Of a stretch of DNA of 47,781 nucleotides, positions 1 to 47,781 are shown piece after piece. Source of the DNA: Desulfuromonadales bacterium (lineage in GTDB: Bacteria > Desulfobacterota > Desulfuromonadia > Geobacterales > Pseudopelobacteraceae); assembly GCA_016650295.1 (NCBI GenBank), contig JAENWA010000025.1, forward strand, positions 1 to 47,781, given 5' to 3'. Within the stretch, counting starts at the first letter, position 1; each line of letters begins with the position of its first letter. A model generated the notes under the pieces. That model saw only the letters and a program-made list of their open reading frames with translations. It did no database searches and was not told the origin of the DNA. The translations under genes were made by a program, and so were the position numbers.

Positions 1-237
1 ACCGGCATTCATTTTAAAGTGGTCGAATTCGACCACTTTAAAATCCGGGTTGTACATTTGTTCCCAAGTACCAATAAATTCGAGTGTTCCCCTGTTGCGG
101 ATCCAATTTTTGATAACATCCGCCGCACGGGCTTCGCCCTCCTTGGCGTTCGCAATATCGGTCAGACTGATGTAATCCGCTTGATTCTTATTCAATAGGG
201 CGACGGAAAACCCTTGCACTGTAATTGTTTTACTCAT
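1..237 (-). CDS. KilA-N domain protein, N-terminal part (runs off window)
   Basis: Translating the minus strand from the ATG at 237 gives 79 residues with no stop before the window edge. The sequence starts MSKTITVQGF and contains DYISLTDIANAK, VIKNWIRNRGTLEFIGTWEQ and NPDFKVVEFD, the typical opening of bacterial KilA-N domain proteins. KilA-N is a DNA-binding fold found in phage and mobile-element proteins and in chromosomal accessory genes; the exact role here is unknown. The catalytic or partner C-terminal part, if any, lies outside the window. No strong Shine-Dalgarno is obvious beyond an AGAGAGG stretch upstream of the ATG. The family call is confident; function is not. Confidence 0.8.
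   Translation of the reverse strand, partial: MSKTITVQGFSVALLNKNQADYISLTDIANAKEGEARAADVIKNWIRNRGTLEFIGTWEQMYNPDFKVVEFDHFKMNAG
11..44. repeat. perfect 34-bp palindrome inside the KilA-N gene
   Basis: Bases 11-44 are a perfect palindrome of two 17-base arms centred on GAATTC. It encodes the FKVVEFDHFK part of the KilA-N domain, a conserved region, so it may be a by-product of coding rather than an operator. Confidence 0.7.
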
Positions 238-733
238 TTAACCTCTCTCTATTCCACATGCGGCATCTGTCAGACGTTGCTTTCCGTCCTCAGTCATTTT
301 CAAGGGGTAACAGCTTGTTACCAGTTGACTGCCTTTCTTGCCCAAGCGGACTTTCTTCGAAAATCGCCAGCTTGTTTTTCATAGCAACTGAACCTCTTGT
401 TTGTGTTCACCAGACCTAAAATAAAAGCCGCTCAATCAGCATTCATACTGATCAAAGCGGCTTTTTTCATCTATCAAATGCCAAAAAACAGGCTACCATG
501 TCGCCCTCATTAAATTATCAAAACAATATTCAAAATCCTCCAAAATTATGCAGAGTTAGTACGCTATTCTCATATTAAAGTCAATCGCCCAATTGTCATA
601 CTCTCTCAAGAGTTGAACGAGCTGTTCAAACGCTAATGGCGGCGGATCATCCCCCTTATCTCTTCACAATTATCATTGATGTCCCTCATAATTTCATGGC
701 TGTCCATCCCGCCACAGGCGCGAGAGCACCCAG
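238..733. other. intergenic region with one terminator
   Basis: No convincing gene is visible between the KilA-N start and the MscS-like fragment. The only clear signal is the symmetric terminator at 423-467. The short open frame at 225-419 lacks a ribosome binding site and any recognisable domain and is not called. Confidence 0.5.
423..467 (+). terminator. Rho-independent, probably bidirectional terminator
   Basis: The stem AAAAGCCGCT (423-432) pairs with AGCGGCTTTT (456-465), followed by more T. An A-run on the left and a T-run on the right make it usable on either strand. No gene immediately upstream on the plus strand is recognisable. Confidence 0.7.
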
Positions 734-898
734 GAGATATGGGAAGACGTGCTGGACAGTTTTGCCGAATGTGATGATATAAATTTCGCCTACCCGACGC
801 AACGCTCTTACAGCAATATCACAGAGGGTAGGCGCGGAACCGGGGCAAAGCTGCCGACATTTGCACACGCCCCGAATACAGAGCGTACCAATGTTTGA
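734..898 (+). pseudogene. MscS-type mechanosensitive channel, C-terminal fragment
   Basis: In frame before the TGA at 896-898 the sequence reads EIWEDVLDSFAECDDINFAYPTQRSYSN and on to the stop, about 54 residues. The DVLD-FA--DDI-FAYPTQR pattern is the end of the cytoplasmic beta/alpha domain of MscS-family channels, where the last strand carries FAYPTxR. Upstream in the same frame the resemblance stops abruptly and a TAA sits at 689-691, so the membrane part and Sm-like domain are missing. I read it as a remnant of a deleted channel gene. The match is from memory of the family motif only. Confidence 0.5.
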
Positions 899-1128
899 GT
901 AATGTCGTCCGGACCTTTGCAGGGCGAACCCGGAACTTTGTCGGAGAAAGCTTTTGGGCACGCGTCTATTTTGTATCGACAGTGGGCCGGGACGAGCAGG
1001 TGATTCGGGAATACATCCGACGCCAAGAATCAGAAGATCAAAGACAACAGCGAGCATGGCTCCTCGCAAAAGGAACTGTTAACTGTACGTGTACTTTCCA
1101 CCCAAATCCCCACCGCGCAGATCGAATT

Positions 1129-1846
1129 TTATCTGAAAAACAAACTACCCAGTCCAAGCGTGCGGGAGAAATCCCACAGATTCATGAACAGGGGATCGAA
1201 TCGTCCCTGTTCCACCTGCTTCTCCTCCCGCTCCCAGAAAAACAGCCGGCCGGCAGGATAGAGGTAACCAAACGGATAGGCGGTCAGACTGTCACGTTGT
1301 CGCGCCACCAGTTCTATCGGATAGCGATAGACAGACTCCTGCTGTTTGACCAGCGCAAGGGCTTTGAAGCGAACGAGTCGGGCATTGGCCAGCCATTTTT
1401 TTGAATTGATCCGTCCCTGTCCATCTGTTCCTGCCCGTTCACTGACCCTGGCAGAAAGCGCCCGCAGCGTCAAGGCGCGGTGGTTCGCTCGCAATGCACT
1501 GACTTCCAAAGCCCGAATCAACTCACCAGTCAATGCCTGCCGCAAATCGGCATGAGAACTGCCGATACTGTTTTCTTTTGTGAGAAACCGCTCCATCTGC
1601 TGTGTCAGTAATCCCATTTTGCTTGCGTATTCCTCCAGGTCACTGATTGGGCCGTTGAGCTGACTGTCTGCCTCGTGCGGGGTAGCGGTACCGAACAACT
1701 GTGAATAGTGAAACTCCGGCGCCGGTTGGAACGGTTTATCAAATGGAGGCACCGGCAGGGACAACAGATACCAAGACAATCAGAATTACGGCAGCGACCA
1801 CTACCCCGCTCAGATGACGCCTGGACAATGATCCGGGCAAAATCAT
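1129..1846 (-). pseudogene. exported hypothetical protein, frameshifted after the signal peptide
   Basis: From the ATG at 1846 the minus strand encodes a clear signal peptide or membrane anchor: MILPGSLSRRHLSG followed by VVVAAVILIVLVSVVPAGAS. It then hits TGA near 1740. One base out of phase, an open frame continues without interruption to 1129 (FDKPFQPAPEFHYSQLFG ... LWDFSRTLGLG). This second part has only a weak TTG start after a stop and no ribosome binding site, so the two pieces are almost certainly one gene of about 238 codons with a single-base indel near 1740-1746. The mature part is rich in Gln, Arg and Leu and looks helical; I recognise no family. The indel may be real or a sequencing error. 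Confidence 0.55.
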
Positions 1847-2148
1847 CAATCCCACTCAATCCTGCCGATACTTAACCCGCAACATGCCCCTCCACCCGAA
1901 TAGCCTGCTGATATCATGACAGTAGTCTCTCCTGAAATCTGGAAAACATAGCAGATAATGCACCGGACGTGCGTAGCGATTCGGCAACGATTTGGTTACA
2001 AAAAATACATATCGAGACGTATGGAAATAGTCACAAAAGATTGTCCGAGTTGGAACCCTGTCGTAATACAGCTTGTGGTAAAAGCTTGCCAGGATTTTAA
2101 AAACAGAATTTACAGATCCCTTATCGAGTTCCTCCCCTGCAATTGCCC

Positions 2149-2175
2149 GCGCCGGAAACGGCGCAGGATTTTTTT
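2149..2175 (+). terminator. orphan Rho-independent terminator (possible sRNA 3' end)
   Basis: GCGCCG (2149-2154), loop GAAA, CGGCGC (2159-2164), then a T-run at 2169-2175. It is preceded by the unpaired pyrimidine-rich stretch TTCCTCCCC. No coding gene lies just upstream on the plus strand, so a small RNA ending here is possible. Confidence 0.65.
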
Positions 2176-2231
2176 ATAGTGGAAGGTGAGTCCGGACAAA
2201 GCGGCATGATCAACAGCCATCTTAATTAAGC

Positions 2232-2404
2232 CTGAATCCGTGACGCTTTCACGCCTTCACTTGCCCGGACTGCCTAAGTTCCGGCATTCCGGGAGAATGG
2301 AGCTGTTCGACGAAGGACACTTGGTGTAACAGGCATGTTCCGGTGCAGGCGGCGGTCAACTCCGGCATTCCGCGCGTTCCGGCGTTCCAGCGTCACGGAT
2401 TCAG
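2232..2404. repeat. 173-bp element bounded by 24-bp inverted repeats
   Basis: CTGAATCCGTGACGCT-ttc-ACGCC at 2232-2255 is the inverted partner of 2381-2404 (21 of 24 positions complementary). The interior carries repeated CCGGCATTCCG / CGGCGTTCC units. This looks like a non-coding interspersed or MITE-like element; whether other copies exist cannot be seen here. Confidence 0.65.
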
Positions 2405-2517
2405 GTTATAGGTTTAACCAACTTGTCACCCCTACGTAACCTGGCTTTTGTTAAGATCATTTCCAGGAATCATCCAGATGATATCTGCATCACACAGTCA
2501 ATTCGGCGAGGAAAAAA

Positions 2518-2868
2518 ATGAGCAACCTGATTGTTAGCAAATACATGCTGAAGCAGGAGATAGCCGGTGGCGGAGAACGGGATACGATCAAACGGATCGT
2601 TTCGATTGAACTGCGACACCAGCGTATACTGAAAGGCGACATTCCTGATAATATTTTCGATGTCGGGTTGCGACTTGCAAAAAGCTCGCTAGTCTACATG
2701 AACACGCTGCTGCCCATAATTGTCTCGCAAGGGGATGCCGGATTGAGGGAGGAATTTATCAGGGATTCCGGGCTGGACAGGTTGCTTGTGGAAGAGCTGG
2801 AAGAATTCTGGTGTGTCCGGGAAAACATTCCGCATCACAGATTGGGCCTAATTCGAAGCAGATTGTGA
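2518..2868 (+). CDS. small hypothetical protein (116 aa)
   Basis: The ATG at 2518 follows GGCGAGGAAAAAA, a good ribosome binding site. The product is soluble, mostly helical and mildly charged, with no signal peptide, no cysteine cluster and no domain I recognise. Residues 15-60 (GGGERDTIKRIVSIELRHQR to FDVGLRLAKSS) look like amphipathic helices, and the C-terminus has an acidic patch (VEELEEFW). It stands alone between the inverted-repeat element and a run of very small open frames, with no clear operon partner. Codon use is similar to the metabolic genes downstream, which supports it being real. Confidence 0.55.
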   Translation: MSNLIVSKYMLKQEIAGGGERDTIKRIVSIELRHQRILKGDIPDNIFDVGLRLAKSSLVYMNTLLPIIVSQGDAGLREEFIRDSGLDRLLVEELEEFWCVRENIPHHRLGLIRSRL

Positions 2869-3121
2869 GAACGATCTGTTTTTTCGCATCTTGCGGCTAC
2901 TGGTCTAATCCTTACGCCCATTACAATCATCATGCTGTCCGTCATTCGGAGCAGCGCCGGAATGTAACAGGAATTTGTCATGCTTGAAACACACCTGTAA
3001 CAAAGGTGTGGCATAATAAGATAAAATCTATTCACCCGTGGCTGGCAACAAAATCGGATCGCTATTCCGTCCGCAATCTGAATTGACTGAAGGCAGCTTT
3101 TACAAATGGAGGGCTACAACC

Positions 3122-3256
3122 ATGAACGCTGCGAGTAAAAAACAGTATACCGAGATCGGTCGAAAAATGAGAGCAATCCCGCCTGAAAAGCCTGCTTCGA
3201 ACTACAAATGGGAGGAAAGATGTGCGACTCGGACGATGCCGGACTTCATGATATAG
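3122..3256 (+). CDS. small ORF, 44 aa, unknown
   Basis: The ATG at 3122 is preceded by GGAGG (3108-3112) with nine bases of spacing. It encodes MNAASKKQYTEIGRKMRAIP and on to the TAG at 3254-3256, a basic peptide without membrane segment or known motif. It overlaps the next small frame, suggesting translational coupling. It is called mainly on the strength of the ribosome binding site. Confidence 0.35.
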   Translation: MNAASKKQYTEIGRKMRAIPPEKPASNYKWEERCATRTMPDFMI

Positions 3257-3312
3257 GAATGAGAGAACTGGATGAGATGAAACAGAACTGCCCGGCAAAC
3301 AATAAAAAGTAG
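3220..3312 (+). CDS. small ORF, 30 aa, acidic, unknown
   Basis: The ATG at 3220 sits right behind GGGAGGAAAG, a near-ideal ribosome binding site lying inside the previous frame. The product MCDSDDAGLHDIGMREL and on to NNKK is acidic with two Cys. No family is recognised. The overlap with the 44-aa frame and the paired strong ribosome binding sites suggest a two-peptide unit. Confidence 0.35.
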   Translation: MCDSDDAGLHDIGMRELDEMKQNCPANNKK

Positions 3313-3469
3313 AACACACGAAATGTTTACCGTAAAAGCGTTTGCCTTCGGCGGCGGGCTTGGCTGAAACCGGCTGGAGGTTCCACGCGGAATTATCAGC
3401 ACATATCGTTGATGAGACGACAATGCTGATTCCGGTGACCTTCGTTCATATCTGACGCTCATACCATGA

Positions 3470-3652
3470 TCAACACAACCCCGCCGCTATGGTACTGTTA
3501 ACGACCACACCATTCACATCCGGCAGTGTCATGGGACGGTGGCAGGCGCCGCAATAGGTTCCATCCTGCAACCGTGCCCAGAGCACCAGATTTTCCGAAT
3601 CACAGAAGTCGCAGCACCAAAAGTAATAGTCTTCATTGAGCCTGATTTTCAT
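3470..3652 (-). CDS. Cys-rich zinc-ribbon-like small protein (60 aa)
   Basis: Starts at ATG 3652 behind AGAGGAGGACTTTTGTT on the minus strand, a strong ribosome binding site. The sequence has a CC-x2-C (WCCDFCDS) and a C-x2-C (YCGACHRP) knuckle separated by about 20 residues, the spacing of a small zinc ribbon. Such proteins often bind metal or act as RNA/DNA-binding accessories, but no specific family is recognised. It is divergent from the phoB transcription unit, from which it is separated by the Pho-box region, so it could share phosphate control; that is inference. Confidence 0.6.
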   Translation of the reverse strand: MKIRLNEDYYFWCCDFCDSENLVLWARLQDGTYCGACHRPMTLPDVNGVVVNSTIAAGLC

Positions 3653-3786
3653 AACAAAAGTCCTCCTCTGTTTTTTCCCCAGTATATCCGATTATTATTG
3701 CAATCATGTGAAGGTAGGATAAAATTTGTGTTAATTCTGCTAACTGGTCAAATCCTGAGCAGTTTCTACAAGATCTTTATCTGCCC

Positions 3787-3830
3787 GTAACATGATTGTA
3801 ACAATTGTATGTTACAAACATTTATGTAAC
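3787..3830 (+). promoter_or_regulatory. putative Pho-box array upstream of phoB
   Basis: GTAACATGATTGTAACA carries two TAAC cores eleven bases apart, followed by an inverted GTTAC and another TGTAAC at 3825-3830. The same TGTAACAT-TGTAAC layout occurs before pstS. This fits PhoB direct-repeat operators with 11-bp spacing and suggests phoBR autoregulation. Confidence 0.6.
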
Positions 3831-3835
3831 TACTC

Positions 3836-3942
3836 AGGTTGAAGGTTGAAGGTTGAAGGTTGAAGGCCTGCCCTGAGCGGAGTCGAAGGGATGAAGGTTT
3901 TAAGATTTACAGCTTTAACCTTCAACCTTCAACCTTCAACCT
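3836..3942. repeat. inverted heptamer arrays (GGTTGAA)n ... (TTCAACC)n plus CTGAGCGGAGTCGAAG unit
   Basis: Four direct GGTTGAA units (3836-3866) are followed by CTGAGCGGAGTCGAAG (3873-3888) and four inverted TTCAACC units (3917-3942), so the transcript can fold into a long hairpin just before phoB. The same head-to-tail architecture recurs at 11545-11625 and 23476-23694. Confidence 0.85.
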
Positions 3943-3970
3943 TTTTCCTATCCACCAACAGGAGCATGAC

Positions 3971-4654
3971 ATGAAGAACGTGCTGATTATAGAAGATGAA
4001 AAGGATCTGGCGGAACTGCTGGCTTTCAACCTTGAGAAGGAAGGCTATGCAGCCACCTGTGTCCATGACGGGAAGCTGGGGCTGGAACAGGCCGGCGCGA
4101 ATTTGCCGGATTTGATCCTGCTGGACCTGATGCTGCCGGGACTGCTGGGGACCGAGGTCTGCAAGGCCCTTCGCAAGGATCAACTCACCGCTCATATTCC
4201 GATCATCATGATAACGGCCAAAGGAGATGAAATCGACCGCGTGGTTGGCTTTGAGGTCGGAGCGGACGACTATATTGTCAAGCCGTTCTCCATGCGTGAG
4301 GTGGCACTCAGGATCAAATCGGTCATGCGAAGATATGAACACGAGACTCAGCAGTCAACTGCTGATCTGCTTGCAATCGGAGAGATCATTATCGACAAGC
4401 AACGCCATGTCGTGACGAGTGCCGGCGTGGAAACCGAACTGACCAGTACCGAGTTCAAGCTGCTGCTTTATCTGGCCGAGAAAAAGGGGCACGTGCACAG
4501 TCGTGAAAAACTGCTGCAGAATGTCTGGAGCTACAATAACGCCGGCGACACCAGAACGGTTGACACTCATGTGACACGCCTGCGCGGCAAACTGGGCACA
4601 CCCGGCGATATCATCAAGACGGTCCGTGGTTTCGGCTACAAGATCGAGGAGTAA
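3971..4654 (+). CDS. phoB: PhoB phosphate response regulator
   Basis: OmpR/PhoB-family response regulator (227 aa). The receiver domain holds the acidic pocket (EDE near residues 8-10), the phosphoacceptor Asp52 in LILLDLMLPG and Lys104 in IVKPFSMRE. The C-terminal winged helix (about 130-225) ends in the TRTVDTHVTRLRGKLG recognition region. The start is placed at 3971 (MKNVLIIEDE) behind GGAG; the longer frame upstream only translates intergenic repeats. It lies four bases before phoR, so the two are co-transcribed. On phosphate limitation, phosphorylated PhoB should bind the Pho boxes at 3787-3830 and 6451-6467. The phoR-pst-phoU neighbourhood makes the PhoB assignment secure within this large family. 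Confidence 0.95.
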   Translation: MKNVLIIEDEKDLAELLAFNLEKEGYAATCVHDGKLGLEQAGANLPDLILLDLMLPGLLGTEVCKALRKDQLTAHIPIIMITAKGDEIDRVVGFEVGADDYIVKPFSMREVALRIKSVMRRYEHETQQSTADLLAIGEIIIDKQRHVVTSAGVETELTSTEFKLLLYLAEKKGHVHSREKLLQNVWSYNNAGDTRTVDTHVTRLRGKLGTPGDIIKTVRGFGYKIEE

Positions 4655-4657
4655 TCA

Positions 4658-6433
4658 ATGGGATTTCGAACCAAACTGGTGCTGTCCTACATCTTCCTGA
4701 TTGCGCTGATCACCGGAAGTTTCTACCTCTATTTCAATCATACCCTGCAAAAAGGGATGATTGAGGAGAGCCGGACCAACCTGGCCAGCCAGACACAGTT
4801 GGCCCGCCTGCTGGTAATGAGTGAGATGCGGAATAAATCACCCCAGCAACTTACTGAATCGATCGGAACCGTCACCAAAGCCAGAGTCACCCTGGTCGCA
4901 CCTAACGGTACGGTTATCGGCGACTCGGATGTCGGACAGGCTCATCTGGCCCAGCTCGAAAATCACCTGCAGCGCCCCGAGATTCAGGAGGCGCTCAAAA
5001 ACGGCGGCGGCAGCGCGCTGCGCTATTCCGACACCCTGCGCACGTCAATGCTCTACTCGGCGCTGACCTATGGCAGCGGGACTATTGACGGTGTCATCCG
5101 CCTGGCCATGCCCCTGGAATACCTGGCTTCCGCCCGCAACAGCCTGCACGGCCTGGTGGGGGGGGCAGCGCTGGTTACTATAGTCATCGCGCTCCTGTTC
5201 GGTTATCTCCTCACCAATCTGACCTCCAAACCTCTGCGCGACATGGCTGATGCCGCCGCCCGTATCGGTTACGGCGGCAGTAAGGCCAAAATCCCGGTCG
5301 TCTCCAAAGATGAGATCGGCATGCTGGCCGGTGTGCTGAATGACATGTCGGAACGGATCGAAGATCAGGTGCAGCGCATTTCAGCCGAAAAGCAGCGTCT
5401 GGATACCATTCTGAACAGCATGGGCGAAGGAGTCATGGTTACAGATCCGGACGGCGTCATCAGCCTGGTCAACCCCGCATTCCGGCGCCTCTTTTCCATT
5501 ATCGGCACAGTGGAAGGGAATAAACTGGTCGAAATCTCCCGGCACCCCGACCTGCTTGCAGCCTTCAATGATCTTGGCCGGTCGGATGTCAACGAACTGG
5601 TGCGGGAGATCTCCATCCATCCCAATGACATTACCCTGTTTACCCATTGGGTTCCGCTTAATGTCGATGCAGTTAGAAAGGGAATCGTTGCGGTTTTTCA
5701 CGATATCAGCGACCTGAAGAGGGCGGAAAACATGCGCAGGGATTTCGTTGCCAATGTATCCCATGAACTGCGGACGCCGGTGACAATTATCAAGGGTTAT
5801 GCCGAAACCTTGATGGATGGGGCGCTGGAATCGGACCCGGCCCGGGCCATGCGTTTCGTTGAGATCATCTCCAGCCATTCGGAACGTCTGACTAATCTGA
5901 TAAACGATATCCTGACATTGTCGAGTCTCGAATCAAAAGAGGCACTATTGGATCTCAATCCCATTGACGTCTCAGGAACCATAGCCAAGGCCTGTATGTT
6001 GCTTCAGGAAAGCGCCCTTCAAAAGAATATTACGATTACCAATGAATCCATAAGTGGTGTTTTGCCGCGTGTACTGGCCGACCAGGGACGTCTTGAACAG
6101 GTTGTGGTCAATCTGCTGGAGAATGCCATCAAGTACACCCCGGATGGCGGACTGGTCCGCCTGTTCACCGAAGATGCCGGCGAATTTATCCGGGTGTCGG
6201 TGGCGGATACCGGCATCGGTATCCCCTTCAAGGATCTGCCGAGGATCTTCGAACGCTTTTACCGGGTGGATGAGGCCAGAACCCGTGAGCAGGGCGGGAC
6301 CGGACTCGGACTGGCCATTGTGAAACATATCGTTCAGCTTCACGGCGGCAATGTCTCCGTCACAAGCGAGCCGGGCCAGGGCTCGATCTTCTCATTCACT
6401 ATCAAGAAAACAACCACTCAATCAAAGATTTAA
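4658..6433 (+). CDS. phoR: PhoR phosphate sensor histidine kinase
   Basis: Membrane histidine kinase (591 aa). An N-terminal membrane segment (residues 7-27) and a second near 165-187 enclose a periplasmic sensor of about 135 residues. A HAMP linker (about 190-240), a PAS domain (about 250-350), the HisKA box VANVSHELRTP with His369, and an HATPase domain with N (ENAIKYT), G1 (DTGIGIP), F and G2 (GGTGLGLAI) motifs follow. It phosphorylates or dephosphorylates PhoB according to signalling from the Pst transporter and PhoU encoded just downstream. The long periplasmic loop and HAMP domain differ from the short-loop E. coli PhoR but are common in Gram-positive and deltaproteobacterial PhoR. Ends 88 bases before pstS. 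Confidence 0.93.
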   Translation: MGFRTKLVLSYIFLIALITGSFYLYFNHTLQKGMIEESRTNLASQTQLARLLVMSEMRNKSPQQLTESIGTVTKARVTLVAPNGTVIGDSDVGQAHLAQLENHLQRPEIQEALKNGGGSALRYSDTLRTSMLYSALTYGSGTIDGVIRLAMPLEYLASARNSLHGLVGGAALVTIVIALLFGYLLTNLTSKPLRDMADAAARIGYGGSKAKIPVVSKDEIGMLAGVLNDMSERIEDQVQRISAEKQRLDTILNSMGEGVMVTDPDGVISLVNPAFRRLFSIIGTVEGNKLVEISRHPDLLAAFNDLGRSDVNELVREISIHPNDITLFTHWVPLNVDAVRKGIVAVFHDISDLKRAENMRRDFVANVSHELRTPVTIIKGYAETLMDGALESDPARAMRFVEIISSHSERLTNLINDILTLSSLESKEALLDLNPIDVSGTIAKACMLLQESALQKNITITNESISGVLPRVLADQGRLEQVVVNLLENAIKYTPDGGLVRLFTEDAGEFIRVSVADTGIGIPFKDLPRIFERFYRVDEARTREQGGTGLGLAIVKHIVQLHGGNVSVTSEPGQGSIFSFTIKKTTTQSKI

Positions 6434-6450
6434 CGGACTGTTTACCGTGC

Positions 6451-6467
6451 TGTAACATGAATGTAAC
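6451..6467 (+). promoter_or_regulatory. putative Pho box upstream of pstS
   Basis: TGTAACATGAATGTAAC contains two TGTAAC cores eleven bases apart, with a further TGTAAC near 6495-6500. It is nearly the same as the motif before phoB and probably replaces the -35 element of a PhoB-dependent pstS promoter. Confidence 0.65.
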
Positions 6468-6521
6468 AACAGTCTGCTAAGGTAAAGACAATCTGTAACA
6501 AACCACAAGGAGGAATTTTCC

Positions 6522-7487
6522 ATGTTCAAGAAGTCTATTCTGACCGCCGCTCTGCTGATGGTCACCGTTGTTGCGGCTCATGCCGAAAAAGTAACCGTAG
6601 ATCCAAAAATTAAAAAGTACGCCACCGCCGCCGGGGTATCCGGCAATCTTAATAGTATCGGCTCAGACTCCCTCAATAACCTGATGACCTACTGGGCCGA
6701 AGGGTTCAAGAAAAAATACCCCAACGTCAACCTCCAGATCGAAGGCAAGGGTTCCAGCACCGCGCCTCCGGCCCTGATTGGCGGTACTGCCCAACTCGGG
6801 CCCATGTCGCGCGAGATGAAAAGTTCCGAGATCGAGGAATTCGAAAAGAAACACGGCTTCAAGCCGACCAGGATCGGTGTGGCACTGGATTCCCTGGCGG
6901 TATTCGTCAACAAGGACAATCCGATCAAAAGTCTGTCGCTGGACAAGGTCGATGCCATCTTCTCTAAAACCCACAAACGGGGCGGCGCCGATGTTACCAC
7001 CTGGGGACAGCTGGGCGTAACCGGTAAGCTGGCCAATATGCCGATCAGTCTCTACGGTCGTAACTCTGCTTCCGGTACTTATGGCTACTTCAAGGAGCAC
7101 GCCCTGGGTAAAGGCGATTTCAAAAACAGCGTCAAAGAACAGCCCGGCTCGGCCTCTGTTGTGGAAGGGGTGGCCAAGGATATCGGCGCCATCGGTTACT
7201 CCGGCATCGGCTACGCCACATCCGGCGTACGCGCGGTACCCCTTTCCGACAAGGAAGGCGGCAAGGTTGCCGAAGCGACCAACGCCAATGTGCTGAACGG
7301 CTCCTACCCCATGAGCCGCATCCTCTACATCTATGTCGCCAAGAAACCGGGCCAGCCGCTGCCCAAGGTGGTGGAAGAGTTCCTGCGCTATGCCCTCTCC
7401 AAGGAAGGCCAGGAAATCGTCGTGAAGGACGGCTATGATCCGCTGACCCCCAAACTGATTGATACGCAACTGAAGGCTCTCAAGTAG
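6522..7487 (+). CDS. pstS: PstS phosphate-binding protein
   Basis: Periplasmic phosphate-binding protein (321 aa) of the Pst ABC transporter. It has a signal peptide (MFKKSILTAALLMVTVVAAHA), the IGSDSLNNLM and GKGSSTAPPALIGGTAQLGPMSRE phosphate-pocket segments, and the GRNSASGTYGYFKEHAL motif typical of PstS. The start follows AAGGAGGAA, a strong ribosome binding site. It heads the pstS-C-A-B-phoU run behind its own Pho box. A long hairpin follows immediately (7484-7568), overlapping the stop codon. This fits the common pattern in which the binding protein is made in excess of the membrane parts by protecting or terminating the transcript there. Confidence 0.95.
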   Translation: MFKKSILTAALLMVTVVAAHAEKVTVDPKIKKYATAAGVSGNLNSIGSDSLNNLMTYWAEGFKKKYPNVNLQIEGKGSSTAPPALIGGTAQLGPMSREMKSSEIEEFEKKHGFKPTRIGVALDSLAVFVNKDNPIKSLSLDKVDAIFSKTHKRGGADVTTWGQLGVTGKLANMPISLYGRNSASGTYGYFKEHALGKGDFKNSVKEQPGSASVVEGVAKDIGAIGYSGIGYATSGVRAVPLSDKEGGKVAEATNANVLNGSYPMSRILYIYVAKKPGQPLPKVVEEFLRYALSKEGQEIVVKDGYDPLTPKLIDTQLKALK

Positions 7488-7568
7488 GGGCACCGGCTTG
7501 GCCCGCCCTGTTGGCAATGGCCGTAATGCTGAATATTGCAACAGGGCGGGCCAAGGCCACGCCCCTAC
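7484..7568 (+). repeat. long two-part hairpin between pstS and pstC
   Basis: CTTGGCCCGCCCTGTTG (7497-7513) is perfectly complementary to 7539-7555, and an outer GTAGGGGC (7484-7491) pairs with GCCCCTAC (7561-7568). No T-run follows, so it looks like a REP-type RNA-stabilising or attenuating hairpin rather than a simple terminator. The outer arm overlaps the pstS stop codon. Confidence 0.85.
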
Positions 7569-7627
7569 GAGAATCCCAACAGCCTAACATACAGATAATC
7601 AAGATCATTTCCAGGCAGTGACAAGCA

Positions 7628-9856
7628 ATGGCGAAAAAATTCATAGATAAATCACGGCGCAACGACCGCCTGGCCGAGCTTCTGATACGCATCGGCGGGA
7701 TTATGGTCATCATTTCGGTGGTCTGGATCCTGGTGATGATCTCGCGGGTCGCCCTGCCGCTCTTCTATCCCCCGTCCGCCAAAATGACAGCCACAGTGCA
7801 GCTGCCGGCCGCTCTTCCGGCCGGCAAGATCCTGGCAATCGGGGCCGAAGAGGGCCAGCAGGGCGCCTTTGTCCTGGATGAAAGCGGTAGCTTCCATTTC
7901 TTCAAAGCCTCCGACGGTTCCGTTGCCGCCAGCATCAAGACACCTGCTGTTCCAAGCGGAGCCGCACGCGTTGTCTCTGCCGAGTATACGGGCAAATCAG
8001 CCTACAACCTGCTCTGGGACAATGGCGCTATCAGCTCGGTCGCCGTGGCGTTTGCTTCCGTGAAGGATGCCGAGGGAAAGGTCACCCTCGCACAGGATGT
8101 CAGCTCCCAGGATGACCTGTCATTCCCCCCCTCCGGCGGGGTGCTGCAATCATCTGCCCGCCGCATCGAAGGCAAGGGGGCCGTGCGGATTGACCGCCTG
8201 GCGGGCGACCATCTGCGGGTGACGCATCAGCTGGTGGAAAAAGACCTGCTTGAAAACGAGAAGCGGACCAACACCAGCACGGAAATCGCCGATCCGCTGC
8301 CGGGACGCCTGACCGCCCTGACCGTCGATTCCAAGGGGCACTATCTCTATGCCGGCACCGACAACGGCTGGCTTTTGCGCTGGGATGTCTCCGAGCCGGG
8401 GCAGGTGCGCCTGCTTGACACGGTTCAGGCCTCTGAAGAACGTCGGGCCGTCACCTCCCTGGCGCTTGTGCTGGGCGACATGTCGGTTGCGGTGGGAGAC
8501 GCAAAGGGTACGCTCTCAACCTGGTTTCCGGTGACACTGGCCGGTACCGGCGAGGACAAGCGCCTGACCCGCATTCACAGGCTGCGTCCCAACCATGGCA
8601 CGGTGTCCGTCATTATCCCCTCGCCGCGCGACAAGACCTTGTTTTCGGGTGACGGCACTGAAATCCATGTCGATCATATGACCTCGGAGCGCAACCTGCT
8701 GACCATCAAGCCGGGCGCTGCCATGGTCCAGACCGCTCTGTCGCCCAAAGGCAATACCTTGACCGTCCTGGACAGCAATCGCACGATGACGGTCTGGAAG
8801 ATGGATATTCCGCACCCCGAGATTTCGTTCGGCACCCTGTTCACCAAGGTCTGGTACGAAGGCTATGACCGGCCGGAATACTCCTGGCAGTCCTCGGCCG
8901 CCAATGACGACTTCGAGCCCAAGATGAGCCTGGTGCCGCTGGTGTTCGGCACCATCAAGGCCACGTTGTGCGCCATGCTGTTTGCCGTCCCGCTGGCGCT
9001 TCTGGCCGCGCTCTATACCAGCCAGTTCATGTCGCCCAAACTCAAGGGGCGCGTCAAACCGGTGGTGGAGATCATGGCCGCCATCCCCTCGGTGGTGATC
9101 GGCTTCCTGGCCGGACTCTGGCTGGCGCCATTGATCGACAAGAGTATCCTGACCGTCTTTTTGACTGTCGTAATCGTTCCTGTGATGCTGCTGGTAACGA
9201 TCTTCTTCTGGAAACGGATCAGGACCGCCTCTCCGCTGCAGAGGATAACCCGCGGCCACGAATTCGTTGCCATGATACCGGTTGTGCTGATCGGCATCTA
9301 CTGCGCCTATCTCCTCAATGGTGTGGCAGAGACCACCCTGTTTGCCGGTGATTTTAAACAGTGGCTGTACAGCTCGCTGGGGGTCCGCTACGACCAGCGC
9401 AACAGTATCATCATTGCCATCGCCCTCGGCTTTGCCGTGATTCCGATCATCTTTACCATTGCCGAAGACGCCATCTCCAACGTGCCGCGCAACCTGACCG
9501 CTGCTTCGCTGGCCCTGGGCGCCAGCCGCTGGCAGACCGCCTGGCGGGTGGTGCTCCCCTCGGCCCTGCCGGGGGTCTTCTCGGCCGTGATGATCGGCTT
9601 CGGGCGTGCCATCGGCGAGACCATGATCGTGCTGATGGCCACCGGCAATACACCTATTATGAGCTGGAGCCTGTTTAACGGGCTGCGCTCCCTGTCGGCC
9701 AATATCGCGGTGGAAATACCGGAGGCGCCCCTGGACGGTTCGCTGTACCGGGTGCTGTTCCTTTCAGCGGTGCTGCTGTTCGTCTTCACCTTTATCATCA
9801 ACACGGTAGCCGAGGCGCTGCGCCAGAGGTTCCGGAAAAAGTACGGACGCTACTGA
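7628..9856 (+). CDS. pstC: PstC phosphate ABC transporter permease, long form
   Basis: Inner-membrane permease of the Pst transporter (742 aa), more than twice the E. coli length. A membrane segment at about 17-38 leads into a roughly 400-residue periplasmic region with beta-propeller-like repeats (LTVDSKGHYLYAGTDNGWLLRWDV, TSLALVLGDMSVAVGD). The six-helix permease core occupies about 440-735. The EAA loop NVPRNLTAASLALGASRWQTAW and GRAIGETMIVLMATGNTP mark the PstC core. Long PstC forms with such an insertion also exist in Pseudomonas and Vibrio, so it is a known variant, but what the propeller binds is not established. It works with PstA, PstB and PstS encoded alongside. Confidence 0.9.
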   Translation: MAKKFIDKSRRNDRLAELLIRIGGIMVIISVVWILVMISRVALPLFYPPSAKMTATVQLPAALPAGKILAIGAEEGQQGAFVLDESGSFHFFKASDGSVAASIKTPAVPSGAARVVSAEYTGKSAYNLLWDNGAISSVAVAFASVKDAEGKVTLAQDVSSQDDLSFPPSGGVLQSSARRIEGKGAVRIDRLAGDHLRVTHQLVEKDLLENEKRTNTSTEIADPLPGRLTALTVDSKGHYLYAGTDNGWLLRWDVSEPGQVRLLDTVQASEERRAVTSLALVLGDMSVAVGDAKGTLSTWFPVTLAGTGEDKRLTRIHRLRPNHGTVSVIIPSPRDKTLFSGDGTEIHVDHMTSERNLLTIKPGAAMVQTALSPKGNTLTVLDSNRTMTVWKMDIPHPEISFGTLFTKVWYEGYDRPEYSWQSSAANDDFEPKMSLVPLVFGTIKATLCAMLFAVPLALLAALYTSQFMSPKLKGRVKPVVEIMAAIPSVVIGFLAGLWLAPLIDKSILTVFLTVVIVPVMLLVTIFFWKRIRTASPLQRITRGHEFVAMIPVVLIGIYCAYLLNGVAETTLFAGDFKQWLYSSLGVRYDQRNSIIIAIALGFAVIPIIFTIAEDAISNVPRNLTAASLALGASRWQTAWRVVLPSALPGVFSAVMIGFGRAIGETMIVLMATGNTPIMSWSLFNGLRSLSANIAVEIPEAPLDGSLYRVLFLSAVLLFVFTFIINTVAEALRQRFRKKYGRY

Positions 9857-9874
9857 AAATCTTTTTCAGACCGG

Positions 9875-9906
9875 TCAGACGAGTCAGACCGGTCTGACTC
9901 GTCTGA
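9875..9906. repeat. perfect 32-bp palindrome between pstC and pstA
   Basis: TCAGACGAGTCAGACC (9875-9890) is followed directly by its exact complement GGTCTGACTCGTCTGA. An extra CAGACCGG copy precedes it. It will form a stable hairpin in the pst mRNA 20 bases after the pstC stop; no T-run follows. Confidence 0.85.
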
Positions 9907-9933
9907 AAACTGAAGCAAAGAGGCTTATTTACG

Positions 9934-11529
9934 ATGAAACGATTCTGGAAAACAGGAGAGCCCTACGTACTGGCAACCGGCGCTGCGCTGGCTATTGTGC
10001 TGGTCATGACCCTGACGCTGGTCATAACCGTCATGTCCAATGGCCTGGGGTATTTCTGGCCGCGTGAGCTGGTCAGATTCGAGATGAAGGATGGCTCTTT
10101 TGCGCTCGGCCAGATCACCCAACATGAGAAAAATCCGGTCAGCGGCCTCCGCCGGCTGCAGCTGAAGGTCGCCAACCGCGATGTATTGGGACAGGACTTC
10201 CGCTGGATCGAGGAGAAGGATATCGCCTCACGCAGCCTGCCGGCTGATGCGGTGCTGCTGGAACGCCGCGAGCATGGCAACTATTTCGGCTTTTTGAAGG
10301 GTGTTACGGCGGAAGGCGTCACGCTGACAGGCGCAACTCCGCAGGAACAGCTGCATCAGGCCTTGAAACTGGTAGCGGCCAAGCTGGACGATACCCGGGC
10401 AATCAAGAAGCAGATGTCGGGCCTGAACCATACCGCCGAGCAGCTGCGACTGAAACTGCTGAAGCTGGAATATCGCGGCAAAGAGAAGAATGCCGCCGCC
10501 ATCGCGGCGTTGACCGCTGACCGTGAAAAGGCGCTGGCTGAATTCACCAGCCTGAACGAGAAGTCCAGCGCCACCCTGGCCGGGATCAACCTGATTACGG
10601 CACAGTTCAGCGATGTCAGCGGCGGCGGCAAGGATATTGCCCTGACGGAGATCGTCGCCCTGCAAAGCCCCAACAGCATGTCGTTCTTCGCCAAGTGCGG
10701 GGCATATCTTGAGCGTGTCCGTGAGCTGCTGCTGGATGACCCGCGCGAATCCAATACCGAAGGGGGGCTCTTCCCGGCCATCTTCGGCACGATCATGATG
10801 GTACTGCTGATGAGCGTGTTCTCGCTTCCGTTCGGTGTGATCGCCGCCATCTATCTGCGCGAGTACGCCCGGGACGGCTGGATGACCCGCATGGTGCGTA
10901 TCGCCGTCAACAACCTGGCCGGTGTTCCTTCCATCGTCTATGGCGTCTTCGGTCTCGGTTTTTTCGTCTACGGCCTCGGCGGCAGTATCGACAGCCTGTT
11001 CTTTCCGGAACGGCTGCCGACCCCGACCTTCGGCACCGGCGGTATCCTCTGGTCGAGCCTGACCCTGGCGCTCCTGACCGTTCCGGTGGTAATCGTCGCC
11101 ACCGAGGAGTCGCTGGCCTCCATTCCGAAAGGTATCCGCGAGGGGTCGCTGGCACTGGGCGCCACCAAGTTTCAGACCTTAACCAAAATCCTGCTGCCGA
11201 TGGCAACCCCCGGCATCATGACCGGCCTGATCCTCTCCATGGCCCGTGCGGCCGGTGAGGTGGCGCCTCTGATGATCGTCGGCGTGGTCAAACTGGCGCC
11301 GACACTCCCCTTTGACATGAATTTTCCGTTCTTTCACATGGATCGAAAATTCATGCATCTGGGCTTCCACATCTACGATGTCGGTTTTCAGTCCCCCAAC
11401 GTCGAGGCCGCCAAGCCGATGGTCTACGTCACCACCATGCTGCTGCTGGCAATTGTGATCGTGGCCAGCAGCGTGGCGATCTACCTGCGCAACCGGATGC
11501 GCGGCAAGTACACGACTTCGACGTTTTAG
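9934..11529 (+). CDS. pstA: PstA phosphate ABC transporter permease, long form
   Basis: Second permease subunit of the Pst transporter (531 aa; usual short form about 290). A membrane segment (about 12-35) is followed by a periplasmic/coiled region of some 230 residues, including a predicted coiled coil around 130-200 (KKQMSGLNHTAEQLRLKLLK). The permease core starts near 285. The cytoplasmic EAA loop SIPKGIREGSLALGATKFQT and the GLILSMARAAGEVAPLMIVG segment identify PstA. Its extension matches that of PstC, so the two probably form an enlarged periplasmic vestibule together; this is inference. It is preceded by the 9875-9906 hairpin and a weak AAAGAGG ribosome binding site. Confidence 0.9.
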   Translation: MKRFWKTGEPYVLATGAALAIVLVMTLTLVITVMSNGLGYFWPRELVRFEMKDGSFALGQITQHEKNPVSGLRRLQLKVANRDVLGQDFRWIEEKDIASRSLPADAVLLERREHGNYFGFLKGVTAEGVTLTGATPQEQLHQALKLVAAKLDDTRAIKKQMSGLNHTAEQLRLKLLKLEYRGKEKNAAAIAALTADREKALAEFTSLNEKSSATLAGINLITAQFSDVSGGGKDIALTEIVALQSPNSMSFFAKCGAYLERVRELLLDDPRESNTEGGLFPAIFGTIMMVLLMSVFSLPFGVIAAIYLREYARDGWMTRMVRIAVNNLAGVPSIVYGVFGLGFFVYGLGGSIDSLFFPERLPTPTFGTGGILWSSLTLALLTVPVVIVATEESLASIPKGIREGSLALGATKFQTLTKILLPMATPGIMTGLILSMARAAGEVAPLMIVGVVKLAPTLPFDMNFPFFHMDRKFMHLGFHIYDVGFQSPNVEAAKPMVYVTTMLLLAIVIVASSVAIYLRNRMRGKYTTSTF

Positions 11530-11544
11530 TGAAAGCAGGTGATT

Positions 11545-11625
11545 AGGTTGAAGGTTGAAGGTAGAAGGTAAACCAATTAATCTTCATCCTTTAGTCTTCA
11601 ACCTTCAACCTTCAACCTTCAACCT
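11545..11625. repeat. inverted heptamer arrays before pstB
   Basis: Direct GGTTGAA-type units (11545-11570) face inverted TTCAACC units (11595-11625). This is the same architecture as before phoB (3836-3942), and it lies between pstA and the pstB ribosome binding site. Confidence 0.8.
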
Positions 11626-11638
11626 AACAGGAACAAAC

Positions 11639-12421
11639 ATGGCACAAGCCCAGGAACAAAACACTAACTCACCCATTCTTACGGTCTCCGACCTTAACCT
11701 CCACTATGGTGAGGCACAGGCCTTGAAAGGCATCAACCTGGATATGGCCCGCCACCAGGTGACCGCCTTTATCGGGCCGTCAGGCTGCGGCAAGTCAACG
11801 CTGCTGCGCTGTTTCAACCGTATGAATGATCTGGTGGAAAGCGCACGGATCGGCGGCAGTATCCGTTTTAACGGGGAAGAGGTCAACAATCCGGCGACGG
11901 ATGTCATTGCGCTGCGCCGCAGTATCGGGATGGTCTTCCAGCAGTCCAATCCCTTCCCCAAGTCGATCTACGAAAACATTGTCTATGGCCTGCGCATTGC
12001 CGGGGTGAATGACAAGGCTACCCTGGACGAGGCGGTCGAACGCAGTCTGCAGAGCGCCGCCATCTGGAACGAGGTCAAGGATCGCCTGAACGACTCGGCC
12101 CTGGGTCTCTCCGGCGGTCAGGCCCAGCGTATCTGCATTGCACGGGCAATTGCCGTCAATCCCGAGATCATCCTGATGGATGAACCCTGCTCGGCGCTCG
12201 ATCCGATCTCGACCCTCAAAATTGAAGAATTGATTGAAGAGCTTAAAAGCAAGTATACTATCGTTATAGTCACCCATAACATGCAGCAGGCCGCCAGGGT
12301 GTCGGATGTAACCGCTTTCTTTTATCTGGGAGAATTGATCGAGGTCGGGGGCACCCGCAAGATTTTTACCAACCCGGAAAAGAAGCAGACTGAAGATTAC
12401 ATCACCGGAAGGTTCGGTTAG
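11639..12421 (+). CDS. pstB: PstB phosphate ABC transporter ATPase
   Basis: ATP-binding subunit of the Pst transporter (260 aa, the usual PstB length). Walker A is GPSGCGKST, the Q-loop is [18 protein letters not shown], the ABC signature is [14 protein letters not shown] and Walker B is [13 protein letters not shown]. The start is set at 11639 (MAQAQEQN) behind ACAGGAAC; an upstream extension in the same frame only translates the heptamer repeats. It follows pstA and precedes phoU in the standard order. The PNPF stretch after the Q-loop and the CSALDP Walker B are typical of PstB. Confidence 0.95.
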
Positions 12422-12492
12422 TATCTAAATGAAATTGAACAATTTAAGAAACAAAAGAATTTGATTCCGGCTATTCCGGGTTAGGAGCAATA

Positions 12493-13164
12493 ATGGAGCG
12501 CGAACATATCAGTACGGCATTTGACATTGAATTGGCTGAATTGCGGCAAAGCATCCTGGTCATGGGCGGCAAGGTGGAGTTGATGATTGCCAACTCGGTC
12601 AAGTCACTTGTGGAGCGGGACACCCCGCTGGCCGAGCAAACCATTGCGCTGGATCATGAGATCAATACGGCCGAGGTTTCCATCGACGAGCGCTGCCTGG
12701 AACTGCTGGCACTGCGCCAACCGGCTGCCCGCGATCTGCGCTTCATCACGATTGCGCTCAAGATTGTCACCGACCTGGAACGGATGGGCGACCAGTGCGC
12801 CAATATCGCCAAACGCGCCCGTGAGCTGAATGAGGAACCACCCCTGAAACCGTATATCGACATACCGCGCATGGCCCACTGGGCAGAAGTGATGGTCAAA
12901 GAAGCGCTGGATGCCTTTGTGAGGGGAGATTCGGAACTGGCCATCAAGGTCTGCAAGGATGACAATTTTGTCGATGATCTTAATGTACAGATCCAGCGGG
13001 AACTGCTGACCTATATGATCGAGGATCCAACCACGATCTCGCGGGCCATGAAGCTCAACTATATCTCGAAATCATTGGAGCGGATTGCCGACCATGCCAC
13101 TAACGTGGCCGAGATGGTCATCTTCATGGTCAAGGGCAAGGACATCCGGCATACCATAGCGTAA
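12493..13164 (+). CDS. phoU: PhoU phosphate signalling regulator
   Basis: PhoU (223 aa) consists of two three-helix PhoU repeats (about 15-105 and 118-210). The conserved E/DxxxD metal-binding pattern shows in repeat 1 (LERMGDQCANIAKRA) and repeat 2 (LERIADHATNVAEM). It couples the Pst transporter to PhoR and restrains phosphate uptake and PhoB activation when phosphate is plentiful. The start follows TTAGGAGCAATA. It closes the pho-pst run; the next gene begins 290 bases later and belongs to lipid metabolism. Confidence 0.95.
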   Translation: MEREHISTAFDIELAELRQSILVMGGKVELMIANSVKSLVERDTPLAEQTIALDHEINTAEVSIDERCLELLALRQPAARDLRFITIALKIVTDLERMGDQCANIAKRARELNEEPPLKPYIDIPRMAHWAEVMVKEALDAFVRGDSELAIKVCKDDNFVDDLNVQIQRELLTYMIEDPTTISRAMKLNYISKSLERIADHATNVAEMVIFMVKGKDIRHTIA

Positions 13165-13453
13165 CCGGTTTCCATTGTATGGCCAGGTATGGACCCCGGC
13201 AGAATTTACACCACCACGCGCACATATGTATTTAAATGATGAGCAAACAAAACAAGGAGTTACGGTTTATGCCGCAGCTCCTTTTCTTTTTTTGAGTCCT
13301 TCGATCTCCATGATTTCGAAAAACAAGGTCTTATGAATTAACCGGATTTTCAAGAATTGTGGTAAAGTAAAAACATAAGGAGAAAAAAGATCTAAAACAT
13401 CAGCCAATAACTTGAACTCATAATCAAACATCAGCCGGACACGGGAGGACGCC

Positions 13454-15877
13454 ATGACTTTGCTACTGGTAGTGATAATCAGCTGGTTACTGGCGTATTT
13501 TCGTGCCGGATTGAGGTTGTGGACGGCCACGGCATTCGTGGTGCTCTGGTGTATTGCCCCCCTTGGAGGAGGTATCGGCAGCTTGCTGGTATGGGTCTTG
13601 GCGGTACCCTTGGCATTCATCCTCAACTTTCCTACTACGCGGCGGGCCATCCTGTCCAGTCCGCTTCTCAAACTTTTCAAAAAAATGCTGCCCCCCTTGT
13701 CGGACACCGAGCGCGAGGCCCTGGAATCCGGAACAGTCGGCTGGGACGGGGAGCTGTTCAGCGGCTCGCCTGACTGGAAAAAACTCCTGTCCCTCCCGGT
13801 CCCGCAGCTTACACCCACAGAACAGGCCTTCCTGGATGGTCAGGTGGAAGAGTTGTGCCGGATGCTGGACGACTGGCAGATCGTCGAACTTGACCGGGAC
13901 CTGCCCCCTGAAGTCTGGCAGTATCTCAAACAGCAGGGTTTCTTTGGCATGATCATCCCGACCGGGTACGGCGGACTCGGCTTCTCGGTCCTGGCCCATT
14001 CCCAGGTCATCATGAAGATCGCCAGCCGTAGCGTCACCGGCGCCGTAACCGTGATGGTCCCCAACTCGCTCGGTCCGGCGGAACTGCTGCTCCATTACGG
14101 CACCCAGGCCCAGAAGGATCACTACCTGCCGCTCCTGGCCCGGGGCCAGGAGATCCCCTGCTTTGCCCTGACCGGACCCGAGGCGGGCAGCGATGCCGCC
14201 GCCATCCACGACCGGGGTGTGGTCTGCCGGGGTATATTTGAAGGTCAGGAGATTGTCGGCATCCGGCTCAACTGGGAAAAGCGCTACATCACCCTCGGTC
14301 CGGTGGCAACCCTGCTGGGCCTGGCCTTTAAACTCTCCGATCCCGAACACCTGCTGGGTGACCGCACGGAACCGGGCATCACCCTGGCCCTGATCCCGGT
14401 CACGACCCCCGGCATCAGCATCGGCACCCGTCATGTGCCGCTGGACATCCCCTTCCAGAACGGTCCCAACTGGGGACGGGATGTCTTCATCCCCTTGGAA
14501 TGGATCATCGGCGGTCCGGAGCGGGCCGGTCAGGGGTGGCGCATGCTGATGGAATGCCTGGGTGTCGGCCGCTCCATCTCCCTGCCGGCCCTGAGCACCG
14601 GCGCCGGCAAGCTGGCCTGCCGGGCCAGCGGGGCCTACGCCCGTATCCGGCGCCAGTTCAAGCTTCCCATCGGCCATCTGGAAGGGATTGAGGAGCCGTT
14701 GGCCCGCATGGCCGGTCTGACCTACCAGATGGAGGCAGCCCGCGTCATGACCTGCGCGGCCGTGGACCGGGGCGAAAAGCCGTCGGTCGTGTCGGCCATC
14801 GTCAAATACAGCCTGACGGAAGGGATGCGGCGGGTGGTGAACGACGCCATGGACGTGCAGGGGGGCAGCGCCATCAGCCTGGGACCGCGCAACCTGCTGG
14901 GACGCCTCTACCAGGCCATACCGATCGGCATCACTGTCGAGGGGGCCAATATCCTGACCCGCTCCATGATCATCTTCGGTCAGGGCGCCGTACGCTGCCA
15001 CCCCTATGTCCTGCGGGAGATCCGGGCAGTGGCAGATTCCGACCAGGCCGCGGGTCTGATCGAGTTTGACCGGGCCTTCTTCGGGCATTGCGGCTTTACT
15101 ATCAGTACCGCCGCCCGTGCGCTCTGGCTGGGACTGACCGGAGGCCGCCTTCTGGAGGTTCCCGACGGACCTTGCAAACGGCTGCTGCAGATCACCTCCC
15201 GCCTGAGCACCGCCTTTGTGCTGGCGGCCGACATGTCGATGATCATCATCGGCAGCGGCCTCAAACGGCGGGAAAAACTCTCCGGCCGCCTGGCCGACAT
15301 CCTGTCAAACCTCTATCTGGTCTCGGCCGCCATCAAGCAGTTCGAGGACCACGGCCGGCCGGACGATGAACTGCCCCTGCTGGAATGGGCCTGCGCCAAC
15401 AGCTTCCGCGCCATCCAGCTCGCCTTTGAAGGCATCTTCGCCAATTTCCCCAACCGCCCGGCAGCCCTGCTGCTGCGGCTCTTGACCTTCCCGCTGGGTA
15501 TGCCCGCTTTCGCTCCCAGCGACCGCCTCGGCCACCAGGTCGCCGCCATCCTGCTTTCTCCTTCCGTGGTGCGGGACCGGCTGACGGCCGGCATCTATAC
15601 CCCGACCGACATCAACGAACCGCTGGGCAGACTGGATGACGCCCTGGCCAAGGTGATCGCCGCCGAAGCGGTAGAGAAAAAAATGCGTGACGCTGTCAAG
15701 GGAAAACGGATCGCGGCCGGCAGTGATGAACAGCTGCTGCAGGAAGCTGTGCTGTCCGGCGTCATCACGGCCGGGGAGTCCGAAATCGTTGCAATTTCCC
15801 AGGATGCTCGGCAGGAGGTAATCCGGGTGGATGACTTCCCGGCCGACTACTGGCGTACAGGAGGGGACCATGAATAA
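13454..15877 (+). CDS. fadE: FadE-type membrane acyl-CoA dehydrogenase
   Basis: Large acyl-CoA dehydrogenase (807 aa) matching the length and layout of E. coli FadE (814 aa). Two N-terminal membrane segments (about 2-20 and 25-58) precede a dehydrogenase core with FFGMIIPTGYGGLGFS, the FAD-binding CFALTGPEAGSDAA motif and ITVEGANILTRSMI. FadE performs the first, FAD-linked step of beta-oxidation, passing electrons to the quinone pool through ETF. The ATG at 13454 follows GGGAGGACGCC. The stop overlaps the thiolase start by eight bases, so fadE opens an operon with thiolase, hydratase/dehydrogenase and ligase. The 290-base gap before it shows no recognisable FadR-type site. Confidence 0.88.
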   Translation: MTLLLVVIISWLLAYFRAGLRLWTATAFVVLWCIAPLGGGIGSLLVWVLAVPLAFILNFPTTRRAILSSPLLKLFKKMLPPLSDTEREALESGTVGWDGELFSGSPDWKKLLSLPVPQLTPTEQAFLDGQVEELCRMLDDWQIVELDRDLPPEVWQYLKQQGFFGMIIPTGYGGLGFSVLAHSQVIMKIASRSVTGAVTVMVPNSLGPAELLLHYGTQAQKDHYLPLLARGQEIPCFALTGPEAGSDAAAIHDRGVVCRGIFEGQEIVGIRLNWEKRYITLGPVATLLGLAFKLSDPEHLLGDRTEPGITLALIPVTTPGISIGTRHVPLDIPFQNGPNWGRDVFIPLEWIIGGPERAGQGWRMLMECLGVGRSISLPALSTGAGKLACRASGAYARIRRQFKLPIGHLEGIEEPLARMAGLTYQMEAARVMTCAAVDRGEKPSVVSAIVKYSLTEGMRRVVNDAMDVQGGSAISLGPRNLLGRLYQAIPIGITVEGANILTRSMIIFGQGAVRCHPYVLREIRAVADSDQAAGLIEFDRAFFGHCGFTISTAARALWLGLTGGRLLEVPDGPCKRLLQITSRLSTAFVLAADMSMIIIGSGLKRREKLSGRLADILSNLYLVSAAIKQFEDHGRPDDELPLLEWACANSFRAIQLAFEGIFANFPNRPAALLLRLLTFPLGMPAFAPSDRLGHQVAAILLSPSVVRDRLTAGIYTPTDINEPLGRLDDALAKVIAAEAVEKKMRDAVKGKRIAAGSDEQLLQEAVLSGVITAGESEIVAISQDARQEVIRVDDFPADYWRTGGDHE

Positions 15878-17198
15878 CACCAGACAGGCTTATTCCGGCG
15901 GCCGGCCGGTCTATATCATCGACGGAAACCGCACCCCCTTTCTCAAGGCCCAGGGCAAGCCGGGACCCTTCCGGGCCTCGGATCTGGCGGTATCGGCCGG
16001 CAAGGCGCTCCTGGCGCGGCAGCCCTTTGCGCCCGATGCGCTGGACGAGGTGATCCTCGGCTGCATCATCCCCGGCCCCGACGAGGTCAATATCGCCCGC
16101 CTGGCGGCGCTCAGGCTCGGCTGCGGCAAGCAGGTGCCGGCCTGGACCGTCCAGCGCAACTGCGGTTCCGGCATGCAGGCCATCGACAGCGCGGCCACGG
16201 ATATCGCCTTTGGCCGCGCCGACCTGGTTCTGGCGGGCGGTACCGAGGCCATGAGCCATGCACCGGTGTTGCTACCGCCCCGGAGTGTGGAACTGTTGGG
16301 TGCCTGGATGAAGGCCCGCGGCAGCGTGGAAAGGCTGAAGCTTTTGGCCGGCTTGCGCCCCGCTCATTTCAAGCTGGAATTCAGCCTGCTCCAGGGGCTG
16401 ACCGACCCGTTCGTCAACCTGTCCATGGGGCAGACCGCCGAGATCCTCGCCCAACGCTTCTCCATCAGCCGCCGGGAGATGGACGCCTTTGCCGTGGAGA
16501 GTCACCGGCGGCTGGCCCTGGCCCAGGACCAGGGTTGGCTGGGGGAGATCGACTCGTTGTACGCCCCGGACGGCTCGGTCTACGACCATGACGACGGGGT
16601 CCGACGCGACAGCAGCCTGGAGCGTCTGGCACGTCTCAAACCGGCCTTCGACCGCCGCTTCGGCCTGGTGACCGCCGGCAACAGCGCCCAGGTCAGCGAC
16701 GGAGCCGCCCTGCTGCTTCTCGCCAGTGGGGACGCAGTCCGGCAGTATCGTTTGCCGGTGTTGGGCAGGATCATAGACTGCGCCTGGGCCGGTGTGGCTC
16801 CGGAACAGATGGGCCTGGGGCCGGTGCATGCCATGGCCCCCCTGCTGCTTCGTCAGGGATTGACGACGCAGGATATCGATTACTGGGAGATCAACGAAGC
16901 CTTTGCCGCCCAGGTGCTGGCCTGCCGGGCAGCCTGGCAGAGCGATGAGTACGCCCGGACGGAACTGGGGCTGGGGCAGGCCTTTGCCGCCATTGATCCC
17001 GAGCGGCTCAACGTGGACGGCGGCGCCGTTGCCGTTGGCCATCCGGTGGGGACCAGCGGCGCCCGGATCGTCCTGCACCTGTTGCAGGTCTTGCGACGTA
17101 CCCGGTCGCAACGCGGCCTGGCGTCCCTCTGCATCGGCGGCGGCCAGGGCGGCGCCATGCTGCTGGAATGCAGCCAGGAGGACGGCCATGAACAGTGA
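15870..17198 (+). CDS. fadA: acetyl-CoA acyltransferase (thiolase)
   Basis: Thiolase (442 aa) cleaving 3-ketoacyl-CoA to acetyl-CoA and a shortened acyl-CoA. The nucleophilic Cys lies in RNCGSGMQAIDS (near residue 92), GGTEAMSHAPVL follows, NEAFAAQ and GGAVAVGHPVGTSGAR carry the catalytic His residues, and CIGGGQGGAM the second Cys. The start at 15870 sits behind GGAGGGGACC, overlapping the end of fadE by eight bases; the gene also overlaps the next start by eleven bases. The length is closer to FadI (anaerobic, long chain) than to FadA, so the gene symbol is a best guess. It fits an anaerobic or facultative fatty-acid degrader. Confidence 0.88.
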   Translation: MNNTRQAYSGGRPVYIIDGNRTPFLKAQGKPGPFRASDLAVSAGKALLARQPFAPDALDEVILGCIIPGPDEVNIARLAALRLGCGKQVPAWTVQRNCGSGMQAIDSAATDIAFGRADLVLAGGTEAMSHAPVLLPPRSVELLGAWMKARGSVERLKLLAGLRPAHFKLEFSLLQGLTDPFVNLSMGQTAEILAQRFSISRREMDAFAVESHRRLALAQDQGWLGEIDSLYAPDGSVYDHDDGVRRDSSLERLARLKPAFDRRFGLVTAGNSAQVSDGAALLLLASGDAVRQYRLPVLGRIIDCAWAGVAPEQMGLGPVHAMAPLLLRQGLTTQDIDYWEINEAFAAQVLACRAAWQSDEYARTELGLGQAFAAIDPERLNVDGGAVAVGHPVGTSGARIVLHLLQVLRRTRSQRGLASLCIGGGQGGAMLLECSQEDGHEQ

Positions 17199-19238
17199 TA
17201 TCAGCAGCTATCGCCACTGGCGCTTTGAGTTGGATCAGGCCGGGATCGCCCAGCTGACCTTCGACCGCGCCGACAGCAGCACCAACAGCCTCTCCCGGGA
17301 GGTTCTCGACGAGTTGGACAGCCTGCTGACCAGGCTGGAGGCGATGTCTACAGCCAAGGCGGTGGTTATCCGCTCCGGGAAACGGAGCGGTTTCATCGCC
17401 GGGGCTGACGTGCATGAATTTACCGGCATCAGCACGATTGAGGAGGCCTTGCTGCTTATCCGGCGCGGCCAGGGGATACTGGCGCGCATCGAGGCGCTGG
17501 GGGTGCCGACGGTGGCCCTGATCCACGGCTTCTGCCTGGGGGCGGACTGGAACTGGCCCTGGCCTGCCGCTACCGCATCGCCAGCGACGATCCGGGCACC
17601 CGTCTGGGTTTCCCCGAGATCATGCTCGGTATTCATCCCGGTTTTGGCGGGACGCTGCGCTCGATCCGGCTGGTCGGCCCGCTGGCCGCTCTGGAAATGA
17701 TGCTGACCGGCCGCACGCTGGCTGCCCGCCAGGCGCTGAAGATCGGCCTGGTGGATTATGTTGTTCCCGAGCGGCACCTGGACAATGCGCTTCGGGCACT
17801 TCTGGCCGCGCCGCAAGCACCACGGCGGTTGCCCCTGCGGGAACGCCTGGCCGGCCTGCCATTGGCCCGTCCCATCGTGGCGCACTTCCTGCGGCGCAGC
17901 GTGGCCGGGAAAGCCGATCCCCGCCACTATCCGGCTCCCTACGCCCTTATCGAGCTCTGGCTTGGTTTTGGGCGCGACCAGGCCGCCAACTACCAGGCCG
18001 AGGCGCAATCGGTGGCCCGGCTGATTACCGGCAGCAGTGCCCGCAACCTGGTGCGGGTCTTTCTGCTCCAGGAGCGGCTCAAGGCCCAGGGCAAGGTTGA
18101 CGGCGACCGGCCCCGGGCGATCCACGTGGTCGGCGGCGGCGTCATGGGTGGTGATATCGCCATCTGGTGCGCCCTGCAGGGGCTGCGGGTGACGATCCAG
18201 GATCTGGATAAGGCCCGTCTCGGCCAGGTGGTCAAGCGCGGACACCTTCTATTTACCCGTCTGCTCAAGGAACGTCGGGCCGTGGAAGCGGCTCTGGACC
18301 GGCTGGTGCCCGACCCGGATGGTCATGGCATCGTGCGGGCCGACCTGGTTATCGAGGCGATCTTCGAGAATGCCGATGCCAAGCGGGAACTGTACCGCCG
18401 GCTGGAACCGCGCATGCGGCCGGATGCCGTCCTGGCCAGCAACACCTCCAGCATCCCCTTGGAAGAATTGGCCGGCTGCCTGTCGCACCCCGAACGGCTG
18501 GTCGGACTGCACTTTTTCAATCCGGTGGACAAGATGCAACTGGTCGAAGTGGTGGCCATGGCCGCTTCCGACGCAACCGCGCTGGCCCGGGCCGCCGCCC
18601 TGGTGCTGGCCATCAAACGGCTGCCGCTGCCGGTGCGCAGTTCGCCCGGATTTCTGGTGAACCGCATCCTGATGCCCTATCTGCTGGAGGCCGTCACCCT
18701 GGTTGAAGAAGGGGTGTCGCCAGCCCTTATCGACCGGGCCGCCACCGATTTCGGCATGCCGATGGGGCCGATCCGCCTGGCCGATGCGGTCGGACTGGAC
18801 ATCTGCCTGTCGGTGGCCGGGATATTCGCCCGGCACTACAACACGGTGGTGCCGTCGCGTCTGGAAGAACTGGTAGCGGCCGGCCATCTGGGGCGCAAGA
18901 GCGGCCGTGGCTTTTATGAGTATGGCAAGAGTCACGACAGCAAGGCAACGGCCGGCGGCAGCCCGCCGTCGGCGGAGATCGGCGACCGGATCATGCTCAG
19001 GCTGCTGAACGAGGCCGTCGCCTGTTGGCGCGAACAGGTGGTGGCGGATGCCGACCTGCTGGATGGCGGGGTGATCTTCGGCAGCGGTTTCGCACCCTTC
19101 CGGGGCGGGCCGATGCAGCACATCCGGGATGCCGGACCTGAAGAGCTGTACGCCCGGCTGTGTGAACTGGCTGAGCGCCACGGTGCCCGCTTTGCCCCTG
19201 ATTCGGGCTGGCAGGAGTTGATCAAGCAACAGAGGTAA
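17188..19238 (+). pseudogene. fadB: FadB/FadJ-type hydratase/3-hydroxyacyl-CoA dehydrogenase, one-base frameshift
   Basis: Bifunctional beta-oxidation enzyme (about 683 aa if restored). The enoyl-CoA hydratase part opens at 17188 with GFIAGADVHEFTG and reaches GFCLG at 17535-17540; there the frame breaks. The family sequence GGGLELALACRYRIAS continues one base out of phase, because the run at 17538-17542 has five G where six would keep the frame. The second frame carries the rest of the hydratase (LGFPEIMLGIHPGFGGT), the NAD-binding dehydrogenase (HVVGGGVMGGDIAIWCAL), SNTSSIPLEEL, the FNPVDKMQLVEVV His region and the C-terminal domain (SSPGFLVNRIL). A homopolymer sequencing error is the simplest explanation, since every motif is intact. 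It follows thiolase directly and ends six bases before the ligase gene. Confidence 0.85.
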
Positions 19239-19244
19239 CCAACC

Positions 19245-21050
19245 ATGAACCGCCCAAGCGACATCATCACACCCGAAGCGGCCGGAACCCTGGGAGGTCT
19301 CTTCCAGGAGCGGGTCCGGCGAAGCCCGGACGGCTGCGCCTATCGCCGTTTCGACCATCTGGGGGGCTGTTGCGAATGCACCTCCTGGGCGGAAACGGCC
19401 GCTCTGGCGGCCCGCTGGCAGGCGGCCCTCCGCCGGGAAGGGCTGCAGCCGGGCGAGCGGGTGGCGGTCATGCTCAAGAACAGCCTGGAATGGGTCCTGT
19501 TCGACCTGGCCTCACTGGGACTCGGCTTGGTGACGGTGCCGCTGTATGTCAACGACCGGCCGGACAATTTCGCCATGATCATCAAGGAAACCGAAGCCCG
19601 GCTGCTGCTGATCGAAGGGGTGGAACAGTGGGAGCGGATTCGCGAGGTGCATGGCCGGCTCGACAGCCTGGTGCGGATCGTGTCACTGACGCGTGCCTGC
19701 ACAAAGGAATGTGATCTTCGTCTGGCGCTCCTGGCCGAATGGTTGCCGGACAGTGCCGACAGCTACGATGCGGGCAGCCGGCCTCCGGATTCACCGGCCT
19801 CGATCGTCTATACCTCCGGCACCACCGGCACTCCCAAGGGGGTCATGCTCTCCCACGCCAATATCCTGTCCAATGCTTATGCCGGCATCGACCGGGTAGC
19901 GATCCATTCCGACGACCTGTTCCTCTCCTTTCTGCCCCTGTCCCACACCCTGGAGCGGACGGCCGGGTATTATGTTCCCATCATGAGCGGGGCCAGCGTG
20001 GCTCACGTCCGCTCCCTGGAACAGCTTCCGGACGATCTGGCAGCGATCCGGCCAACGGTCATTATTTCGGTGCCGCGGGTCTTCGAGCGGCTTCACGACA
20101 AGATTACCGGCCGGCTGGCCGCAGGTCCGCGCTGGAAACGGCGGCTGTTCGACCTGACACTCCATGTCGGCTGGCGCCGTTTCCTGCACAGCCAGGGCCG
20201 AGGCAGCTGGTCCCTGCTCTTCCTGTTCTGGCCTCTGCTGGACAGGCTTGTAGCACAGCGGATCAGGACATTCCTGGGCGGTCGTTTACGCCTGGCCATC
20301 AGCGGCGGCGCTCCACTCAGTCCCGAGATCACCCGCTTCTTTATCTCCCTGGGGCTCAACCTTCTGCAAGGCTATGGTCTCACGGAGACAAGCCCGGTAG
20401 TCTCGGTCAACGGCCTGTCGGACAACCGCCCCGAGACCGTCGGTCCTCCTCTGGCCGGGGTCGAGGTGATGATCGGCGCCAATAGCGAACTGCTGGTGCG
20501 GGGGCCCAGTGTGATGTCCGGCTACTGGCGCAATCCTGCTGCCAGCGCAGCAGTCATCGACCGGGAGGGGTGGCTTCATACCGGCGACCAGGCCCGGATC
20601 GCCGACAGCGGCCATATCATCATCAGCGGCCGCCTCAAGGAGATCATCGTCCTGGCCAACGGCGAAAAGGTATCGCCGGCCGAGATAGAGATGGCCATCA
20701 CCGCAGACCGGCTCTTCGAACAGGCCCTGGTGGTGGGCGAAGGCAAACCGTTTCTGAGCGTCCTGCTGGTGCTCAATAACGCCGAATGGCTCAGGCTGGC
20801 CAGCAGACTCGGTGTCGATGCCGCACAGGATGCGGTTCTTGAGAGCAGTCTCGTTGAACAGGCGCTCCTGGAGCGGATCGCCCCGAGGTTGTCGCACTTC
20901 CCCGGTTATGCCCGCATCCGGCGGGTGCATGCCGTCCGGACACCCTGGAACGTGCAGGACGGCCTGATGACCGCCACTCTCAAGTTGCGCAGGAAACAGC
21001 TCCTGGAACGCTATGCGGATGAGATTGAGAGGATGTATGTTGGACATTGA
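19245..21050 (+). CDS. fadD: long-chain acyl-CoA synthetase
   Basis: AMP-forming ligase (601 aa) activating long-chain fatty acids to acyl-CoA. The P-loop YTSGTTGTPKGVMLSH, the gate/adenine motif GYGLTETSPVVS, the hinge WLHTGDQARI and GRLKEIIVLANGEKVSPAEIE are all present. The long insertion between the P-loop and GYGLTE is typical of the FACL/AMP-forming 'long' subfamily (AAE15/FAA1-like). It begins six bases after the hydratase/dehydrogenase gene and is preceded by GAGGTAACCAACC. It is the last gene of the beta-oxidation run; its acyl-CoA products feed fadE here or could serve the acyltransferase and polyketide synthase downstream. Confidence 0.9.
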   Translation: MNRPSDIITPEAAGTLGGLFQERVRRSPDGCAYRRFDHLGGCCECTSWAETAALAARWQAALRREGLQPGERVAVMLKNSLEWVLFDLASLGLGLVTVPLYVNDRPDNFAMIIKETEARLLLIEGVEQWERIREVHGRLDSLVRIVSLTRACTKECDLRLALLAEWLPDSADSYDAGSRPPDSPASIVYTSGTTGTPKGVMLSHANILSNAYAGIDRVAIHSDDLFLSFLPLSHTLERTAGYYVPIMSGASVAHVRSLEQLPDDLAAIRPTVIISVPRVFERLHDKITGRLAAGPRWKRRLFDLTLHVGWRRFLHSQGRGSWSLLFLFWPLLDRLVAQRIRTFLGGRLRLAISGGAPLSPEITRFFISLGLNLLQGYGLTETSPVVSVNGLSDNRPETVGPPLAGVEVMIGANSELLVRGPSVMSGYWRNPAASAAVIDREGWLHTGDQARIADSGHIIISGRLKEIIVLANGEKVSPAEIEMAITADRLFEQALVVGEGKPFLSVLLVLNNAEWLRLASRLGVDAAQDAVLESSLVEQALLERIAPRLSHFPGYARIRRVHAVRTPWNVQDGLMTATLKLRRKQLLERYADEIERMYVGH

Positions 21051-21054
21051 TGCG

Positions 21055-21119
21055 CTTCGACTCCGCTCAGCGTACACCCCTCCGTTCAGCGCACGCCCGT
21101 TCCCTGAGCGGAGTCGAAG
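21055..21119. repeat. inverted CTTCGACTCCGCTCAG repeats
   Basis: CTTCGACTCCGCTCAG (21055-21070) and its exact complement (21104-21119) flank about 33 bases between fadD and the GDPD gene. A single copy of the same 16-mer lies at 3873-3888, so this is an interspersed repeat family of the genome. Confidence 0.85.
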
Positions 21120-21128
21120 GGAACTGAT

Positions 21129-21920
21129 ATGACCATGTCCACTCACACTGAAACTTTGCTGATAGCCCACCGGGGGGCCTCGCGCGAGGCCCCGGAAAAC
21201 ACGCTGGCCGCCTTCGAGCTGGCCTGGCGCGAGGGGGCCGACGGCATCGAAGCGGATTTCCGGCTGACGCGGGATGGCAGGGTGGTCTGCCAGCATGACG
21301 CTACCACCGGACGCACCGCCGGGGTTGATCTGGTCGTGGCCGAGGCCTCGCTCGATGAATTGCAGCGGCTGGATGTCGGTCGCTGGAAGGGGACCCGCTG
21401 GCAGGGCGAGCGCATACCGACCCTGGAGGAAGTGCTGATCCGGCTTCCGACCGGCAAAATGTTCTTCATCGAACTGAAGAGCGGCCCGGAGATCATTGAA
21501 CCGTTGCGACTTATTCTGCCAGAAACCGGCGTTCCGGTCGGGCAGTTGCGACTGCTGGCCTTTGATGCGCAGCTGGTGGCCCGCTTGAAGGAACAGCTGC
21601 CGGGCATACGGGTCTGCCTGAACGTCGATTATCGCTGGAGCCTGCGTACACGTTCCTGGAGCCCATCCCGGGCGGAGATCCTTGCAAACCTGGAGCACAT
21701 CGGAGCCGATGGCCTTTCCAGCCAGGATCACGCACTGCTGGACGCGCAATTCGTAGCCGGGCTGCACCACAGCGGCAAGGAGGTCCACGTCTGGACCGTG
21801 GATTCTGCACGCGGTGCCGACCATTATCGCGGTCTGGGGGTTGATTCGATCATGACCAACCGCCCCGGCTGGCTGCGCAACAGGCTTATGATGGCAGAAA
21901 GCGGAGGGGAAGGCCGATGA
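21129..21920 (+). CDS. glycerophosphodiester phosphodiesterase
   Basis: GDPD-family enzyme (263 aa) hydrolysing deacylated phospholipids to sn-glycerol-3-phosphate and an alcohol. The catalytic AHRGASREAPENTLAAFELA (metal Glu and first His), the EADFRLTRDGRVVCQHD segment (second His) and FFIELKSG are classic. The protein has no signal peptide and is probably cytoplasmic, UgpQ-like. ATG 21129 or 21135 is the start, behind GGGAACTGAT. Its stop overlaps the glpD start (ATGA), so the released glycerol-3-phosphate can be passed straight to the dehydrogenase. In a phosphate context such enzymes recover phosphate from lipids. Confidence 0.9.
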   Translation: MTMSTHTETLLIAHRGASREAPENTLAAFELAWREGADGIEADFRLTRDGRVVCQHDATTGRTAGVDLVVAEASLDELQRLDVGRWKGTRWQGERIPTLEEVLIRLPTGKMFFIELKSGPEIIEPLRLILPETGVPVGQLRLLAFDAQLVARLKEQLPGIRVCLNVDYRWSLRTRSWSPSRAEILANLEHIGADGLSSQDHALLDAQFVAGLHHSGKEVHVWTVDSARGADHYRGLGVDSIMTNRPGWLRNRLMMAESGGEGR

Positions 21921-23473
21921 TGCGTCACGAACTGCTTCAGCAGATTGACGACCCGCAGCAGGTCTGGGACATGATCGTCATCGGTGGCGGGGCAACCGGT
22001 CTCGGTACAGCCGTTGATGCCGCTGCCCGCGGCTACCGGACCCTGCTGCTGGAACAGCGGGATTTCGCCTCGGGGACCTCCAGCCGGAGCACCAAGCTGA
22101 TCCACGGCGGGCTGCGCTACCTGCAGCAGGGCAATCTGGCGCTGGTTCGGGAATCGCTCCACGAGCGGGGGTTGCTGATGCGAAACGCGCCGCATCTGGT
22201 TCACAACCTCTCCTTCATCGTCCCGCTCTATGACTGGTGGGAAGGGCCCTTTTACGGGGCCGGCCTCAAGCTCTACGACCTTTTGGCCGGGCGGCTCGGC
22301 CTGGGTCCCTCGCGGTACGTGAGCCGGGAAGACACTCTGAAGATGATTCCTGCCATCGAGCCGGCCTGTCTGCGCGGCGGCATCATCTATCACGACGGGC
22401 AGTTCGACGACGCTCGTATGGCCGTGAGTCTGACCCGCACCCTGGAGGATCTGGGAGGGGTGCCGCTCAACTACCTGGAAGTAACTGCTCTCGAAAAGAG
22501 TGCGGGGCTGACCGCCGGAGTGATTGCGCGGGACAGTGAGATCGGCCGGGAGTACCACCTGCGGGCCCGGGTGGTGATCAACGCCACCGGCGTTTACAGC
22601 GATGCGATCCGGCGGCTGGACGATCCGGCGGCCGAGGGCATCATCACCCCCAGCCAGGGCATTCACCTGGTGCTGGAGCGGTCGTTCCTGGGCGGCGAGA
22701 GCGCCATCATGGTCCCGCATACCGACGACGGGCGGGTGCTGTTTGCGGTTCCATGGTATGGCAGGGTGTTGATCGGCACCACCGACACGTCGGTGACGGA
22801 CATTTCTGCGGAGCCGCTGCCGCTGGCGGAGGAGATCGACTTTCTCCTGACCCACGCCGGCCGTTATCTGGCCCGCCATCCCCAACGCGGCGACATCCTG
22901 AGCGTTTTTGCCGGCCTGAGGCCGCTCATAGGCGGCAACGGACATGGGGAAACAGCCTCGCTTTCGCGTGACCATGCCGTCCTGGTCAGCAGGTCCGGCC
23001 TGGTAACCGTCACCGGCGGCAAATGGACCACTTATCGCAAGATGGCGCAGGATGCGGTTGATCAGGCCGAGATCGTGGCCGGACTGGCAGCCCGGCCATC
23101 CATCACCGGTCAGCTGCATATTCACGGCTGGCAGGAGACCATTGAAAACGGACCGTGGGGGGTGTATGGTTCCGATACCGCACAACTGACCGAGTTGGCC
23201 GGGCAGGAACCGGCGGGCAACGGGCTGCTTCACCCGCGACTCCCCTACCGGGTCTGCCAGGTGTCCTGGGCTGTGCGCCACGAATATGCCCGTAGCGTCG
23301 AGGATGTACTGGCCCGCCGCACCCGGGCGCTCTTCCTGGATGCGGCCGCCAGCATGGAGGCGGCGCCCGGGGTGGCCCGCCTGATGGCCCTTGAACTGGG
23401 CTGCGATGATGGCTGGCAAAAGCGGCAGGTCAGCGACTTTCTCAAGCTGGCACGCGGCTATCTGCCGGTGTAA
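21917..23473 (+). CDS. glpD: aerobic-type glycerol-3-phosphate dehydrogenase
   Basis: FAD-dependent glycerol-3-phosphate dehydrogenase (518 aa), oxidising glycerol-3-phosphate to dihydroxyacetone phosphate and reducing quinone at the membrane. It has the dinucleotide-binding MIVIGGGATGLGTAVDAAARG, the GTSSRSTKLIHGGLRYLQQG signature, GRVLIGTTDTS, and the C-terminal GGKWTTYRKMAQDAV motif. Start and stop are coupled to the GDPD gene by a four-base ATGA overlap. The closing C-terminal domain (about 400-510) is complete. It is followed by the longest heptamer repeat block of the window. Confidence 0.92.
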   Translation: MMRHELLQQIDDPQQVWDMIVIGGGATGLGTAVDAAARGYRTLLLEQRDFASGTSSRSTKLIHGGLRYLQQGNLALVRESLHERGLLMRNAPHLVHNLSFIVPLYDWWEGPFYGAGLKLYDLLAGRLGLGPSRYVSREDTLKMIPAIEPACLRGGIIYHDGQFDDARMAVSLTRTLEDLGGVPLNYLEVTALEKSAGLTAGVIARDSEIGREYHLRARVVINATGVYSDAIRRLDDPAAEGIITPSQGIHLVLERSFLGGESAIMVPHTDDGRVLFAVPWYGRVLIGTTDTSVTDISAEPLPLAEEIDFLLTHAGRYLARHPQRGDILSVFAGLRPLIGGNGHGETASLSRDHAVLVSRSGLVTVTGGKWTTYRKMAQDAVDQAEIVAGLAARPSITGQLHIHGWQETIENGPWGVYGSDTAQLTELAGQEPAGNGLLHPRLPYRVCQVSWAVRHEYARSVEDVLARRTRALFLDAAASMEAAPGVARLMALELGCDDGWQKRQVSDFLKLARGYLPV

Positions 23474-23475
23474 AC

Positions 23476-23694
23476 AGGTTGAAGGCTGAAGGTTGAAGGT
23501 TGAAGGATGAAGGTTGAAGGTTGAAGGATGAAGGTTGAAGGATGAAGGATGAGGGATGAGGGATGAGGGATGAGGGATGAGGGGAGAACGCAGAAGGCAA
23601 ACTTGTCGTGACTCCTCTTAATGACTTGAAAATCGATTCGTGCATATTGGCTGTATACTTTTACTTCAGCCTTCAACCTTCAACCTTCAACCTT
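23476..23694. repeat. long heptamer repeat block (TGAAGGT/TGAGGGA)n with inverted partner
   Basis: About fifteen direct heptamers grade from GGTTGAA to GGATGAG (23476-23584), followed by inverted TTCAACC units at 23664-23694. It lies between glpD and the acyltransferase-hydrolase fusion and repeats the architecture seen before phoB and pstB. Confidence 0.85.
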
Positions 23695-23725
23695 GAGTCT
23701 TAATACCTGCGAAAAGGAGCTTCAG

Positions 23726-25882
23726 TTGAACCGCCACGCCTATCTCGCAACCGGGCACGTCATTGCCCTGATGGAGGCCCTCTCGAAGGTCAACGTCAAC
23801 ATCCACGGTCGGGAGAATATTCCCGACGGTTCGCTGATCTTTGTGGTCAATCACTTCACCCGCATCGAAACCTTCCTGCTGCCGTACCATATCTATTACC
23901 TGACCAACCAGCCGGTCTGGTCACTGGCAGACCACGACATGTTCAGCGGCGCTTTCGGACAGCTGCTGGAAGCCGGCGGAGCGGTATCGAGCAGGACGCC
24001 GCGCCGCGATCGGCTCATCGTCAAGAGCCTGCTGACCGGTGAGGCCAACTGGATCATCTACCCAGAAGGATGCATGGTCAAGGACAAGGTCTTTGTCGAA
24101 CATGCCCGCTACGCGGTCTCCTATGCCGGCGGCCGGCGGCCGCCGCATACCGGCGCGGCCACCCTGGCGCTCAGGACCGAGTTCTACCGCCAACGACTTC
24201 GGCACTTGTCCAGCGAGCAGCCCGCTGAAGCCGAGCGTCTGCGGAAGGAATTCGGCATAGCTGACCTGGCTCCGGTTCTGTCGGGCAAGACATCCATCGT
24301 TCCGGTCAATATCACCTACTATCCCCTGCGGGCCAAGGAAAACGCCCTTAGCCGTCTGGCGGAGATCTTCCTGGGCCCGCTTTCGGAGAGGCACCGCGAA
24401 GAACTGCTGACAGAGGGTGCCATGGTCCTTCAAGGGGTGGATATCGACATTCGATTCGGCCTCCCCCTGGAGTCAAGCAGATGCCTGTCCCGCGGCCCCA
24501 TCGAGCAGGACATTATGTCGTTGAAGCAGATCGATTTTGATGACCGCCTGCCGTCGCGACAGACCATGCGGCACGAGGCCTTCCGGCTCATGAAGCGCTA
24601 CATGGATGCCATCTATGAACATACCACCGTCAATCATGATCATCTCTTCGCATCGCTGCTCAGGGGCCTGCCTTTCAGGAGGTTCTCGCTGGATGACTTC
24701 CGGCGGCGGGCGTTTCTGCTGGCAAGCAGTGTGGCCCTGTCCGGCCTGTATCGGCATCAGAGCCTGGAGTCCGGCCAGGTGGCCCTCCTGACGGATGACC
24801 GTCACCATAAAATCAGGGAGTTTTTTACGCTGGCCCTTGAAACCGGGGTTGTCCGGTATGACGGCGTTGATTTCATCAAGGATCAAGCCAAGTTCTCATC
24901 GTCGTTCGATCTCGATCGGGCCCGAATCGATAATCCGATCGGGGTAATAGCCAATGAGGTGCTGCCCCTCAAGGCACTCCAGAGAGAAGTCCTGCTGGTC
25001 GCCTGGATGCCGTCGCCGATCATCGGCACCCTGGTCTACAAACGCCTCCTGCGCCGGGCGGATGAGGAGTTCGAGGCGGATTACCGTACCTTTTTCCGAA
25101 CGGGTGAAAGCAAGGAGCGCGACACAGGAAGGCCCTACCTGGTCAAAGGGAAATCCCGGAAGATGGGGGTTGTGCTTGTGCATGGCTTCCTGGCAGCGCC
25201 GCGGGAGGTTTCCGAGCTGGCCGGATACCTTGGGAAACAGGGCCTGTGGGTCGCCGTAGTGCGACTCAAGGGGCATGGCACATCTCCGGACGATCTGGCC
25301 CTGCGCACGGGCGAGGACTGGCGCGAATCGGTTGACAGCGCCTTTGCAGCCATGAGCATCGTCTGCAAACAAGTGATCCTGGTCGGATTTTCGTTTGGCG
25401 GCGGCCTGGCACTCGATTGTGCGGCCCGAAACAAGGATGTCGCCGGTGTGGTCGCGGTCTGCCCACCCCTGCGGCTGCAGGATTTCTCTTCACGCTATGC
25501 CCCGTCGCTTGAGAAATGGAACAGATTGATGGCTGCCGTGCACTTTCAGAAAGGCAAGCGGGAATTTCTGGAGATCACACTCGAACATCCCGACATCAAC
25601 TACCACCGGCTGCCAGTGACGGGTCTGGTAGCCCTGGAACAGTTCATGGACGAGCTGGAAACAAAGTTGCCGGGTATCACGACACCGGCCTTGATCATAC
25701 AGTCGCAGGGTGATCCGGTCGTTGCCCCGGAAGGTTCAAAGATGTTGTTCGTTCGGCTTGGATCTCCGCACAAGGAGTACCGTCTGTTTGATTTCAAGCG
25801 GCACGGAATCCTGTCGGGTGAGGGGGCCGACAAGGTTCACACCGCGATCGGGGAGTTTATTGAAAAGATCCGCGGAATCTAA
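23726..25882 (+). CDS. fusion: PlsC-type acyltransferase + alpha/beta hydrolase
   Basis: 718 aa starting at TTG 23726, chosen because AAGGAG precedes it by six bases. The N-terminal half is a 1-acyl-glycerol-phosphate acyltransferase-type domain: NHFTRIE (catalytic His43, with Glu48 where the family has Asp in HX4D) and IYPEG (112-115). A middle region of some 200 residues has no recognised motif. The C-terminal third is an alpha/beta hydrolase: VHGF near 486, nucleophile GFSFGG (Ser556), QGDPVV (Asp663) and RHG (His693), a full triad. The protein has no signal peptide and no obvious membrane helix. Acyl transfer plus ester hydrolysis in one chain suggests remodelling or loading of a lipid; the substrate is unknown. 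It sits 22 bases before the FAD monooxygenase, in the same direction. Confidence 0.8.
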   Translation: MNRHAYLATGHVIALMEALSKVNVNIHGRENIPDGSLIFVVNHFTRIETFLLPYHIYYLTNQPVWSLADHDMFSGAFGQLLEAGGAVSSRTPRRDRLIVKSLLTGEANWIIYPEGCMVKDKVFVEHARYAVSYAGGRRPPHTGAATLALRTEFYRQRLRHLSSEQPAEAERLRKEFGIADLAPVLSGKTSIVPVNITYYPLRAKENALSRLAEIFLGPLSERHREELLTEGAMVLQGVDIDIRFGLPLESSRCLSRGPIEQDIMSLKQIDFDDRLPSRQTMRHEAFRLMKRYMDAIYEHTTVNHDHLFASLLRGLPFRRFSLDDFRRRAFLLASSVALSGLYRHQSLESGQVALLTDDRHHKIREFFTLALETGVVRYDGVDFIKDQAKFSSSFDLDRARIDNPIGVIANEVLPLKALQREVLLVAWMPSPIIGTLVYKRLLRRADEEFEADYRTFFRTGESKERDTGRPYLVKGKSRKMGVVLVHGFLAAPREVSELAGYLGKQGLWVAVVRLKGHGTSPDDLALRTGEDWRESVDSAFAAMSIVCKQVILVGFSFGGGLALDCAARNKDVAGVVAVCPPLRLQDFSSRYAPSLEKWNRLMAAVHFQKGKREFLEITLEHPDINYHRLPVTGLVALEQFMDELETKLPGITTPALIIQSQGDPVVAPEGSKMLFVRLGSPHKEYRLFDFKRHGILSGEGADKVHTAIGEFIEKIRGI

Positions 25883-25904
25883 ACAATACTAATCAGGACA
25901 TGTA

Positions 25905-27107
25905 ATGATCGATGCGGAGTGCATAGTTGTCGGTGCGGGACCGGTAGGGATGCTCGCGGCACTGCTGTGTGTACAGCAGGGTTCGAGCGTCCTTTTGCTG
26001 GAACAAACCGCTGAACGGCATTTCCAATCCCGGGCGATCGGGATCACGCCGCCATCTCTGGAAATCCTCCGCAGCATCGGACTTGCCGGACAGTTCATCG
26101 AACAGGGGGTTGCGGTCCGGGTTTCCAAGGCCTTCGGGGATGGAATGCAGCTCGGAATCATCGATTTCAGCGGGCTGGCAGGCGATTTCCGCTTTGTGTT
26201 GTCGCTTCCGCAGGACAGAACCGAAGCACTGCTGGAAGGTGCGGTTCTGAAAAATCCGGCGATCCGTTTCCGGCGTGGTCATCAGGTTCTGGAGTGCTCG
26301 GAAGACGGGGATCGGGTGATTGTCAGCGGAACCAGTGCCGATTCCGGCACGTTTCGTTTCAGCGGGCGGTATCTCCTGGCCTGCGACGGTGGCAAGAGCG
26401 CCATTCGTGACTCTCTGGGGATTCCGTTCGAAGGTGCGCCGCAGCGCTATACCTTTCTGATGGGCGATTACGAGGATACTACCGGCTGGGGCCCGCAGGC
26501 CCGTTTTTTTGCTACCGGACGCGGCTCGGTCGAATCCTTTCCCCTTCCGGACAACCAGCGCCGCTATGTGATCAGAACGCCCTATTTTATCAAGGAATAT
26601 TCCGGCGATTATCTCGGTTCGGAACTATTGAAACGCGCGGGGGTCGATGTCTCGGGAACAGGCCAATTATGGGAGAGCGGTTTCGGGGTTCAGAGCTATG
26701 TGGCGAGGGACTTCTGCAAGGGGCGGGTTTTTCTGTGCGGGGACGCGGCGCACCTCATGACCCCCGTCGGCGGCCAGAACATGAATATTGGCTTTGCCGA
26801 CGCAGAATTGGCCGCCTGGCTCACGAGACTCCTGATCGAAGACAAGGCGCCCTATCGATTGTGCGCGGGGCTTTACAACAAGGCCCGTAAACGGGCCGTC
26901 CGCGCAGCCTACCGGCGCTCCCGGGCCCTGATGGTACTGGGAACTTCCGGCGGAAGCGTCTGGTCCTTCATCCGTGCTGTTGCCGCATTCATAATAATGA
27001 AAACCCCTCTGCGGCAGATCCTGGTTCAGACTTTCAGCATGCAGACCATTCCATTCCGTAATCTCGACAACTTCCGGAAGCGCTACGAAAGGGAACTGAA
27101 CTTATGA
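25905..27107 (+). CDS. FAD-dependent aromatic-type monooxygenase
   Basis: Class A flavoprotein hydroxylase (400 aa). GxGxxG is at 10-15 (VVGAGPVGMLAA), the DG motif at 161-162 (ACDGGKSAIRDSLG) and the GD motif at 279-280 (VFLCGDAAHLMTPVGGQNMN). Such enzymes hydroxylate phenols and quinol precursors with NAD(P)H and O2. Beside a methyltransferase and a type III polyketide synthase it resembles SrsC, which oxidises alkylresorcinols to quinones in Streptomyces; the match is by gene content and motifs, not alignment. It follows the acyltransferase fusion by 22 bases and precedes the methyltransferase by 25, so the three are probably co-transcribed. Oxygen use is notable for a lineage that is often anaerobic. 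Confidence 0.85.
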   Translation: MIDAECIVVGAGPVGMLAALLCVQQGSSVLLLEQTAERHFQSRAIGITPPSLEILRSIGLAGQFIEQGVAVRVSKAFGDGMQLGIIDFSGLAGDFRFVLSLPQDRTEALLEGAVLKNPAIRFRRGHQVLECSEDGDRVIVSGTSADSGTFRFSGRYLLACDGGKSAIRDSLGIPFEGAPQRYTFLMGDYEDTTGWGPQARFFATGRGSVESFPLPDNQRRYVIRTPYFIKEYSGDYLGSELLKRAGVDVSGTGQLWESGFGVQSYVARDFCKGRVFLCGDAAHLMTPVGGQNMNIGFADAELAAWLTRLLIEDKAPYRLCAGLYNKARKRAVRAAYRRSRALMVLGTSGGSVWSFIRAVAAFIIMKTPLRQILVQTFSMQTIPFRNLDNFRKRYERELNL

Positions 27108-27132
27108 ATACCTGCGAGATGGAGTGCCTCTG

Positions 27133-27858
27133 ATGCTGGATTTTCTCTTTCCGGATTTGCGGCTGAGGAATACGACTGACAGTGAAAAAATGGACCGCCC
27201 GGATGCGGACCTGAGGCAGTTGCTGCGTACCATCCGGCAATTCAACCTGATAAACCTTGTGTTCAGTGCCAGCCGCAGGCTGCTGCGCGAGCATGTCTTC
27301 AGCATCATGGAGCGCGACCCTGAGCGGGTCTATACACTTCTGGATGTGGGGGCCGGCGGTTGCGACATTGCGGTGTGGGTGGCCCGCGAAGCCCGCCGGC
27401 GCGGATTAAAGCTGAACATTACGGCGCTGGACTTTGATGCGCGCATCCATGCGCTGGCCTTGCACGCGATCAGGGATTATCCTGAGATCCGCCTGGTTAC
27501 GGGGAATGCCCTGGATTTGCGTCAATGGGAACCCTTTGATTTTGTCTTTTCCAATCATTTCATGCACCATCTCAACTGGGATGAAATCACTACCCTGCTG
27601 CAGCAGATCCTTACCAAAACCCGGCTGGCATTTGTAATGAACGACCTCGCGCGTTCCAGTCTGGCATATGTGTGCTGTACGGTCTTCATCGGCCTGTTGA
27701 CCCGCGGAAGTTTCGCCTTTTCCGATGGGCGGCTGTCCATCAGAAGGGCCTTCACGCCCGATGAATTACGGAAATTCCTGGCGGGAAACTTCCCCGACAA
27801 AAAGATTTCCGTCCTGACAACCTTCCCGGAACGGGTTGTGTTGCTTCATCGCGTGTAA
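27133..27858 (+). CDS. SAM-dependent methyltransferase
   Basis: Class I methyltransferase (241 aa) with the SAM-binding loop TLLDVGAGGCDIAVWVA, the acidic ALDFDAR motif II and the FVFSNHFMHHL motif typical of UbiE/SrsB-like enzymes. The start at 27133 is chosen for the upstream GGAG at 27121-27124; an ATG nine bases earlier lacks a ribosome binding site. The N-terminal 60 residues form an alpha-helical lid (PDADLRQLLRTIRQFNLIN). In the context of the monooxygenase and type III polyketide synthase it probably methylates a phenolic lipid ring carbon or hydroxyl. It ends just before the bidirectional hairpin at 27862-27893. Confidence 0.8.
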   Translation: MLDFLFPDLRLRNTTDSEKMDRPDADLRQLLRTIRQFNLINLVFSASRRLLREHVFSIMERDPERVYTLLDVGAGGCDIAVWVAREARRRGLKLNITALDFDARIHALALHAIRDYPEIRLVTGNALDLRQWEPFDFVFSNHFMHHLNWDEITTLLQQILTKTRLAFVMNDLARSSLAYVCCTVFIGLLTRGSFAFSDGRLSIRRAFTPDELRKFLAGNFPDKKISVLTTFPERVVLLHRV

Positions 27859-27861
27859 CAA

Positions 27862-27893
27862 GAAAAAACCGCTGAAAGAGCGGCTTTCAGCGG
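27862..27893 (-). terminator. terminator between methyltransferase and antitoxin gene
   Basis: CCGCTGAAAG (27869-27878) pairs with CTTTCAGCGG (27884-27893). On the minus strand the stem is followed by TTTTTT (complement of 27863-27868), eight bases after the DUF2442 gene's stop, so it ends the minus-strand unit and may also stop the plus-strand methyltransferase transcript. Confidence 0.8.
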
Positions 27894-27900
27894 CATGCTA

Positions 27901-28362
27901 TCAGGCAGTTTTTCTGCGCCGTTCTTCTTCCCAGCCAATACAGGCAAGCTGCACAGTACGCGGTATGGGGCGCGCTCCAGAACCATAGGCGCTTACCGTA
28001 CGAACAGTGACACCGAGTTCGCGACTTGCCGCAGCAAGAGAGAGGCCATTTCGGATTCGCCAAACGGTGAAGCGATCTGCAGGAGTTTCCGAACGCTGAT
28101 CGAGCATATCGGCAAAGAGAGTATCAGCGCCAATCTGAATGTCAAACTGAGGCCATTCAGCTTCCCACCCGTATTCTCCCGGAACAGCACCGGAGAATGC
28201 CGCAGGATCACGAAGAGGAGCAAGGCCAGGTAAAGAAAAAATGGAGTCCTTCAAGTTTACTGTGCCGCCGGAACCGTCAATGAAACGGACGCTGAGGCAA
28301 TAATCAGCAGCAGAAGTTACAGCCGTTAATCTCGGGCGGGTTATCCGTGCAGCATGCGCCAT
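27901..28362 (-). CDS. DUF2442 + helix-turn-helix antitoxin-like protein
   Basis: 153 aa. The N-terminal 80 residues are a DUF2442 domain (TSAADYCLSVRFIDGSGGTVNLKDSI). The C-terminus is a short HTH (ASRELGVTVRTVSAYGSGARPIPRTV) like those of Xre/HigA antitoxins. DUF2442 proteins are commonly encoded next to DUF4160 partners as type II toxin-antitoxin-like pairs, and that is the arrangement here: the gene overlaps the DUF4160 frame by 22 bases. It should bind its own promoter, perhaps the palindrome at 28580-28596. Toxic activity of the pair is not shown. Confidence 0.8.
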   Translation of the reverse strand: MAHAARITRPRLTAVTSAADYCLSVRFIDGSGGTVNLKDSIFSLPGLAPLRDPAAFSGAVPGEYGWEAEWPQFDIQIGADTLFADMLDQRSETPADRFTVWRIRNGLSLAAASRELGVTVRTVSAYGSGARPIPRTVQLACIGWEEERRRKTA

Positions 28363-28577
28363 TGTAGTATCAACTCCTCTCTGTTGTCAGCTATCCATTT
28401 CAGGGCGTGACGCAGGACCTTCGCGGGCGCAGAGCCATCCATAATGTCCAGCGTTTCAAGGCTTATTACCGCTTCAAAATCAGGACCCATGAGATGCACG
28501 TGAGGAGGATTATGATCTTTCTCCCTCAGCGTAATCCTGAAATTTGAAAAACGGTATTTTGTTGTCTTGAAATAAAT
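28341..28577 (-). CDS. DUF4160 domain protein (toxin-like partner), start uncertain
   Basis: A minus-strand frame ending at the TAA 28341-28343 encodes YRFSNFRITLREKDHNPPHVHLMG, then EAVISLETLDIMDG and HALKWIADNREELILQW, the DUF4160 signature including DHNPPHVH. No ATG, GTG or TTG lies between the upstream TAA and this motif, so the true start is unclear. ATT at 28577 or an internal CTG would be unusual starts, or an upstream start was lost by mutation. It overlaps the DUF2442-HTH gene by 22 bases and would be read first in that unit. The family usually pairs with DUF2442; its biochemical activity is not known to me. Confidence 0.65.
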   Translation of the reverse strand: MYFKTTKYRFSNFRITLREKDHNPPHVHLMGPDFEAVISLETLDIMDGSAPAKVLRHALKWIADNREELILQWRMLHG

Positions 28578-28579
28578 AT

Positions 28580-28596
28580 ATAGAAATTATTTCTAT
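28580..28596. promoter_or_regulatory. palindrome at the toxin-antitoxin promoter
   Basis: ATAGAAAT-T-ATTTCTAT is a perfect eight-base inverted repeat around one base, just upstream of the DUF4160 frame. Position and symmetry suit an operator for the HTH antitoxin. Confidence 0.5.
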
Positions 28597-28629
28597 GTTG
28601 CAAGGGAATTGGAATACATAAGGAGCTGC

Positions 28630-29103
28630 TTAGCTCCCCTGATTTCTAACGCCATCCCGCCGGGTCCAGACGGATGTGCGCCCGAACAGGATGAAACCGA
28701 CAAAGCCCCGCAGTTCCAGGCGATCCGGTGCTGCGAGATGCATCTTGCCCCGGTAGGTATTTCCGCTTTTCGGGTCGTAACAGGTCCCGTTCCCCCAGCT
28801 GTTGTCACCCAGTTCCGTAAAGCCTTCCAGTATCCGCAGACCCAGAACCGGCCAGTTTCTCAAGGCCGGGTCTGGGTTTTTCCGGTCAATGACCGGATCT
28901 CCGATGGTGCCGTCCCGGCTGTCGGTGTAAGAGGGGGCCTTCAGCCAGACGATTTTTCCGCACAGTTTCTCACCGCATCGGAAGATTTCCACGACGGATT
29001 CATCTTTCTCCGTGTGCCAGGCCCCCAGAATCCCGTTCGAGCCGGCACAGAATGCACCCGTCGCCAGCATCAGCAGTATCGTCACAATTAGTGCGCTCTT
29101 CAT
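28630..29103 (-). CDS. DUF2147 secreted protein
   Basis: 157 aa with a signal peptide (MKSALIVTILLMLATGAFCAG) and a DUF2147 beta-barrel-like domain: GAWHTEKDESVVEIFRC, KLCGKIVWLK, DPVIDRKNPDP, GLRILEGFTELGDNSWGNG, TCYDPKSGNTYRGKM and LRGFVGFILFGRTSVW. The fold is lipocalin-like and the proteins are periplasmic; their ligand is unknown. Start 29103 is preceded by GGGGATCAG. It is divergent from the radical SAM gene, with 34 bases between starts, so the two promoters overlap. Confidence 0.85.
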   Translation of the reverse strand: MKSALIVTILLMLATGAFCAGSNGILGAWHTEKDESVVEIFRCGEKLCGKIVWLKAPSYTDSRDGTIGDPVIDRKNPDPALRNWPVLGLRILEGFTELGDNSWGNGTCYDPKSGNTYRGKMHLAAPDRLELRGFVGFILFGRTSVWTRRDGVRNQGS

Positions 29104-29137
29104 AAAACTGATCCCCGATTGACTATTTGAGGTGGTC

Positions 29138-30586
29138 ATGTACACTAACTCCCATACTATGAAGATACTCCTGATCAGCACAAACCGGAATACCCTGCCC
29201 ATGCCGGTGATGCCCATCGGCGCCTGCATTATGGCCCAGGCCGCGGAACGTGCCGGTCACACAGTTCACCTGCTGGACCTGATGTTCACCCGCGACGCAC
29301 CGGCCGCGATCGAAGCGGCTCTGCTCGGCTTCAAACCGGATGCCGTCGGTCTCTCGGTGCGCAACATCGATAATAACGACATGCGAAACCCGGTCTTCTT
29401 TCTGGAAGATCTGAATACTATCGTGAACGCCATCCGTGCCGGGAGCAGCGCCCCGATCATCCTGGGAGGGGCGGCGCTCGGCGTAATGCCGGAGCAGATC
29501 CTGCAATTGACGGCCGCCACCTGCGCCGTGATCGGAGATGGAGAGCGGGTCTTTCCGCTTCTGCTGGATCATATCTCGCATGGCAAGGACTTCACAGGAA
29601 TTCCGGGGGTGGCCGGTCTGGATCATGGCAGCTATTACTGGAATGCTCCCGCCGAAGAGAGTTGTCCGGCCAGCTGTCCGACCCCGGATTACCGGCGCTG
29701 GCTGGACACCTCCGCCTACCGGTCGCAGATGTCAACCACACCGATCCAGACCAAGACCGGCTGTCAGTTCCAATGCGTCTACTGCACCTACCCGGGGATC
29801 GAGGGGCGCAGCTGCCGGCTGAAGGATCCCGCCAGCGTGGCCGATTCCGTGGCGCGGCTTGCCGCAGCGGGACACCGGGATATCGAGATCGTGGACAGCG
29901 TATTTAATGCGCCCCTTGAGCATGCCATGAATGTCTGCCATGAACTGGCCCGGGCCGGGCATACGGCCCGCTTGCAGTGCCTGGAACTTAATCCCCGTTA
30001 TTTTGACGATGCCCTGATGACGGCCATGGAACGGGCCGGCTTTGTCGGTATGGGCATAACCCTTGAAAGCGCCTCCGATCCTGTGTTGCAGGGGCTTCGG
30101 AAAGGTTTCGGCAGCCGCGAGGTGCATCATGCCGCCGAAGTGGTGCGACGACACCGGATTCCCTGCGTCTGGATCTTTCTGTTCGGGGGTCCGGGAGAGA
30201 CCGAGGCAACGGTCCGGGAAACCCTGCATTTCGCCCGAACGTGTATCCACCCTCGCGACGTAGCCTTCTTCAATACCGGTATCCGGATCTATCCGGGAAC
30301 GGAGCTGGAATCGATCGCACGGGAGCAGGGGCTGTTAACGTGCTCCCCGCCGGAAATGCTGTCACCCGTGTTCTATCTTTCACCGGATCTCGATGCCCGA
30401 TGGCTGGAGCAGGAACTGAAGAAGGCCATGCTCGGCAACATGAATTTCATTACAATGGATACCATGGGGCTTTCCTGCCTGCCGACGATTCACCGGGTCT
30501 GCTCCAGGGTCGGCATGCGGCCGCCGCTCTGGAGGCACACCCGCATCATCAGGCGGGGGCTCAGGCTGGTTGGAATGGATGTGTGA
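29138..30586 (+). CDS. B12-binding radical SAM protein 1
   Basis: 482 aa. An N-terminal cobalamin-binding (Rossmann) domain (about 1-140; IMAQAAERAGHTVHLLDLMF, GLSVRNIDN, IILGGAALGVMPEQI) precedes a radical SAM core with the [4Fe-4S] motif C209-x3-C213-x2-C216 (TGCQFQCVYCTYPG). The DxHxxG cobalamin-ligand motif of some members is not evident. These enzymes perform methylations, ring contractions or cyclisations on unactivated carbons. Start 29138 follows GAGG by five bases; an ATG at 29159 is an alternative. It precedes the type III polyketide synthase by 64 bases in the same direction, so a tailoring role on its product is plausible. Confidence 0.85.
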   Translation: MYTNSHTMKILLISTNRNTLPMPVMPIGACIMAQAAERAGHTVHLLDLMFTRDAPAAIEAALLGFKPDAVGLSVRNIDNNDMRNPVFFLEDLNTIVNAIRAGSSAPIILGGAALGVMPEQILQLTAATCAVIGDGERVFPLLLDHISHGKDFTGIPGVAGLDHGSYYWNAPAEESCPASCPTPDYRRWLDTSAYRSQMSTTPIQTKTGCQFQCVYCTYPGIEGRSCRLKDPASVADSVARLAAAGHRDIEIVDSVFNAPLEHAMNVCHELARAGHTARLQCLELNPRYFDDALMTAMERAGFVGMGITLESASDPVLQGLRKGFGSREVHHAAEVVRRHRIPCVWIFLFGGPGETEATVRETLHFARTCIHPRDVAFFNTGIRIYPGTELESIAREQGLLTCSPPEMLSPVFYLSPDLDARWLEQELKKAMLGNMNFITMDTMGLSCLPTIHRVCSRVGMRPPLWRHTRIIRRGLRLVGMDV

Positions 30587-30650
30587 GTACATTCCGGCAC
30601 GCTGGATTCCTGAACGAACATAACCTGATGTAAAAAAGACAGGGAAAAAT

Positions 30651-31745
30651 ATGAGAGACCAAAACCTCGGACTAATTTCACATACTACACCCCGCAGCGG
30701 AGTTTACGTCGGGCCGGTTGCAACGGCTGTCCCCCCCGGCAGCACTGATCAGAAGTTTGCGGCGGATCTTCTGAAGAAACACTTCGGATCGAGTCTCAGC
30801 TCCCGGAGTATGGGGCTGATCAGAGCGGCCTTTTTGCATCCCGGTATCCGGAAAAGGCATTTCGCCATTGATGACCCGGCCTTGATCATGGATGAATCGC
30901 CTGATCAGCGCATCGCCCGCTTCACCGAAAAATCCATCGAACTGTCCTGCCAGGCCGTTTCCGGCGCACTGGAGCGGGCCGGAGTGGACGCGAAGGACGT
31001 TCAAGCCCTGGTCGTCAACACCTGTACCGGGTATATCTGTCCCGGCATATCGACCTATCTGCTGGAGCGGCTGGGCCTCTCCCGCAGCGCCAGGCTCTAC
31101 GATCTGGTCGGCAGCGGCTGCGGAGGGGCGATCCCCAACCTCCAACTGGCGGAGTCCCTGCTCAAATCCAATGGCGGCGGGGTGGTTGTCAGCGTGTCCG
31201 TGGAGATCTGCAGCGCGGTCTTCCAGATGGACAACGATCTGAGCCTGATCCTTTCCAATGCGCTCTTCGGTGACGGCGCCGCCGCCGCCGTGCTCTGGAA
31301 CAGGCCGGAGGGCTTTGAACTGGTCGCTTCGGCCGGAATATACGTGCCGGAGCAGCGGGACGCCATTCGCTTCGTTCACAAGCAGGGTCAGCTGCACAAT
31401 CAGCTTTCCACCAAGCTGCCCGATCTGGTCGGCCGTGCGGCGGCGGAGGTCGTAACCAACCTGCTGGCGTCGCAAGGCCTCACGGCGGATGCTATTGCCC
31501 ACTGGGCGCTCCACACCGGCGGAGAGAAAATCATCAACGCCGTGCGCGATGCCATCGGAATTCCCGAACAGCGCTTGCGGGCAACCCGCGTAATTCTGGC
31601 GGAATACGGCAACATGTCGTCGCCCACGGTCTGGTTCGTGCTGAACGAACTTGCCAGGGAAGGTATCTCAGCCGGAGAGTGGTGCGTTATGCTGGCCTAC
31701 GGCGCCGGACTCTCGGCCCATGCCTACCTGTTGCGAAAGGTGTGA
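30651..31745 (+). CDS. type III polyketide synthase
   Basis: Chalcone/stilbene-synthase-type enzyme (364 aa). The catalytic triad is visible: Cys157 in VGSGCGGAIPN, His288 in LHTGGEKI and Asn321 in AEYGNMSSPTVW. The VVNTCTGYICPG loop and the C-terminal AYGAGLSAHAYLL also match the family, not KAS III. Bacterial homologues condense malonyl-CoA onto long acyl starters to form alkylresorcinols or alkylpyrones. The neighbouring monooxygenase and methyltransferase support a methylated phenolic lipid or quinone. Start 30651 follows CAGGGAAAAAT. The active-site neighbourhood that sets chain length cannot be read without a structure. Confidence 0.9.
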   Translation: MRDQNLGLISHTTPRSGVYVGPVATAVPPGSTDQKFAADLLKKHFGSSLSSRSMGLIRAAFLHPGIRKRHFAIDDPALIMDESPDQRIARFTEKSIELSCQAVSGALERAGVDAKDVQALVVNTCTGYICPGISTYLLERLGLSRSARLYDLVGSGCGGAIPNLQLAESLLKSNGGGVVVSVSVEICSAVFQMDNDLSLILSNALFGDGAAAAVLWNRPEGFELVASAGIYVPEQRDAIRFVHKQGQLHNQLSTKLPDLVGRAAAEVVTNLLASQGLTADAIAHWALHTGGEKIINAVRDAIGIPEQRLRATRVILAEYGNMSSPTVWFVLNELAREGISAGEWCVMLAYGAGLSAHAYLLRKV

Positions 31746-31772
31746 CAAGTCCCGGAGAGGTGCATTAAGAAT

Positions 31773-33257
31773 CTAAAAAGTATGCCGTGACCTGAACTGA
31801 TCCCCCAGAAACCACCCTCTCAGCAACTCCAGATTGTTCAAAAAGACCCGCAAGGCCCCTTTTTGCCGTTTCCGTACAAAATAATTTCCCATGAACATGG
31901 CCGGGCTGAAAAAGACCTTGATGTTCTCCCAGTTCATGATCCGGTTGAGCTGTCGGTTGGTCAGGCGCCGGGTTCTGACATTGCAGATGAAACCGGTATA
32001 TGTGCTCAGATCGTCAGGGTTGGTGACGAGGCCCGCCGCAAGCAGCTCCTGACGGATGCGGGTGCCCGGATAGGGGGTCACGCACTGGACGTAGGGCAAA
32101 TCAATCCTCAGGCTTCTGATGCTGCGAAATATCTCCCGAATTTCCTGGCGGCCGTCATCCGGATTGCCGATGATGAAACCGCCCATGACCGCAATGCCGT
32201 GTTTTCTCAATAACTCCACGGCCTGCACGGTCCTGTCCCTGATATCACCCTTCTGCAGGAACGCCAGGTTCTTTGACAGGACGGATTCTATCCCCAGAAA
32301 AACCATGCAGAAGTTGGCGCGAGCCAGCATCGGGATCAATTCCGGGTCGCTGACGATGCCGGCCACCGATGCCTGAACCAGATACTCCATGCAGTCCAGC
32401 CGGTTTTCCACGATAGCTTCGCATAAGCGCCTGAAACGAGAGGCATCCAGGGTAATATTGTCATCGACCAGCAGGACCGTCTCGGTCCCCCGCCTTCGCA
32501 GCTCGTGCAGATCGTCGATGACCCGCTCGATGGCATAACAGCGAAAACTGGAGCCGTACATGCCGCTGATGGAGCAAAAGTTACAGGGCATGGTGCAGCC
32601 GCGTGAAGTTTCAACACAGTCCATGCGTTTGTCGAAATAGGTAAAGTGGTTCAAGACGCGGGCACTCCGATCCGGAAGCGGTACATGCCTCACATCCATC
32701 AGTTCTCCGGGCGGGTTGTGAACGAAGATACCTTCTCTGACCCAGGACAATCCCGGCACGGAAGCAAACTCCCTTTCGCCTGCCAGAGCCTGAACCAGGG
32801 TCTGAAACGCCTGTTCCCCTTCTCCGCGGATCAGATAATCGAACGGCGCCGGTCCGTTGTCCGTCAGTTGTTCACAGGTCAGGGTGGCATGGTAGCCGCC
32901 CAGGACAATTTCAGCTTCGGGCGCGTACTCCCGGCAGATGGACATGACCTTGAGGGCGCTCTCGTACTGGAAGCTCATACTGCTGATGCCGATCAGTACG
33001 GGACAAAAATCCTGCAGGAATGACCGCAGCCAGGCGCCGATGTCCTTATGTACCAGCACCAGATCGACAACCTTGACCTCATGATCGTTGAGTTGAGCGG
33101 CAATCGAACAGAGCCCCAAGTTGGGCACCTTTATGATGCGATGGAAATTGTTGGCCGCATCCGGCATGGCCAGCAGCAGAATCTTCATGGTTTCAGCCTT
33201 CACACCTGTCAGTTGCTTCGATTCAGCAGCAGATTGATTATAAGGTACGTTCGACAT
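31773..33257 (-). CDS. B12-binding radical SAM protein 2
   Basis: 494 aa (or 471 from the better-placed ATG at 33188, which has AAGG eight bases upstream). An N-terminal cobalamin-binding domain (GLCSIAAQLNDHEVKVVDLV; ISSMSFQYESAL; VLGGYHATLTCEQL) is followed by the cluster motif C221-x3-C225-x2-C228 (SRGCTMPCNFCSISG). GYHAT is the usual GGxHAT loop of BchE/HpnP-like B12 radical SAM enzymes. HpnP-like members methylate hopanoids and BchE-like ones form porphyrin rings; the substrate here is unknown. It is convergent with the polyketide synthase and its promoter region holds the Fur-like box at 33331-33349. Confidence 0.85.
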   Translation of the reverse strand: MSNVPYNQSAAESKQLTGVKAETMKILLLAMPDAANNFHRIIKVPNLGLCSIAAQLNDHEVKVVDLVLVHKDIGAWLRSFLQDFCPVLIGISSMSFQYESALKVMSICREYAPEAEIVLGGYHATLTCEQLTDNGPAPFDYLIRGEGEQAFQTLVQALAGEREFASVPGLSWVREGIFVHNPPGELMDVRHVPLPDRSARVLNHFTYFDKRMDCVETSRGCTMPCNFCSISGMYGSSFRCYAIERVIDDLHELRRRGTETVLLVDDNITLDASRFRRLCEAIVENRLDCMEYLVQASVAGIVSDPELIPMLARANFCMVFLGIESVLSKNLAFLQKGDIRDRTVQAVELLRKHGIAVMGGFIIGNPDDGRQEIREIFRSIRSLRIDLPYVQCVTPYPGTRIRQELLAAGLVTNPDDLSTYTGFICNVRTRRLTNRQLNRIMNWENIKVFFSPAMFMGNYFVRKRQKGALRVFLNNLELLRGWFLGDQFRSRHTF

Positions 33258-33330
33258 AACACAAGTGATTCCATTTTCAAATCAAGGCGCTCTCCTGATC
33301 AAGGGGCAACCTGTTTTTTGTTGGCATGTT

Positions 33331-33349
33331 GATAATGATTGCCATTATC
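33331..33349. promoter_or_regulatory. Fur-box-like palindrome
   Basis: GATAATGATTGCCATTATC matches the 19-bp Fur consensus at about 16 positions and is a perfect GATAATG/CATTATC inverted repeat. It lies 74 bases upstream of the radical SAM 2 start and 237 bases upstream of the protease gene, so iron control of the radical SAM gene is the likelier reading. Confidence 0.55.
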
Positions 33350-33420
33350 TTGCAAAAGGAACATTATTATTGTGCAGAGGGAGTATAATAACTTCACTGG
33401 CAAGTATGGTCTTGCTGTCG

Positions 33421-33468
33421 GTTCCCCTTCCTTAAGGCCCGTTGGGTCCGCAAGGGGATATAGGGGAC
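33421..33468 (+). promoter_or_regulatory. structured leader upstream of the sedolisin gene
   Basis: Nested complementary blocks GTTCCCC/GGGGAC, CCTT/AAGG and GGCCC/GGGTC fold into one long hairpin. It sits 118 bases before the start codon. No known riboswitch family is recognised. Confidence 0.35.
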
Positions 33469-33585
33469 GTATGTGTAGATATTTCATGTGCTGAAGAGCA
33501 ATCCTCGCCGCTTTGATGGCGCTTAATCAGGCAGTATCAGAAGTTAAGAAAATTGATACGTGGTAGTACAGGGTGCTATTAAAAA

Positions 33586-36270
33586 ATGAAAAGCATGCTC
33601 ACTAAGGTACTATGTGCCATTGCGTCAATGACCGCACTGATTATGGTTGTTGCCGCACCCGCTCAGGCACGCGCCCCTCGCGTCATCAACGACAATGAAA
33701 GGGTGGTTCTGTCGAGGGACGTCCATCGCCTGGCCCGACCCGAGTTTGACCGGGGCGCTGCGTCGCCCTCGCTGCCGATGGAGCGGATGATTCTCTCATT
33801 GCGGATTCCCGCCGAGCGGCAGGCCGGCATGGAGAAATTCCTGGTCGAACAGCAGGACCCGTCCTCGCCGAACTACCATGTTTGGCTCACTCCGGAAGAG
33901 TTTGGGCAGCAGTTCGGTCCCGATCCGGCGGATATCGCCACGGTTACCGGATGGCTCACCAGCCACGGATTTACCGTACATGAATCTGCCAAGGGGGGGA
34001 CCTGGATCAACTTCTCCGGCAGAGCGGCCGATGTGAAGCGAGCCTTCCACACCGAAATCCACGACTTTAACGTCAAAGGTCATACCTATCACGCCAACGC
34101 CACTGCTCCGGAAATTCCGTTGGGGCTGGCCGACCTGGTGTCAGGGGTGGTTTCGCTCCACAACTTCCCCCGTTTATCGCTGATACGTGCCATCAAGGCC
34201 ATTCCTCCCGGAGCCGCCCAACCGGAATACACCTCCGGCGGCGGCACCCACTACCTGGCCCCCGGAGACTTCGCGACCATCTATAACGTAACTCCCCTTT
34301 ACAACGCGGGTATTGACGGTTCCGGGCAGAGCATCGCTATCGTGGGACGCACTCACCCGGCCAGCTCGAACTGGAGTTCATTTCGCAGCACCTATGGACT
34401 CCCTCCAAATCCTCCCCAGGTGATTGTAAACGGTATCGATCCGGGAGACACGGGAGCCGACGAGGATGGAGAGGCAGACCTTGATGTCGAGTGGTCGGGT
34501 GCGGTGGCCAGGAACGCCACAATCAAGTTTGTTGTCTCCAAATCAACGAATTCCACGGACGGCGTTGACCTCTCGGCACAGTATATCGTTAACAACAACA
34601 TCTCGCCGGTGATGAGCACGAGTTTCGGCTCATGTGAATCGGATATGGGGGCCGGGGAGAATACGTTCTACAACAACCTCTGGTCGCAGGCCGCCGCCCA
34701 GGGGATCACCTCGTTCGTATCCACGGGTGACTCCGGCGCTGCCGGCTGCAACACCGGTAGCGACATCAGCGGTTCCGGACCCGGGGTCAACGGTCTCTCA
34801 TCCACCCCTTATAACGTGGCGGTGGGGGGGACCCAGTTTAACGAAGGAAGCGGCAATTACTGGAACTCATCCAACGGGGCCAACGGCGCTTCTGTCAAAA
34901 GCTACATCCCGGAAATTGCCTGGAACGAAAGCGGGGCAGCCGGCAGTTGTCCCGCCGGCGACACCTGCGCCAATCTCTGGGCCACTGGCGGCGGTGCTTC
35001 TTCCATCTATGGCAAGCCAGCCTGGCAGGTCGCCCCGGGAGTCCCGGCCGACGGCAAACGTGATCTCCCCGATGTCTCCCTCAACGCCGCCGGTGGTCAC
35101 GACGGCTATCTGGTAAAGACCCAGGGCTCGACCTTTGTATTTGGCGGAACTTCGGCCTCTTCCCCATCTTTTGCCGGCCTGATGGCGCTGATCGTTCAAA
35201 AGACCGGCCAGCGGCAGGGGAATGCAAACGTCCGCTTCTACCAACTTGCCGCTGCCCAATACGGTCCAGGTGTCGTTACGGTCTTCCATGACATCACATC
35301 CGGAAACAACAGCGTTCCGGGGGTAAGCGGATATGCCGCTACGACAGGCTACGATAGAGCCACCGGCCTCGGCTCGGTGGATGCCAACGCCCTGGCCACA
35401 AACTGGAGCGAGATTGTCACTCCCGACTTCAGCGTCTCGGCCACACCGACATCGCTAGTCTCTCCCCAGATAGGAACTGCGAGTACAACTATAACCACAA
35501 CCATAACAGGAGGCTTCAACAGTGCAATTTCCCTGACCGCCACCGGACTGCCGTCAGGAGTGACAGCCAGCTTCAGTCCGGCGTTCATTCCCGCACCCGG
35601 CTCCGGGAGCACGACCCTGTCGTTTACTGCGACATTGGCGGCACCAGCCGGCAGCTACACCATAATAGTCACTTGCAGCGGGGGAAGTGTGACACATACG
35701 GCCACGGTCACGCTCACCATCCCGTCCCACCCCACACTGTTCGTACAGATTGCCGGCTCCGGCCCGGGTATTGGAAGCGGCCTGGTCGTCAGCGATACAG
35801 GGGGCATCAACTGTTCCAGCGGCGGAGTCGGTATCTGTAGAGTACCCTATTCAAATAACGTACCCGTGACGCTGAATGCAATAACGGCATCAGGTTCTGC
35901 CTTTACCGGCTGGTCAGGGAACTGCACGGGCGTTGCTCCCTGCATCCTCGCCATGACCACGGACAAGAACGTCACAGCGCAGTTCGGCCCGGGTCCAAAC
36001 GGCACGGGACCGATGGCAATGCTGGCGGCGAACGGCTACAATTCGGTCAACGACGCCTACAGCGCCGCCGGGGCGGTCGCGACCATCCTGGCAGTCGCCG
36101 GAAACCACACAACCGGAGACTTGGTACTGAACCAGGGCAAGGACGTCACCCTGAATGGTGGTTATGACTCACAGTTCAGCTCGACGAGCGGCCAGACATC
36201 AGTATTGCAGGGGACTCTCACCATCCGGAGCGGCAGCCTGCGGGTAAACGGGGTGAAGGTGCACGAGTGA
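33586..36270 (+). CDS. secreted sedolisin (S53) protease with C-terminal surface module
   Basis: 894 aa. A signal peptide (about 1-29, ending AQA) precedes a pro-kumamolisin activation domain (about 35-195). The S53 catalytic domain (about 215-605) shows the Glu/Asp pair in DGEADLDVEWSG and the nucleophile Ser near 522 in GGTSASSPSFAG. An Ig-like domain (about 615-715), a divergent InlB B-repeat (GSAFTGWSGNC ... ILAMTTDKNVTAQF) and a C-terminal beta module ending VTLNGGYDSQFS ... GSLRVNGVKV follow. The same closing module occurs in the 1066-aa protein at 38181. Sedolisins are acid-active endopeptidases. The start codon has only a weak ribosome binding site. A terminator follows at 36328. Confidence 0.9.
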   Translation: MKSMLTKVLCAIASMTALIMVVAAPAQARAPRVINDNERVVLSRDVHRLARPEFDRGAASPSLPMERMILSLRIPAERQAGMEKFLVEQQDPSSPNYHVWLTPEEFGQQFGPDPADIATVTGWLTSHGFTVHESAKGGTWINFSGRAADVKRAFHTEIHDFNVKGHTYHANATAPEIPLGLADLVSGVVSLHNFPRLSLIRAIKAIPPGAAQPEYTSGGGTHYLAPGDFATIYNVTPLYNAGIDGSGQSIAIVGRTHPASSNWSSFRSTYGLPPNPPQVIVNGIDPGDTGADEDGEADLDVEWSGAVARNATIKFVVSKSTNSTDGVDLSAQYIVNNNISPVMSTSFGSCESDMGAGENTFYNNLWSQAAAQGITSFVSTGDSGAAGCNTGSDISGSGPGVNGLSSTPYNVAVGGTQFNEGSGNYWNSSNGANGASVKSYIPEIAWNESGAAGSCPAGDTCANLWATGGGASSIYGKPAWQVAPGVPADGKRDLPDVSLNAAGGHDGYLVKTQGSTFVFGGTSASSPSFAGLMALIVQKTGQRQGNANVRFYQLAAAQYGPGVVTVFHDITSGNNSVPGVSGYAATTGYDRATGLGSVDANALATNWSEIVTPDFSVSATPTSLVSPQIGTASTTITTTITGGFNSAISLTATGLPSGVTASFSPAFIPAPGSGSTTLSFTATLAAPAGSYTIIVTCSGGSVTHTATVTLTIPSHPTLFVQIAGSGPGIGSGLVVSDTGGINCSSGGVGICRVPYSNNVPVTLNAITASGSAFTGWSGNCTGVAPCILAMTTDKNVTAQFGPGPNGTGPMAMLAANGYNSVNDAYSAAGAVATILAVAGNHTTGDLVLNQGKDVTLNGGYDSQFSSTSGQTSVLQGTLTIRSGSLRVNGVKVHE

Positions 36271-36327
36271 GGAGGGAATCGAGTTCAGAACCTCCTGCAT
36301 AAACTCAGCTGGTGTGTCACAATCAAG

Positions 36328-36357
36328 GCACCGCAACAAATTGTTGCGGCGCTTTTT
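36328..36357 (+). terminator. Rho-independent terminator after the protease gene
   Basis: GCACCGCAAC (36328-36337) pairs with GTTGCGGCGC (36343-36352) apart from one mismatch, followed by five T. Confidence 0.85.
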
Positions 36358-36457
36358 CTTTCACTTCAATGTTGAGGGGATTTCATGTAGTATCAACAGA
36401 ATGTATATGCCGACTGCTCGATGATTTTCAACGTTGAACAGGTAAGAAGGAAACATC

Positions 36458-36640
36458 ATGGCAATGACCGTTGAAATCAGAGGCAATAAACTCTGCATCG
36501 AAATCGATCTGGAGAAACCGACTCCATCGGCATCCGGCAAAACCCTGGTGGTCGCAAGCACACGGGGAAATGCCGTTACCACCGCCGAGGTTGACGGCAA
36601 GCCGATCACCATCGGACTGAATGCCTATATCAAGCCGTAA
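36458..36640 (+). CDS. small conserved protein (60 aa)
   Basis: Starts at ATG 36458 behind AAGAAGGAAACATC. The product MAMTVEIRGNKLCIEIDLEKPTPSASGKTLVVAS and on to the TAA is a compact beta-rich protein; similar short proteins are, as far as I recall, common hypothetical proteins in Geobacter genomes. The Lys-Pro-Thr-Pro-Ser-Ala-Ser-Gly-Lys-Thr segment is distinctive, but I know no function. Its TAA overlaps the ATG of the next gene by one base, so the two are translationally coupled and may act together. Confidence 0.7.
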   Translation: MAMTVEIRGNKLCIEIDLEKPTPSASGKTLVVASTRGNAVTTAEVDGKPITIGLNAYIKP

Positions 36641-36903
36641 TGAAGGCAGAAGTCAATTCGATAACATACCGGATACCCCTGTCGGATGCCCAGCAGGCCA
36701 AGCTCGACAGAAAGTGGCCGGATGGCGAAGCATTCATCTCCTATGAGAAGATTGAAACCCTGCTTGCCCCGCTTCCGGTCGAAAACCTGGACTGGTCCCA
36801 CCACTCGGGTCAATATCTGTATTTTACCGTGTATGGGGATGATCTCGAAGGCACCGTTGCCGAGGTAATCGAAAGGCTTGAAAAGAAGTTGGGAAAGGTA
36901 TGA
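36640..36903 (+). CDS. small hypothetical protein (87 aa)
   Basis: Its ATG overlaps the previous stop (TAATG). It is an acidic alpha/beta protein with PLSDAQQAKLDRKWP, SYEKIETLLAPLPVENLDWSHHSGQYLYF and a C-terminal helix (GTVAEVIERLEKKLGK). No signal peptide, membrane segment or known motif. It lies 26 bases before the SRAP gene, so all three small genes are probably one transcription unit. Confidence 0.65.
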   Translation: MKAEVNSITYRIPLSDAQQAKLDRKWPDGEAFISYEKIETLLAPLPVENLDWSHHSGQYLYFTVYGDDLEGTVAEVIERLEKKLGKV

Positions 36904-36929
36904 TTCTACACCACCCGAAAGGTACATGA

Positions 36930-37592
36930 ATGTGCGGTCGCTTTGTAAACAACATACCATCTGATGAACTCGGAAGGATATTCAGTCTGATCGAGACTCC
37001 ACAACTGGAAGCACGGTACAACATCGCGCCTATGCAACAGGTAGCCGTTATCCGCAACCAAGGCGACCACAATCGCTTTGACCTCCTGAAGTGGGGTTTT
37101 GTGCCGAGCTGGTCAAAAGACCTGAGCTTCGGCAGCCACCTGATTAACGCCCGCTCCGAGACCATGTCCGAAAAGCCGACCTTCCGACACGCCATCAAGT
37201 TCCGACGCTGCATCATCCCCACATCCGGTTTCTACGAATGGGACCATAGCGGCGGCAAGAAACAACCCTACTACATCCAGTTGGCGGACCATTCGCCCAT
37301 GTTCCTGGCCGGTGTCTGGGAGACATGGAAAGCGCCGGATAACAGTCTGCTTGAGACCTTCGCCATCCTTACAACATCCGCCAACAAGCTTGTAGAACCG
37401 ATCCACGACCGCATGCCGGTGATCCTGTACCCCGACACCTTCAACCTCTGGCTGAGCCACAACATGCATGACCCGGAGCAGCTGCAGCCGTTCTACCAGC
37501 CGTTCCCGGCCGCTGAGATGATCGCCTACAAGGTGCCCGACCTGGTGAATAATACCCGCTTCGACTCACCGGCCTGCATCGCGCAGGTATGA
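36930..37592 (+). CDS. SRAP family DNA-protein crosslinking protein (YedK/HMCES)
   Basis: 220 aa starting MCGRFVNN. After removal of Met, Cys2 forms a thiazolidine crosslink with abasic sites in single-stranded DNA, shielding them from breakage. The conserved NARSET (residues near 73), GFYEWD with the active-site Glu, and PIHDRMPVIL with the catalytic His are all present. The start matches the obligatory Met-Cys-Gly. Bacterial members are often called YedK and linked to SOS. No LexA box was recognised upstream. Length is typical (about 220 aa). Confidence 0.93.
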   Translation: MCGRFVNNIPSDELGRIFSLIETPQLEARYNIAPMQQVAVIRNQGDHNRFDLLKWGFVPSWSKDLSFGSHLINARSETMSEKPTFRHAIKFRRCIIPTSGFYEWDHSGGKKQPYYIQLADHSPMFLAGVWETWKAPDNSLLETFAILTTSANKLVEPIHDRMPVILYPDTFNLWLSHNMHDPEQLQPFYQPFPAAEMIAYKVPDLVNNTRFDSPACIAQV

Positions 37593-37672
37593 TTGATGCC
37601 GCAGGAAGAAGTCAGCATCATTCAAATTACCAATACCGTATCAAACCCAAAAGAGGCTAAAAAAGACACAAA

Positions 37673-37699
37673 AAAACCCGCTATAAATAAGCGGGTTTT
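37673..37699 (-). terminator. terminator of tRNA-Thr (bidirectional)
   Basis: AAAACCCGCT (37673-37682) and AGCGGGTTTT (37690-37699) form a ten-base stem with T-runs on both strands. It lies just downstream of the minus-strand tRNA and may also stop the SRAP transcript. Confidence 0.85.
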
Positions 37700-37709
37700 A
37701 AAGTTTTAC

Positions 37710-37785
37710 TGGAGCCGTTTGTCGGAATCGAACCGACGACCTCATCATTACGAGTGATGTGCTCTACCAACTGAGCTAAAACGGC
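37710..37785 (-). tRNA. tRNA-Thr (CGU anticodon)
   Basis: The minus strand gives a complete cloverleaf: acceptor GCCGTTT/AAACGGC, D-arm GCTC-AGTTGGTA-GAGC, anticodon arm CATCA-CTCGTAA-TGATG (anticodon CGT, reading ACG), and T-arm GTCGG-TTCGATT-CCGAC. CCA is encoded (37710-37712). It stands alone with its own promoter and terminator. Confidence 0.97.
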
Positions 37786-37804
37786 AGCGAAATATAAGTT
37801 GTAT

Positions 37805-37833
37805 TATTTATAACAAAATTGATTTATCGTCAA
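37805..37833 (-). promoter_or_regulatory. sigma-70 promoter of tRNA-Thr
   Basis: On the minus strand TTGACG (37828-37833) is followed after 17 bases by TAAATA (37805-37810), or after 15 by TATAAA; the tRNA starts about 20 bases further on. Confidence 0.6.
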
Positions 37834-37909
37834 TGAAAAGCTTCGATGGCCTGGTGTCTTCCGAGGTGAGTACAAAAAAAACCGGTGATGAATCCCAGTA
37901 TTAGAATTG

Positions 37910-37938
37910 TTGACTATTTATAAAAAGAATCGTATTTT
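37910..37938 (+). promoter_or_regulatory. sigma-70 promoter of the structured leader
   Basis: TTGACT (37910-37915), 17 bases, TATTTT (37933-37938). The transcript would start around 37945 and run into the structured leader at 37962. Confidence 0.6.
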
Positions 37939-37961
37939 CAATGTAATCATCAAAAAATAGA

Positions 37962-38036
37962 GTATGGGCAACTGTGAGTTGCAACGCTGCAACCCTACGG
38001 GATACATAGGTTGTCGAAGCGAATCAATCACCATGG
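37962..38036 (+). ncRNA. GEMM-like (cyclic dinucleotide) riboswitch candidate
   Basis: The leader has GGGCAAC-UGUGA-GUUGC, then ACGCUGCAACCCUACGGG, then AGGUUGUCGAAGCG. This matches the order of GEMM-I landmarks (GGGCAAACC, GNRA loop, GACGCAAAGCC-ACGGG, GGUUGCCGAAG), though the second stem is much shorter. AUGG (37964-37967) can close with CCAU (38031-38034) as P1. A terminator follows at 38045-38080, the standard expression platform, and the downstream gene encodes a large secreted protein, as often with GEMM in Geobacter. It is divergent from the consensus, so ligand and function are uncertain. Confidence 0.5.
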
Positions 38037-38044
38037 CATTAAAC

Positions 38045-38080
38045 CAGCTCCAGGCTCCGATCATATGCGGGAGCTGTTTT
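38045..38080 (+). terminator. leader terminator (possible riboswitch platform)
   Basis: CAGCTCC (38045-38051) pairs with GGAGCTG (38070-38076), followed by TTTT. It lies 100 bases ahead of the coding start and right behind the structured leader. Confidence 0.65.
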
Positions 38081-38180
38081 GCGTTGCGGGGGATGTTTGT
38101 ATGTGCTTTGAAAAATCTGAACCAGTTCGAAATTGAACGAAGTCATCTATTATCGCAGATATCAGTTTTAAGGAGGAGTT

Positions 38181-41100
38181 ATGGGAAAAAAAGGTTGTAG
38201 TCGTTTATTCGTTGCACTGCTGCTGGTTTTTGTGCTGGGCAGTTCCGCATGGGCTGCTTCTATTTCAGGTACTGTTACGAACAGTTCCGGCAAGAGCGGC
38301 CGAGTGTATCTTTCCGTCCAATCGACCAACTACGGGGATACAGGCAGAGGTGTGAGCATTGCCTCTCCGGGAGGGGCATTCCAGATTAACGGAGTTGATC
38401 CCGGCAGCTATACGGTGAAAGCATTCATGGATACCCAGGGGGACGGTATTCAGAGCGCCAACGAACCGACAGGCGCATCGGGTCAGGTTAACGTCTCGAC
38501 GGGAACCGTCTCAGTCGGCGCCATTTCACTCTACAACCCTTCGTCTGTTGCTGCGGAGGCGCCAAAAATGATGATGGTGTACCGCGGAAACGGCGGAAAT
38601 TTTGTGTTGTGGGACGGGCCGACGGATGACTATGACCATCCCATTGCCGACAAGTACACCGTCTCCTGGAGTACCAGTCCGACCGGCCCGGCCACCGGTT
38701 CGAAGGACGTGGCTCCCGGCAATAACGATTTCTTCGCCCACGGTGGCGGAGCCTCCGCTCTGTACTATCAGGTTACGGCCGTAGCCGGGGCCACGACCGC
38801 TTCGACTGCCTGGACACAAGGGCCCGCCGTTTCCGCGAGCGGAAGCGTCACCGGCAAGGTCTCCTTCCCCGGCCTTATCCCAACCGGTCCGCTGTATGTT
38901 GTCCTGGTAAACTTTTCCAAAGACATACCGGTCTTCAACGTGGCAGCCATCACAAGCCCGGTCAGTGACGGTTCCTATACCATTAACAACGTGTCGCCCG
39001 GCACCTATGAAGTTTACGCCTTCCTTGACTTGAACAACAATGGCGCCTACGACACCGGTGATGTCGGCTGGCTTGATAACAGTGATTTCAACACCACGGT
39101 TACTGTCTCCACGTCCCTGGTCTCGGCGGCTGATATTTCCCTCAAGAATGTAAACGCCGCCACAACTGTCAGCACCACCCATGGCAAGAACGAATCAGGC
39201 GAGTGGTACAACATCAATCTTGATGTTCTGCCGATGAAGAAGCAGGTGCTGAATGCCCAGATAACATCCGGTCCCCAGATCTCTACACCGCTCGATCTGG
39301 CCCGTGAGCCGTGGAATAACAGATTCAATGCTTGGTTCAATGTCGCAAGACCGACGGTCGGTGATAACTACAAGGTCAAGCTGACCTATGCTGACCTCAC
39401 AACCGAAACTATTGATACACCTGTTAGCGGCGTGCTGGACAGTTTTGCCACCCCGCAGGCGCCTATCGGGTACATTGCGTACAACCCCACACCCACCTTC
39501 AGCTGGACGGCGCCCGCATCCGCACCGGCAGAATATGTTTACAGCCTGTGGCTCAATGAAGCCAATAACTATAACGGCTGGGAGGCCTGGGGGCTGTCGA
39601 GCAGCCTGACCTCCCTCGCTTACGGCAGTCAGGGTGATGTTTACCAAGATACGCTCACCGACGGCAGCACCTATAACTGGACTCTTACCGTCACAGACAG
39701 AAACGGCAACCAGGCCCAAAACCAGGCCTCTTTCACCCCCACCAGCTCCCCGGCTATCAGCGATTTCTCCCCGCCAGGCGGTCTGGCAGGAACCACCGTC
39801 ACCATCAGCGGGATCAACTTCAATCCAAACCCGTCGTCGAATGTCGTACTCTTTAACGGTGTCACCGCGACAATAAGCGCGGCAACCAGCACCTCTCTGA
39901 CGGTTACCGTTCCAGCCGGAGCAACCACCGGAAAGATTCAGGTGAACAATGTGCAAAGCGTGAAAGACTTTACCGTGGCAGCGCCGATACATATCAACGG
40001 TGTAATCAAGACCTCCGGCAATGTTGTCATCGCCGGAGCACGGGTTGAAAAAACCGACGATCCGTCTGTGTACACGACGACCGACGCCAATGGCGCCTAT
40101 ACCCTGAACTCGCTTTTCCCGAATCAGAATGTTACTCTCAGGATAAGCAAAAGCGGCTATGTCCCGACATATACCACCAATTATCTTCAGGAAAACCTTG
40201 ACCTGACCCCCTATCCGAATCATCTCTACACCCAGGCGGAAATTACCGCCTGGGGAGTCAGTGCCGGTAAAGGGGTCATTGTCGGTCAGATACTCAATAT
40301 CGGTTCGGGGACGATACCCTACCCAGCGGTCGGCGGGGTGGTAGTTACTGCTCAAAGTTCGCAAAATTTCCAGACCTATTATCCGGTAACCTATTACAGC
40401 GGTACATCGTTTGGCGGTACTTCCACCTATGGCAACGGTTTCTTCTTCGTGCTGAACGTGGACAATTATGACTGGGTCAATCTGAACGCCGGCAAATCGT
40501 CGTGGAACTTCTCGCCTTCTGGGTCCAATGCTTACGCCAACAGTGTCACAGAGACAGGTATCTTCGGGAATGCGCCGGCACCTTATTTTTTTAATATTTC
40601 TCCCCTGACCGGCACACCCGGCACCAGCGTGACCATTAGCGGCAACAATTTCAGTTCTATCCCGGCAGAGAATATTGTCACGTTTAATGGTGTCCCTGCC
40701 ACGGTAACCAATGCCGGAACCGGTTCACTTACCGTAACCGTACCGTCAGGGGCCACCAGCGGGACGATCAGTGTAACCACGGCAGGTGGTACAGTAGCCT
40801 ATTGGTTAAACTTTACGATGCGCTACACCCTTACGGCTTCGGCTGCCGGCAGCGGGGGAGCCTTGGGTACCGTGACGAGCAGCCCGGTCGGTATTTCCTG
40901 CAGAACGGGCGGCTGTACTGCGGATTACGATCAGGGAACGACCGTGGGGCTTTTTGCCACGCCGGATTCAGGTTCAGTCCTGGACAGTTGGAACGGTGCC
41001 TGCAACGGCAACGGCGCATGCAATTTCACTATGAATACCAACAAATCGGTTGCCGCCACCTTTACCATGGCACCGGTGGCCAAGAATATGACCACCAGTA

Positions 41101-41381
41101 TATCGTACCCCACCCTTGCCGCGGCATTGAGCGCGGCATCGCCCGGATCGATGATCTATCTGCTGGATTCCCAGTTGGATGGTGTCGTTACACTTAACAA
41201 GCAGCTTAACCTGAAGGGTGGCTGGAACGCCTCGTTTGACGGGAAAAGCGGCCTGCAGACGCTGCTGAACGGAAATTTCACGGTCACGAGCGGGGATTCA
41301 AAGGCGGAAACCATCGATGTCAAAGGCAAGCTGAGCATTCAGGGTGGCAGCCTGCGGGTGAGCGGAGTAAACGTCAAATAA
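38181..41381 (+). CDS. large secreted surface protein with IPT/TIG and carboxypeptidase-regulatory-like domains
   Basis: 1066 aa with a signal peptide (MGKKGCSRLFVALLLVFVLGSSAWA). Domains in order: repeated carboxypeptidase-regulatory-like folds (about 27-115 and 225-320; FQINGVDPGSYTVKAFMDTQGDG, YTINNVSPGTYEVYAFLDLNNNGAYD), fibronectin-like stretches, IPT/TIG (about 525-595; PPGGLAGTTVTISGINF), another regulatory-like domain (about 605-670), a second IPT/TIG (about 805-875), an InlB B-repeat (about 880-960) and the closing beta module (GGWNASFDGKSG ... GGSLRVSGVNV). The start follows AAGGAGGAGTT. No enzyme motif is present; it is probably adhesive or structural. Its expression appears controlled by the leader at 37962-38080. 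Confidence 0.88.
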   Translation: MGKKGCSRLFVALLLVFVLGSSAWAASISGTVTNSSGKSGRVYLSVQSTNYGDTGRGVSIASPGGAFQINGVDPGSYTVKAFMDTQGDGIQSANEPTGASGQVNVSTGTVSVGAISLYNPSSVAAEAPKMMMVYRGNGGNFVLWDGPTDDYDHPIADKYTVSWSTSPTGPATGSKDVAPGNNDFFAHGGGASALYYQVTAVAGATTASTAWTQGPAVSASGSVTGKVSFPGLIPTGPLYVVLVNFSKDIPVFNVAAITSPVSDGSYTINNVSPGTYEVYAFLDLNNNGAYDTGDVGWLDNSDFNTTVTVSTSLVSAADISLKNVNAATTVSTTHGKNESGEWYNINLDVLPMKKQVLNAQITSGPQISTPLDLAREPWNNRFNAWFNVARPTVGDNYKVKLTYADLTTETIDTPVSGVLDSFATPQAPIGYIAYNPTPTFSWTAPASAPAEYVYSLWLNEANNYNGWEAWGLSSSLTSLAYGSQGDVYQDTLTDGSTYNWTLTVTDRNGNQAQNQASFTPTSSPAISDFSPPGGLAGTTVTISGINFNPNPSSNVVLFNGVTATISAATSTSLTVTVPAGATTGKIQVNNVQSVKDFTVAAPIHINGVIKTSGNVVIAGARVEKTDDPSVYTTTDANGAYTLNSLFPNQNVTLRISKSGYVPTYTTNYLQENLDLTPYPNHLYTQAEITAWGVSAGKGVIVGQILNIGSGTIPYPAVGGVVVTAQSSQNFQTYYPVTYYSGTSFGGTSTYGNGFFFVLNVDNYDWVNLNAGKSSWNFSPSGSNAYANSVTETGIFGNAPAPYFFNISPLTGTPGTSVTISGNNFSSIPAENIVTFNGVPATVTNAGTGSLTVTVPSGATSGTISVTTAGGTVAYWLNFTMRYTLTASAAGSGGALGTVTSSPVGISCRTGGCTADYDQGTTVGLFATPDSGSVLDSWNGACNGNGACNFTMNTNKSVAATFTMAPVAKNMTTSISYPTLAAALSAASPGSMIYLLDSQLDGVVTLNKQLNLKGGWNASFDGKSGLQTLLNGNFTVTSGDSKAETIDVKGKLSIQGGSLRVSGVNVK

Positions 41382-41468
41382 TATTTTTCGTTAAGATAAT
41401 GATGAGTTAGGGAGAGCGGTGGGATACCCGTTGCTGCACAGCACTTCCGAGACATCTGACTACCAGAC

Positions 41469-41502
41469 CGGGGGTTGAAGCGATTCAACCCCCGTTTTTT
41501 TT
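41469..41502 (+). terminator. Rho-independent terminator after the surface protein gene
   Basis: CGGGGGTTGAA (41469-41479), loop GCGA, TTCAACCCCCG (41484-41494), then eight T. Confidence 0.95.
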
Positions 41503-41602
41503 ACGTGAGATAATTTTGTGATATAGTAACAGTCGAGATTTCATGCGGAGACCATGGAAGAAATCCCATGAATTAAAATAATAACAAAAAGCGGGATATG
41601 CC

Positions 41603-42178
41603 ATGACTATGGAAGCGTTCATCACCGCATACGGTTATCCGGCCCTCGGCGTCGGAACCCTGCTGGAAGGGGGGATGGTCGGCATGATTGCCGGCGGCCT
41701 GGCCCACCGCGGCTATATGCAGCTGCAGTGGGTAATCTGCGTCATCTTCGCCTGCGCCTTTTGCGCCGACCAGTTCTTTTTCCAGGTCGGGAAGCGCAAC
41801 GGTAAGAATCTGCTGAAAAAAAAGCCAGCCTGGGAAGCGAAAGTTGAGCGGGTGCGCCGTTTTCTGGTCGCGTATCAGATAATCGCCATCCTCGGTTTTC
41901 GCTTCATCTACGGCATGCGCAGCATCACCCCCATCGTCATCGGCGCCAGCGGCATCGACACTCGCCGCTTCGTGCTCCTGAACCTGTGCAGCACCTTCCT
42001 GTGGGCCTCGGCCGTGGGCTGCTCCGGCTACTTTTTCAGTCACCTGTTGGAGACGCTTCTGGCCGATGTGAAGCACAATATAATTCCCATTCTGATGGTG
42101 GCGACGCTTATTGGCTGCGGATTGTGGGTGTGGCGACGGTGGGCAAAGGGTAGGGTAGGGGGGCGAGACGTCACCTGA
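41603..42178 (+). CDS. DedA/VTT-family membrane protein
   Basis: 191 aa with the VTT (SNARE-associated) layout: a re-entrant GYPALGVGTLLEGGMVGMIAGGLAHRG near the N-terminus, FGRxxG-like spacing around LGFRFIYGMRSITPIVIGASGI, and membrane segments at about 15-35, 45-65, 120-145 and 155-180. DedA proteins are thought to move undecaprenyl phosphate or phospholipids across the inner membrane. The start is 41603 or the ATG two codons on. The gene is followed convergently, at six bases, by a CAP-domain gene. Confidence 0.85.
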   Translation: MTMEAFITAYGYPALGVGTLLEGGMVGMIAGGLAHRGYMQLQWVICVIFACAFCADQFFFQVGKRNGKNLLKKKPAWEAKVERVRRFLVAYQIIAILGFRFIYGMRSITPIVIGASGIDTRRFVLLNLCSTFLWASAVGCSGYFFSHLLETLLADVKHNIIPILMVATLIGCGLWVWRRWAKGRVGGRDVT

Positions 42179-42183
42179 ACCGT

Positions 42184-42816
42184 CTACTCCCTGAACCCAC
42201 CCGCAAAATCGATAACGCACATGCTGCCGAAACCCGGATGGGAACCACAGGCGACTCCGGCGGTACTGAAGGTTTTTCCGAAGGTGTTCCTGCGATGTCC
42301 CCGATCCCTGACCCCGTCGTCGATGATCAGCTGCATGACCATGATCCTGGCCTCTTTTGGCCCATAGCCGATGTTTTCAGCAATCTCCCGTTCCCATGTC
42401 CCGTGCCGCTCGATCCGTTCCTGCACCCCGTGGCTCTGCCGGCCGACATGTCCGGTACCGCCGTACCGTCCCTGTTCCTTTGCAAGTTCGGCCGCTGCCG
42501 CGGCCAGTCCGTTCGACCAGCTAAGCGGCGGCTGGGGCTTCTGTCGGGCCAGGTATCTGATCGCCTCATCGACGGCCGCCACTCCCTCGCGGGTTTGCGT
42601 GCGGGTGCTGCTGCCCGGCAGCGTGTACAATTTTCCCTGGAACAGTTTGCGGAAATCGCGGAGGAAACCGGCATAGGAGCGCGGGGATGTGCGGGCCAGG
42701 TTGATCTCGGCCAATACCTGTCTGGACAGACTTTCGTCCAGAGCAGCGGCCGGAACAACCAGCGCGAGCAGTGCGCAGACGGATACACAAAAAAGTCTCG
42801 CTGATTGAAATCGCAG
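42184..42816 (-). CDS. secreted CAP (SCP/PR-1) domain protein
   Basis: The frame ends at 42184 and runs upstream through a signal peptide (RLFCVSVCALLALVVPAAALDES). No ATG, GTG or TTG precedes the signal; the CTG at 42816 (giving M-RFQSARLF) is the best in-frame start, so the start is uncertain. A TTG at 42714 would cut off the signal. The CAP core starts at VLAEINLARTSPRSYAGFL and includes LSWSNGLAAAAAELAKEQG, GHVGRQSHGVQERIERHG, EIAENIGYG, VMQLIIDDGVRDRGHRRN (the His/Glu cavity) and AGVACGSHPGFGSMCVIDFAGGF. CAP proteins are extracellular, with lipid-binding or unclear roles. It is convergent with the DedA gene. Confidence 0.75.
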   Translation of the reverse strand: MRFQSARLFCVSVCALLALVVPAAALDESLSRQVLAEINLARTSPRSYAGFLRDFRKLFQGKLYTLPGSSTRTQTREGVAAVDEAIRYLARQKPQPPLSWSNGLAAAAAELAKEQGRYGGTGHVGRQSHGVQERIERHGTWEREIAENIGYGPKEARIMVMQLIIDDGVRDRGHRRNTFGKTFSTAGVACGSHPGFGSMCVIDFAGGFRE

Positions 42817-42974
42817 ATCAAATGGTTGGATGGGGAAGTCTCCTGTGTCAGGTTTTGTATGGTGATACCCACCTTAATACATCAGGGCGGGTTTCGGGGA
42901 ATTATCTCAGTAAAATGCCTGAATGAGTACGCCCATGTGTCCCTCCTGTCAGATGCCCGGTGGTGTCAATACGT

Positions 42975-43312
42975 TCAATTACCGGCATACCGGTTCCCCG
43001 GTGGTATCGCGGTGATTCGTGGTATTCCGGTGGTGTCGTTGCGCTCATAGCAGCGGCAGTTATAGTCGCGGGCCTGGTCCAGGACCATATCGACGGTGAC
43101 GACCGTCCCTCTGGAGTTGTTGCGGTAATGGTTGCCCTCTTCATAGCCGTCGGTCTTGTCCTTGGACATATCGGCACCCACGGCCAGGTATGCGTATTTG
43201 TCCAGTCCGGCGGCCTTCATCACCGCCATGTGGGTGGCGTCGTGCCAGGCCAAGACCGGGGAGGAGATCAAAGGGAGAGGGCCAGGGTGAGTGTTATGAT
43301 ATGTCGGTGCAT
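42975..43312 (-). pseudogene. truncated, frameshifted secreted protein (phospholipase C/nuclease-like)
   Basis: ATG 43312 follows GGAGACTCAC and starts a signal peptide (MHRHIITLTLALSL) that runs into TGA. One base out of phase, at the AAA run 43270-43272, the sequence continues ISSPVLAWHDATHMAVMKAAGLDKYAYLAVGADMSKDK, then EEGNHYRNN and VVTVDMVLDQARDYN. After that the resemblance ends (CRCYERNDTTG) and a stop follows at 42975. The WHDATHMAVMKAAG start resembles zinc phospholipase C/P1-nuclease-like proteins, but most of the catalytic domain is missing. Both a one-base frameshift and a truncation are visible, so this is a decayed gene. Confidence 0.55.
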
Positions 43313-43392
43313 GTGAGTCTCCTGGTATTGAATTGTGTGAGAAGCGGGGTACAGGTCGTTAGAATTGCTGAGTAGGAGCAATATCCTTGCCC

Positions 43393-43740
43393 TTATTTCT
43401 TCAGTTTTCGGCCCTGTTTCACAAGTTGTTTTTCCTCGGACTTGTTCAACCAGGCCAGCCCCTTCTCCTGCGCCACACCACTCATGCCCTGCAGCCGGCG
43501 AATCCCGGCATTGATCACCTCGCCGGTCCGCGTATAGTGCATCTCATCGGCCCACCTGGCGGCTCCGCTGTCGCCAAGGGCCAGGTAGGGATAATCGGGA
43601 CTCACGGCCCCCAGTTCGCAAAAGCAGAAATGGGTCATAACGGCAAACTTCGCCTCATCGGGGAAGCCGACAATGCTGTCGAGGAGGTTGGTTTCTTTCA
43701 GCATGTTGGCCAATGTGAGATGGGCGTATGCTCCGGGCAT
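43393..43740 (-). CDS. truncated zinc-phospholipase C-like N-terminal domain (115 aa)
   Basis: Starts MPGAYAHLTLANML at 43740 behind AAAGGAGCCCTCAC. MPGAYAHxTL is the characteristic opening of zinc-dependent phospholipase C-like proteins, whose N-terminal amine and His bind zinc. The family is usually over 250 residues; here the frame ends after KSEEKQLVKQGRKLKK. The central DSGAARWADEMHYTRTGEVI keeps another likely His, but the C-terminal half with the remaining zinc ligands is missing. It is probably a remnant, like the neighbouring fragment at 42975-43312. It could still be expressed given its intact start. Confidence 0.55.
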   Translation of the reverse strand: MPGAYAHLTLANMLKETNLLDSIVGFPDEAKFAVMTHFCFCELGAVSPDYPYLALGDSGAARWADEMHYTRTGEVINAGIRRLQGMSGVAQEKGLAWLNKSEEKQLVKQGRKLKK

Positions 43741-44011
43741 GTGAGGGCTCCTTTCAAAGTTGAGGTTTATGTGGGAATGGTGTGAGTGAAGTTACATGTC
43801 ATGGTTTTGATTTGATACGTTCAGTTCAGGCGATAATAAAGCAATTAAGCAGGTACGTCCCCTAGTCCCCTTCACAGGCTGCAAGCCGAGCCTTCGGCGG
43901 CTTTGCGCAGCCTTATTGCGAGGAGGGTTGGCTGAAGGCTATAGCCGAGGTATTGGCCTGCAGCGGTTGCTGGGGCTTTGTTTTGTTGAATAGAAATCAT
44001 GTCACGCCATA
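43741..44011. other. gap at the edge of the AT-rich island
   Basis: No gene or clear terminator is seen. A pairing region around 43880-43910 (GCCGAGCC/GGCGGC, CTGC/GCAG) gives a weak hairpin. Base composition shifts from GC-rich to AT-rich across this stretch. Confidence 0.4.
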
Positions 44012-46354
44012 TCACGCTATGAAACTTTGCCTGAATTCACAAAGCTTTATGTCAAGAAGCGCATCGATATCCTGTAAATATTCTTTTAGTCCCTTGCGCA
44101 ATTTTATGATTTCTTCTTCTGAGACATACTTTGAATTTACATAAAGAAAGATCTTAGACTCTTTGAATTCAATATCGTAGTAATTCTCAGGTTTTATATT
44201 TGTAAGGTTTGCTATGCCAGGATTATAATTTGTATCTCGCCCCCAATTCTGCAACGAGTCGGCAAGAACAGCAATATAGGTAAACGGGCTTTTGTGAAAA
44301 TTGTTTTTGTATTCACGAAATTCACTTTTTTGTGCGTACGATGGATAATAGTTATGATAGAAAATTGCGGGAAAACAGATCGAGGCCTGGAATTTGATTT
44401 CTTGTATGCGGGAATTGATGTCCTTGTTATCTTTAATAAAAAACATGAGGTTAAGCAGATCATTATCTAAATCAGTATTCTCTTGAATCTCTTTCAATAA
44501 TTGGAAATTAAACTCTACGGTGGCGAGATAATACAAAGCAGATACAAACCCATGATCGTTCTTCCACGGCGGATTATAATCATTGACACGTTCTATGTAT
44601 TCATCAACTTCATCTATCACCTTTTCCTTAACTAGAATTGTATCTTTAAGCTTATTGTATAGTGTCAATACCTGAAGCGGTGTGGTTTCGAAATCAAATT
44701 CTAGAAATGCAGTAACCAAGATGCATTTGCTCAAAGTCTGTGAAAAAAGGGCATCAAGATTCGCTTCAAAACTGTGTAATAGATTGTGAAGTGACTCGTT
44801 AGCCGCTATGTCACGCCGAATTTTAGGAAGCAGATCACTTCCGAACCCTTCATGTATTGAACGAAATGTTTTTTCTTTTGAAATCCATTCACGCATAACC
44901 CCATAAATTTCTTTCTCATCACATTGTTTTTTTGGATCTTTCTTCGTTCTTGTATTTATATCTTTAGTAATTTTTTTTGCTAATTTTTCGAAGTGCAGAC
45001 TCTTGAAAATGAGTTCTCTCGTAATTGAATCGTTCGGTGAGTTCAATACTTCTTTAAGGTTAAGATCCCCTGTCACGATCTGATCTATAAATGATGCATT
45101 AAAAGCGTCAGTAAACTCATCAATAATTGAAGGGCCTAATCTTTTGTATGATTCAGATGCACTACAGAATAAATCCGTCTGCTCCTTAGGACTGAAAAAA
45201 TCATTAGCTGTCATGTACTCCTTATGAAATAACGTTACAAAAGCCATTGAATTCATATTGTTACAGATTTCAGCGTTACTTGTGTAAAAATCTTTAAACT
45301 TCTCAGTGGCAATTAACTCATTTGTAAGTGCATCCAAATTAGCCACACCATTGGCACCAAATAGTCGTTGTACTAGCTCCTCAAGAATGCCTCTAACATT
45401 GCCGTAAAAGAAATATCGAGTTGTGGAAGATACAACTTTTGTCCGCTTTCTATTTGCAGCCTTGGATATATAGTTGTCATAGGTTTCTACATTAATAATT
45501 TTAGAAGTTTCATTATCTTCAACGATTACAAAGATATTCTTGGCATTTATAAAGGCACTTAACAGTTTTACGCCTAAATCGCTGGACACATTTGAATATG
45601 AATTGGCCATTAACAGATTATTTATTTCATCTACAGAGAAGCTGGCTTTGATAATGTTTTCCTCATCTTTATCAATATACTTGTAGATTCTGTCTCCAAA
45701 ATTCAAACTGTCTTGCTCTTTAATTAATGCAATAATAGATATAAGGTTTGACACTAGCGCTACGGAAAACTTACTTTTGAGCCCAGCGTGATAATTCTTA
45801 TAGGCTCCAACCACATGCTGAAGAATGTACGGTTTAAGATCATCATCAGATAACTCTTCAATTGGATAACCTATGTCGTGGTAAATAGAAAACTGACTCC
45901 ATAACTCTGAAAAAATTGCATACGAATTCCTGTCAGTATGGACAGAAAACTGGCGTTTTTTGTCCTTAATTTCTTTGTCTATCCTACTATTGAAAACAAC
46001 TGTTTTAGAATAAAGCAGTACTCCAATGAAATATAAATAAATTATGTGCCTTACGTGATCTCGTGAATATCGCGCTTTTTTCTTCAATGATGACTGTTGT
46101 TCCTTTTGTAGTGTAAGAATTATTCGATGCAGGAACGATGGTGGAGAGTTAGTGTTTTCGAATGAAATCAGATCTATGAGTTTTTTGGTATTTTCAACTT
46201 GTTCATCAGACGAGCTAGTCAAAAACTCCTGAAAGTATGTTTTCAGAGGAAACAGATAATCCATAGCATCCAGATACTTTTGCTGACTGATAGTTTTCGG
46301 TTTGTCTAACAAATCATCATAAAAAACCTTCCTAATATTACTATTTGCTCTCAT
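44012..46354 (-). CDS. large HD-superfamily hydrolase-like protein, unknown system
   Basis: 780 aa starting at ATG 46354, chosen because GGAGGACGTTCCT precedes it; an upstream GTG is less likely. The residues fit an HD hydrolase: DHVRH (His100/His103), YHDIGYP (His159-Asp160), NDHGFVSALYY (His601), IFYHNY (His667) and VLADSLQNWGRD (Asp699). About 440 residues of helical, charged sequence separate the HD pair from the later ligands, an unusual insertion. No membrane helix is visible. It overlaps the 192-aa gene by 14 bases. Base use is AT-rich, unlike the central window. HD enzymes cleave phosphoesters of nucleotides; a defence or second-messenger role is possible but not shown. Confidence 0.75.
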   Translation of the reverse strand: MRANSNIRKVFYDDLLDKPKTISQQKYLDAMDYLFPLKTYFQEFLTSSSDEQVENTKKLIDLISFENTNSPPSFLHRIILTLQKEQQSSLKKKARYSRDHVRHIIYLYFIGVLLYSKTVVFNSRIDKEIKDKKRQFSVHTDRNSYAIFSELWSQFSIYHDIGYPIEELSDDDLKPYILQHVVGAYKNYHAGLKSKFSVALVSNLISIIALIKEQDSLNFGDRIYKYIDKDEENIIKASFSVDEINNLLMANSYSNVSSDLGVKLLSAFINAKNIFVIVEDNETSKIINVETYDNYISKAANRKRTKVVSSTTRYFFYGNVRGILEELVQRLFGANGVANLDALTNELIATEKFKDFYTSNAEICNNMNSMAFVTLFHKEYMTANDFFSPKEQTDLFCSASESYKRLGPSIIDEFTDAFNASFIDQIVTGDLNLKEVLNSPNDSITRELIFKSLHFEKLAKKITKDINTRTKKDPKKQCDEKEIYGVMREWISKEKTFRSIHEGFGSDLLPKIRRDIAANESLHNLLHSFEANLDALFSQTLSKCILVTAFLEFDFETTPLQVLTLYNKLKDTILVKEKVIDEVDEYIERVNDYNPPWKNDHGFVSALYYLATVEFNFQLLKEIQENTDLDNDLLNLMFFIKDNKDINSRIQEIKFQASICFPAIFYHNYYPSYAQKSEFREYKNNFHKSPFTYIAVLADSLQNWGRDTNYNPGIANLTNIKPENYYDIEFKESKIFLYVNSKYVSEEEIIKLRKGLKEYLQDIDALLDIKLCEFRQSFIA

Positions 46355-46919
46355 AGGAACGTCCTCCACAGTATGTATCTTTTACATATTGCGAGAAAAT
46401 CCAAAAGTTTTCTGAAAGATCTTTATCTTTTACCTCCCTGTTAATCATGTTTTCATAAAACAATGTCCGTAAAGTATTTATTCTATATGCGTGTCCGTTA
46501 AGGCTACAGCGTCTCATTTCCTGGTAAGTATTCAAATACAATGACCCAGACAACATAGCCTCATTGCTGGTATTTTCTAACGTCACTATTTGCTTACGTA
46601 TAAGTTGCTTAAGTAGATCGACTGGCTTTGCAGCGTTAAAAACATCAATCAAACTTCCTAAAATAGCCGCATTGATATTTATTTTATACTTTGATTGATA
46701 TTTCTTTATCACAGCAGGTGATGGGGATTGCAACGGTTCATTGTAGTACTTTGGAGTGATGCAAAAACGCATGTCTGCCACAACAAATGTTAACACGTTG
46801 TTCATATTCGGGAATGCATTAACAGCGTAATGCGCATTTCTTTTTACTGGAAGATTATGAACAATACGAAATCCTTCTCTTATTCTGGAATGACGAGGTA
46901 TTACATTGAACGGCCACAT
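46341..46919 (-). CDS. 192-aa protein of unknown family, coupled to the HD gene
   Basis: Starts at ATG 46919 behind TTGGGAGGAAGT. The N-terminal 70 residues (MWPFNVIPRHSRIREGFRIVHNLPVKRNAHYAV ... LTFVVADMRFCITPKYY) look beta-rich; the rest is helical with basic patches (VDLLKQLIRKQIVTLEN; HAYRINTLRTLFYENMINREVKD). No known domain. The stop lies inside the start region of the HD gene, a 14-base overlap that implies translational coupling and a shared complex or pathway. It is AT-rich like its partner, and both point away from the IS630 remnant. Confidence 0.65.
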   Translation of the reverse strand: MWPFNVIPRHSRIREGFRIVHNLPVKRNAHYAVNAFPNMNNVLTFVVADMRFCITPKYYNEPLQSPSPAVIKKYQSKYKININAAILGSLIDVFNAAKPVDLLKQLIRKQIVTLENTSNEAMLSGSLYLNTYQEMRRCSLNGHAYRINTLRTLFYENMINREVKDKDLSENFWIFSQYVKDTYCGGRSYESK

Positions 46920-47082
46920 ACTTCCTCCCAATATTGAACTGTTGACTTAGAGTAAATTACGCACATATTTTTAATTTTTAATTAATCCATATTCCATTCA
47001 GTATGATACTTGACTCAAACCAGATTTGTCGGATGTACACTGGCCTATAATGTTTTGCTTCCTAATGTATCTTTTAACGTAA

Positions 47083-47514
47083 TTAGCGTTTTTTCCATAC
47101 CCATTCATCCTGCTGAACTACACACGTCCTCCTTGAATGTCCGACATATCTACCTTCTAGAGAACTGCCATCAACTATTCTTAATTCAAATGCTCCAAAA
47201 TAAGCATGCGGATCATTTTTGTCATACCACTCTCCAATTAAGTAGGAGCTCTGGATTCTTGCAAAAAAACAGTAGATTATTCCTTTTGCGTAGAATTCAG
47301 CATAACAGTACCGTCCAAATTGGCGTATTTTCGTATGACTGTGACGATCGAGGTCCTTTTGAAAGTCGCCGCTACCAGCAGCAGCCCAAATCTGTTCCCA
47401 ATCTCCTGAAATATCGGGAGGTTTATCTCTCATGATTCCACGAATGGGCAACCACCAAAAGTATTTCACGAATACTTGAGCGAGTTTGAAGTCTAACAGT
47501 GTCTTAACGAGCAA
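47083..47514 (-). CDS. membrane-anchored beta-domain protein, 5' end lost
   Basis: From the TTG at 47514 the product has a short N-terminal stretch, then GDWEQIWAAAGSGDFQKD, HSHTKIRQFGRYCYAEF, SYLIGEWYDKNDPHAYFGAFELRIVDGSSLEGRYVGHSR and VWKKR. This looks like a small lipocalin-like or cell-envelope beta domain common in accessory genes; its function is unknown. The open frame continues upstream to about 47563 as a hydrophobic helix (IAGVIATGLAAPVAILLV), which has no start codon before running into the IS630 end. The natural N-terminus was probably removed by the IS insertion. It may be unexpressed. Confidence 0.5.
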   Translation of the reverse strand: MLVKTLLDFKLAQVFVKYFWWLPIRGIMRDKPPDISGDWEQIWAAAGSGDFQKDLDRHSHTKIRQFGRYCYAEFYAKGIIYCFFARIQSSYLIGEWYDKNDPHAYFGAFELRIVDGSSLEGRYVGHSRRTCVVQQDEWVWKKR

Positions 47515-47571
47515 GATAGCAACAGGTGCAGCTAGACCTGTAGCTATTACTCCGGCAATTAAACAGCTGAA

Positions 47572-47781
47572 TCAAGCTGCATAGGTAATGCATGGATGTT
47601 TGAAAAACTTCTTTGTCTTGAGACGATCGTTTTGCAGGGTTCGCATATGCTTCCTGGCTTTTGATTCAAGCTGATTTGCATTCTGAGCTCGCTCGCCTGA
47701 ATGGACCCGGCCTTTGAGACTATTATTGAGATATTCATCCGGATTCAGCTCCGGCGAGTAGGATGGAAGGTAGAATACCTC
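47572..47781 (-). mobile_element. IS630-family transposase, C-terminal part (runs off window)
   Basis: The minus strand from the window edge encodes 69 residues to the TGA at 47572: VFYLPSYSPELNPDEYLNNSLKG and on to HPCITYAA. LPxYSPxLNPxE is the last catalytic motif (Glu of DDE) of IS630/Tc1-like transposases. The rest of the element, including the other catalytic Asps and the far terminal repeat, lies beyond the window. The nearer end should fall within 47540-47572, at the edge of the beta-domain gene. Confidence 0.9.

What the first reader, a model, noticed from the sequence alone, without database searches (positions are those of the whole stretch)
44012..46919. Coupled pair: 192-aa unknown plus giant HD protein with a 440-residue insertion, in an AT-rich island next to IS630
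Seen: a complete HD ligand set (His100/103, His159-Asp160, His601, His667, Asp699) split by about 440 residues, a 14-base overlap with a 192-aa gene of no known family, AT-rich composition and an adjacent IS630 remnant. HD nucleotide hydrolases act in several anti-phage systems. Inferred: a two-component accessory or defence system not matching a system I know.
Basis: partly seen in the sequence, partly recalled or inferred. Interest (0 to 1): 0.75.

Follow-up and report, generated by a model that had tools for sequence, protein, structure and literature searches.

The report
Split-domain HD enzyme and small partner
Two overlapping genes on a foreign, AT-rich patch of a bacterial chromosome encode a metal-dependent HD enzyme whose active site is split by a very long insertion, plus a small unknown partner; relatives with the same layout lie on other mobile DNA, so this is probably an undescribed bacterial defence module, though no function has been shown.

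Summary
The HD gene (44012-46354, 780 aa) and the 192-aa gene (46341-46919) overlap by 14 bases at 35-36% GC, against 57% for bases 1-43900, near an IS630 end. Neither protein matches a known family above chance. The HD protein belongs to an unnamed HD family (303 relatives in one genome scan) with members beside TIR proteins, an ABC-3C/Lamassu-like SMC gene, DRT1 and a HEC-01/AriA-like ATPase. Four long-insert proteins form one clade (95/95), each with a small same-strand gene just upstream. Insert and partner are both shared by the two closest members, and neither is detectably alike in the other two, hinting at a linked sensor cassette. Most likely a mobile conflict module with a binuclear-metal nucleotide phosphohydrolase or phosphodiesterase; anti-phage activity and substrate are inferred, not shown. 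A 5'-truncated gene upstream weakly resembles S-2TM-beta membrane effectors. New variant of a known kind.

The parts
44012..46354 (-). Long-insert HD protein, 780 aa, ATG at 46354 (a GTG at 46369 would give 785 aa)
45839..46069 (-). HD core, first half (residues 96-172): DHxxH (H100, H103), G111, W152, H159-D160, G162-Y163, E166
   Evidence: model pLDDT 79-89 by block over residues 101-160
44570..45838 (-). Insertion (residues 173-595), alike between L013 and L014 but with no detectable likeness to those of the window or G1110; mostly low model confidence
44015..44569 (-). HD core, second half (D600-H601-G602, H667-N668, D699-x-x-Q702-x-W704-x-R706) and a C-terminal beta-beta-alpha-beta element
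46341..46919 (-). 192-aa partner gene of no known family, GGGAGG before its ATG
46341..46354 (-). 14-base overlap of the two genes
47083..47544 (-). 5'-truncated gene resembling S-2TM-beta (CBASS '2TM') effectors, cut by the IS630 end; possible former third member
   Evidence: weak, E 0.006-0.018
47545..47781 (-). IS630-type transposase end (DDE_3), runs off the contig; second copy opens contig C13

Best explanation
A mobile two-gene conflict module, probably anti-phage. The large protein is an enzyme of a so far unnamed HD-superfamily family. Its H-HD-H-H-D ligand set should hold two metal ions, as in HD-GYP phosphodiesterases, and hydrolyse a phosphodiester or phosphoanhydride bond of a nucleotide or nucleotide signal. 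The long insertion between the two halves of the active site and the small upstream protein form the control part: they hold the enzyme inactive and release it when they sense infection. The HD enzyme is then the effector that removes a needed nucleotide. Shown here: the conserved ligands, the clade, the recurring gene layout, and the sharing of both insert and partner within one pair of loci; suggested by the model: one HD fold. Inferred: two metals, nucleotide substrate, effector rather than eraser role, partner as sensor, phage as trigger.
For: All seven ligand residues plus G111, W152, Y163, Q702, W704 and R706 are kept in 18 of 18 relatives, and no covered ligand position is substituted in 108 frames. 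In the VIA-align list the first nine rows are PPX/GppA HD-like domains (six), PDE4D (two, Z 7.7 and 7.5) and the bimetal HD-GYP PA4781 (Z 7.3), with aligned ranges starting at residues 2-72 and ending at 770-774, that is outside the insert on both sides (that PPX ends in an HD-like domain is recalled). Four long-insert members form one clade on 193 core columns with the insert left out, 95/95. All four have a small gene immediately upstream: overlap of 14 bases in the window, gaps of about 25-34 bases in L013 (by start codon), 79 in L014 and 13 in G1110. L013 and L014 share both partner (E 4e-29) and insert (E 1.7e-7). Contexts: IS630 and foreign GC in the window; C5 methylase and Api92-like protein (L013), integrase and DUF927 (L014), HNH and PD-(D/E)XK transposase (G1110). 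Family-wide: TIR-like ORF within four ORFs in 32 of 68 loci; HD gene 22 bases after an MComp1/LmuB-like SMC gene, another divergent to DRT1; another beside a HEC-01A/AriA-like ATPase; TIR, nucleotide kinase, radical SAM and HD genes in one direction near an integrase on a Parabacteroides plasmid.
Against: No function is tested. Foldseek found nothing at E <= 0.001; VIA Z under about 13 can be unspecific for helical models, and its ranges give only first and last residue (notes). The model's mean pLDDT is 56.6. The 192-aa protein has no relative, and its single-sequence model is worthless (pLDDT 35.4). Its likeness to the other partners is nil, so the 'same two-gene system' rests on layout. Inserts of the window and G1110 show no likeness to the L013/L014 inserts beyond shuffled controls. 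Some relatives sit among housekeeping genes (G625: thiamine genes and flagellin by sight) or in apparent two-component signalling. A remote hit, G722 (E 5e-17 to the family profile), lacks H100 and the QxWxR motif in the alignment.
Confidence: 0.5

Rival explanations
1. Signal eraser: the HD protein is a phosphodiesterase that destroys a cyclic or linear nucleotide messenger and so restrains or resets a membrane effector such as the neighbouring S-2TM-beta-like gene; the pair is what is left of a larger CBASS- or Panoptes-like operon cut by IS630.
For: H-HD-H-H-D set as in signalling phosphodiesterases (recalled), with PDE4D and HD-GYP among the first nine rows of the model search; receiver-HD relatives (by sight; one of 12 members hits response-regulator models); TIR neighbours in 32 of 68 loci; three of three PADLOC hits of the truncated upstream gene are 2TM effectors; S-2TM-beta proteins are two-pass membrane proteins with a nucleotide-binding barrel (PMC12657218, passages).
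Against: The 2TM likeness is weak (E 0.006-0.018) and covers about 30-40 residues; no such gene was noticed beside the three other long-insert members (by sight); no cyclase is visible, but the contig ends.
Confidence: 0.22
2. HD nuclease: the protein cuts DNA or RNA of an invader, like Cas3'' or Cas10 HD domains.
For: Cas3''-type HD domains also use more than one metal (recalled); one relative (L138) weakly hits PADLOC Cas3a2, E 0.029; some relatives neighbour SMC- or AAA-type genes, whose partners are often nucleases (the last part recalled).
Against: No nuclease family reached significance for the window protein; receiver and RyR architectures of relatives fit small-molecule signalling better.
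Confidence: 0.13
3. Accessory regulatory or metabolic pair picked up on mobile DNA, with no role in conflict.
For: Receiver-HD relatives in two genomes, one of the window's own genus (by sight); one relative among thiamine and flagellin genes.
Against: Patchy distribution: with the A4 profile the long form appeared only in the window's own genome among 147 relatives and among 395 genomes of its phylum (the samples overlap); the four long forms lie in mobile or restriction-type contexts; defence genes sit beside several short relatives.
Confidence: 0.15

Closest known systems
Clover (CloA dGTPase plus CloB nucleotidyltransferase)
   Same: Two-gene operon of an HD enzyme and a smaller partner; HD mutation abolishes defence there (PMC12265719, abstract and passages).
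   Different: CloA is a dNTPase with an HE dyad; CloB carries an NTase motif. The 192-aa protein has no [DE]h[DE] motif, and the HD protein has the further conserved histidines H601 and H667 and a huge insert.
Unnamed ~690-aa HD type with RyR-like C-terminus, often beside TIR proteins (found here, mostly gut Bacillota)
   Same: Same HD core signature, all ligands.
   Different: No long insert (spacing 104-113 in the three measured); RyR in the two members scanned, one of them under Pfam's cut-off; none in the window protein.
HD-GYP and cyclic-nucleotide phosphodiesterases
   Same: H-HD-H-H-D type ligand set (recalled, for HD-GYP); among the best rows of the model search.
   Different: No HHExxxGxGYP and no HDIGK; no sequence match in PDB or Pfam.
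ABC-3C / Lamassu-like operons with an HD third gene (L108)
   Same: A short HD relative follows the SMC-type gene by 22 bases.
   Different: No such gene was seen beside the window pair; the contig ends 860 bases upstream of it.

Membership tests
HD superfamily | H...HD...D metal-ligand order | tested here: met
   H103, H159-D160, D699 plus H100, H601, H667 in 18 of 18 rows; no substitution at covered positions in 108 frames
HD superfamily | HD helical fold uniting both motif halves | tested here: inconclusive
   First nine VIA rows are HD-superfamily folds, ranges from residues 2-72 to 770-774, Z 7.3-8.6; Foldseek alone no E <= 0.001
HD superfamily | Metal-dependent phosphohydrolase activity | not testable with these tools
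   needs purified protein
Clover | Partner is a nucleotidyltransferase with [DE]h[DE] motif | tested here: not met
   No such motif in the 192-aa protein, no Pfam match
Clover | Dgt-like dNTPase with HE dyad | tested here: inconclusive
   No Pfam, NCBIfam or PADLOC match to a dNTPase model; the structure search cannot exclude it
HD-GYP | HDIGK and HHExxxGxGYP | tested here: not met
   (motifs recalled)
RyR-type HD beside TIR | RyR domain at the C-terminus | tested here: not met
   No Pfam match in the window protein at E <= 1
RyR-type HD beside TIR | Neighbouring TIR protein | tested here: inconclusive
   None seen in the island; the contig ends at 47781
CBASS or Panoptes | CD-NTase or mCpol cyclase in the operon | tested here: inconclusive
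   None seen; the DNA beyond the IS630 was not found
CBASS or Panoptes | S-2TM-beta effector | tested here: inconclusive
   Truncated gene, three PADLOC 2TM hits at E 0.006-0.018, no Pfam match for the 143-aa frame

The most novel reading that the evidence does not exclude
A new type of bacterial immune module in which the sensor is a matched pair of parts: an insertion that splits the HD active site and a small partner gene, exchanged together while the catalytic core is kept, so that one nucleotide-hydrolysing core is fitted to different phage triggers. In the window it formerly worked with a nucleotide-gated S-2TM-beta membrane effector, before IS630 cut the operon.
Probability: 0.2. Interest if true: 0.8.

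Novelty: new variant of a known kind. Interest (0 to 1): 0.58.

Why it matters
HD nucleotide hydrolases are effectors of recently described bacterial immune systems such as Clover. Here is an HD family that the libraries used here hardly see: of the members scanned the best HD-type hits are weak (TIGR03401 E 0.0046 for one member; Cas3a2 E 0.029 for another; HDIG E 0.075 for the window). Yet 303 relatives were confirmed in one scan, and members sit beside TIR, DRT1, SMC-type and AAA-type defence genes. Its long-insert clade with a variable partner gives a testable design: does changing the insert and the partner change what the enzyme senses?

Tried and rejected
Single-protein searches of phages, plasmids, PDB, viral contigs and 395 genomes of the phylum gave no relative of the HD protein. 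The 192-aa protein gave none in viral contigs, 196 relatives' genomes or plasmids. First alignments across the insert were wrong and were dropped. A pattern search in 198 genomes gave eight matches, of which the window and L010 (cut at its N-terminus, not used further) belong to the family; the rest looked like chance frames. Searching with the A4 alignment or with the L013/L014 partner found nothing in viral contigs. L014's HD protein was not found in plasmids or phages, nor three short members in plasmids; a fourth short member had one plasmid hit. The truncated 2TM-like gene had no relative in plasmids, viral contigs or PDB sequences. Homology of the 192-aa protein to the L013/L014/G1110 partners was tested and not found. 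Homology of the inserts was found only between L013 and L014. The structure model of the 192-aa protein is unusable. Phrog_5272 (E 0.01) was treated as chance. The lists show no Cas3 and no Dgt, which is no evidence that these folds differ.

Rows and counts. The 18 proteins left out: G651, G670 and G722 (no DHxxH plus HDxGY frame in the loci of G670 and G722); eight hits (G898, G903, G946, G957, G1016, G1032, G1052, G1113); and all but three of the 74 cores. In one search five of the 79 frames had dropped out for lack of the DxxQxW pattern: three are cut by contig ends, and the two others (L050, L077) do hold LTDELQCWDR, which my pattern missed. One search put these and the unread hits back: the eight match the family profile, G722 does so remotely (E 5e-17, without H100 and QxWxR), G651 and G670 do not. 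The profile was built from the 18, so these E-values lean towards the family. 223 of the 303 relatives were never shown by the tool. The TIR count uses a profile of seven TIR segments, six of them from these same loci; 68 of the 80 loci had a usable HD frame, and the 640-frame control holds many spurious frames from few loci, so it is weak. In the tree several end branches are long, the window's among them.
Full report
WHAT IS THERE. On the minus strand the window ends in an AT-rich patch: a 192-aa gene (46341-46919) and an HD gene (44012-46354, 780 aa from the ATG) overlapping by 14 bases. GC is 0.345 (HD) and 0.363 (192 aa) against 0.574 for bases 1-43900. Upstream on the same strand lies a frame (47083-47544) cut at its 5' side by the end of an IS630-type transposase that runs off the contig. 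Neither gene of the pair matches a family above chance in Pfam, PADLOC, NCBIfam or PHROGs; the hits of the HD protein are weak (phrog_5272 E 0.01, of unknown function; HDIG E 0.075, at the HD motif).

RELATIVES. The protein alone finds nothing. A motif pattern found one cousin, L003, in a viral-contig collection. An alignment of the two first halves, scanned over one genome for each of 84,980 species (the tool's own figure), gave 303 confirmed relatives, of which 80 were kept. Of these most are proteins of about 650-760 aa, by title mostly gut Bacillota. The two best hits, L013 and L014, also carry a long insert, and each has a 237-253-aa gene directly upstream on the same strand. A profile of the three (A4) matched 4 of 395 genomes of the window's phylum including the window, 7 of 249 of L014's phylum including L014, 3 of 147 relatives of the window including itself, and 13 of 299 of L013's family including L013. 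One of the last, G1110, is a fourth long-insert protein (799 aa) with a 240-aa gene 13 bases upstream.

THE ACTIVE SITE. In 18 of 18 aligned members (four long, fourteen short) the residues H100, H103, H159, D160, H601, H667, D699 and also G111, W152, Y163, Q702, W704 and R706 do not vary; 16 of 16 in a second set that shares rows with it. How rows were chosen is told under Tried and rejected. Over 108 frames, some of them repeats or cut pieces, no covered ligand position is substituted; Q702, W704 and R706 differ in one remote frame, G722. The family signature is DHxxH ... W ... HDxGY ... H(G/A)xx(S/G) ... H ... DxxQxWxR. The spacing from the HD histidine to the next is 442, 381, 391 and 453 in the long forms and 71-138 in 13 of the 14 short forms (in one the pattern missed the HD). 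The AlphaFold model is confident only in parts of the core (block means 79-89 over residues 101-160, 45-87 over 601-700; much of the insert under 50; mean 56.6). VIA-align puts PPX/GppA HD-like domains, PDE4D and the bimetal HD-GYP PA4781 in its first nine rows, with aligned ranges that begin before and end after the insert. Foldseek on its own had no match at E <= 0.001, and Z of 7-8.6 for a helical model is suggestive rather than proof.

A CLADE WITH A MATCHED CASSETTE? On 193 core columns, insert left out, the four long-insert proteins form one group at 95/95; several end branches are long, the window's among them, so its place is less sure than the number suggests. L013 and L014 share partner (30% identity, E 4e-29) and insert (22%, E 1.7e-7). 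The window and G1110 share neither with them nor with each other at any convincing level (in one search one of five shuffled controls scored better than the window's real insert). This is what one expects if insert and partner change together; with four sequences it is a hint only, and fast divergence of both would look the same.

CONTEXT. Long forms: the window by IS630; L013 near a C5 methylase and an Api92-like protein; L014 near a phage-type integrase and DUF927; G1110 near an HNH gene and a PD-(D/E)XK transposase. Short forms: a TIR-like protein within four ORFs in 32 of 68 loci, against none of 640 frames of a weak control; Pfam confirms TIR in 6 of the 9 neighbours scanned. One HD gene lies 22 bases after a gene hitting MComp1 and LmuB, one is divergent to DRT1 (Drt1a E 0). 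One lies beside an ATPase hitting HEC-01A and AriA. Two HD proteins carry what looks like a receiver domain: G333, which follows a HATPase gene, and G396 of the window's own genus (by sight; one of the 12 members of A8 hits response-regulator models, while Pfam gave nothing for G396). On a Parabacteroides plasmid a relative (43% identity over 79% of a short member) follows TIR, hypothetical, nucleotide kinase and radical SAM genes in one direction, with an integrase nearby on the other strand; it is annotated only as hypothetical protein. Against this, G625 lies among thiamine and flagellin genes (by sight).

HOW IT PROBABLY WORKS. The histidines H601 and H667 beside H, HD and D make the ligand set that in known HD proteins goes with two metals and phosphodiester hydrolysis (recalled, not tested). 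TIR, receiver and RyR associations point to nucleotide signalling. I therefore think the HD protein hydrolyses a nucleotide or nucleotide signal, with insert plus partner as the switch. Whether it is the effector (as CloA in Clover, PMC12265719, abstract and passages read) or the eraser of a messenger for a membrane effector cannot be decided. The truncated neighbour leans weakly to the second: its only PADLOC hits are three 2TM effector models, E 0.006-0.018, and S-2TM-beta proteins are nucleotide-gated membrane effectors (PMC12657218, passages read).

NOVELTY. It is not Clover (no NTase motif in the partner), not HD-GYP (motifs absent) and not RyR-type. The paper searches that I made (listings and starts of abstracts seen) showed no description of this pair. 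They cover only the openly licensed part of the literature and used few terms, and a 2015 survey of nucleotide-centred conflict systems that I wanted to consult is not held. I call it a new variant of a known kind: an HD-based conflict module from an unnamed HD family.

Noticed in passing
window 47083-47544: 5'-truncated gene with a hydrophobic N-terminal stretch, weakly alike to CBASS 2TM effectors, cut by the IS630 end.
   Followed up: partly
L117 (G000 contig C13, bases 1-2000): A second copy of the same IS630 end opens contig C13, next to a RelA_SpoT-TPR protein that hits PADLOC candidate PDC-S33 (E 4.8e-10).
   Followed up: partly
L108 5094-11489: 579-aa gene, MComp1/LmuB-like SMC gene and short HD gene in a row: a possible ABC-3C or Lamassu-like system with an HD third gene.
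   Followed up: partly
L110 5509-10782: Short HD gene divergent to a DRT1 reverse transcriptase gene (PADLOC Drt1a, E 0).
   Followed up: no
L143 (NZ_OY725812.1 40346-59602): TIR, hypothetical, nucleotide kinase, radical SAM and HD genes in one direction near an integrase on a Parabacteroides distasonis plasmid; the HD gene is annotated as hypothetical protein.
   Followed up: partly
L138 2354-8836 (G396, window's own genus): 1642-aa gene of no Pfam or PADLOC family followed 12 bases on by an HD protein whose N-terminus looks like a receiver domain (by sight).
   Followed up: no
L137 3543-9798 (G1110): Partner, long-insert HD, a 692-aa protein with C-terminal hydrophobic stretches, and an HNH gene in one direction: perhaps a four-gene island.
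   Followed up: partly
L013 3387-7145: 1253-aa protein of no Pfam family, on the opposite strand beside the L013 pair; one weak PADLOC hit (E 0.007).
   Followed up: no
window 43393-43740: Short frame alike to the N-terminal part of zinc-dependent phospholipase C (PF00882, just under the cut-off), next to the island's edge.
   Followed up: no
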